DNA of 32,979 nt from Actinomycetota bacterium (GTDB lineage: Bacteria; Actinomycetota; Acidimicrobiia; Acidimicrobiales; Ilumatobacteraceae). Positions within the stretch are counted from its first letter, which is position 1; the number at the start of each line of letters is the position of its first letter. The position numbers and the translations under genes were made by a program. Below, piece by piece: positions 1 to 32,979 of this stretch. The notes beneath the pieces were generated by a model. The model was given only the letters and a program-made list of their open reading frames with translations. It was not told the DNA's origin and made no database searches. The stretch spans positions 1-32,979 of the forward strand of contig JAUXQB010000011.1 in the NCBI GenBank assembly GCA_030685215.1, given 5' to 3'.

Positions 1-347
1 GTCTCCACCTCGGTGCAGGCAGGGCTGGTGACCCAGCTCATGCCCTGCACACCGAGACCGGCGGCGGCCAGCTCGCCGAGGATGGCCGGATAGCTGGAGT
101 TGCCCGGGAAGTACGCGAAGAACGACGGGTGCTGCCAGTGCGTGAGGCCCGGCACGACCACGCGATCGAGGTCGGCGAGCACGGCCGCGAACGGCTCGAT
201 GTCGGTGGGTGGGTGCTCCGGCAGTGCGGCCCGCACGTCGCCCGGTTCCACTTGGCTCTCCACGGGGTACTGCTCGACGCCCTCCAGGTACTCGGCGATC
301 CAGTCGATGAGCGCATGGCCGTGCGTACGGAAGTCGTCGGGAGTCAC
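1..347 (-). CDS. Aromatic-L-amino-acid decarboxylase family protein (PLP group II), N-terminal part
   Basis: The gene is cut by the window edge; 115 codons of the N-terminus are visible. The frame reads VTPDDFRTHGHALIDWIAEYLE and then HPSFFAYFPGNSSYPAILGELAAAGLGVQG, ending in WVTSPACTEVE. This matches the N-terminal domain of pyridoxal-phosphate group II decarboxylases (DOPA/tryptophan decarboxylase type), where the HPxFFAYFP and SPACTELE segments line the active site. The PLP lysine lies outside the window. The GTG start at 347-345 is chosen because TAGCGT sits exactly seven bases upstream, the leaderless pattern seen across this window. It is divergent from the hydrolase at 420. The substrate cannot be told from this part. 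Confidence 0.85.
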   Translation of the reverse strand, partial: MTPDDFRTHGHALIDWIAEYLEGVEQYPVESQVEPGDVRAALPEHPPTDIEPFAAVLADLDRVVVPGLTHWQHPSFFAYFPGNSSYPAILGELAAAGLGVQGMSWVTSPACTEVE

Positions 348-360
348 GTCGCGTACGCTA
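345..360 (-). promoter_or_regulatory. Leaderless promoter -10 of the decarboxylase gene
   Basis: TAGCGT (360-355), seven bases, then GTG (347-345). There is no Shine-Dalgarno sequence. The transcript would start at or next to the start codon. Confidence 0.6.
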
Positions 361-419
361 ACGGCCGTCGACGGACGCTCCGAGAACCGACCCGACGTGC
401 AGCGACGTATGGAGAGGTC

Positions 420-1193
420 ATGAGCTTCCTTCCGGTCAACGGTCATCTTCTCCACGCAGTCGACTTCGGCAGCGGGCCGACCACGTTCGTCGCCCACGGC
501 GGATGGGTCGGTTCGTGGGAGCTGTGGCAGGAGCCGTTCCAGCGGCTGCAGGCGAACTGGCGATGCGTGTCGTACGACCATCGCGGCGCCGGAGCGTCGA
601 CGTTCCCGGCGGAGTCGATCACTCCCGAGGCACTCGTCGACGACGTGTTCGCGGTGCTCGACCACTACGAGATCGAGCGCTGCGTGCTCGCCGGCGAGTC
701 GCTGGGTGCGCTCACCGCCACCATGGCGGTGCTGCGCGACCCGTCGCGGTTCGAGGGCCTGGTGCTGGTCGACGGAGTGCCGTTCACCGACGGCGCGGTG
801 GACCCGAACGAGCGCGCACAGATGCTCGCCGACTTCCCCGCCTACGTGAAGGCCTTCGTGGCCGCCTGCGTGCCGGAACCCGACAGCGAGCACCTGCGCC
901 GGTGGGGTGAGCAGATCCTGCTGCGCGCGGATCCGGCGGCCGCCGCACAGATGCGCGAGTCGCACATCGCCGCAGCGTTGCGGCCCGACTACGCCGCCAT
1001 CGACGTGCCGACGTTGGTGGTGCACGGCGAGCTCGATGCCATCGTGCCCGTCCAGGCCGCCCACTTCGTCGCCGGCACCATCCCGGGCAGCACACTCGAG
1101 GTGCTGCCCGGCGCCGGACACGTGCCGAGCGTGACCCAGCCCGACGCGCTCGTCGCCGCGATCGACAGGTGGTGGGCGGGCGTCGCCCGCTGA
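420..1193 (+). CDS. Alpha/beta hydrolase
   Basis: A 257-residue alpha/beta-hydrolase-fold protein. The oxyanion-hole motif HGGW is near residues 26-29, and the nucleophile elbow GESLG places Ser94. The likely acid is in GELDAIVP and the catalytic His is in GAGHVPS near the C-terminus, so the triad is complete. There is no signal peptide, so it is probably cytosolic. The substrate is unknown; the family includes esterases, lactonases and C-C hydrolases. The ATG at 420 is favoured because homology begins at MSFLPVNGH; a degenerate hexamer TATGGA lies six bases upstream. It is divergent from the decarboxylase and is followed 26 bases later by a second hydrolase with its own promoter. Confidence 0.85.
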   Translation: MSFLPVNGHLLHAVDFGSGPTTFVAHGGWVGSWELWQEPFQRLQANWRCVSYDHRGAGASTFPAESITPEALVDDVFAVLDHYEIERCVLAGESLGALTATMAVLRDPSRFEGLVLVDGVPFTDGAVDPNERAQMLADFPAYVKAFVAACVPEPDSEHLRRWGEQILLRADPAAAAQMRESHIAAALRPDYAAIDVPTLVVHGELDAIVPVQAAHFVAGTIPGSTLEVLPGAGHVPSVTQPDALVAAIDRWWAGVAR

Positions 1194-1206
1194 TCACCTC
1201 ACCGGG

Positions 1207-1222
1207 TACGGTGCGCGCCATG
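1207..1222 (+). promoter_or_regulatory. Leaderless promoter -10 of the epoxide-hydrolase-like gene
   Basis: TACGGT (1207-1212), seven bases, then ATG (1220). No ribosome binding site is present. This fixes the start 51 bases inside the longest possible reading frame. Confidence 0.6.
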
Positions 1223-2149
1223 ACGGCCGCGCACATCGATCCCGCTCGCTTCCAGGTGCACCACGCATCGCCGCGTGGCTTCGCACAGGCGTACGTGCGC
1301 GAAGGGGTGGGCGGTGTGCCGCTCGTCTGCGTGCACGGGTGGCCGGAATCCAAGCGCGTGTTCTGGAAGGTGATCCAGCCGCTGGCCGCGGCCGGGTTCG
1401 AGGTGATCGTGCCGGACCTGCGCGGGTTCGGCGACAGTGCGCTCGGCCCCGACGGCTTCCACGACGTGGCCAGCCACAGCCACGACCTCTACTCGTTGGT
1501 GCACGACCACCTCGGACACGAACGTGTGGTGCTGCTCGGAGGCGACCTCGGTGGCCCTGTCATCCAGGACCTGGCGCTGCGCCATCCCGAGTGGGTGGAT
1601 CGGATGGTGCTGTTCAACTCGCCGTTGCCGTACCTGAAGGACGAGATGGCGGGACTCACGGGCACCCGACCGGCGGCCGAGGCCGCCGACTACTTCCTGC
1701 GCCAGGGCACCGATCCCGACGGCCTCGCCGCCGAGCTGACCACCACCGACCAGCGCCGCCGCTACATCGCCACGTTCTACGGCAGCAGGTTCTGGGCGCA
1801 CCCCGGCGCGTTCGCTGCACCGGGGGAGGTCGACTTCCACACCGAGCCGTTCGGCGACGCGGCCTCGCTGCGCGCGAGCTTCGGCGGCTACGAGAGCGTC
1901 TTCGACCCAGCGGCCCGCTCGGAGCCGTCGCTGCTGGCCAAGAACGAGACCACCCGTACGTTGCTGCTGTACGGCCCGAGCGACCACGTCATCTATCCCG
2001 CGTTCGACCGCATGGCGGCGCTGGTGTTCCCGAACCACGTCGGCCCGTTCCTGCTGCGCGACTGCGGTCACTTCGTGCCGTGGGAAGCACCGCACGCACT
2101 CACCAGCGGCACCGTCGCGTTCTGCAGCGACCTGCTCGCGGCCAGCTGA
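1220..2149 (+). CDS. Epoxide hydrolase / haloalkane dehalogenase-like alpha/beta hydrolase
   Basis: A 309-residue alpha/beta hydrolase. HGWP (residues 39-42) is the oxyanion motif typical of epoxide hydrolases and haloalkane dehalogenases. The nucleophile elbow is GGDLGG with Asp109 in place of the serine found in the neighbour at 420, so catalysis should go through an alkyl-enzyme ester and not an acyl-serine. The acid is probably in PSDHVIYP and the base is His in CGHFVPWE. A helical cap of about 100 residues (roughly 130-230) carries several Tyr and Trp residues. Epoxide hydrolase is the more likely reading because the dehalogenase halide-binding Trp directly after the nucleophile is Leu here. 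It is convergent with the lipoprotein at 2165. Confidence 0.83.
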   Translation: MTAAHIDPARFQVHHASPRGFAQAYVREGVGGVPLVCVHGWPESKRVFWKVIQPLAAAGFEVIVPDLRGFGDSALGPDGFHDVASHSHDLYSLVHDHLGHERVVLLGGDLGGPVIQDLALRHPEWVDRMVLFNSPLPYLKDEMAGLTGTRPAAEAADYFLRQGTDPDGLAAELTTTDQRRRYIATFYGSRFWAHPGAFAAPGEVDFHTEPFGDAASLRASFGGYESVFDPAARSEPSLLAKNETTRTLLLYGPSDHVIYPAFDRMAALVFPNHVGPFLLRDCGHFVPWEAPHALTSGTVAFCSDLLAAS

Positions 2150-2154
2150 CCGGC

Positions 2155-2175
2155 TCGGCGACCGTCAGTCGCCGA
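2155..2175. terminator. Hairpin between convergent genes
   Basis: A perfect 8-bp stem, TCGGCGAC / GTCGCCGA, with the 5-base loop CGTCA. It starts just after the stop of the epoxide-hydrolase-like gene and covers the last codons of the convergent lipoprotein gene. There is no T-tract, which is common for actinobacterial terminators. It could serve both directions. Confidence 0.45.
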
Positions 2176-2686
2176 TGCCACCTTCGACCAGCTTCTCCCA
2201 GGTGGCCGGACCGACGACGCCGTCGGCGACGAGGCCCCGCGAGGTCTGGAAGTTCTTCACCGCGGTCTCGGTGCCGGCCCCGAAGCGACCGTCGGCGGCC
2301 GCCGGGAAGCCGAGCAGGGTGAGGCGCTCCTGCAGGAACACGACGCCGTCGCCGCAGTCGCCACGGCGCATGGTGTCGTTGATGGTGACCACCCGGCACG
2401 GCACCGTTGTCGGCGCTGCCGTTGCCGGTGGCGCGGTGGCCGGCGCGGCCGTCGCAGGAGCGGCCGTTGCGGGAGCGGCCGTTGTCTCGGCGGCGGCGGC
2501 GCTGGTGGTGGTGTCGGCCAGGCTGGTGGTGGAGTCGGCCGCGGTCGAGGTCGAGGTCGACGTGGACAGTTCCGTGGTCGAGGCTCCGGTGGTGGAGCCG
2601 GATGCGTCGAGGCGCTCGCTGGCGTCGCTGCTGCATGCCGCGGCCCCCAGCAGCGCGAGTGAGAGGAGCAACACTCTGCGTGTCAT
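2165..2686 (-). CDS. Peptidoglycan-binding domain lipoprotein
   Basis: A 173-residue exported protein. MTRR is followed by a hydrophobic core and then GAAAC, placing the likely lipidated Cys at 18; position -3 is Ala, so the lipobox is weak. Residues about 20-100 are a Thr/Ser/Ala/Pro linker that includes four AAPAT-type repeats. The C-terminal 75 residues carry a PG_binding_1 domain, with RGDCGDGVVFLQERL, DGRFGAGTETAVKNFQ and DGVVGPATWEKL. It probably anchors at the membrane and binds peptidoglycan through the C-terminal domain. The ATG at 2686 is chosen because it opens the signal peptide; the frame stays open upstream but without homology. A second lipoprotein gene ends 44 bases upstream on the same strand. 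Confidence 0.8.
   Translation of the reverse strand: MTRRVLLLSLALLGAAACSSDASERLDASGSTTGASTTELSTSTSTSTAADSTTSLADTTTSAAAAETTAAPATAAPATAAPATAPPATAAPTTVPCRVVTINDTMRRGDCGDGVVFLQERLTLLGFPAAADGRFGAGTETAVKNFQTSRGLVADGVVGPATWEKLVEGGIGD
2421..2480. repeat. Four 15-bp tandem repeats in the lipoprotein linker
   Basis: Units start at 2421, 2436, 2451 and 2466. The last two are nearly identical (GTCGCAGGAGCGGCC and GTTGCGGGAGCGGCC). They encode the AAPAT/APPAT repeats of the linker, so length variation by slippage would stay in frame. Confidence 0.75.
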
Positions 2687-2730
2687 CGCACCAGTCAAAC
2701 ACACGCCGACCAGGCGCGAGCGGGACGGTC

Positions 2731-3135
2731 TCAGTCGCGAGGCGAGCCGGCCACGGGCTCGGGCGCGGGCTCGTCGACCTGGTTCATCACCGCGTCGCGC
2801 GCCCGCACGCTGCGCGTGATGCGCCACCCGATGAACCCCATGCCGCTCATCAGCACGGCGAAGGTGAGGTACATGCGCCAGCCGCCCTTGCTCTTCGACC
2901 CGCAGTCGGGTCGCTGCACGGTGCCGACGCACGAACTGAGGTTCTCGTCGGGCAGGAACTCGTTGTCGCCGATGCCGGTACCGGTCGTGTCGACGGTGGC
3001 CGACTGCCCGGTGGCCGGGCTGTTGGCCGACTCCGCCGCCTGGTAGGGGTTGTCGCCACTGCAGCCGGCGAGCACGGTGAGCCCGCCGACGACGGCGATG
3101 GCGAGCACGGCGAACGGGCGCGGCATCCGGGTCAT
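2731..3135 (-). CDS. Putative lipoprotein with C-terminal membrane segment, function unknown
   Basis: A 134-residue protein that I do not recognise. Residues 8-25 form a signal peptide ending in LAGC, with Cys25 as the lipidation site. The middle is polar, with a possible disulfide pair Cys69/Cys78. Residues about 87-104 form a second hydrophobic segment ([17 protein letters not shown]) followed by an Arg-rich stretch, RITRSVRAR, that suits the cytosolic face. The C-terminus is acidic and Pro-rich. If both predictions hold, the protein has an outside loop held by a lipid at one end and a membrane helix at the other. Start choices are ATG 3135 or ATG 3144 (three residues longer). It is divergent from guaA. 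Confidence 0.7.
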
Positions 3136-3213
3136 GGCGCACATCGTCGCACCGGTTGGTGCGATTCGCACCGCGTGCCGGTGTGAATGTGGGCGCGCAG
3201 CACGGTCACCCCC

Positions 3214-3229
3214 TACCATCGCTGGAATG
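3214..3229 (+). promoter_or_regulatory. Leaderless promoter -10 of guaA
   Basis: TACCAT (3214-3219), seven bases, then ATG (3227). No ribosome binding site is present. Confidence 0.6.
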
Positions 3230-4777
3230 GTGCAACGCACACACACGGTGTTGGTGGTCGACTTCGGAGCGCAGTACGCGCAGCTGATCGCTCGGCGGGT
3301 GCGTGAGCTCAACGTCTATTCCGAGATCGTGCCGCACCGCATCACCGCGGCCGAGCTGGCCGCCAAGGAACCGTCGGCCATCATCCTGTCGGGCGGCCCG
3401 AAGAGCGTGCACGTCGACGGCGCGCCGTCACTCGACCCGGCCATCTACGACCTGGGCGTCCCCATCCTCGGCATCTGCTACGGCGTGCAGCTCATCGCAC
3501 AACAGCTCGGTGGCACCGTCGGTCGCGGCATGCGTGGCGAGTACGGCCGCGCGAAGGCCACGCTCACCGGCGACGGGGGCACGCTGCTGGCCGATCTGCC
3601 GGCCGAGCAGGACGTGTGGATGAGCCACTTCGACGCGGTCACCGAGGTGCCCGCGGGCTTCGTGGCCACGGCCTCCACGCCCGACGCGCCCGTCGCCGCG
3701 ATGGAGCATCCGGGCCGCAAGATCTGGGGTGTGCAGTGGCACCCGGAGGTGGTGCACACGCCCAACGGCATGGCGGTGCTGCAGCACTTCCTGCACGACC
3801 TGGCGGGCTGCGAACCGAACTGGACCATGGGGTCGATCATCGACGAGCAGGTCGCCGCGGTGCGCGCGCAGGTGGGCAGCGGCCGGGTGATCTGCGCCCT
3901 CAGCGGCGGCGTCGACTCGGCCGTGGCCGCGGCGCTCGTGCACAAGGCCATCGGTCACCAGCTGGTGTGCATCTACGTCGACACCGGCCTGATGCGGCTG
4001 AACGAGAGCGACCAGGTGGTCGAGACGTTCAAGCGCAACATGGGCATCGAGCTCATCCACGTGAGCGCCGGCCCCCGTTACTTCGAGAAGCTGGCCGGCG
4101 TCGTGGAGCCGGAGGCGAAGCGCAAGGTGATCGGCGAGCTGTTCGTGCGCATCTTCGAGGAGCACACCGGCGGGCTCAGCGATGCCGAGTACCTGGTGCA
4201 GGGCACGCTGTACCCCGATGTCATCGAGAGCGGCGGCAGCGACGGCACCGCCTCGGTGATCAAGAGCCACCACAACGTCGGGGGCCTGCCCGACGACATG
4301 ACGCTGAAGCTGGTCGAGCCGCTGCGCGACCTGTTCAAGGACGAAGTTCGCAAGCTGGGCAAGGAGCTCGGGCTGCCCGACGAGATCGTGTTGCGCCAGC
4401 CGTTCCCCGGGCCCGGCCTCGGTGTGCGCATCCTGGGCGAGGTCACCCCGGAGCGGGTCACCACGCTGCAACACGCCGACGCCATCGTGCGCGACGAGAT
4501 CCACAAGGCCGGTCTCGAGCGCGAGCTGTGGCAGAGCTTCGCCGTGCTCGCCGCCGACGTGCGGTCGGTGGGCGTGATGGGCGACGAACGCACCTACGCC
4601 CACCCCATCATCATCCGCGCGGTCACCAGCGACGACGCGATGACCGCCGACTGGGCGCGGCTGCCCTACGACCTGCTCGAGACGATGTCGAACCGCATCA
4701 TCAACGAGGTCAGCGGTGTCAACCGGGTGGTGTACGACATCACCAGCAAGCCGCCGGGCACCATCGAGTGGGAATAG
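3227..4777 (+). CDS. guaA: GMP synthase (glutamine-hydrolysing)
   Basis: A 516-residue protein of full family length. It converts XMP, ATP and glutamine to GMP, the last step of guanine nucleotide synthesis. The N-terminal class I glutamine amidotransferase domain (about 1-195) has the nucleophile Cys84 in GICYGVQ and His172/Glu174 in WHPEVVH. The ATP pyrophosphatase domain follows, with the P-loop SGGVDS at 226-231. The C-terminal dimerisation domain ends in the hallmark [20 protein letters not shown]. All catalytic residues are present. The start is fixed by the family N-terminus ([12 protein letters not shown]) and by the leaderless promoter; the 177 bases of open frame upstream are not coding. 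Confidence 0.98.
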
Positions 4778-4862
4778 GCGAATGGGAACAGGCCGGCGAG
4801 TCGGCGGGATCGTCACGATGTGTCATTCGTCTGCCCGGTTCGCAATGCATTCGTAACATTGC

Positions 4863-4881
4863 TAGCCTGTCGCTCGTCATG
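4863..4881 (+). promoter_or_regulatory. Putative promoter -10 of the NlpC/P60 gene
   Basis: TAGCCT (4863-4868), ten bases, then ATG (4879). A start about seven bases after the hexamer gives at most a 3-4 base leader. There is no ribosome binding site. Confidence 0.45.
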
Positions 4882-6090
4882 TCCTCCCGCCCCTCGATCC
4901 GTACAGTGCTCGCCGCGTCCACCCTCGTGGTCAGTTTCCTCGCCGCACCGCTCACGGTGCAGGCCGGCGGAGTCGACGAGGCGGAGCGCAAGGTCGAACA
5001 GGTGCTCGAAGACCTCGACAACCTGCGCAACCAGCTCGACCAGATCGACCGCGACTACGGTGTGGCCCTCGACCGCCAGGAAGAGCTCGCCGTCGAGATC
5101 CAGGCGTCGCAGGCTCGTGTCGACGAACTGTCGCTCGAACTGGGTGGCGTCGAGTCCGCACTGCAGCAGATCGCGGTCGACCGCTTCACCTCCGGCGACT
5201 CGCTCGGCCTCAGCCCCATCTTCTCCGACGCCGACACCTACAGCCAGGCCGAACAGCGCGCGGCCCTGGGCCTGGTGGCCATCGACACCGGCGAAGGCGA
5301 CATCGACCGCCTGCAGTACCTGGTCGACGAGCTCGCCGACGAGCGAGCCTCCCTCGACCAGAAGCAGCAGGAAGCGGCGTCGCTGATCGCGACGCTCGAG
5401 CAGCAGCGCACCGACTTCCAAGCGCTGGAAGAGGCCTACGTCGTCAAGGAGGCGGAAGCTCGCGCCGAGCTCGGCGATGCTCGCCTGCAGGCCGAGGAAG
5501 AGCGCCGAGCCGCCGCTGCAGCCGCTCGTGCAGCCGAAGAAGCTGCTGCTGCCGCCGCTGCAGCGGCGGCGAACAACAACGCCAACACTGGGAACAACGG
5601 CAACGTCGGCGGCGGAACCACCACCCCGCGCGGCGGAGGCGGCAACACCGGCGGCTCCGGGTCGGGTTCCGGCGGTGGCGGCTCCACTCCCGCCCCCACA
5701 CCGGCTCCGGCACCCACGCCTGCGGCACCGCCCGTCTCCGGCAAGGCGGGCACCGCGGTCGCTGCTGCGTACAGCCAGCTCGGCGTTCCCTACAAGTACG
5801 CCACCTCGTCGCCCGGCGTCAACTTCGACTGCTCCGGCCTCACCAAGTACGCATGGGGCCGTGCCGGCGTGTCGTTGCCGCACCAGAGTCGTGCGCAGTA
5901 CGCCAGCGTGCCGCACGTCTCCAAGACCGAGGCGCAGCCCGGCGACCTCATCTTCTACTACTCGCCGATCGGGCACGTCGGCATCTACATCGGCAACGGA
6001 CAACTCATTCACGCACCGCAGACCGGCGACGTCGTCAAGATCTCCACCGTCAACTGGGGCAAGGTGGTCGGCGTCGGCCGACCCGGCTGA
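4879..6090 (+). CDS. Secreted NlpC/P60 peptidoglycan endopeptidase with coiled coil
   Basis: A 403-residue exported cell-wall hydrolase, similar in design to RipA-type enzymes. The signal peptide covers residues 1-29 with probable cleavage at VQA|GG. Residues about 32-235 are a long coiled coil rich in Glu, Gln, Leu and Ala, ending in an Ala-rich run. A flexible Asn/Gly/Ser/Pro/Thr linker spans about 236-290. The C-terminal NlpC/P60 domain has Cys318 in FDCSGLTKYAW, His366 in GHVGIYIG and His378 in QLIHAP, a complete Cys-His-His set for cutting D-Glu-meso-DAP type stem peptides. In this family coiled coils often keep the enzyme inactive or bind FtsEX-like partners; no partner gene is adjacent. 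The start is placed at the signal peptide Met. Confidence 0.92.
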   Translation: MSSRPSIRTVLAASTLVVSFLAAPLTVQAGGVDEAERKVEQVLEDLDNLRNQLDQIDRDYGVALDRQEELAVEIQASQARVDELSLELGGVESALQQIAVDRFTSGDSLGLSPIFSDADTYSQAEQRAALGLVAIDTGEGDIDRLQYLVDELADERASLDQKQQEAASLIATLEQQRTDFQALEEAYVVKEAEARAELGDARLQAEEERRAAAAAARAAEEAAAAAAAAAANNNANTGNNGNVGGGTTTPRGGGGNTGGSGSGSGGGGSTPAPTPAPAPTPAAPPVSGKAGTAVAAAYSQLGVPYKYATSSPGVNFDCSGLTKYAWGRAGVSLPHQSRAQYASVPHVSKTEAQPGDLIFYYSPIGHVGIYIGNGQLIHAPQTGDVVKISTVNWGKVVGVGRPG

Positions 6091-6111
6091 GTCACGGCTG
6101 CCCTCGCGGAC

Positions 6112-6127
6112 TACGGTCCACCTCGTG
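6112..6127 (+). promoter_or_regulatory. Leaderless promoter -10 of the phosphotransferase/hydrolase pair
   Basis: TACGGT (6112-6117), seven bases, then GTG (6125). It selects the GTG start. Confidence 0.6.
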
Positions 6128-7147
6128 CAGGGCATCTCCATCGAACCGGTCACGCAGTGGCTGGTCAGCAACATCCCGGGCGCGGTCGCGCCGTTCACCT
6201 TCGATCTCATCGCGGGTGGCAGGTCCAACCTCACCTTCAAGGTCACCGGCGCCGACGGCACCTGCTTCGTGCTGCGCCGGCCGCCGCTCGGCCACGTGCT
6301 GGCCACAGCGCACGACATGGCCCGTGAGCACCGCATCATCGCCGCCGTCGGTCGCACCAGCGTGCCGGTGCCGCCGGCGCTGGGTGTGTGCACCGACGAG
6401 TCGGTGAACGGTGCCCCCTTCTACGTGATGGGCTACGTGGCCGGCGTCGTGCTCGACAGCCCCGACAAGGCTGCCGCGCTGCCGTACGATCTGCGCGTCA
6501 CCGCCAGCGAGCACCTCATCGACGTGCTCGCCGACCTTCACGCGGTCGACGTCGACGAGGTTGGCCTCGGCGACCTGGCCAAGCGCGAGGGCTACGTGGA
6601 GCGCCAGGTGAAGCGCTGGAGCACCCAGTGGGAGCAATCGAAGACCCGCGAGCTGCCGGCCATCGACGAAGTGGCGCGGCGACTGCGCGAGCGACTGCCG
6701 CAGCAGCACGGCGTGTCGATCGCGCACGGCGACTACCGGTTCGGCAACTGCCTGGTCGACGTGCAGGCCGGCCGAGTGGCGGCCGTGCTCGACTGGGAGC
6801 TGTGCACGCTCGGCGACCCGCTCGCCGACGTCGGCTACCTGGGCGTGTACTGGTTCGACGGCGAAGCCGCCAACATCCGGTCGAACGACCCCACCCCGGC
6901 CGGTGGCTTCCCGCGCTACGCCGAACTGCTCGATCGCTACGCGACGCGGACCGGGCGCGACCTCAGCGGCATCGGCTACTACGTCGCATTCAGCTGCTGG
7001 CGGTTGGCCGTCATCAGCGAGGGGGTGTACTCGCGCTTCCTGCACGGGGCGATGGGCACGCAGGAAGGCGTCGACCTCGACGGCTTCAAGACCGGCACCG
7101 AGGCGCTCGCCGAGCGGGCGCTGGAAGCGATGCGGAAGCTGTCGTGA
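6125..7147 (+). CDS. Phosphotransferase family protein (APH / ACAD10-like)
   Basis: A 340-residue aminoglycoside-phosphotransferase-fold kinase of the type often encoded with acyl-CoA dehydrogenases and fatty-acid genes (ACAD10 N-terminal-like). The N-lobe has GGRSNLTFKV and a VLRRPP segment with the ATP-binding region. The catalytic loop is HGDYRFGN (His201, Asp203), and the metal-binding DWE motif is at Asp223 in LDWELCTLGDPLADVGYL. In studied relatives the role is phosphorylation of hydroxyacyl substrates; the substrate here is not known. The GTG start has a leaderless promoter. Its stop overlaps the next gene's GTG by four bases, so the two are translationally coupled. Confidence 0.88.
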   Translation: MQGISIEPVTQWLVSNIPGAVAPFTFDLIAGGRSNLTFKVTGADGTCFVLRRPPLGHVLATAHDMAREHRIIAAVGRTSVPVPPALGVCTDESVNGAPFYVMGYVAGVVLDSPDKAAALPYDLRVTASEHLIDVLADLHAVDVDEVGLGDLAKREGYVERQVKRWSTQWEQSKTRELPAIDEVARRLRERLPQQHGVSIAHGDYRFGNCLVDVQAGRVAAVLDWELCTLGDPLADVGYLGVYWFDGEAANIRSNDPTPAGGFPRYAELLDRYATRTGRDLSGIGYYVAFSCWRLAVISEGVYSRFLHGAMGTQEGVDLDGFKTGTEALAERALEAMRKLS

Positions 7148-7917
7148 CGAAGACGCCCGCCGACGCGAAGGTGCCGCCCGTGCTGCAGGGCTGGGAGCAC
7201 AGCGAGTTCACCGCGGCCGGCTACACGCGCGACGTGTACCGCCGCGGCACCGGCCCGGGTGTGGTGGTCGTGCACGAGATACCGGGCATCACGCCGGCGG
7301 TCGCCGCGTTCGCGAACGACCTCGTGGCCGAAGGCTTCACGGTGCTGATGCCGTCGCTGGTCGGCACTCCCGGCAAAGAAGTCAGCAATGCGTACGTCGC
7401 CCAGTCGATGGTGAAGGTGTGCATCGCCCGTGAGTTCACGCACTGGGCGCTCGACCAGACCTCGCCCATCATCGGTTGGTTGCGCGCCCTGGCCCGCAAC
7501 CTGCACGCGGAGGTCGGCGGTCCCGGAGTGGGCGCCGTGGGCATGTGCTTCAGCGGTGGCTTCGCGCTGGCGATGATGGTCGACGACATCATGGTGGCGC
7601 CGGTGCTCAGCCAGCCGTCGCTGCCGTTCGCCGCGGGTGGCGCCTCACGACGCGCGGATCTCAACCTGTCGCCCGACGACGCGCTCACGGTGGCGCGCCG
7701 CGCGGCGGAAGGGTGTCAGGTGCTCGGGCTGCGGTTCACCGGCGACCCACTCGTCGGCACCCGCTTCGACTCACTGCGCGAACTGTTGGGCGACGCGTTC
7801 ATCGCCGTGGAACTGCCCAGTTCCACCAAGCGCGACCACTCCGTGCTCACCGAGCAGCGAGACGAACCCAGCGTGGCGAGAGTCGTCCAGTTCTTCCACG
7901 ACAAGCTCCGCGCCTGA
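7144..7917 (+). CDS. Dienelactone hydrolase family protein
   Basis: A 257-residue alpha/beta hydrolase of the dienelactone hydrolase family. The nucleophile elbow GMCFSGG places Cys135 where the family has its thiol nucleophile. Glu45 in VVHEIPGI corresponds to the conserved Glu that tunes it. The acid and base are likely Asp in TGDPLVG and His in KRDHSVL. Members hydrolyse dienelactones in aromatic-ring degradation, but many do other lactone or ester work. The GTG start at 7144 lies in the GTGA overlap with the kinase stop. The gene is convergent with the acyl-CoA synthetase, with 8 bases between stops. Confidence 0.87.
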   Translation: MTKTPADAKVPPVLQGWEHSEFTAAGYTRDVYRRGTGPGVVVVHEIPGITPAVAAFANDLVAEGFTVLMPSLVGTPGKEVSNAYVAQSMVKVCIAREFTHWALDQTSPIIGWLRALARNLHAEVGGPGVGAVGMCFSGGFALAMMVDDIMVAPVLSQPSLPFAAGGASRRADLNLSPDDALTVARRAAEGCQVLGLRFTGDPLVGTRFDSLRELLGDAFIAVELPSSTKRDHSVLTEQRDEPSVARVVQFFHDKLRA

Positions 7918-7925
7918 CGCCACCG

Positions 7926-9554
7926 TCACTCGGCAAGCGCGGTGGTGGCGAGTTGCTTGGTGGTGGTGTAGTCGGCCTTGCCGTTGGGGGCGCGGGGCAC
8001 CTCGGGCACGAACACCACTCGCTTCGGTGCCTTGTAGGCGGCGAGATCGCGCTTCACGCCGGCGATCACCTCTGCCTCGGTGACACTGGCGCCGGGGGCG
8101 AGTGAGGCCACCGCGGTGACGGCCTGGCCGAACTTCTCGTCGTCGAGGCCGACCACCAGGCAGTCCTGCACGCCGGCGACGCGCTTGACGGCCTCCTCGA
8201 CCTCCTCCGGGAAGATCTTCTCGCCACCGGAGTTGATCACCTGGCTGCCGCGGCCGAGCAGGATGAGCGAGCCGTCGGCACCGACCATCGCCATGTCGCC
8301 GGGGAACGAGTAGCGCACGCCGTCGATGGTGCGGAACGTGCGCGCCGACTTCGCTTCGTCCTTGAAGTAGCCGAGTGGCACCATGCCGCCGGCGGCGACC
8401 ATGCCCACCTCGTCGCTGCCGGGGGTGACCTCGCTGCCGTCGTCCTTGAACACCTTGGTGGTGGGGTTCTGCGTGAACTTGGCGGTGGACGGCGGCACGC
8501 CCTTCATCGAGATGTTGTTGCCCATCGAGCCTTCCGACGAGCCGATGGCGTCGAGCAGGATGACGTGCTCGATGCGCTCGAGCAGCTGCTCCTTCACCTC
8601 GGCGGTCCACATCACGCCGGAGGAGATGATCATCTTCAGTTGCGACAGGTCGTACGGCGTGCCGGCGGCTGCCGCGGCGTCGAGCGCTCGGATGATCGGC
8701 TTCGCGAACGCGTCGCCGACGATGGTCATGTTGGTGACCGCCTCGTTCTGCGCGGTGCGGAGCACTTCGTCGGGGTCGAGCGACCGGCTCTGCAGCGTGA
8801 CCACCTGTGCGCCGCCGAGCTGCGGGATCATCGCGCCCAGCCAGACGCCGGTGCCGTGCATCAGCGGAGCACACGGCATGCTGATGAGCCGCCCGCCCGC
8901 CTCCACCACGTCGCGCACCATCGGAGCGAGGTTGGCCGCCTCCGTGGGCGGGGTGAGCCCCAGCAGCGGGAACCCGAGCGAGGCGAACGCGCGGGTGAGG
9001 CCGCCCATGTCGTACATCACGCCCTTCGGCATGCCGGTGGTGCCGCCGGTGTAGAGCATGTAGATGTCGTTCTCGTCGCGCGTGATGCGCGGCATGGGCT
9101 GCTGGGCGGCGACGACCTCTTCGTACGCCTGCGCGGGCGCCACCTGCCCGGCCATGCCGTCGTCGACCTCGATGAGCAGCTTCAGCTGGGGCAGCCGTGC
9201 GCGCACGCGTTCCACGCGGTCGCCGAGCGACGAGTGGAACACCAGCGCCTCGGCGTCGGAGTTGTCGAGCAGGTACCACAGCTCTTCGTCCATGTAGCGG
9301 TAGTTGACGTTGATGGGCACACCGCGCATCTTGAACGCGGCGTAGTGAGCCTCGAGGTACTCGTTGCCGTTGTACATGAACAACCCGATCTTCGAATCGG
9401 GTCGCAGGCCGGCGGCGTCGTAGGCGCCTGCGATGCGGGCGGCACGGTCGTCGTACTGGCTCCAGGTGAACCTGCGGTCGCCGTGCACGACGGCGGTGTG
9501 GTCGGCGAACGAGTCGGCGAGTGATTCCCAGATGGTGGCGAAGTGGAACTCCAT
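7926..9554 (-). CDS. Acyl-CoA synthetase (AMP-forming, FadD-like)
   Basis: A 542-residue ANL-superfamily adenylate-forming enzyme that activates a carboxylic acid to its CoA thioester via an acyl-adenylate. The AMP motif YTGGTTGMPKG starts at residue 168. Later motifs are GSSEGSMG (adenine pocket), GDMAMVGADGSLILLGR (hinge and ATP Asp), GGEKIFPEEVE and the catalytic Lys in PNGKADY near the C-terminus. Length is normal for fatty- or cyclic-acid CoA ligases such as mycobacterial FadD3-type proteins; the chain or ring specificity cannot be read from the sequence. The start Met at 9554 has TACGCT exactly seven bases upstream. Confidence 0.92.
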   Translation of the reverse strand: MEFHFATIWESLADSFADHTAVVHGDRRFTWSQYDDRAARIAGAYDAAGLRPDSKIGLFMYNGNEYLEAHYAAFKMRGVPINVNYRYMDEELWYLLDNSDAEALVFHSSLGDRVERVRARLPQLKLLIEVDDGMAGQVAPAQAYEEVVAAQQPMPRITRDENDIYMLYTGGTTGMPKGVMYDMGGLTRAFASLGFPLLGLTPPTEAANLAPMVRDVVEAGGRLISMPCAPLMHGTGVWLGAMIPQLGGAQVVTLQSRSLDPDEVLRTAQNEAVTNMTIVGDAFAKPIIRALDAAAAAGTPYDLSQLKMIISSGVMWTAEVKEQLLERIEHVILLDAIGSSEGSMGNNISMKGVPPSTAKFTQNPTTKVFKDDGSEVTPGSDEVGMVAAGGMVPLGYFKDEAKSARTFRTIDGVRYSFPGDMAMVGADGSLILLGRGSQVINSGGEKIFPEEVEEAVKRVAGVQDCLVVGLDDEKFGQAVTAVASLAPGASVTEAEVIAGVKRDLAAYKAPKRVVFVPEVPRAPNGKADYTTTKQLATTALAE

Positions 9555-9567
9555 CCGGCGGAGCGTA
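9552..9567 (-). promoter_or_regulatory. Leaderless promoter -10 of the acyl-CoA synthetase gene
   Basis: TACGCT (9567-9562), seven bases, then ATG (9554-9552). It lies in the 50-base gap downstream of the VOC gene, so the synthetase can be transcribed on its own. Confidence 0.6.
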
Positions 9568-9604
9568 GTGCCGTGCGTCACACGCCGCCCTGCCGAGCGG
9601 TGGG

Positions 9605-10098
9605 TCAGCCGACCGGGTGGCCGTACATCTCGCCGAGCGGATCGCTGATCAGCTCGAGCCGCTCTCCGTCGGGCCCGCGGAAGTAGAGCGAGGATCCGTC
9701 GACGTGCGCGTACTCGACGCCGTGCTCGTCGAGCCGGGCGCGGGCGGCTGCCCAGCGTGACGGCTCCATCGAGATGGCGAGGTGGTGGTGGCCACCGAGC
9801 ACCTCCGCGTACTCGCCGAGGTCGAGACCTGGCAGGTCGAAGTAGGCGAGGCAGTTGCCGATGCCGAGGTCGAAGAAGAAGTGCGTGCTGCCCTCGTAAT
9901 CGCGGTTCTCGAACATCTCGACGAGCGGGAAGCCGAGCATGCCGTCGTAGAACTTGATGGTGCGCTCGACGTCGCTGCACAGGAACGCCGCGTGGTGCAC
10001 ACCGCGAGCGGTCGACGCAGGGCGCGTCGCCCGCGGTTGCAGGTACTGCGCCGCGAGTTCGGCGCGCCGCGCCGTGAGTGCATCTCGCTGCTGTTGGT

Positions 10099-10114
<16 letters not shown>
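9605..10114 (-). CDS. VOC (glyoxalase/bleomycin-resistance fold) family protein
   Basis: A 169-residue vicinal-oxygen-chelate protein. After a helical N-terminus of about 38 residues come two beta-alpha-beta-beta-beta modules. The first runs from GVHHAAFLCSDVERTIKFYDGMLGFPL, and the second contains HHHLAISMEPSRWAAARARL and ends in YFRGPDGERLELISD. Candidate metal ligands are the His in VHHAAF, the His in HHLAIS and the Glu in RLELI. Members include dioxygenases, isomerases and glyoxalases; the reaction here is unknown. Its start lies 16 bases inside the end of the pirin gene, indicating one transcript. Confidence 0.85.
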
Positions 10115-10806
<692 letters not shown>

Positions 10807-10822
10807 GACGAGGAGAACATCA

Positions 10823-10834
10823 TTGCGCGCGCAA
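10823..10834. promoter_or_regulatory. Perfect 12-bp palindrome upstream of the pirin gene
   Basis: TTGCGCGCGCAA is its own reverse complement. It lies in the 38-base gap between the HAD-GH18 stop and the pirin start. It could be an operator. Alternating CG makes chance occurrence in high-GC DNA fairly likely. Confidence 0.3.
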
Positions 10835-10844
10835 CTATTCCCGA

Positions 10845-12710
10845 TCAGCCGGTGGTGTCGTCGACCAGAACGGTGTCGGTGGGGCGCGGACGGGCGACGT
10901 CGGTGACCGCATCCCACGTGTCCTGACTGTCGAAGCCGAGCGCCCAGAAGGCCACGCCGCCGATGCGCTCCTCACGGGCGAGGTCGACGCGGGCGCGTGC
11001 ACCGGTCGCGTCGACGTAGTGCACCTGCCGCGTCTGCGTGCACGACACCCCGCCCTCGGACACGTCGAGCTGGTATTGGAAGCTCGCCTCCGCCGTGCCG
11101 GGGTCGTGCTCCGGCGTGGCGCCGCGCTTGTCGACGAGGTCGGCCACCGTGGCCTGCGTGACAGCGGTGGTGCCCTCGGCACTCTCCGGACAGGTGCCGG
11201 TGGTGGCGACGACCCAGTTTCGCCCGTACAGCGGCACGCCGAGCACCAGCTTGTCGTCGTCGTCGACCGCGTCCTTCGCCGCCCGCACCGCACCGCGCAC
11301 CCAGTCGATGGGCGCGATGGGCCCGGCCTCGCCGACCGAGTAGTCGTAGCCCATGATGCGGATGCGATCGACGTGCTCGCCGATGGCGGCGTAGTCGTAG
11401 ACCCAGTAGCCACTCTCCGAGTTGCGGTCGCCGTCGTAGATGGGCGGGATGCTGACGGTGAGCAGCAGACCGTCGGCGTGGAGCGCGGTGGCCAGTTCCT
11501 CGATGAACTCCACCCAGTTCGGTCGGGTGGTGGCCCACGTGGCGCGCTCGTCGGCGAATGCGAACTGCTCGTAGTCGATGTCGATGCCGTCGAACCCACC
11601 TTGTTGCACGAGGTCGACGATGGTGCTCACGTGCTGCGTGCGGGTGGTGGGGTCGGCGAGCACGGCTGCCATGCCACCGGCGGGCATGCCGTCGACGATG
11701 GACGGCAGCACCTTCGCTCCCCGTTCGCGGGCGGCGGTGATCAGCTGCTGTGGCCGTGCGTCGGACGAGTCGGCGTCGAACTCGATGGTGGTGGTGCCGG
11801 TGGCGGAGTACCAGAACGGCGACAGTTCGTGCAGCGTGCTGCCGTGCTGCGTGACGCTGGCGACCGCCTCGGGGAGCACCCAGTACGGCGCCCACGCGCT
11901 GATCGGGATGTCGTCGTACGGCGGCGGTGTGCTGCCCTCGCGGACCGCGTACACCACACCCGCGCCGAGCACGCCGACGGCGAGCAGACCGGCAGCGGTG
12001 CGCCGCCGCCGATGTGCGCGCGTGGTGCGCCGGCGAGCCGACAGACCGAGGGCTTGGTCGTCGAGGTCGAACAGCGAGCGCACCACGGTGTAGCCGCGTC
12101 CGGGTTCGATGTCGACCACGTTCGGCACGGCGAACGTGCGGCAGCCGGCGGCGACCGCGCTGCGTACACCGGTGGGGGAGTCCTCGATCGCGACGCAGTC
12201 CTTGGCGCGTACACCCAGCGCGTCGGCAGCGGCGAGGTACGGCTCCGGGTGTGGCTTGCCGTGGCTGACCTCGTCGCCGGTGATGACCACCTGGAACGAC
12301 CCTGGTGGGAGCGCCTTCACCACCGCATCGGCGAAGCGTTTCCAGCTCATGGTGACCAGCGCGCACGGCACGCCTGCCTTGCGCAGGTCGGTCAGTCGCT
12401 CGCGGGCGCCGGGACGCCACGGCACCCGGCGGTTGACGCGCTCGATCACGCCGTCGAGCAGGCGGTTGACGATGTCGTCGATGGGCAGTGGCACCCCGCC
12501 CCGGTCGCGGATGATCGCGGCGGAGTCGCGGAGGTCGTGCCCGACCAGCGAGTGCGCCTTCTCGTCGTCCCATTCGCCGCCGAATTCGGCGACCAGCGCG
12601 TACTCGCACTCGATCCAGTAGGGCTCGGTGTCGACGATGGTGCCGTCCATGTCCCACAGTACGGCGGCGGGTCGCGCCACGGCGCGGGAGGGCTTCGTGG
12701 CAGGACTCAT
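10845..12710 (-). CDS. HAD phosphatase - membrane segment - GH18 glycosidase fusion
   Basis: One uninterrupted frame of 621 residues joins two enzymes. Residues about 12-222 are a HAD subfamily IA phosphatase with all four motifs: DMDGT (20-24, nucleophile Asp20 and acid Asp22), VTMS (Thr120), Lys152 in HGKPHPEPY and IEDSPTG (176-182). Residues 226-237 are very Arg-rich (ARRRTTRAHRRRR), followed by one hydrophobic segment (about 239-256). Residues about 265-605 are a glycoside hydrolase 18 domain of the YaaH/SleL type with an intact DGIDIDYE motif (catalytic Glu381) and GVPLYGRNW. The positive-inside rule places the HAD in the cytosol and the glycosidase outside. A GTG at codons 209/210 could give a separate GH18 protein with its own signal anchor, so two overlapping products are possible. 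The start Met at 12710 has TAGGTT nine bases upstream. Confidence 0.82.
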   Translation of the reverse strand: MSPATKPSRAVARPAAVLWDMDGTIVDTEPYWIECEYALVAEFGGEWDDEKAHSLVGHDLRDSAAIIRDRGGVPLPIDDIVNRLLDGVIERVNRRVPWRPGARERLTDLRKAGVPCALVTMSWKRFADAVVKALPPGSFQVVITGDEVSHGKPHPEPYLAAADALGVRAKDCVAIEDSPTGVRSAVAAGCRTFAVPNVVDIEPGRGYTVVRSLFDLDDQALGLSARRRTTRAHRRRRTAAGLLAVGVLGAGVVYAVREGSTPPPYDDIPISAWAPYWVLPEAVASVTQHGSTLHELSPFWYSATGTTTIEFDADSSDARPQQLITAARERGAKVLPSIVDGMPAGGMAAVLADPTTRTQHVSTIVDLVQQGGFDGIDIDYEQFAFADERATWATTRPNWVEFIEELATALHADGLLLTVSIPPIYDGDRNSESGYWVYDYAAIGEHVDRIRIMGYDYSVGEAGPIAPIDWVRGAVRAAKDAVDDDDKLVLGVPLYGRNWVVATTGTCPESAEGTTAVTQATVADLVDKRGATPEHDPGTAEASFQYQLDVSEGGVSCTQTRQVHYVDATGARARVDLAREERIGGVAFWALGFDSQDTWDAVTDVARPRPTDTVLVDDTTG

Positions 12711-12725
12711 GAACAGACCAACCTA
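12708..12725 (-). promoter_or_regulatory. Putative promoter -10 of the HAD-GH18 gene
   Basis: TAGGTT (12725-12720), nine bases, then ATG (12710-12708). It gives a leader of only a few bases. Confidence 0.4.
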
Positions 12726-12755
12726 GTTGGCGCCACCCTGAATGGGTCGGAGGGG

Positions 12756-13658
12756 TCAGGTTCCCGCAGCCCACGCCCTGTCGAGGAGCATCGCGTTGCA
12801 GGCGAACGCTGCCAGGGCGCCGTCGGCGATGCCCATCGCCATGTTGGAACGGGCGCTGGCCACGTCGCCGACGGCCCACACGCCGGGTACGGTGGTGCAC
12901 TTCATCGCGTCGGTGACCACGTGGCCGTTGTCGTCGACCGCGCATCCGAGTTGCACGGCGAGTGCGTTGTTGGGAACCGGCAGCTGTGCGAGGAACAGTG
13001 CGCCGATCGGCACGTCGGTGCCGTCGTCCAACTGCACCGCGCGGACCGAGCTGCCGTCGCCGACCACCCGTGCGACGGCTCGCTCCTCCACGTGCACCCC
13101 GTGCGCGAGCAGGTCGGTTCGTTCGGCGTCGTCGAGGCCGTCGTGGAACACCGTGATCCGGTCGCTCCAGCCGGTGAGCACCCGCGCCAGGTGCGGAGCG
13201 AACGCCGCTGCGCCGGTGACGGCGAGATGCGTGTCGGCGTGCTCGAAGCCGTCGCAGTACGGGCAGGTGAACACCCCGCGGCCCCAGTGCTCGACGAGGC
13301 CGGGCGTGTCGGGCGGGTTGTCGTTGGCGCCGGTGGCGAGGATCACCGAGCCGGCGGTGGAACGGTGGCCACCGAAGCCGAAGCGCACGCCTCCGCCCTC
13401 GAGCGACGCGATGTCGGTGACCCGCGCGTCGACCAGCTCGACCGTCGGGTACTTGGAGAGCTCGCTCTCCGCCGCCGCGATCAACTCGGCGGGTGCGGCT
13501 CCGTCGCGGGTGATGAGGCCGTGCGCGTGGAACACCGATTCGTTGCGCGGCCCGCCGCTGCCGATGACCAGCACCGACCGGCGTGAGCGACCCAGCACCA
13601 GCGCCGCGCTCAGCCCGGCGTAGCTGCGGCCGACGACCAGCACGTCCCAGTCGGTCAT
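12756..13658 (-). CDS. Thioredoxin-reductase-like NAD(P)/FAD-dependent oxidoreductase
   Basis: A 300-residue two-dinucleotide-domain flavoprotein. The FAD site begins DVLVVGRSYAGLSAAL (5-20), with Arg-Ser in the usual glycine positions. The ATG motif is at 108-110 (VILATGA). The redox pair is FTCPYC (Cys132/Cys135), placed as in thioredoxin reductase within the NADPH domain. The FAD tail is GVWAVGDVASARSNMAMGIADG. Low-molecular-weight thioredoxin reductase is the nearest well-known family, but no thioredoxin gene is nearby, so the partner may be another disulfide. The ATG at 13658 overlaps the methyltransferase stop (TGATG); GTG 13661 is a one-codon-longer option. The two form an operon. Confidence 0.88.
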   Translation of the reverse strand: MTDWDVLVVGRSYAGLSAALVLGRSRRSVLVIGSGGPRNESVFHAHGLITRDGAAPAELIAAAESELSKYPTVELVDARVTDIASLEGGGVRFGFGGHRSTAGSVILATGANDNPPDTPGLVEHWGRGVFTCPYCDGFEHADTHLAVTGAAAFAPHLARVLTGWSDRITVFHDGLDDAERTDLLAHGVHVEERAVARVVGDGSSVRAVQLDDGTDVPIGALFLAQLPVPNNALAVQLGCAVDDNGHVVTDAMKCTTVPGVWAVGDVASARSNMAMGIADGALAAFACNAMLLDRAWAAGT

Positions 13659-14584
13659 CACTCCACCTCCGTGGGGCTGGCGACCATCACTCGCCGCGAG
13701 GCGTCGACGAACACGCCGTCGCGGTGCAGGAGGCTGCTCGGGTGGTCCGGGTCGGTGAGCACGGTGAGCGCCTCTGCGTCGTCGGGGTCGAGGCGGTCGG
13801 CGAACTGAGCGCGCGCTCGCTGCAGTTGGGTGAGTGCGAACTGGCGCCCCGACGGCGTGAGCGGCGCGGGGAGGTGCACGCGAGCGAGGTGCGAGCCGTG
13901 CACGTCGTACCCGGCAGCACCGAGCATGGTGGGGAACTCCTCGGACGGCACGGTGCCGGGAAGCCCGGCGCGCATGCTGGCGAACCAGGAGGCGGCGACG
14001 GCGTCGAGCCGGGCGGCGAGGCCCGGGCGGCCGACGTCGACCTGGTCGGGGAGCAGTCGCATCGGGTCGCCGAACTCGGTGACCACGAGCTGCCCGTGCG
14101 GTTCGAGATGGTCGCGCAACATGCGCATCACCCCCACCTCGTCGCCGATGTGGTGCAGCGACATCGACGCCCAGATGAGATCGGCGCGCCCGATCGTCTC
14201 CAGCCCGGCGGGAAGCTCGGCGAGGTGCGTGTCGATGCGATCAGACACGCCGTGGTCGGCTGCTCGCCGGCGAGCGTTGCTGAGCATCGCGGTCGAGCCG
14301 TCGACGGCGACGATGTGGGCCTCGGGGAACAACCGGGCGAGCTCGCAGGTGCCGACGCCCGGTCCGCTGCCGATGTCGATGATGGTGCGCACCGGGGGCG
14401 CGTTCGGGTGGCGCAGCTCGCCGGCCCACGCGACGGCGTCGGTGACGAACTGCAGCAGCACCTCTGCCTCCAGTTCCGCGTGGGCGGCCAGTGCCGCCCA
14501 CTCGGCTTCGCCGATGTGGACGTGGCCGTGCTGGTGATCGTGTCGTTGATGGTCGTGGTGGTCGTGCGGTGTGTCGGATGCCAT
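13658..14584 (-). CDS. Class I SAM-dependent methyltransferase with His-rich N-terminus
   Basis: A 308-residue methyltransferase. The N-terminus carries nine His residues within its first 23, in a run of HDHHDHQRHDHQHGHVH, a probable metal-binding tail. The Rossmann core has motif I IDIGSGPGVGTCELA, the acidic residue in IVAVDGSTAM and the post-motif DLIWASMSLHHIGDE. The substrate is unknown. The ATG at 14584 has TAGCGT exactly seven bases upstream and is divergent from an XRE-cupin regulator 48 bases away. It overlaps the reductase gene by one base, so methylation and thiol or flavin redox work are probably coupled. Confidence 0.87.
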   Translation of the reverse strand: MASDTPHDHHDHQRHDHQHGHVHIGEAEWAALAAHAELEAEVLLQFVTDAVAWAGELRHPNAPPVRTIIDIGSGPGVGTCELARLFPEAHIVAVDGSTAMLSNARRRAADHGVSDRIDTHLAELPAGLETIGRADLIWASMSLHHIGDEVGVMRMLRDHLEPHGQLVVTEFGDPMRLLPDQVDVGRPGLAARLDAVAASWFASMRAGLPGTVPSEEFPTMLGAAGYDVHGSHLARVHLPAPLTPSGRQFALTQLQRARAQFADRLDPDDAEALTVLTDPDHPSSLLHRDGVFVDASRRVMVASPTEVE

Positions 14585-14597
14585 GGATCGCACGCTA
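14582..14597 (-). promoter_or_regulatory. Leaderless promoter -10 of the methyltransferase-reductase operon
   Basis: TAGCGT (14597-14592), seven bases, then ATG (14584-14582). It is back to back with the promoter at 14620, so one bound regulator could cover both. Confidence 0.6.
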
Positions 14598-14619
14598 CGC
14601 ATCTCGTCCCGAAAGCGCA

Positions 14620-14635
14620 TACGCTCTTGCCGATG
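14620..14635 (+). promoter_or_regulatory. Leaderless promoter -10 of the XRE-cupin regulator
   Basis: TACGCT (14620-14625), seven bases, then ATG (14633). The 22 bases between the two divergent hexamers are a natural place for an operator. Confidence 0.6.
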
Positions 14636-15232
14636 CAGCAAGAATCGACAGACGGTGACACTCGACTCGAGGCAGTGGCACGGCGCCGGCTGCGATCGCT
14701 CCGCACCGCACGCGGCTGGACGCTCGACGACCTTGCGCGGCGGTCCGATATCGGCGCCTCCACCATCAGTCGCATCGAGACCGGGCACCGGCGGCTGGCC
14801 ATCGACCACCTCGCGGCGCTGGCCAGAGCGTTGGAGACCACGGTCGACGAGATCCTCGCCGAGGACAGCGGCGACGACGTGGTCATCCGGCCCGCCCGCA
14901 GCGCATCGACCGATGGCATCGTGTTCTGGCCGCTCACGCGACCGAACGACCCGTCCGGCCGCACGGTCGCCAAGATGCGCATCCCCGCGTCGAAGCGTCG
15001 TCCCGACCCGCGAGTGCACCCCGGGCGCGACTGGTTCTACGTGCTGTCCGGCACCGCGCGGCTGCTGCTCGGCGAGCGGGAGCACCTGGTGGAGGCTGGT
15101 CAGGCGGCCGAGTTCGACACCATGACCCCGCACTGGATCGCCGGCTTCGGTGGGCCGGTGGAGGTGCTGACGATCTTCGATCACCACGGTGAGCAGGCAC
15201 ATCTCCGCGCCGACTCGACTCCGCAGGTGTGA
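14633..15232 (+). CDS. XRE-family regulator with C-terminal cupin domain
   Basis: A 199-residue transcription factor. Residues about 14-70 are a Cro/CI-type helix-turn-helix (LRSLRTARGWTLDDLARRSDIGASTISRIETG). The C-terminal half is a cupin with HPGRDWFYVLSGTARLLLGEREHLVEAGQAAEFDTMTPHWI, which has His ligands in HPGRDW and TPHW. This domain pairing is common in regulators that sense a small ligand. It is divergent from the methyltransferase-reductase operon and shares a 48-base intergenic region with it, so it very likely regulates that operon and itself. The start is fixed by the leaderless promoter. Confidence 0.9.
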   Translation: MQQESTDGDTRLEAVARRRLRSLRTARGWTLDDLARRSDIGASTISRIETGHRRLAIDHLAALARALETTVDEILAEDSGDDVVIRPARSASTDGIVFWPLTRPNDPSGRTVAKMRIPASKRRPDPRVHPGRDWFYVLSGTARLLLGEREHLVEAGQAAEFDTMTPHWIAGFGGPVEVLTIFDHHGEQAHLRADSTPQV

Positions 15233-15260
15233 CACCGAACCGGTCGGCGGCGACGCACGA

Positions 15261-16730
15261 ATGGCTCAGTTCCGGACGGGAATTGCCGATGAATGCACTG
15301 TGCCGGACCATTCCCCCACGACGACCGAGGTGCACGACCGCAGCGCACAGCTGCGCGCGCTCCGCCATCGGTTCACCGTTCGGTGGGTGGCGGGCGTCGG
15401 TGTCGGCTTCGGTCTGCTGGCACTCGACTGGGTGACCCGCACTCGCATCACGGATCGGGCGCTCGCGGACTCGGCCGAGTCGGCTGCCGCCACGGACGCA
15501 CTACGCGAGTTCGCACGGTCGAACAACCTCCTCTCGATCGCCGCGGCGCTGGTGCTCGTCGCGATGGCGCTGTTCATGTTCCGCCCGCTCGACAAGACGC
15601 TGCGACGGGAGAGCCACCTGCTCGACGAGGTGCAGGACGCCGAGTCGCGTGAGGCTCGCCGTCAGCGGTTCGGTACCGAGTTGCACGAGGCGCTCGAGAT
15701 GGCCGAGAACGAGCAGGGGATCGCCCGCGTGGTCGAGCACGTGCTCGCCACCGCCGTTCCCGAGAACTCCGCCGAGCTGCTGCTGGCCGACTCGAGCGAC
15801 GCACACCTGTCGCGCTGCGTCGTCAACCCGTTGGTCGGCGCCGCCGGCTGCAACGTGGCCGTGCCGTTCGAGTGCCCAGCCGTCAAGCGGGCCACCGCGC
15901 AGATCTTCACCACGTCGACCGCCGTCAACGCCTGCCCGCACCTCCGCGATCGCGCCGGTGAGGCGCGGTCGGCGATGTGTGTGCCGGTCGCCTTCATGGG
16001 TCGCTCGTTGGGCGTCCTGCACCTCACCGGCCCCGACGGTTCGCCGCCGGCCGCCGAGCCTGCCGACCGCATGTCGGTGCTCGCAGGTCAGGTGGGCACT
16101 GCCATCGGCACCGTGCGTGCGTTCGCGAAGGCGCAGCTGCAGGCCAGCACCGACAGCCTGACCGGTCTGCTCAACCGGCGCTCCGGTGAGGACCAGATCT
16201 CACGACGGCTCGGCAACGGCGAGGACCTCGCGATCGTGATGGCCGACCTCGACCACTTCAAGCTGCTGAACGACACCTACGGCCACGATGCCGGGGATCG
16301 CGCGCTGCGGCTGTTCGCCGAGACCGTTCGACGCGCGTTGCGAGTGGAGGACATCTTCGCCCGATGGGGCGGCGAGGAGTTCGTCATCGCGCTGCCGCGG
16401 ACCAACGTCGAGTCGGCCGTGGAGATCATCGAGCGGGTGCGCGTGAACCTGGCCGAGACCTGTGGGCTTGCGGAGACACCGACCGTCACCGCGTCGTTCG
16501 GCGTGACCGACACCACGATGGGTCGCCTGCTCGAAGAACTGCTCCCGCTCGCCGACAGTGCGCTGCTCACCGCCAAGGCGGAGGGTCGCAATCGGGTGAA
16601 CATCGCCCGTCGCTCGCGTGAGGCGACGGTGAGCACCAACGGGCACGGTGCCAGCGGGAACGGCGACGTGTTCGGTGCGCTCGGTCAGAGCGACAGGGCG
16701 GCTCTGCGGCCTTCGAGCACTGCTTCGTAG
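15261..16730 (+). CDS. Membrane GAF-GGDEF diguanylate cyclase
   Basis: A 489-residue sensor. Two membrane segments (about 42-58 and 90-107) flank a short extracytoplasmic loop. A GAF-like domain (about 135-300) follows and holds Cys186, Cys197, Cys205, Cys225, His227 and Cys240. The GGDEF domain opens with DSLTGLLNRRSG and has the active-site motif GGEEF at 370-374. The product-inhibition I-site RVED lies five residues before it. It should therefore make cyclic di-GMP and be feedback-inhibited. The start is uncertain: ATG 15261 or GTG 15300; neither has a clear promoter or ribosome binding site. Its 3' end overlaps the convergent OYE gene by 46 bases. Confidence 0.88.
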   Translation: MAQFRTGIADECTVPDHSPTTTEVHDRSAQLRALRHRFTVRWVAGVGVGFGLLALDWVTRTRITDRALADSAESAAATDALREFARSNNLLSIAAALVLVAMALFMFRPLDKTLRRESHLLDEVQDAESREARRQRFGTELHEALEMAENEQGIARVVEHVLATAVPENSAELLLADSSDAHLSRCVVNPLVGAAGCNVAVPFECPAVKRATAQIFTTSTAVNACPHLRDRAGEARSAMCVPVAFMGRSLGVLHLTGPDGSPPAAEPADRMSVLAGQVGTAIGTVRAFAKAQLQASTDSLTGLLNRRSGEDQISRRLGNGEDLAIVMADLDHFKLLNDTYGHDAGDRALRLFAETVRRALRVEDIFARWGGEEFVIALPRTNVESAVEIIERVRVNLAETCGLAETPTVTASFGVTDTTMGRLLEELLPLADSALLTAKAEGRNRVNIARRSREATVSTNGHGASGNGDVFGALGQSDRAALRPSSTAS

Positions 16731-18580
16731 ATGGTGCGTGGGGCGACGCAGTCGCCCGCCTGACGGCTGACGTCGGGCAACGGCTGGGTCGGGAGGCGGA
16801 AGCCGCAATCGATGAGTGCCTCCGCGAGCACCACCCGTCGCTCGCCACTGAACCGGTCCTCGAGCTCCACCTCGCCGGGGCGGACGGCGCGCAGCAGGCT
16901 GCGGCGTTCGATGCGGACGCCATGCTGCTGCAGTCGCACGTTGGCGGGTGCGAGGTCGCCCGTGCGCGACAGCTCGTTGCCGGCGATCTGGTCCTGGGTG
17001 ATCAGCACCGCTCGCTCGCCGAGCTGCTCGGCGAGCCTGACGGCGATGGGACCGCCGATGGGATCGAAGAGTGCGATCGGCCCCGCGGGGAGGTGGCCGT
17101 GGCCGCGCACGAGCGCCTGCCACGCGTCGACTGCGTCGACGACCGTGGCACCCGGCTCGACGGTGTAGCTGCGGGTGCCGGGTCGGCCACCGGTGCACTG
17201 CACGAGGGTGTCGTCGGCGGTGGCGGCCGACTGGTCGGCGCAGAGCTCGACCGACACGCCGGCCGACCGGCACTGCTCGGCGAGCCACTCGACGAACGGT
17301 GCCGCGTGGTCGAGCAGGGCCGCGGTACCGCCCAACTGGTCGGTGTGCTCGACGAGCCGCACGCGATGGCCGCGCAGTGCCGCGACCCTGGCCGTCTCGA
17401 GACCGGCGACGCCGCCACCGACCACGAGCACGTCGCGCGGGCGCGGGTCTGCCGCGTACCAGTTCGGATCCTCGGTCTCGCGTCCGGCGCTGGGCTCGAC
17501 CACGCACGTGACGACCGGGTTGCGCGCATCGCGCACCTGACACGTCTGGTTGCAGCGGATGCACGGGCGTACGTCGCCGCCTCGCCCGTCGCGGAGCTTG
17601 GCGACGAGGTCGGGGTCGGCGATCTGCGCGCGGGTCATCTCGACGCCGTCGCACACCTCGTCGCCCAGCGCCCACTCGGCAGCACCCGGGTCGACGACGG
17701 ACCCCTGCAGGAACACGGGCATGCCGGGCACCGCGGCGCGGACACGGCGGCAGACGTCGACGTTGAAGTTCGCCGGCTCGTGGAAGTCGGGCCGGGTCTT
17801 CTCGGCGGAGAAGATGCTGCCGCGTACGACGACCAGGTGGTCGACGTGCTCACGGAGCGCCGCTGCGAGCTCGACGGCCATGTCGGGCGTGATGCCGGCC
17901 CACGGTGCCAGCTCGTCGCACGACAGGCGCAGCCCGACGAGCGAGCTGCCCACCGCGTCGCGGACGGCGGCGATGACCTGGCGGGCGAACAGCAGTCGGT
18001 CGTGTCCCCACGGGTCGTCGCGCTGATTGGTGAGGCCGCTCAGGAACTGGCGGACCAGGCTGTGCTGGCCGGCGTTGATCTCCACCCCGTCGCAGCCCGC
18101 GTCGACCGCCACTTTGGCGGCGGCGGCGAAACCGGCGACGACCGCCGCGATGTCGGCGGCCTCCATCGACTTCGGCACTTCTCGCGAGTTCACCTCGGGC
18201 ACACGCGAGGGCGCCCACAGTTCGCGCTGGTGGTAGGCGCTGCTGCCCTGACCGCCCGCATGGTCGAGCGACGCGATCACCAACGCGCCGTACGGGTGGC
18301 AGGCCGCGGCGATGGCGGCCCATCCGTCGCCGCACCTCTCGGCGAGCGGGGCGCGCTCGTAGGGCCAGTCGCTCGGGTGGACGCTGGCACCCTCGGTGAC
18401 CACCATTCCGCAGCCACCGCGAGCGCGGAGTTCGTAGTAGGCGGTGTGACGAGGTGTGAACCGTCGCTGGTCGTCGCCGAGGTTGGTGACGTGCGGGCCG
18501 AACATCAGCCGGTTGGGTGCGGCCATGGTGCCGAGGGTGAGTGGCTGCAGCAGCATTGCGGTGGAAGGGGGATGAGCCAC
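16685..18580 (-). CDS. Mycofactocin-associated FadH/OYE-family oxidoreductase
   Basis: A 631-residue protein with the 2,4-dienoyl-CoA reductase design. An FMN-binding Old Yellow Enzyme barrel spans about 1-335, with LMFGPHVTNLGDD, SLDHAGGQGS and GVEINAGQHSLVRQFLS. A 4Fe-4S site uses Cys340, Cys343, Cys347 and Cys359 (CIRCNQTC, then VTC). A FAD/NAD(P) domain opens with VLVVGGGVAGLE (384-395). Proteins of this kind are a recognised accessory of mycofactocin loci; the substrate is not settled, and an enoyl or other conjugated double bond is likely. The GTG start at 18580 is six bases after TAGCGT, whose TAG is the plsY stop codon. ATG 18556 is an alternative start. Confidence 0.85.
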   Translation of the reverse strand: MAHPPSTAMLLQPLTLGTMAAPNRLMFGPHVTNLGDDQRRFTPRHTAYYELRARGGCGMVVTEGASVHPSDWPYERAPLAERCGDGWAAIAAACHPYGALVIASLDHAGGQGSSAYHQRELWAPSRVPEVNSREVPKSMEAADIAAVVAGFAAAAKVAVDAGCDGVEINAGQHSLVRQFLSGLTNQRDDPWGHDRLLFARQVIAAVRDAVGSSLVGLRLSCDELAPWAGITPDMAVELAAALREHVDHLVVVRGSIFSAEKTRPDFHEPANFNVDVCRRVRAAVPGMPVFLQGSVVDPGAAEWALGDEVCDGVEMTRAQIADPDLVAKLRDGRGGDVRPCIRCNQTCQVRDARNPVVTCVVEPSAGRETEDPNWYAADPRPRDVLVVGGGVAGLETARVAALRGHRVRLVEHTDQLGGTAALLDHAAPFVEWLAEQCRSAGVSVELCADQSAATADDTLVQCTGGRPGTRSYTVEPGATVVDAVDAWQALVRGHGHLPAGPIALFDPIGGPIAVRLAEQLGERAVLITQDQIAGNELSRTGDLAPANVRLQQHGVRIERRSLLRAVRPGEVELEDRFSGERRVVLAEALIDCGFRLPTQPLPDVSRQAGDCVAPRTIYEAVLEGRRAALSL

Positions 18581-18592
18581 GCTGCGACGCTA
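18578..18592 (-). promoter_or_regulatory. Leaderless promoter -10 overlapping the plsY stop codon
   Basis: TAGCGT (18592-18587), six bases, then GTG (18580-18578). The first three bases are the in-frame stop codon of plsY. Confidence 0.5.
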
Positions 18593-19201
18593 GTCGGAGG
18601 CCTCGTTCGCCGTCACTTGCTGGGAGGCCGACAGCTCGCGGCCGCTCACCAGTCGCTTGATGTTGTCGAGGTGGCGCAACAGCACCAGCGCGGCGAGCGC
18701 TGCCGCGGCGCCGACCTCCCACGCCGGCCGATCGAGGGCGACCATGCCGATGGGGAAGCCGATGGCGACGAGCAGCGACGCCAGCGATGCCTTGCCGGTG
18801 GCCTTGCGAACGACCACCCACACGGCGGTGAGCACCACGAACAGCAACGGCTGCAACGCCACGATCGCACCGCCGACAGTGGCGACGCCCTTGCCGCCGC
18901 GGAAGTGACGGGTGACGGGGAACATGTGCCCGAGCACGGCCGCGCCCGCCATTGCGTACGACAGGGCGGCGGGACGCTCGTCGACCACGAGCAGGCTGAC
19001 GGCCACAGGGATCGCGCCCTTCAGTCCGTCGAGCACGAACACCACCACGCCCCACTTGGTGCCGAAGGTACGCGCGATGTTGGAGGCGCCCGGGTTGCCG
19101 GAGCCCACCGTGTGGATGTCGACGCCCTTGCTGCGCGCCACCATCACCGCGCTCGGGAACGTGCCGAGGAAGTACGAGGGGACGAGCAGCAGCCAGATCA
19201 T
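18590..19201 (-). CDS. plsY: Acyl-phosphate glycerol-3-phosphate acyltransferase PlsY
   Basis: A 203-residue multi-pass membrane protein that transfers an acyl group from acyl-phosphate to glycerol-3-phosphate, the first step of phospholipid synthesis. The conserved cytoplasmic motifs are all visible: motif 1 SGNPGASNIART (34-45), motif 2 around FRGGKGVAT (100-108) and the third region at LLRHLDNIKRL. Several hydrophobic helices separate them. The ATG at 19201 has a good ribosome binding site, AGGAAGG at 19214-19208. It follows mftC by 22 bases on the same strand, so this housekeeping gene is probably co-transcribed with the mycofactocin genes, an unusual setting. Confidence 0.94.
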   Translation of the reverse strand: MIWLLLVPSYFLGTFPSAVMVARSKGVDIHTVGSGNPGASNIARTFGTKWGVVVFVLDGLKGAIPVAVSLLVVDERPAALSYAMAGAAVLGHMFPVTRHFRGGKGVATVGGAIVALQPLLFVVLTAVWVVVRKATGKASLASLLVAIGFPIGMVALDRPAWEVGAAAALAALVLLRHLDNIKRLVSGRELSASQQVTANEASD

Positions 19202-19223
19202 CGTCGCCCTTCCTGGTGGTGCG

Positions 19224-20354
19224 TCAGCTGAACACCGGCGTGCGGACGGGCTTGGTGTGGTCCATCGCGGGTCGCGGCTTGAGCGACACGGCCACCGGCT
19301 GCGCCGCCAGCGCTGCCAGTTCCGTCTCGCCGTGGCCGGTGACGCACTCGGGGTCGGGGCCGTCGAGCGGCAGGCCGGTGAAGAACTTGGCGGCCATGCA
19401 CCCGCCTTGGCAGGCATCGAAGGCACCGCAGCTGGCGCAGGCGCCTGCGCTCTGCGGCTCGCGCAGCGAGGTGAACAGGTCGCTGCGCTTCCACACCTCG
19501 GCGAAGCCGCCCGGGTCGCGCACGTTGCCGGCGCGGAACTCGTCGTGGATGACGAACGGGCAGGCGTAGATGTCGCCGATGGGGTCGATGAGGCACACCA
19601 CGCGACCGGCGCCGCACATGTTGAGACCGGGCAGCGACGGGCCGAGCGCGTTGAGGTGGAAGAACGAGTCGCCGGTGAGCACGTGCTCGCCGTTGGCGAT
19701 GAGCCAGTCGTAGATCTCGCGCTGCTGGGCGTTGGTGGGGTGCAGGTGGTCCCAGCTGTCGACGCCGCGGCCGCTGGGGCGCAGGCGGGTGATGCGCAGC
19801 TGCGCGCCGTAGCTGTCGGCCAACGCCTTGAACCGGTCGAGCTGGGGCACGTTCTGGCGAGTGACGACGACGCTGATCTTGAACGGCCCGAAGTCGGCCG
19901 CGGCCAGGTTGTCCATCGCCCGGCGCGCCATGTCGTAGCTGCCCTCGCCGCGCACCGCGTCGTTGGTGACCGCGTCGACGCCATCGAGGCTGATCTGGAT
20001 GTCGAGGTAGTCCATGGCCGCCAACCGGCGAGCCTTGTCGGCGTCGATGAAGGCGCCGTTGGTGGAGAACTTGACACCGATGTTGCTGGCCACCGAGTAC
20101 TCGACCAGCTCGAAGAAGTCGCGCCGCACCATCGGCTCGCCGCCGCCGATGTTGATGTAGAAGACCTGCAGCTCGCGCAGCTGGTCGAGCACGCGCTTGG
20201 CCTCGGCGGTGCTGAGCTCGCGATCGTCGCGCTGACCCGACGACGACAGGCAGTGCACGCACTGCAGGTTGCACGCGTAGGTGAGCTCCCACGTGAGGCA
20301 GATGGGCGCGTCGAGCCCGGTCTTCAACTGCGCGACCAGTGATTCGGCGCTCAT
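19224..20354 (-). CDS. mftC: Mycofactocin radical SAM maturase MftC
   Basis: A 376-residue radical SAM enzyme that oxidatively decarboxylates the C-terminal Tyr of MftA and forms the Val-Tyr crosslink of the cofactor precursor. The SAM cluster motif is CNLQCVHC (Cys28, Cys32, Cys35), and GGEP lies at 71-74. The C-terminal SPASM-type region supplies auxiliary cluster ligands, among them Cys247, Cys254, Cys265, Cys306, Cys309, Cys315, Cys319 and Cys337 (CASCGAFDACQGGC). Length is typical of the family. The ATG at 20354 overlaps the mftB stop by four bases (ATGA), giving translational coupling. Confidence 0.95.
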   Translation of the reverse strand: MSAESLVAQLKTGLDAPICLTWELTYACNLQCVHCLSSSGQRDDRELSTAEAKRVLDQLRELQVFYINIGGGEPMVRRDFFELVEYSVASNIGVKFSTNGAFIDADKARRLAAMDYLDIQISLDGVDAVTNDAVRGEGSYDMARRAMDNLAAADFGPFKISVVVTRQNVPQLDRFKALADSYGAQLRITRLRPSGRGVDSWDHLHPTNAQQREIYDWLIANGEHVLTGDSFFHLNALGPSLPGLNMCGAGRVVCLIDPIGDIYACPFVIHDEFRAGNVRDPGGFAEVWKRSDLFTSLREPQSAGACASCGAFDACQGGCMAAKFFTGLPLDGPDPECVTGHGETELAALAAQPVAVSLKPRPAMDHTKPVRTPVFS

Positions 20355-20644
20355 GCAGCAGCCCTTTCCCGAACGACGTCGGATTCCTTGAGTGAGGCGA
20401 ACGCCTTCGCGAACGACGGCCAGCGCTCGGGTGCGATGCCGCACGCGGTGAGCGCGTCGGCGAAGGTGCGGTGCTCGTGCAGTGCGTTGGCGACGGTGAC
20501 CATGTCGGGGTGCTTCATGAACACCAGCCGCCGGTTGCCGTAGTGGTAGGCGAGCGCGCCGAACGGCTCGGGCCGCAGCGCCACCTGCGGGTGCAGCTCG
20601 AGAGCGGTGGCCAGCAGCGGATGAGCGATCAGCTCAGTAGACAC
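20351..20644 (-). CDS. mftB: Mycofactocin peptide-binding chaperone MftB
   Basis: A 97-residue protein placed between mftA and mftC. MftB is a small RiPP-recognition protein that binds the MftA leader and presents it to MftC. The sequence has the family features LHPQVALRPEPFGALAYHYGNRRLVFM and a C-terminal helical part. The GTG start at 20644-20642 lies inside the last codons of mftA (GGTGTCTAC), an 11-base overlap. No ATG exists in this frame nearby, so GTG is the only sensible start. It overlaps mftC by four bases. Confidence 0.93.
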   Translation of the reverse strand: MSTELIAHPLLATALELHPQVALRPEPFGALAYHYGNRRLVFMKHPDMVTVANALHEHRTFADALTACGIAPERWPSFAKAFASLKESDVVRERAAA

Positions 20645-20747
20645 CGCACATGCCGTCGATGGAGATCTCCTCCACCAACAGCTCTTCCGTGATCTCGACC
20701 GGTGCCTCGGTGGCAGCGGCGGTGGTTTCGACGACTTCGTTCTCCAT
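20634..20747 (-). CDS. mftA: Mycofactocin precursor peptide MftA
   Basis: A 37-residue peptide that is the substrate from which the redox cofactor mycofactocin is made. It ends in IDGMCGVY, the invariant MftA C-terminus; the last Val-Tyr pair becomes the cofactor core. The acidic leader (EITEELLVEEIS) is the part recognised by MftB. The ATG at 20747 has TAGCCT exactly seven bases upstream, so it should be a leaderless transcript. The gene overlaps mftB by 11 bases. No MftR-type regulator gene is in the window. Confidence 0.96.
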   Translation of the reverse strand: MENEVVETTAAATEAPVEITEELLVEEISIDGMCGVY

Positions 20748-20760
20748 GCGGGCGAGGCTA
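20745..20760 (-). promoter_or_regulatory. Leaderless promoter -10 of the mycofactocin operon
   Basis: TAGCCT (20760-20755), seven bases, then ATG (20747-20745). It faces away from the helD-like promoter 35 bases further along. Confidence 0.65.
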
Positions 20761-20794
20761 GCGCCTGCCGCCCGCCGGCCGACGAGCAAACCGA

Positions 20795-20813
20795 TAGCGT
20801 GGTGGCCCCTGTG
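20795..20813 (+). promoter_or_regulatory. Putative promoter -10 of the helD-like gene
   Basis: TAGCGT (20795-20800), ten bases, then GTG (20811). The leader would be about three bases. It is divergent from the mftA promoter. Confidence 0.45.
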
Positions 20814-22751
20814 AGCGAGCACCCGTCCGCCGATCTGTTCCCCGAGCTGCCCGCCGAACAGGCGCAGCTGGCGTTCGCGCGCGCCTGTCGCGATCGCATG
20901 GTCGATCGCTTCTCGGCGCTCGACCCCGAGGGCGCTGCCGACGAGATCACCAAGGAGTACATCGAGGTCACGGTGGCGGAGGCGCTGGAAGACCTGCGCA
21001 CTCCGGGCGCGGGCGATTTCTTCGGGCGCATCGGCGAGGAGAACGGCGACCGCTGGTACATCGGTCGCCGGCACATCGAGAACGATGCGCACGACCCGGT
21101 GGTGGTCGACTGGCGAGCACCCATCGCCGCACCCTTCTACCGCGCCACCCACGCCGACCCCTTCGGGCTGGCGCACCGCCGGCGGTTCACGCTGGCCGCC
21201 ACGGGCGACGCTCCGAGTGTGCTCACCGCCTACCTCGACGAGCAGCTCGACGACCCGGATCACGACACCGCCGGCTCCGGCATCCCCGACCCCGTGCTCG
21301 CCGAGATCGGTGCCGCCCGCACCGGCGCGATGCGCGAGGTCGTGGCCACCATCCAGGCCGAGCAGGACATGGTCATCCGCGCGCCGCTCGACCAGTGCCT
21401 CGTGGTGCAGGGCGGCCCGGGCACCGGCAAGACCGCGGTGGGGTTGCACCGCGCCGCCTTCCTGCTGTTCGAGCATCGTCGCCGGTTGGTGCGCGACGGC
21501 GTGCTGGTGGTCGGCCCCAACAAGGTGTTCCTCGACTACATCGGCAACGTGCTGCCGTCGCTCGGCGAGCGCAGCGTGCAGCAGCGCACCGCGCTCGACC
21601 TGTGCGTGCCGAAGGTGCCGGTCACCGGCGTCGATTCGGTGGGGCAGCGCCGCGGGAAGGGGAGCGAGGAGCAGCTCCTCGCGCTCGAGGCGGCCAGCAC
21701 GATGCACGTGAAGGTGCCGGCCGAGGATCTGCGAGTGCCCATCGGTGCACGCACGCTCACCATCACCCGCGACGAGATCGCGGAGTGGCTGGCGCTCGCG
21801 CTCGACTCGAACGCCCCGGTCAACAAGCGACGCGACTCGTTGAAGGGACTGGTGCAGCGCGACATGCAGCGCCGCTACGACCGCGACGACGTGTGGGAGA
21901 AGGGCGCCGAACTCCGCGCGGCACTCACCAAGTCGTGGCCCACGCAGACCGCCGTCAAGCTCGTCGACCAGCTGCTGCCCGGCCCGGGTGGCAAGCGCCG
22001 AGCGTGGACCGTCGCCGACCAGTTCCTGGTCGACGAAGCGAACTCGCTGCTCGTCGGCACGCCGTTCACCTACGGCCACGTCGTGGTCGACGAAGCGCAG
22101 GATCACAGCGCGGTGGCGCTGCGCTGCATCGGCCGCCGCAGTCCATCGGGTTCGATGACCATCCTCGGCGACCTCGCGCAGAGCACCACACCGGCCGGAC
22201 AGCAGGACTGGGACGAAGCGCTGCGCTTCATGCGCGCCACGGCATCCGAGGTCGCGCACCTCACCATCGGGTACCGTGTGCCCGCGCCCATCCTCGACGT
22301 GGCGAACCGGCTGCTGCCGCACACCGGTGTCACCACGCCGGCCAGTCGCAGCGTGCGGGCCGAAGGCGGTGCCCCGGTGCTGACCGTGGTGGCCGACGAC
22401 GAGTTGGCCGCGGCGGTGGCGGCGGAAGTGCGGCTGGTCCGACACCGGCACCACAACACCGGAGTGGTGGTGCCTGAGGCTCTGATGGTCCGCATCGTCG
22501 CCGCGCTCGACGCCGCCGGGCTGCACGCCACCGACCGGGTGCACGACCTCGGCCACGACGACGTGCCGGTGTTCCACGCCGAAGCCGTGAAGGGTCTCGA
22601 GTTCGACGGCGTGGTGGTGGTGAACCCGCACGAGATCTTCGACGGCAGCGACCGCGGCGCCCGTCTGCTCTACGTGGCGATGACCCGCGCGGTGCAGGTG
22701 CTCCACTTCGTCAGCACCGCCCCCTTTCCGGCCGCTCTCACGAGTGCGTGA
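20811..22751 (+). CDS. helD: HelD-like superfamily 1 helicase/ATPase
   Basis: A 646-residue UvrD/Rep-related ATPase. An N-terminal alpha-helical arm (about 1-70) and a segment with WYIGRRHIENDAHDPVVVDWRAPIAAPFYRA (about 82-112) are hallmarks of HelD, the factor that pulls stalled RNA polymerase off DNA and nucleic acid. Walker A is GGPGTGKT (201-208), Walker B is VVVDEAQD (about 424-431), and motif VI is LYVAMTRAVQVLHF near the C-terminus. It is somewhat shorter than mycobacterial HelD. I choose GTG 20811 as the start; GTG 20799 is four codons upstream but overlaps the -10. It is the first gene divergent from mftA. Confidence 0.87.
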   Translation: MSEHPSADLFPELPAEQAQLAFARACRDRMVDRFSALDPEGAADEITKEYIEVTVAEALEDLRTPGAGDFFGRIGEENGDRWYIGRRHIENDAHDPVVVDWRAPIAAPFYRATHADPFGLAHRRRFTLAATGDAPSVLTAYLDEQLDDPDHDTAGSGIPDPVLAEIGAARTGAMREVVATIQAEQDMVIRAPLDQCLVVQGGPGTGKTAVGLHRAAFLLFEHRRRLVRDGVLVVGPNKVFLDYIGNVLPSLGERSVQQRTALDLCVPKVPVTGVDSVGQRRGKGSEEQLLALEAASTMHVKVPAEDLRVPIGARTLTITRDEIAEWLALALDSNAPVNKRRDSLKGLVQRDMQRRYDRDDVWEKGAELRAALTKSWPTQTAVKLVDQLLPGPGGKRRAWTVADQFLVDEANSLLVGTPFTYGHVVVDEAQDHSAVALRCIGRRSPSGSMTILGDLAQSTTPAGQQDWDEALRFMRATASEVAHLTIGYRVPAPILDVANRLLPHTGVTTPASRSVRAEGGAPVLTVVADDELAAAVAAEVRLVRHRHHNTGVVVPEALMVRIVAALDAAGLHATDRVHDLGHDDVPVFHAEAVKGLEFDGVVVVNPHEIFDGSDRGARLLYVAMTRAVQVLHFVSTAPFPAALTSA

Positions 22752-22763
22752 TAGGACGGTCGG

Positions 22764-23699
22764 ATGGACGACCTGGTGTACCTCACGGAAGCCGACGTGC
22801 GCGGGTTGCTCGCGATGCCTGCGTTGCGGACGCGTCTGCGCGATGCGTTCGCACTGCTGTCGAGCGGGAAGGCCGATGTGCCACCGCGCATCGCCGCCCG
22901 CGCACCGCACGGACTGCTCGCAGCGATGCCCGGCTACGTGCCGGGCATGGGCTTGGTGGTGAAGGCGGTCAGCGTGTTCGCCGGCAATCACGGCACCGAC
23001 GTGCCGTCGCACCAGGGCCTCATCGTCGTGTGCGACGAGTCGAACGGCACACCCGTTGCGGTGATGGACGGCGCATCGGTCACCGCCATCCGCACGGCCG
23101 CATCGGCCGCGGTGGCGGCCGACCTGCTGGCCCGACCCGCGGCGACGGTGCTCGCCATCATCGGTGGCGGTGTGCAGGGGCACTCGCACCTCAGTGCCTT
23201 CGCCGACCTGCGGCCGTGGTCGTCGGTGCGGGTGGCCTCGAGGTCGCGGGGCTCGGCCTTCGCGCTCGCGGCCCGTCACCCGTCGGGCGTGGTGTGCTCG
23301 TTCGAAGACGCCGTTCGCGGCGCCGACGTCGTCTGCCTCACCACCGACGCCGACCACGCAGTCATCGAACCCGAGTGGGTGTCGCCCGGCGCGCACGTCG
23401 GGTCCGTGGGCAACCGGGCCGAGCTCCACCAGGGCTTCACCCGCGGCACGGTGTTCGTGGAATGGATGGGTGCTGCGGCAGCCGCGCCGCCGGCGGGCGC
23501 GGTCGAACTGCAGGGCATCGACCTCGCTCGGGTGGTGGAGATCGGCGCGGTGATCAACGGCGTGCACGCGGGTCGAACCACCGACGACGAGATCACCGTC
23601 TACAAGAGCACCGGCCACGCGGTGGAGGATGCCGCCGCGGCGCGGCTGGTGCTCGACGAGGCGATCGCCAAGGGCATCGGCGTGCGCTTGCCGCGGTGA
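22764..23699 (+). CDS. Ornithine cyclodeaminase / mu-crystallin family protein
   Basis: A 311-residue NAD(P)-binding protein. Lys67 lies in GLVVKAVSVF, the family substrate-binding lysine region. The helix IRTAASAAVAADLL (109-122) contacts cofactor, and the Rossmann motif is IIGGGVQGHSHL (132-143). In this family members include ornithine cyclodeaminase, alanine dehydrogenase and ketimine reductases; the substrate here cannot be named. It follows the helD-like gene by 12 bases. A degenerate hexamer TAGGAC lies six bases before the ATG. It precedes the alcohol dehydrogenase pair by 58 bases. Confidence 0.87.
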   Translation: MDDLVYLTEADVRGLLAMPALRTRLRDAFALLSSGKADVPPRIAARAPHGLLAAMPGYVPGMGLVVKAVSVFAGNHGTDVPSHQGLIVVCDESNGTPVAVMDGASVTAIRTAASAAVAADLLARPAATVLAIIGGGVQGHSHLSAFADLRPWSSVRVASRSRGSAFALAARHPSGVVCSFEDAVRGADVVCLTTDADHAVIEPEWVSPGAHVGSVGNRAELHQGFTRGTVFVEWMGAAAAAPPAGAVELQGIDLARVVEIGAVINGVHAGRTTDDEITVYKSTGHAVEDAAAARLVLDEAIAKGIGVRLPR

Positions 23700-23712
23700 C
23701 GCGTCGGCGCGG

Positions 23713-23760
23713 TATGGTCGCCGCCGACGCCACATTCACCTACCTGAGGGGGAACCCGTG
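23713..23760 (+). promoter_or_regulatory. Promoter -10 and ribosome binding site of the dehydrogenase operon
   Basis: TATGGT (23713-23718) is followed by a leader of roughly 35 bases and a strong Shine-Dalgarno sequence, GAGGGGGA (23746-23753), four bases before GTG 23758. This is one of the few units here with a conventional leader, which suits strongly translated enzymes. Confidence 0.5.
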
Positions 23761-24894
23761 AAGACCAAGGCCGCAATCCTGAGAGCACGCAACACGCCGT
23801 GGAGCGTCGAAGAGATCGAGCTCGACCCGCCCAAGGCCGGCGAGGTGCTGGTGAAGATCGTCGCCAGCGGCATGTGCCACAGCGACGAGCACCTGGTCAC
23901 CGGCGACCTCGCGGGCGCCACGCCGGAGCCGCCGCTGATCGGTGGCCACGAAGGCGCGGGTGTGGTGCTGGAAGTGGGCCCCGGCGTGTTCAGCGTCGCC
24001 CCCGGCGACCACGTGGTGTTCGGCTTCGTGCCGGCCTGCGGCCGCTGCCCCAGCTGCGCCGGTGGCCACAGCAACCTGTGCGACATGAACACGGTCACCG
24101 CCACCGGCCTGCAGCTCAGCGACGGCACCGCCCGCCACCACAGCTCCACCGGTGAAGACCTGCTGCTCGGCATCGGCGCCCTGGGCACGTTCGCCCACCA
24201 CACCGTGGTGCACGAGGCCAGCTGCATCAAGATCGACAAGGACCTCCCGCTGGAGAAGGCCTGCCTGCTCGGCTGCGGCGTCGTCACCGGCTGGGGTTCG
24301 GCCGTCTACGCCGCGCAGGTGCAGCCCGGCGACACGGTGGCCGTGGTCGGTGTCGGCGGCATCGGTTCCAACGCGGTGCAGGGTGCCCGGCTCGCCGGCG
24401 CTCGCGTCATCGCCGCCATCGACCCCGTCGAGTTCAAGCGCGAGAAGGCGATGGAGTTCGGCGCCACGCACGGCTACGCGTCCATCACCGACGCGCTCGG
24501 TGCCATGGGCGAGACCACCTGGGACCGCGGCTTCGACAAGGTCATCATGGCCTGCGGCGTCGGCAACGGCGATGTGCTCGGCGAGGCGTTCTGGCTCGGC
24601 GGCAAGCGTTCGAAGATCGTCGTCACCAACATCCACCCGGTGGGCGAGACCAGCATCGCCATCCCGGCGGTGTTCCTCACGGTGTTCGAGAAGCAGCTCA
24701 TCGGCTCGCTGTTCGGTTCCGGCAACCCGCGCAAGGACATCCCCAAGCTGCTCGAGCTCTACACCCAGGGTCAGCTCGACCTCGACGGTCTGGTCACCAA
24801 GACCTACCCGATCGAAGGCATCAACGAGGGCTACGCCGACATGAACGCCGGCAAGAACATCCGTGGCGTCCTCGTCTACGAGCACACCGACTGA
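23758..24894 (+). CDS. NDMA-dependent (mycofactocin-type) zinc alcohol dehydrogenase 1
   Basis: A 378-residue medium-chain zinc alcohol dehydrogenase of the nicotinoprotein family assayed with NDMA (N,N-dimethyl-4-nitrosoaniline), which keeps its NAD bound and is re-oxidised by mycofactocin. Catalytic zinc ligands are Cys40 (CHSDEH), His64-Glu65 (GGHEG) and Cys173 (LLGCGVVTGWG). Structural zinc ligands are Cys94, Cys97, Cys100 and Cys108. The Rossmann motif is VGVGGIGSNAV (198-207). The segment near residues 121-140 (SDGTARHH and following) matches the insert typical of these enzymes. The GTG start is set by the strong ribosome binding site. It is followed two bases later by a paralogue. Confidence 0.92.
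   Translation: MKTKAAILRARNTPWSVEEIELDPPKAGEVLVKIVASGMCHSDEHLVTGDLAGATPEPPLIGGHEGAGVVLEVGPGVFSVAPGDHVVFGFVPACGRCPSCAGGHSNLCDMNTVTATGLQLSDGTARHHSSTGEDLLLGIGALGTFAHHTVVHEASCIKIDKDLPLEKACLLGCGVVTGWGSAVYAAQVQPGDTVAVVGVGGIGSNAVQGARLAGARVIAAIDPVEFKREKAMEFGATHGYASITDALGAMGETTWDRGFDKVIMACGVGNGDVLGEAFWLGGKRSKIVVTNIHPVGETSIAIPAVFLTVFEKQLIGSLFGSGNPRKDIPKLLELYTQGQLDLDGLVTKTYPIEGINEGYADMNAGKNIRGVLVYEHTD
24430..24471 (+). repeat. 42-bp stretch identical to 25590-25631
   Basis: The segment encoding EFKREKAMEFGATH is base-for-base identical in the two tandem dehydrogenase genes, including all third codon positions, while flanking sequence differs. Confidence 0.9.
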
Positions 24895-24896
24895 TC

Positions 24897-26045
24897 ATGC
24901 AGTGCAGGGCAGCGGTGCTGCACGGCATCGAGCAGCAGTGGCAGATCGAGGAGATCACCGTCGACCCACCCAAGGTCGGTGAGCTCATCGTGCAGTGGAA
25001 GGTCGCGGGCATGTGCCACAGCGACGAGCACTTCGTCACCGGCGACATCGTGCCGCCGGCCGAGATGCTCGAAGCTGCTGGCATGCCCCCGTTCTTCCCC
25101 ATCATCGGCGGTCATGAGGGCTCGGGCATCGTGGTCGAGGTCGGCCCCGGTGTCACCAGCGTGCAGCCCGGCGACCACGTGTCGGCCAGCTTCATCCCGT
25201 CGTGCGGTCGCTGCCGGTTCTGCAGCACCGGCCGTCAGAACCTCTGCGACGCAGGCGCGGGAACGATGCAGAACGGCATGATCACCGACGGCACCAGCCG
25301 CCACTTCTTCAACGGCGAGCCGATCAAGATGATGGCCAAGCTGGGCACGTTCAGCCAGTACAGCGCGGTTGCCGAGGCGTCGGTCATCAAGGTCGACGAC
25401 GACCTGCCGCTCGACGTGGTCGCGCTCGTGTCGTGCGGTGTCGCCACCGGTTGGGGCTCGGCCACCAACCGTGCCGACGTGCGGCCCGGCGACACCGTCG
25501 TGGTGGTCGGCATCGGTGGCATCGGCATCAACGCGGTGCAGGGCGCGGCAATGGCCGGCGCCAAGCGCGTCATCGCGGTCGACCCGGTGGAGTTCAAGCG
25601 CGAGAAGGCGATGGAGTTCGGCGCCACGCACACGTTCGCCTCCATGGAGGAAGCGATGGCTGCGGTCACCGAGCTCACGTGGGGCCAGATGGCCGAGAAG
25701 GTCATCATGACCCCCGGCGTGCTGCACGGCGAGATGATGCAGCTGGGCACGGCGCTGGCCGGCAAGGGCGGCACCATCGTGGTCACCGGTCTCGCACCTG
25801 CGGCGCAGACCGAGTCGTCGGTGAACCTGTTCGAACTGGCCATGTGGAACAAGGAGATCAAGGGCACCATCTTCGGGTCGCTGAACCCGCGCCACGACAT
25901 CCCCAAGCTGCTGGGTCTGTACCGCGAGGGCCAGCTGAAGCTCGACGAACTGATCACCCGCCGCTACACCCTCGACCAGATCAACGTCGGCTACCAGGCC
26001 ATGCGCGACGGCGAGAACCTGCGAGGCGTGATCATGTATGACTGA
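24897..26045 (+). CDS. NDMA-dependent (mycofactocin-type) zinc alcohol dehydrogenase 2
   Basis: A 382-residue paralogue of the preceding gene. Catalytic zinc ligands are Cys40 (CHSDEH), His73-Glu74 (GGHEG) and the Cys in LVSCGVATGWG. Structural zinc ligands are Cys103, Cys106, Cys109 and Cys117. The Rossmann motif is VGIGGIGINAV. It has an eight- to nine-residue insertion before GGHEG (EMLEAAGMPPFFP), close to the substrate cleft, so its alcohol specificity probably differs from that of dehydrogenase 1. The ATG at 24897 follows the previous stop by two bases. Its own stop overlaps the MoxR start by eight bases. Confidence 0.92.
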   Translation: MQCRAAVLHGIEQQWQIEEITVDPPKVGELIVQWKVAGMCHSDEHFVTGDIVPPAEMLEAAGMPPFFPIIGGHEGSGIVVEVGPGVTSVQPGDHVSASFIPSCGRCRFCSTGRQNLCDAGAGTMQNGMITDGTSRHFFNGEPIKMMAKLGTFSQYSAVAEASVIKVDDDLPLDVVALVSCGVATGWGSATNRADVRPGDTVVVVGIGGIGINAVQGAAMAGAKRVIAVDPVEFKREKAMEFGATHTFASMEEAMAAVTELTWGQMAEKVIMTPGVLHGEMMQLGTALAGKGGTIVVTGLAPAAQTESSVNLFELAMWNKEIKGTIFGSLNPRHDIPKLLGLYREGQLKLDELITRRYTLDQINVGYQAMRDGENLRGVIMYD

Positions 26046-26982
26046 CTCGTCCGCGAACGGGTCCGGCGGGTTGATGAACCGGGTGCTCGGCCGCGTGGTC
26101 GGCCGAGCGCGTGAGATCGAGCTGGTGGTGGCCGCGCTCGCCGCCGATCGGCACGTGCTGCTGGAGGGCCCGCCCGGTACCGGCAAGAGCACGCTGCTGC
26201 GCGCCGTGGCCGACGAGTTGGGCCTCGGCTTCGAGTTCGTCGAGGGCAACGCCGAGCTCACCCCGGCGCGCCTGGTCGGCCACTTCGACCCGGCCCGAGT
26301 GCTGTCTGACGGCTACGACCCCGACGTGTTCGTCGACGGTCCGTTGGTCACCGCGATGCGCGACGGCTCGCTGCTCTACGTGGAGGAGATCAACCGCATC
26401 CCGGAGGAGACGCTCAACGTGCTCATCACTGTCATGAGCGAGCGCGAGCTGCACGTGCCGCGGTTGGGTCGGGTCGCGGCTGCCGCCGGCTTCCGGCTGG
26501 TGGCGGCGATGAACCCGTTCGACGCCATCGGCACCGCGCGCATCAGCAGCGCGGTGTACGACCGCGTGTGCAGGCTCGCGGTGGGTTACCAGGACGCCGC
26601 TGACGAGGTGGCCATCGTGCAACGTGCGCTGCCCGGTACCGCCACCGACCCCGAATGGTTGGCCGGCGCGGTGGTAGTGGTGCGCCGCACACGCACACAC
26701 CCCGACGTGCGCATCGGTTCCTCGGTGCGCGGCGCCATCGACGCCGCGGCCGTCGCCGCTTCGCTGTCGTCGTTGCGCGGTCTGCCCGCCACCGATCCGA
26801 CGGTGGGCCTCGACGCCGCGCTGGTCGCGCTCAGTGGCCGCCTGCGACTGCGCGAGGGCTGCACGCGCAGTGCGGAAGACATCGTCACCGAGCTGTGGCG
26901 CGAGGTGTTCCGGCCGCCCACCACCGACGAGGCCGGTGGTGAGGGAAAAGTGGCAGCCCCGAGCGGGGCGACCAGGGGCTGA
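26038..26982 (+). CDS. MoxR-family AAA+ ATPase
   Basis: A 314-residue AAA+ protein. Walker A is GPPGTGKS (44-51). The pre-sensor segment VEGNAELTPARLVGHFDP and the Walker B LLYVEEINRIPEE are typical of MoxR. Sensor 1 is AAMNPFD, and an arginine-finger region lies near ARISSAVYDRVCRL. MoxR proteins work with VWA partners as chaperones that activate or load metal into enzymes. The ATG at 26038 overlaps the end of dehydrogenase 2 by eight bases, so it belongs to the same operon; Met13 is a second possible start. The VWA gene follows. Confidence 0.92.
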   Translation: MTDSSANGSGGLMNRVLGRVVGRAREIELVVAALAADRHVLLEGPPGTGKSTLLRAVADELGLGFEFVEGNAELTPARLVGHFDPARVLSDGYDPDVFVDGPLVTAMRDGSLLYVEEINRIPEETLNVLITVMSERELHVPRLGRVAAAAGFRLVAAMNPFDAIGTARISSAVYDRVCRLAVGYQDAADEVAIVQRALPGTATDPEWLAGAVVVVRRTRTHPDVRIGSSVRGAIDAAAVAASLSSLRGLPATDPTVGLDAALVALSGRLRLREGCTRSAEDIVTELWREVFRPPTTDEAGGEGKVAAPSGATRG

Positions 26983-26996
26983 GCCCGCCGCCGCAG

Positions 26997-27920
26997 GTGA
27001 AGGAAGGCGACGAGGCCGATGCCGAGGTCGCGAACAGCCAGAAGCGCACCACCTCACGGCGTGAGCTGTCGCGCAACCCGCGCTTCGAGCAGGTGTCGCC
27101 GGAGGTGGGCGAGCTCGACGAGCAGGCCATCGACGACGGCATGCGCGACGACCCGGACGAGACGCTCGCGATGCTGGCCGACCTGGTCGGTGCCACCGAT
27201 CGCCGGTTGCGGGAACTGGCCAAGCGGCTCGCCGGTTCGCTGTTCATCGACGTCGCTCGCCGTGGTCCGGTGCGTCCGCGTGGGGTGGGCACGTTGCGCG
27301 ACCTGCCGTACCGGCCCGATGGTGGCGACCTCGACATCGATGCCAGCCTGGAGGCGATCATGGAGGGCCGCGGGGGAGCCATCGACGCCGAGCGGCTACG
27401 AGTGCGTGGCTGGGTGAAGCCCACCACGGCCATCTGCCTGCTCGTCGATCGCAGCGGCTCGATGGGCGGTAAGCCCTTGGCCACCGCCGCACTCGCCGCG
27501 GCCGCGGTGGCCAGTCGCGCTCCGGCCGACTACAGCGTGCTCGCGTTCGGCAAGGACGTCGTGGTGGCCAAGGGCCAGCTGACGCCGAAGCCGAGCGACC
27601 TGGTGGTGAACGACGTGCTCTCGTTGCGCGGCTTCGGCACCACCGACCTCGCCGGCGCGCTGCGGGTGGCCGCCACCCAGCTCGAACGCAGCCGTGCCGG
27701 CCGCAAGGTGACGGTGTTGCTCAGTGACTGCCGGGCCACTGTCGACGGCGACGCCGTGGCCGCGGCCGGCGGCGTGGGCGAGCTGGTGGTCGTGGCGCCC
27801 GACTCCGACTGCGACGAAGCGCAGGCCTTCGCCGCTCGCGCCGGCGCCCGCTGCATCACCATCAGCGGCCCCAGCCAGGTGGCCGAAGCCCTCACCCACG
27901 CCCTCGACCGTCGCAGCTGA
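26997..27920 (+). CDS. VWA-domain protein, partner of the MoxR ATPase
   Basis: A 307-residue protein. Residues 1-140 are charged and mostly helical. Residues about 143-305 are a von Willebrand factor A domain with a complete MIDAS metal site, DRSGSM (Asp151, Ser153, Ser155), and the Thr of GFGTTDLAGAL. It has no signal peptide or membrane segment and should be cytosolic. The pairing with MoxR follows the well-known MoxR-VWA (CoxD-CoxE-like) module. The GTG at 26997 is the only start codon in frame near the MoxR stop (14-base gap). It closes the operon and is followed by a nested palindrome. Confidence 0.88.
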   Translation: MKEGDEADAEVANSQKRTTSRRELSRNPRFEQVSPEVGELDEQAIDDGMRDDPDETLAMLADLVGATDRRLRELAKRLAGSLFIDVARRGPVRPRGVGTLRDLPYRPDGGDLDIDASLEAIMEGRGGAIDAERLRVRGWVKPTTAICLLVDRSGSMGGKPLATAALAAAAVASRAPADYSVLAFGKDVVVAKGQLTPKPSDLVVNDVLSLRGFGTTDLAGALRVAATQLERSRAGRKVTVLLSDCRATVDGDAVAAAGGVGELVVVAPDSDCDEAQAFAARAGARCITISGPSQVAEALTHALDRRS

Positions 27921-27932
27921 ACCAGGGTCGAG

Positions 27933-28017
27933 CCGAGGCTTTCCTCCAACCGAGGCTCACGTCCAGGGTTTGCCCGCACAAACCCTCGGAAGGGGTTGCT
28001 CTGGACGAAAGCCTCGG
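27933..28017. terminator. 85-bp nested palindrome between convergent genes
   Basis: The outer arms CCGAGGCTTTC (27933-27943) and GAAAGCCTCGG (28007-28017) are perfect 11-bp inverted repeats. Inside, CGTCCAG (27960-27966) pairs with CTGGACG (28001-28007). At the centre AGGGTTTG (27965-27972) pairs with CAAACCCT (27979-27986) across a six-base loop. A second CCGAGGCT at 27950-27957 offers an alternative partner for the right arm. It lies between the VWA and LCP stops, so a bidirectional terminator is the simplest role; a small mobile repeat is the alternative. Confidence 0.6.
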
Positions 28018-28027
28018 ACGGGACGGG

Positions 28028-29323
28028 TCAGCAGGCGATGGAGTCGTCGGGGAGGATGTCGCCCTTGAGGTTCTCCTCGGGCTGCAGGCTGGTGGTGGGA
28101 GCGACGGTGGTGGCCGTGGTCGCTGCCGTGGTGGTGGTGACGCCGGTGCCGGTGGTGGTGGGGCCGACCGACGTGGTAGTGGTCTCGAACGCCTGGTCGG
28201 GTGCGCCCACGAGCGGGGCGACGCCGCGGAAGATGTTGAGGATGGCAACCATGTTGTCGCCCTTGATGCGCGGCTCGAGCACGTCGTTGCCGCTGACGAT
28301 GAGACGGCTGGTCTCGATCTGGTAGGTGCGGATACCGGCCGGGTCGATGTCCTTCAGCACGCCGGCGAACTCGAGCATGTCGTTGAGGGTGAAGCCGTCC
28401 TCGGTGACGATGTCGGTCTGCAGCGACTCGATGAGCGCACGCGCCACGCCCGGGTCGAACACGCCTTGCTCGAGTGCGGCCGACAACGTGCGGCGGAGGA
28501 AGTCCTGCTGCCGGGAGATGCGGCCGAGATCCGAGGCGCGATCCTCGTTGGCCACGCCGTTCTCATCGACCCACTTGAGGTGACGCGAGCGCACGTAGGC
28601 GAGCGCCTCGTCGCCGCTGAACGTGTGGCACCCTGCCGGCACGTCGAGCCCGACGTTCTTGTCGATGATGCGAGTGGCGAACGGCACGGTGACGCCACCG
28701 ACGGCATCGACGATGCGCTTGAAGGCGCAGAAGTCGACCTGGATGTAGTGGTCGACCTGGATGCCGAAGTTGTCGTAGATGGTCTGCGCGAGCAGCGAGT
28801 AGTCGTCCTTGATGTACGCCGAGTTGATGCGGTTCTTACCCTTGCCGGGGATCTTCACCCACAGGTCGCGAGGGAACGACAGCACCGCGGCCTGGCGCGT
28901 GACCGGGTCGACGCGCATGATCATGATGGTGTCGCTGCGGTTGCCGATGTTCTCGCGGGTGGGGTCGGCGGCGCCGGCCCACGGCGAGTCGGGGTCGACG
29001 CAGGCGTTCGAGTCGGAGCCGGCGATGAGGAAGTTCTGCGCCTGCGGGTCCGCGGGCGGGAAGGTCTCGGGTACGCCCGTGCTGGTGGGGGCGCCGCCGC
29101 CGGTGTCGTCGGGCCCGGCCGGCTGCTGCGCCGGTGCAGTGGTGTTGACCACCACCGACTCTGTCTGCAGCCGCTGGTCGAGCTGCTGCTTGCCGTAGAC
29201 GAGCGCTCCGGCGCCGACGAGACAGGCGATGACCACCACGATGTTGAGCGCCAGCACGGCCCGCTGCGTGTTGGTGTGGCGAGGCGTGTACGGCTTCGAC
29301 GGCTCGACGGGGGGCGTCTCCAT
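28028..29323 (-). CDS. LytR-CpsA-Psr (LCP) family cell-wall glycopolymer ligase
   Basis: A 431-residue membrane enzyme. LCP proteins attach glycopolymers (teichoic acid or arabinogalactan types) from lipid carriers to peptidoglycan. A short cytosolic N-terminus is followed by one membrane helix (about 22-43) and a Thr/Pro linker. The LCP domain then shows IGNRSDTIMIMRVDP, LSFPRDLWVKIPG, KNRINSAY and GDEALAYVRSRHLKW, which include the conserved Asp and Arg residues that bind the pyrophosphate lipid. The C-terminal tail is very Thr-rich. The Met at 29323 has TAGCCT nine bases upstream. The next gene on this strand is an L,D-transpeptidase, also a cell-wall enzyme. Confidence 0.92.
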   Translation of the reverse strand: METPPVEPSKPYTPRHTNTQRAVLALNIVVVIACLVGAGALVYGKQQLDQRLQTESVVVNTTAPAQQPAGPDDTGGGAPTSTGVPETFPPADPQAQNFLIAGSDSNACVDPDSPWAGAADPTRENIGNRSDTIMIMRVDPVTRQAAVLSFPRDLWVKIPGKGKNRINSAYIKDDYSLLAQTIYDNFGIQVDHYIQVDFCAFKRIVDAVGGVTVPFATRIIDKNVGLDVPAGCHTFSGDEALAYVRSRHLKWVDENGVANEDRASDLGRISRQQDFLRRTLSAALEQGVFDPGVARALIESLQTDIVTEDGFTLNDMLEFAGVLKDIDPAGIRTYQIETSRLIVSGNDVLEPRIKGDNMVAILNIFRGVAPLVGAPDQAFETTTTSVGPTTTGTGVTTTTAATTATTVAPTTSLQPEENLKGDILPDDSIAC

Positions 29324-29338
29324 GATCGTGCAAGGCTA
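29321..29338 (-). promoter_or_regulatory. Putative promoter -10 of the LCP gene
   Basis: TAGCCT (29338-29333), nine bases, then ATG (29323-29321). No ribosome binding site. Confidence 0.45.
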
Positions 29339-29401
29339 GCGGCCGCGTCGTGCGAGGTCAGGTCGGGTGCGCGTGACCTGTGACCGGGAACCGGACGCCG
29401 A

Positions 29402-29435
29402 CTACCAGATGACGACGACTACCAGATCACGACGA
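29402..29435. repeat. 17-bp tandem duplication across the L,D-transpeptidase stop codon
   Basis: 29402-29418 and 29419-29435 differ at one base of 17 (CTACCAGATGACGACGA and CTACCAGATCACGACGA). The copy at 29419 holds the last codons and the TAG stop of the L,D-transpeptidase; the other copy lies just downstream. Confidence 0.85.
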
Positions 29436-30135
29436 CTTTGGTGCCGATGCCGGCCCAGGCCCACATGAACTGCGCGTCGGCGGTGCTCTGGCGCACGCAG
29501 CCGCTCGACAGCGCCTGGCCGAGTTGGCTGTCGCTCTGCAACGGCACCCCGTTGGAGCGCGGGATCTCGTGGAAGCCGATGTTGTCGCCGCTGGGGCCCT
29601 TGGTGAACCGGACCATCCAACGCATGCACGTGGTGGGGTGGTTGATGTTGCACGTGTACGACGACCGGGAGAACACGGAGTACGTGCCCGTGTTCGGCTG
29701 GCTGAGGCGGCCCGACACGAGATAGGTGCGGGCGACCCGGCCATCGGCTTCGACCACCCACACCCGCATGCGGCTCTTCGAGTAGACGACCCGCCGGCCG
29801 GTGCCGGTGTTGGCGGGCACGGCGTAGGGCGACGGCGCGATGGTGGGCGGCACGGTCGGGGGCGCGGTGGGCGGCGGCAGCGTGGGTGCCGCCTGCACGG
29901 CCGTGCCGCGAGTGGCCGGCACCATCGTGCTCGGCGGCTGGCTCGACGTGGTGGTGCTCGCGACGGTGGTGCTCGTCGCGGGTTGGGTGGTGGTGGGCTC
30001 GGTCGTGGACGGCGCGCTCGTGGACGGCTCGGTGGTGCTGCCCGACGACGCGCTCGCGAGCGGTGCGCCGGGCACCAGCAGGCCCGCGCCGGCAACGACG
30101 GCCACGAGCATGGAGACGAGAGAGAGCCGCCGCAT
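29419..30135 (-). CDS. L,D-transpeptidase (YkuD domain), secreted
   Basis: A 238-residue exported enzyme that forms 3-3 crosslinks in peptidoglycan or links proteins to it. The signal peptide or anchor covers about 1-29 (to LASA). A Ser/Thr/Pro/Ala linker spans about 30-105. The YkuD domain follows, with RVVYSKSRMRVWVVEADG, the His of GFHEIP (His189) and the catalytic SSGCVR (Cys213). The ATG at 30135 opens the signal peptide. It lies 11 bases after the valS stop, and the TAG of valS forms the start of its TAGCTT hexamer. A 17-bp tandem duplication covers its own stop codon. Confidence 0.92.
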   Translation of the reverse strand: MRRLSLVSMLVAVVAGAGLLVPGAPLASASSGSTTEPSTSAPSTTEPTTTQPATSTTVASTTTSSQPPSTMVPATRGTAVQAAPTLPPPTAPPTVPPTIAPSPYAVPANTGTGRRVVYSKSRMRVWVVEADGRVARTYLVSGRLSQPNTGTYSVFSRSSYTCNINHPTTCMRWMVRFTKGPSGDNIGFHEIPRSNGVPLQSDSQLGQALSSGCVRQSTADAQFMWAWAGIGTKVVVIW

Positions 30136-30149
30136 GGCCGACCAAGCTA
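30133..30149 (-). promoter_or_regulatory. Putative leaderless promoter -10 overlapping the valS stop codon
   Basis: TAGCTT (30149-30144), eight bases, then ATG (30135-30133). The first three bases are the valS stop codon. Confidence 0.45.
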
Positions 30150-32753
30150 CCCCTGTGACGGGCTGCGGTCCATGGGTGGTTCCCCGGGAGCGAGCGTCAC
30201 CTGGCAGCCGAGTGCGGCGGCGGTCTCGTAGCGAACCTCGGCGATCGACCCCGCATCGCGCAGATCGCCCTCCGCGACGGCGATGGCCGCATGCATCTCG
30301 GCCGGCGCCTGCACGACCAGCAACGACACTGCAACCTTCTGGCTCACCTTCGCCTCGGTCTTCGCGCGGCGGATGGCGGCGAGCACCTCGCACACCGGGT
30401 CGAGCAGCGCGGCATCGGCGCTGCCACCGACGGCCTCGTCGGTGGGCCACGGCTGCGCATGGACCGAACCCTGCTGCCACCAGCTCCAGACCTCTTCGGT
30501 GACGAACGGGATGAACGGTGCGAACAGCCGGTGCTGCACGTGGAGCGCGATGCGCAGCGCAGCTCGGGCAGATGCAGCAGACGCCTCGCCGGCCGTGCCG
30601 TGCGCGCGGCCCTTGACCAGCTCGACGTAGTCGTCGCAGAACCACCAGAAGAACGCTTCCGTGCGCTCGAGCGCGCGGGCGTAGTCGAACTCCTCGAACG
30701 CGGCGGTGGCGTCGGCGACGACGTCTTCCAGCTTGGCGAGCATCGCCTGGTCGACCGCTTCCGTGACGTCGGCGTCGGGTGCGGCCTCGCCGACACCGAG
30801 CACGAACTTGGTGGCGTTGAGCAGCTTGGTGGCCAACTTGCGGCCGATCTTCATCTGGCCCTCGTCGAGCGCGGTGTCGACACCGGGGCGACCGCCCGCG
30901 GCCCAGTAGCGGATGGCGTCGGTGCCGTACTGCTCGATCAGCGTGAGGGGAGTGACGACGTTGCCCTTGCTCTTCGACATCTTCTTGCGGTCGGGGTCGA
31001 GGATGAAGCCCGACAGTGCCGCGTTCGACCACGGCGCGCAGCCGTGCTCGTGGTGGCTGCGCACCATGGTGGAGAACAGCCAGGTGCGGATGATGTCGTG
31101 CGCCTGCGGGCGCAGGTCCATGGGGAACACTCGCGAGAACAGCTCGTCGGTCTCCTCCCACGCACTCGCGATCTGCGGCGTCAGCGAACTGGTGGCCCAC
31201 GTGTCCATCACGTCGGGGTCGCCGATGAACCCGCCCGGCACACCGCGCTGGTCGTCGGAGTAGCCGACGGGGCAGTCGGTGCTGGGGTCGATCGGCAGTT
31301 CCGCCTCGGTGGGCACGAGCACCTGGTCGTGCACCGGGTTGCCGTCGGCGTCGAGGCCGTACCAGACGGGGATGGGCACGCCGAAGTAGCGCTGGCGACT
31401 GATCAGCCAGTCGCCGTTGAGGCCGCCGACCCAGTTGTCGTAGCGGTGACGCATGTACGGCGGGTGCCACGTGAGGTCGCCGCCGCGGGCGACGAGCGCG
31501 TCGCGCAGTGCGTCGTCGCGGCCGCCGTTGCGGATGTACCACTGGCGGGTGGCGACGATCTCGAGCGGGCGCGAGCCACGCTCGTAGAACTTCACCGGGT
31601 GCGTGATGGGGCGCGCGTCGCCGAGCATCTCGCCGCTGGCCTGCAGCAGCTCGACGACCTTGCGTTGCGCCTGCTTCGGTGCCAGGCCGGCGATCTGCCC
31701 ATAGGCCTCGACGCCCGCGGGAGTGGTGATCCAGGCCGGTGTCTCGCTCGCGAAGCGACCGTCGAACCCGATGAGCGCGCGTGACGGCAGGTTCAGCTCG
31801 CGCCACCAGGTGACGTCGGTGACGTCGCCGAAGGTGCAGATCATCGCCATGCCGGTGCCCTTCTCCGGGTCGGCGAGGTGGTGAGCGAGGATGGGCACCT
31901 CGACCTCGAACAGCGGGGTGCGCACCGTGGTACCGAACAGCGGCTGGTAGCGCGGGTCGTCGGGGTGAGCGACCATGGCGACGCAGCTGGCGAGCAGCTC
32001 GGGACGAGTGGTGTCGATGAGCAGGTCGCCGGTGCCGTGCTGCAGCGCCGATGCGGTGCGATGGAACGCCAGCTGGTGGTACGAGCCGGGGACGTCGCGG
32101 TCCTCCATCTCCGCCTGCGCGACTGCGGTGCGCTCGTCGATGTCGTAGAGCGTGGGCGCGTCCTGCTGGTACGCCTCGCCGCGTGCGAGGTTGCGTAGGA
32201 ACGCGCGTTGGCTGATGCGCCGCGCACGGTCGCCGATGGTGGTGTAGAGCAGCGACCAGTCGACGGAGAGGCCGAGGCGGCGGAACAGGCCCTCGAACAC
32301 GGCTTCGTCCTCGTGCGTGACGCGGTAGCAGAGGTCGACGAAGTTGGGGCGGCTGGCCGCGATGGCGCGGTGGTCCTTGGGAACGTCGCCGAAGAACGGT
32401 GGCTGGAAGTCGGGATCGAACGCGACCGTGGGGTCGCAGCGGACGCCGGTGACGTTCTGCACGCGGCGCTCGGTGGCGAGGCCGTTGTCGTCCCACCCCA
32501 TCGGGTAGAAGACGGCCTTGCCCTGCATGCGCTGGTAACGGGCGATGGTGTCGGTGTGGGTGTAGCTGAACACGTGGCCGATGTGCAGCGAACCGCTGAC
32601 GGTGGGCGGCGGCGTGTCGATGGCGAACACCTGGTCGCGGGTTGCGGCACGGTCGAACCGGTACACGCCGTCGGCCTCCCACTGCTGCATCCAGTGAGCC
32701 TCGATGCCGTCGAGCGACGGCTTGTCAGGAATGTTCGACGTGCCAGCTTCCAT
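30147..32753 (-). CDS. valS: Valine-tRNA ligase
   Basis: An 868-residue class I aminoacyl-tRNA synthetase that charges tRNA-Val. The HIGH signature is at 57-60 ([15 protein letters not shown]) and KMSKS at 591-595. The editing domain (CP1, about 215-380) contains [19 protein letters not shown], the site that removes mischarged Thr. The anticodon-binding domain and a short C-terminal region complete it ([36 protein letters not shown]). The start at 32753 has TAGCCT nine bases upstream. It is divergent from cysS. Confidence 0.97.
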
Positions 32754-32768
32754 AGATCGGCAAGGCTA
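32751..32768 (-). promoter_or_regulatory. Putative promoter -10 of valS
   Basis: TAGCCT (32768-32763), nine bases, then ATG (32753-32751). It shares the divergent gap with the cysS promoter. Confidence 0.45.
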
Positions 32769-32827
32769 CCGATGCCGCTGGTTCCCGAGCCGATGGAATC
32801 TCCCGGCGACGCTCGGTGACCGGCCCG

Positions 32828-32844
32828 TAGGCTGTGGGCCCATG
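32828..32844 (+). promoter_or_regulatory. Putative leaderless promoter -10 of cysS
   Basis: TAGGCT (32828-32833), eight bases, then ATG (32842). No ribosome binding site. Confidence 0.5.
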
Positions 32845-32979
32845 CTGCGCCTGTACGACACCGCCACCAGAGAGGTACGTGAGCTCGCCCTGCGCGAGCC
32901 TGGCTCGGTGAGCATGTACCTGTGCGGGCCCACGGTCTACGGGCCGCCGCACATCGGTCACGGGCGGGCCACGCTGGTG
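32842..32979 (+). CDS. cysS: Cysteine-tRNA ligase, N-terminal part
   Basis: The gene is cut by the window edge; 46 codons are visible. The frame begins [12 protein letters not shown] and reaches [22 protein letters not shown]. The zinc-ligand Cys in CGPTVY and the HIGH motif are those of cysteinyl-tRNA synthetase. The related mycothiol ligase MshC usually reads CGITPYDATHLGH at this point, so CysS is favoured. The ATG at 32842 has TAGGCT eight bases upstream. It is divergent from valS. Confidence 0.88.

Follow-up and report, generated by a model that had tools for sequence, protein, structure and literature searches.

The window, that is, the whole 32,979-nucleotide stretch of DNA analysed here, carries on its minus strand a single gene in which an HAD phosphatase domain is joined to a GH18 glycosidase domain through one predicted membrane helix. 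The frame is uninterrupted over 621 codons. The gene, its parts and its two neighbours are located as follows, with residue numbers referring to the translation.

10845..12710, minus strand: fused HAD-TM-GH18 gene, 621 amino acids, ATG start, stop included (10845-10847)
12126..12662, minus strand: HAD_2 domain (HAD subfamily IA phosphatase), residues 17-195, from Pfam, NCBIfam and AlphaFold2
12639..12653, minus strand: HAD motif I, DMDGT, residues 20-24, with D20 and D22 kept in every row of the motif census
12000..12035, minus strand: basic cluster RRRTTRAHRRRR, residues 226-237, predicted to lie on the cytosolic side, from translation and charge count
11940..11996, minus strand: single membrane helix, predicted signal anchor, residues ~239-257, from hydropathy and AlphaFold2
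10929..11792, minus strand: GH18 domain, residues 307-594, predicted to lie outside, from Pfam, phmmer, AlphaFold2 and Foldseek
11568..11591, minus strand: GH18 catalytic motif DGIDIDYE, residues 374-381, with acid/base Glu381, from the motif census
12756..13661, minus strand: pyridine nucleotide-disulphide reductase-like gene, upstream neighbour, not shown to belong, from NCBIfam and Pfam
10099..10917, minus strand: pirin-family gene, downstream neighbour also in several relatives, not shown to belong, from Pfam and neighbourhood comparison

The listed start of the pirin gene overlaps the end of the fusion, and a later start appears likelier. Both domains of the fused protein score well above their Pfam cut-offs, HAD_2 (PF13419) with 105.6 bits against 23.8 (E = 4.2e-30) and Glyco_hydro_18 (PF00704) with 101.4 bits against 29.6 (E = 1e-28), and the four HAD motifs can be read in the translation as DMDGT (20-24), T120, K152 and E176-D177, and the GH18 signature DxxDxDxE as DGIDIDYE (374-381). 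An AlphaFold2 model, built from an alignment of 27 sequences, has a mean pLDDT of 88.7, with 460 of 621 residues at or above 90, and contains a helix at 240-257 flanked by low-confidence linkers (226-243 and 257-260). The first-pass annotation, made from the letters of the DNA, had described a phosphatase, a helix and a GH18 domain in one frame, and this is borne out by Pfam and AlphaFold2. Twenty-five other fused proteins align to the window protein at 47-68% identity, which argues that the frame is not due to chance.

The 18 residues before the hydropathy peak include eight basic and no acidic ones, compared with one basic and three acidic among the 18 after it, which predicts an N-in/C-out orientation with the HAD domain inside and the GH18 domain outside. 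The N-terminal flank is the more positive in 29 of 30 fused proteins, L160 being a tie. The location of the two enzymes on opposite faces of the membrane, as originally proposed, thus agrees with the flank charges and the modelled helix. What had been called an Arg-rich stop-transfer region followed by one helix holds for the basic cluster and the single helix; since no signal sequence precedes it, however, signal anchor is the more fitting term for the helix.

The N-terminal part passes the cut-off of the HAD-IA subfamily model TIGR01509 (63.1 bits against 29.4), and a phmmer search against solved structures returned HAD-IA enzymes for it. No specific substrate emerged from the family models, as all equivalogs among the 25 of 29 NCBIfam matches listed scored below their cut-offs, including the best model among these, that of the hexitol phosphatase HxpB (NF008087, 96.9 bits against 191). 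The window HAD therefore shares motifs I-IV and the subfamily assignment with HAD-IA sugar phosphatases such as HxpB, TM_1254 and the beta-phosphoglucomutase family, but differs in its predicted membrane tether and in passing no equivalog cut-off among the matches listed. Another relative in design is the mannitol-1-phosphate dehydrogenase/phosphatase MtlD (PDB code 7ocn), a soluble enzyme with two linked steps. Its HAD phosphatase is likewise N-terminal in a bifunctional enzyme; unlike the window protein, it has neither a membrane helix nor a glycosidase. A HAD phosphatase of peptidoglycan recycling, the MurNAc-6-phosphate phosphatase MupP, is described in text from PMC5371407. MupP is an HAD_2 phosphatase like the window HAD, which nevertheless scores far under the MupP cut-off (NF009696, 52.6 bits against 359).

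For the C-terminal part, phmmer against solved structures gave 4wiw (2.1e-27), 5jh8 (9.4e-22) and YdhD (5.8e-20), and the top ranks of a Foldseek search were taken by 4wiw, 5jh8, SleL, a Pseudomonas class V chitinase, SI-CLP and YdhD. The GH18 barrel is well matched (E = 5.8e-26 for 4wiw; TM-score 0.83 by target length for 5jh8). The best matches in sequence and fold, SleL/YaaH/YdhD and CvChi47 (5jh8)/4wiw, share the catalytic Glu with the window protein but are not listed with a phosphatase fusion. SleL and YaaH are spore enzymes that bear LysM repeats together with GH18. The window GH18 differs in having none, and Pfam at E ≤ 0.001 returned solely HAD and GH18 families for the window protein. 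As to the polymer that the GH18 domain may cut, its nearest structures cover both small chitinases and spore peptidoglycan enzymes.

We compared the active-site residues in a census of rows picked by tblastn (30 fused, 16 tandem-class, 11 other HAD and 5 other GH18 rows); the invariant motifs of alignment A1 do not enter the evidence because its rows had been chosen by motif patterns. The HAD residues D20, D22, T120, K152, E176 and D177 are kept in 30/30 fused, 16/16 tandem-class and 11/11 other HAD rows, and the GH18 residue E381 in 30/30 fused, 16/16 tandem-class and 5/5 other GH18 rows (51/51). Both the complete set of HAD motifs and the intact GH18 catalytic motif named in the first-pass annotation are seen in the translation, and the HAD motif residues and the catalytic Glu are kept across the fused proteins. 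The acidic residues around E381 are less uniform. D374 is kept in 27 of the 30 fused rows and replaced in L017, L025 and L041, as it is in two of the 16 tandem-class rows (L153 and L155); D379 is replaced in L021, and the catalytic Glu stays in all six. D377 reads X in L148. W589 is changed in L025, the Desertimonas copy in which D374 is replaced as well, and is not covered in L155. These replacements suggest altered GH18 activity in some lineages with D374 or D379 replaced, and the activity of the Desertimonas flava copy may be different.

A conserved fusion among homologues, which the first-pass annotation had proposed looking for, was found in at least 31 of 200 Ilumatobacteraceae genomes searched, across 11 genera (L043 is partial). 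In this search 106 genomes matched at E ≤ 1e-40, and the fused count covers the fetched loci alone, so that unfetched genomes could add to it. Fused copies occur in the cultured isolate Desertimonas flava (L052, on a 547-kb contig) and in two single-contig genomes, G032 and G074. Among the 15 genomes of the window’s own genus (G000-G014), nine hold the whole fused frame and the other six are broken, cut or incomplete. One TAG just after the membrane helix splits the frame in G010 (L019), which leaves its GH18 piece without an anchor, so that the locus has the look of a broken fusion; a contig end cuts the gene within the helix region in G007, an N gap interrupts it in G005, and the fusion gene was not found in G008, G011 and G012, which are 63-78% complete. 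The window’s genome also holds a second GH18 at G000:C334:9442-10275, in a 539-amino-acid frame, 41% identical over 270-538.

Beyond the family, none of the 286 non-family genomes in a 296-genome phylum sample matched both parts together at E ≤ 1e-35, with up to four candidate stretches scored per genome; 20 matched the HAD part alone and three the GH18 part alone. The remark that no standard family has this design is not contradicted by the literature search, which found no description of an HAD-GH18 fusion, although one query was poor because ‘HAD’ also matches the word ‘had’. Judged from these sequences, the domain combination is real, conserved and of long standing in the family, and we found no earlier description of it.

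Selection was estimated from 10 fused pairs, some sequences being common to several pairs. The dN/dS values were 0.03-0.21 for the HAD domain and 0.10-0.48 for the GH18 domain. Across the junction (206-233) pN was lower than pS in 10/10 pairs, with dN/dS of 0.10-0.80 in nine and saturation in one, and the basic and transmembrane stretch gave 0.10-1.28, above 1 in two of the 10 pairs. This pattern agrees with a junction that is translated and under mild purifying selection, and with a linker under weak constraint. Length differences in whole codons at the junction do not count as evidence here, because the fused rows show them by definition.

The two enzymes also occur apart. We built an HAD tree of 68 rows, consisting of 10 outgroups and 58 family rows selected from search hits rather than at random. 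The family rows comprise 31 fused copies, 15 pairs of adjacent separate genes, the broken copy of G010, nine HAD genes without a joined GH18 and two rows (L023 and L163) cut by contig ends, whose fused or split state is not readable. Three further tandem loci, L146, L154 and L161, enter neither the trees nor the census. Some of the adjacent genes lie in another frame, and others share a frame and are separated by one stop. Each enzyme can be kept alone: in G035 (97% complete) the HAD is present but a GH18 search at E ≤ 1e-3 finds nothing, and G034 (96% complete) has two GH18 copies and an HAD of just 33% identity. Separate genes in relatives, which had been named as an observation that would count against the fusion, are thus partly what we see (15 rows adjacent, nine unjoined, some genera keeping one enzyme alone), but the fusion itself is conserved.

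At least eight changes between fused and not-fused states are needed on the HAD tree (seven without L023 and L163, six without G010 too) and at least six on a joint HAD and GH18 tree of 49 rows (five without G010), counts that depend on trees whose deep branches are weak. The five g13 genomes form a split clade nested among fused relatives. The separate GH18 frame has, at 15 of 16 tandem-class loci, a start codon ahead of a hydrophobic anchor of its own; the exception is G010, where the stop lies past the helix. The anchor is thus independent of the fusion, and because the separate GH18 gene already has an N-in/C-out anchor, losing a single stop yields a fusion with a permissible topology. Distances in the HAD and GH18 parts correlate, with r = 0.83 for 30 fused rows, 0.88 for 16 tandem-class rows and 0.66 for 49 rows, and 0/2000 permutations were as high each time. 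This supports co-inheritance of the two parts, although linkage alone would give the same correlation.

The HAD-GH18 pair occupies two gene contexts. One lies beside putative DisA and Ccr genes, with RecR and DnaX, and includes fused, tandem and HAD-alone forms; these names were read from the sequences. The other, that of the window, contains pirin, VOC, FMN oxidoreductase, PlsY-like and radical-SAM genes and includes fused forms and, in g18, the HAD alone. All of these but the PlsY-like gene were tested with Pfam in the window, and the remaining neighbour names were read from sequences. Within L124-L163 the pair is often found between the putative DisA, a c-di-AMP cyclase, and Ccr, as named from their sequences.

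We consider it probable that an HAD-GH18 gene pair has fused into a bitopic two-enzyme membrane protein whose reactions need not be coupled. Both enzymes are probably active. The HAD-IA domain would fold in the cytosol and dephosphorylate a small metabolite, probably a phosphosugar, while the basic linker and helix would act as a type II signal anchor that carries the GH18 domain outside. There it would cut beta-1,4 bonds beside N-acetylglucosamine in a polymer near the membrane, most likely peptidoglycan. Fusion would have come about when the pair lost the stop that separated its genes, a direction that we infer, and would be tolerated because the separate GH18 gene encodes its own N-in anchor; the HAD domain would simply gain a tether. 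If the full-length protein accumulates, as we presume, joining would let the two enzymes be expressed together and in equal amounts and would place the HAD at the membrane. The lasting fusion in 9 of 15 genomes could mean that tethering matters in the window’s genus.

Several other readings have to be weighed against an uncoupled pair of tethered enzymes. The first-pass annotation had suggested that turnover of an outside polymer is coupled to dephosphorylation inside, with GH18 releasing or sensing an amino-sugar polymer and the HAD acting on the imported sugar phosphate or being gated through the helix. Two different gene contexts do contain the pair, either joined or adjacent, the divergence of its parts is correlated (which linkage alone could yield), and MupP is among the many HAD models that the HAD part scores to. 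We nevertheless regard coupling as unlikely, as 15 of 58 rows are separate neighbours and nine have no joined GH18, each half occurs without the other (G035, G034), and in the model a single helix between low-confidence linkers offers no obvious signal path. Searches for partners in peptidoglycan recycling point the same way. At E ≤ 1e-20 MurQ matched in one of 25 family genomes. For NagA-like proteins 14 fused genomes were covered at this threshold: nine had a match, two of them (G021 and G024) above the cut-off, and five had none. With no consistent partner among MurQ and NagA, the recycling variant was rejected; coupling is thus not supported by these searches or by the separate forms. Mycobacteria, according to PMC13041923, have no homologs of recycling genes of the Pseudomonas type, MupP being one example. 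A bolder version, in which the state of the outside GH18 domain on binding or cutting a cell-wall glycan controls the inside phosphatase through the helix, strikes us as highly improbable; if true, wall turnover would set the cytosolic phosphosugar pool, and this control would have been gained by the fused lineages and be missing in the split ones.

The remaining readings concern the product itself. That the fused chain is made and then cut in a flexible linker, leaving the enzymes to work apart, would agree with the low-confidence linkers (226-243 and 257-260) and with relatives for which separate genes suffice; the linkers differ widely in both length and sequence, however, with no common motif apparent by eye, and we judge cleavage quite unlikely. 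An internal start near codon 209, yielding a separate anchored GH18 and a minor full-length product, had also been raised, and GTG codons are indeed present at 209 and 210 of the window gene, just as tandem relatives encode the GH18 separately. Linker starts are not conserved, though: none lies in the stretch searched in three of 30 fused rows (L012, L032, L039), and a core GGAGG at fitting distance is found in one of 30 (L041), a weak test since several of the 16 tandem-class controls also have no good site. Together with the lower pN than pS across the junction in 10/10 pairs, this led us to reject a conserved internal start, and we hold two products from one frame to be very doubtful. Finally, the window comes from a 340-contig assembly, where a sequencing error or misassembly might have removed a stop, or the gene might be decaying. 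That the fusion recurs across no fewer than 31 genomes, two of which are single-contig and one an isolate's, excludes the suspected removal of a stop by error, and with motifs intact in the fused proteins and dN/dS of 0.03-0.48 for both domains, an artefact is hardly conceivable.

The separate, adjacent and fused versions of this gene pair form a clean natural series across a membrane. They illustrate how one stop-codon loss can add a cytosolic enzyme to a signal-anchored one, and they counsel caution, as fusion need not imply functional coupling.

The HAD half has relatives of its own. It is 54-66% identical to the HAD of 55 HAD-only loci, mostly from actinomycetes (among them Nocardioides, Janibacter, Kineosporia and Cellulosimicrobium), with a few from Acidimicrobiia or unplaced genomes. 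In other families of the window’s own order the HAD is only 28-39% identical, a contrast that points to transfer out of actinomycetes or to widespread loss. In these HAD-only loci the actinomycete HAD has no GH18 partner and, lying near MshC, PAC2 and ARC, has another neighbourhood than the window HAD. Of the 44 HAD-only loci for which 16 kb or more of sequence was available (L055-L122, HAD around 8001-8650), 39 have three or more of nine marker groups within ~8 kb. Counts among HAD-only loci were 39 for PAC2, 37 for M50, 36 for MshC, 31 for ARC and 24 for MetH, the groups being BLAST clusters in which the PAC2 and M50 labels were assigned by reading. One representative each passed the NCBIfam cut-offs for MshC, the Pup-proteasome ATPase (ARC), MetH and three conserved families, and the Dop representative stayed under its cut-off (458.1 against 492.3). 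This family of HADs thus sits near mycothiol and proteasome genes, and the family models used name no specific function for it.

In the phylum sample, 17 of the 20 HAD-positive non-family genomes were MshC-positive, 14 of the 17 with both within 25 kb (G500 through a second HAD match). Five further genomes were MshC-positive without an HAD at the first threshold; in a less stringent search, for which a Nocardioides HAD served as query, three of them proved to have one no more than 15 kb from MshC. We know of no gene assigned to the phosphatase MshA2. This enzyme is named in the mycothiol pathway in passages of PMC4360819, PMC2628429, PMC9736012 and PMC10826361. The synteny prompted the idea that the HAD is MshA2, and our own criterion was that the HAD be present wherever MshC is. 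An HAD of the actinomycete kind was missing in two of 22 MshC-positive genomes (best match 7.8e-9 in G316, none at 1e-4 in G367), which argues against the HAD being MshA2 everywhere, and this identification was rejected. As a lead on the mycothiol phosphatase, the actinomycete HAD is possible on the grounds of its gene neighbourhood.

In the window’s order, all 61 of 61 genomes match the MshC model, the best scores being mostly about 400-437 bits and none reaching the cut-off of 485.1; lower matches to the model, near 250-300 bits, are probably cysteinyl-tRNA ligases. Another fusion of the HAD was seen in an Ornithinimicrobium MAG (L120:7992-9692), where the protein is extended to 567 amino acids and has a HIRAN match at 337-375.
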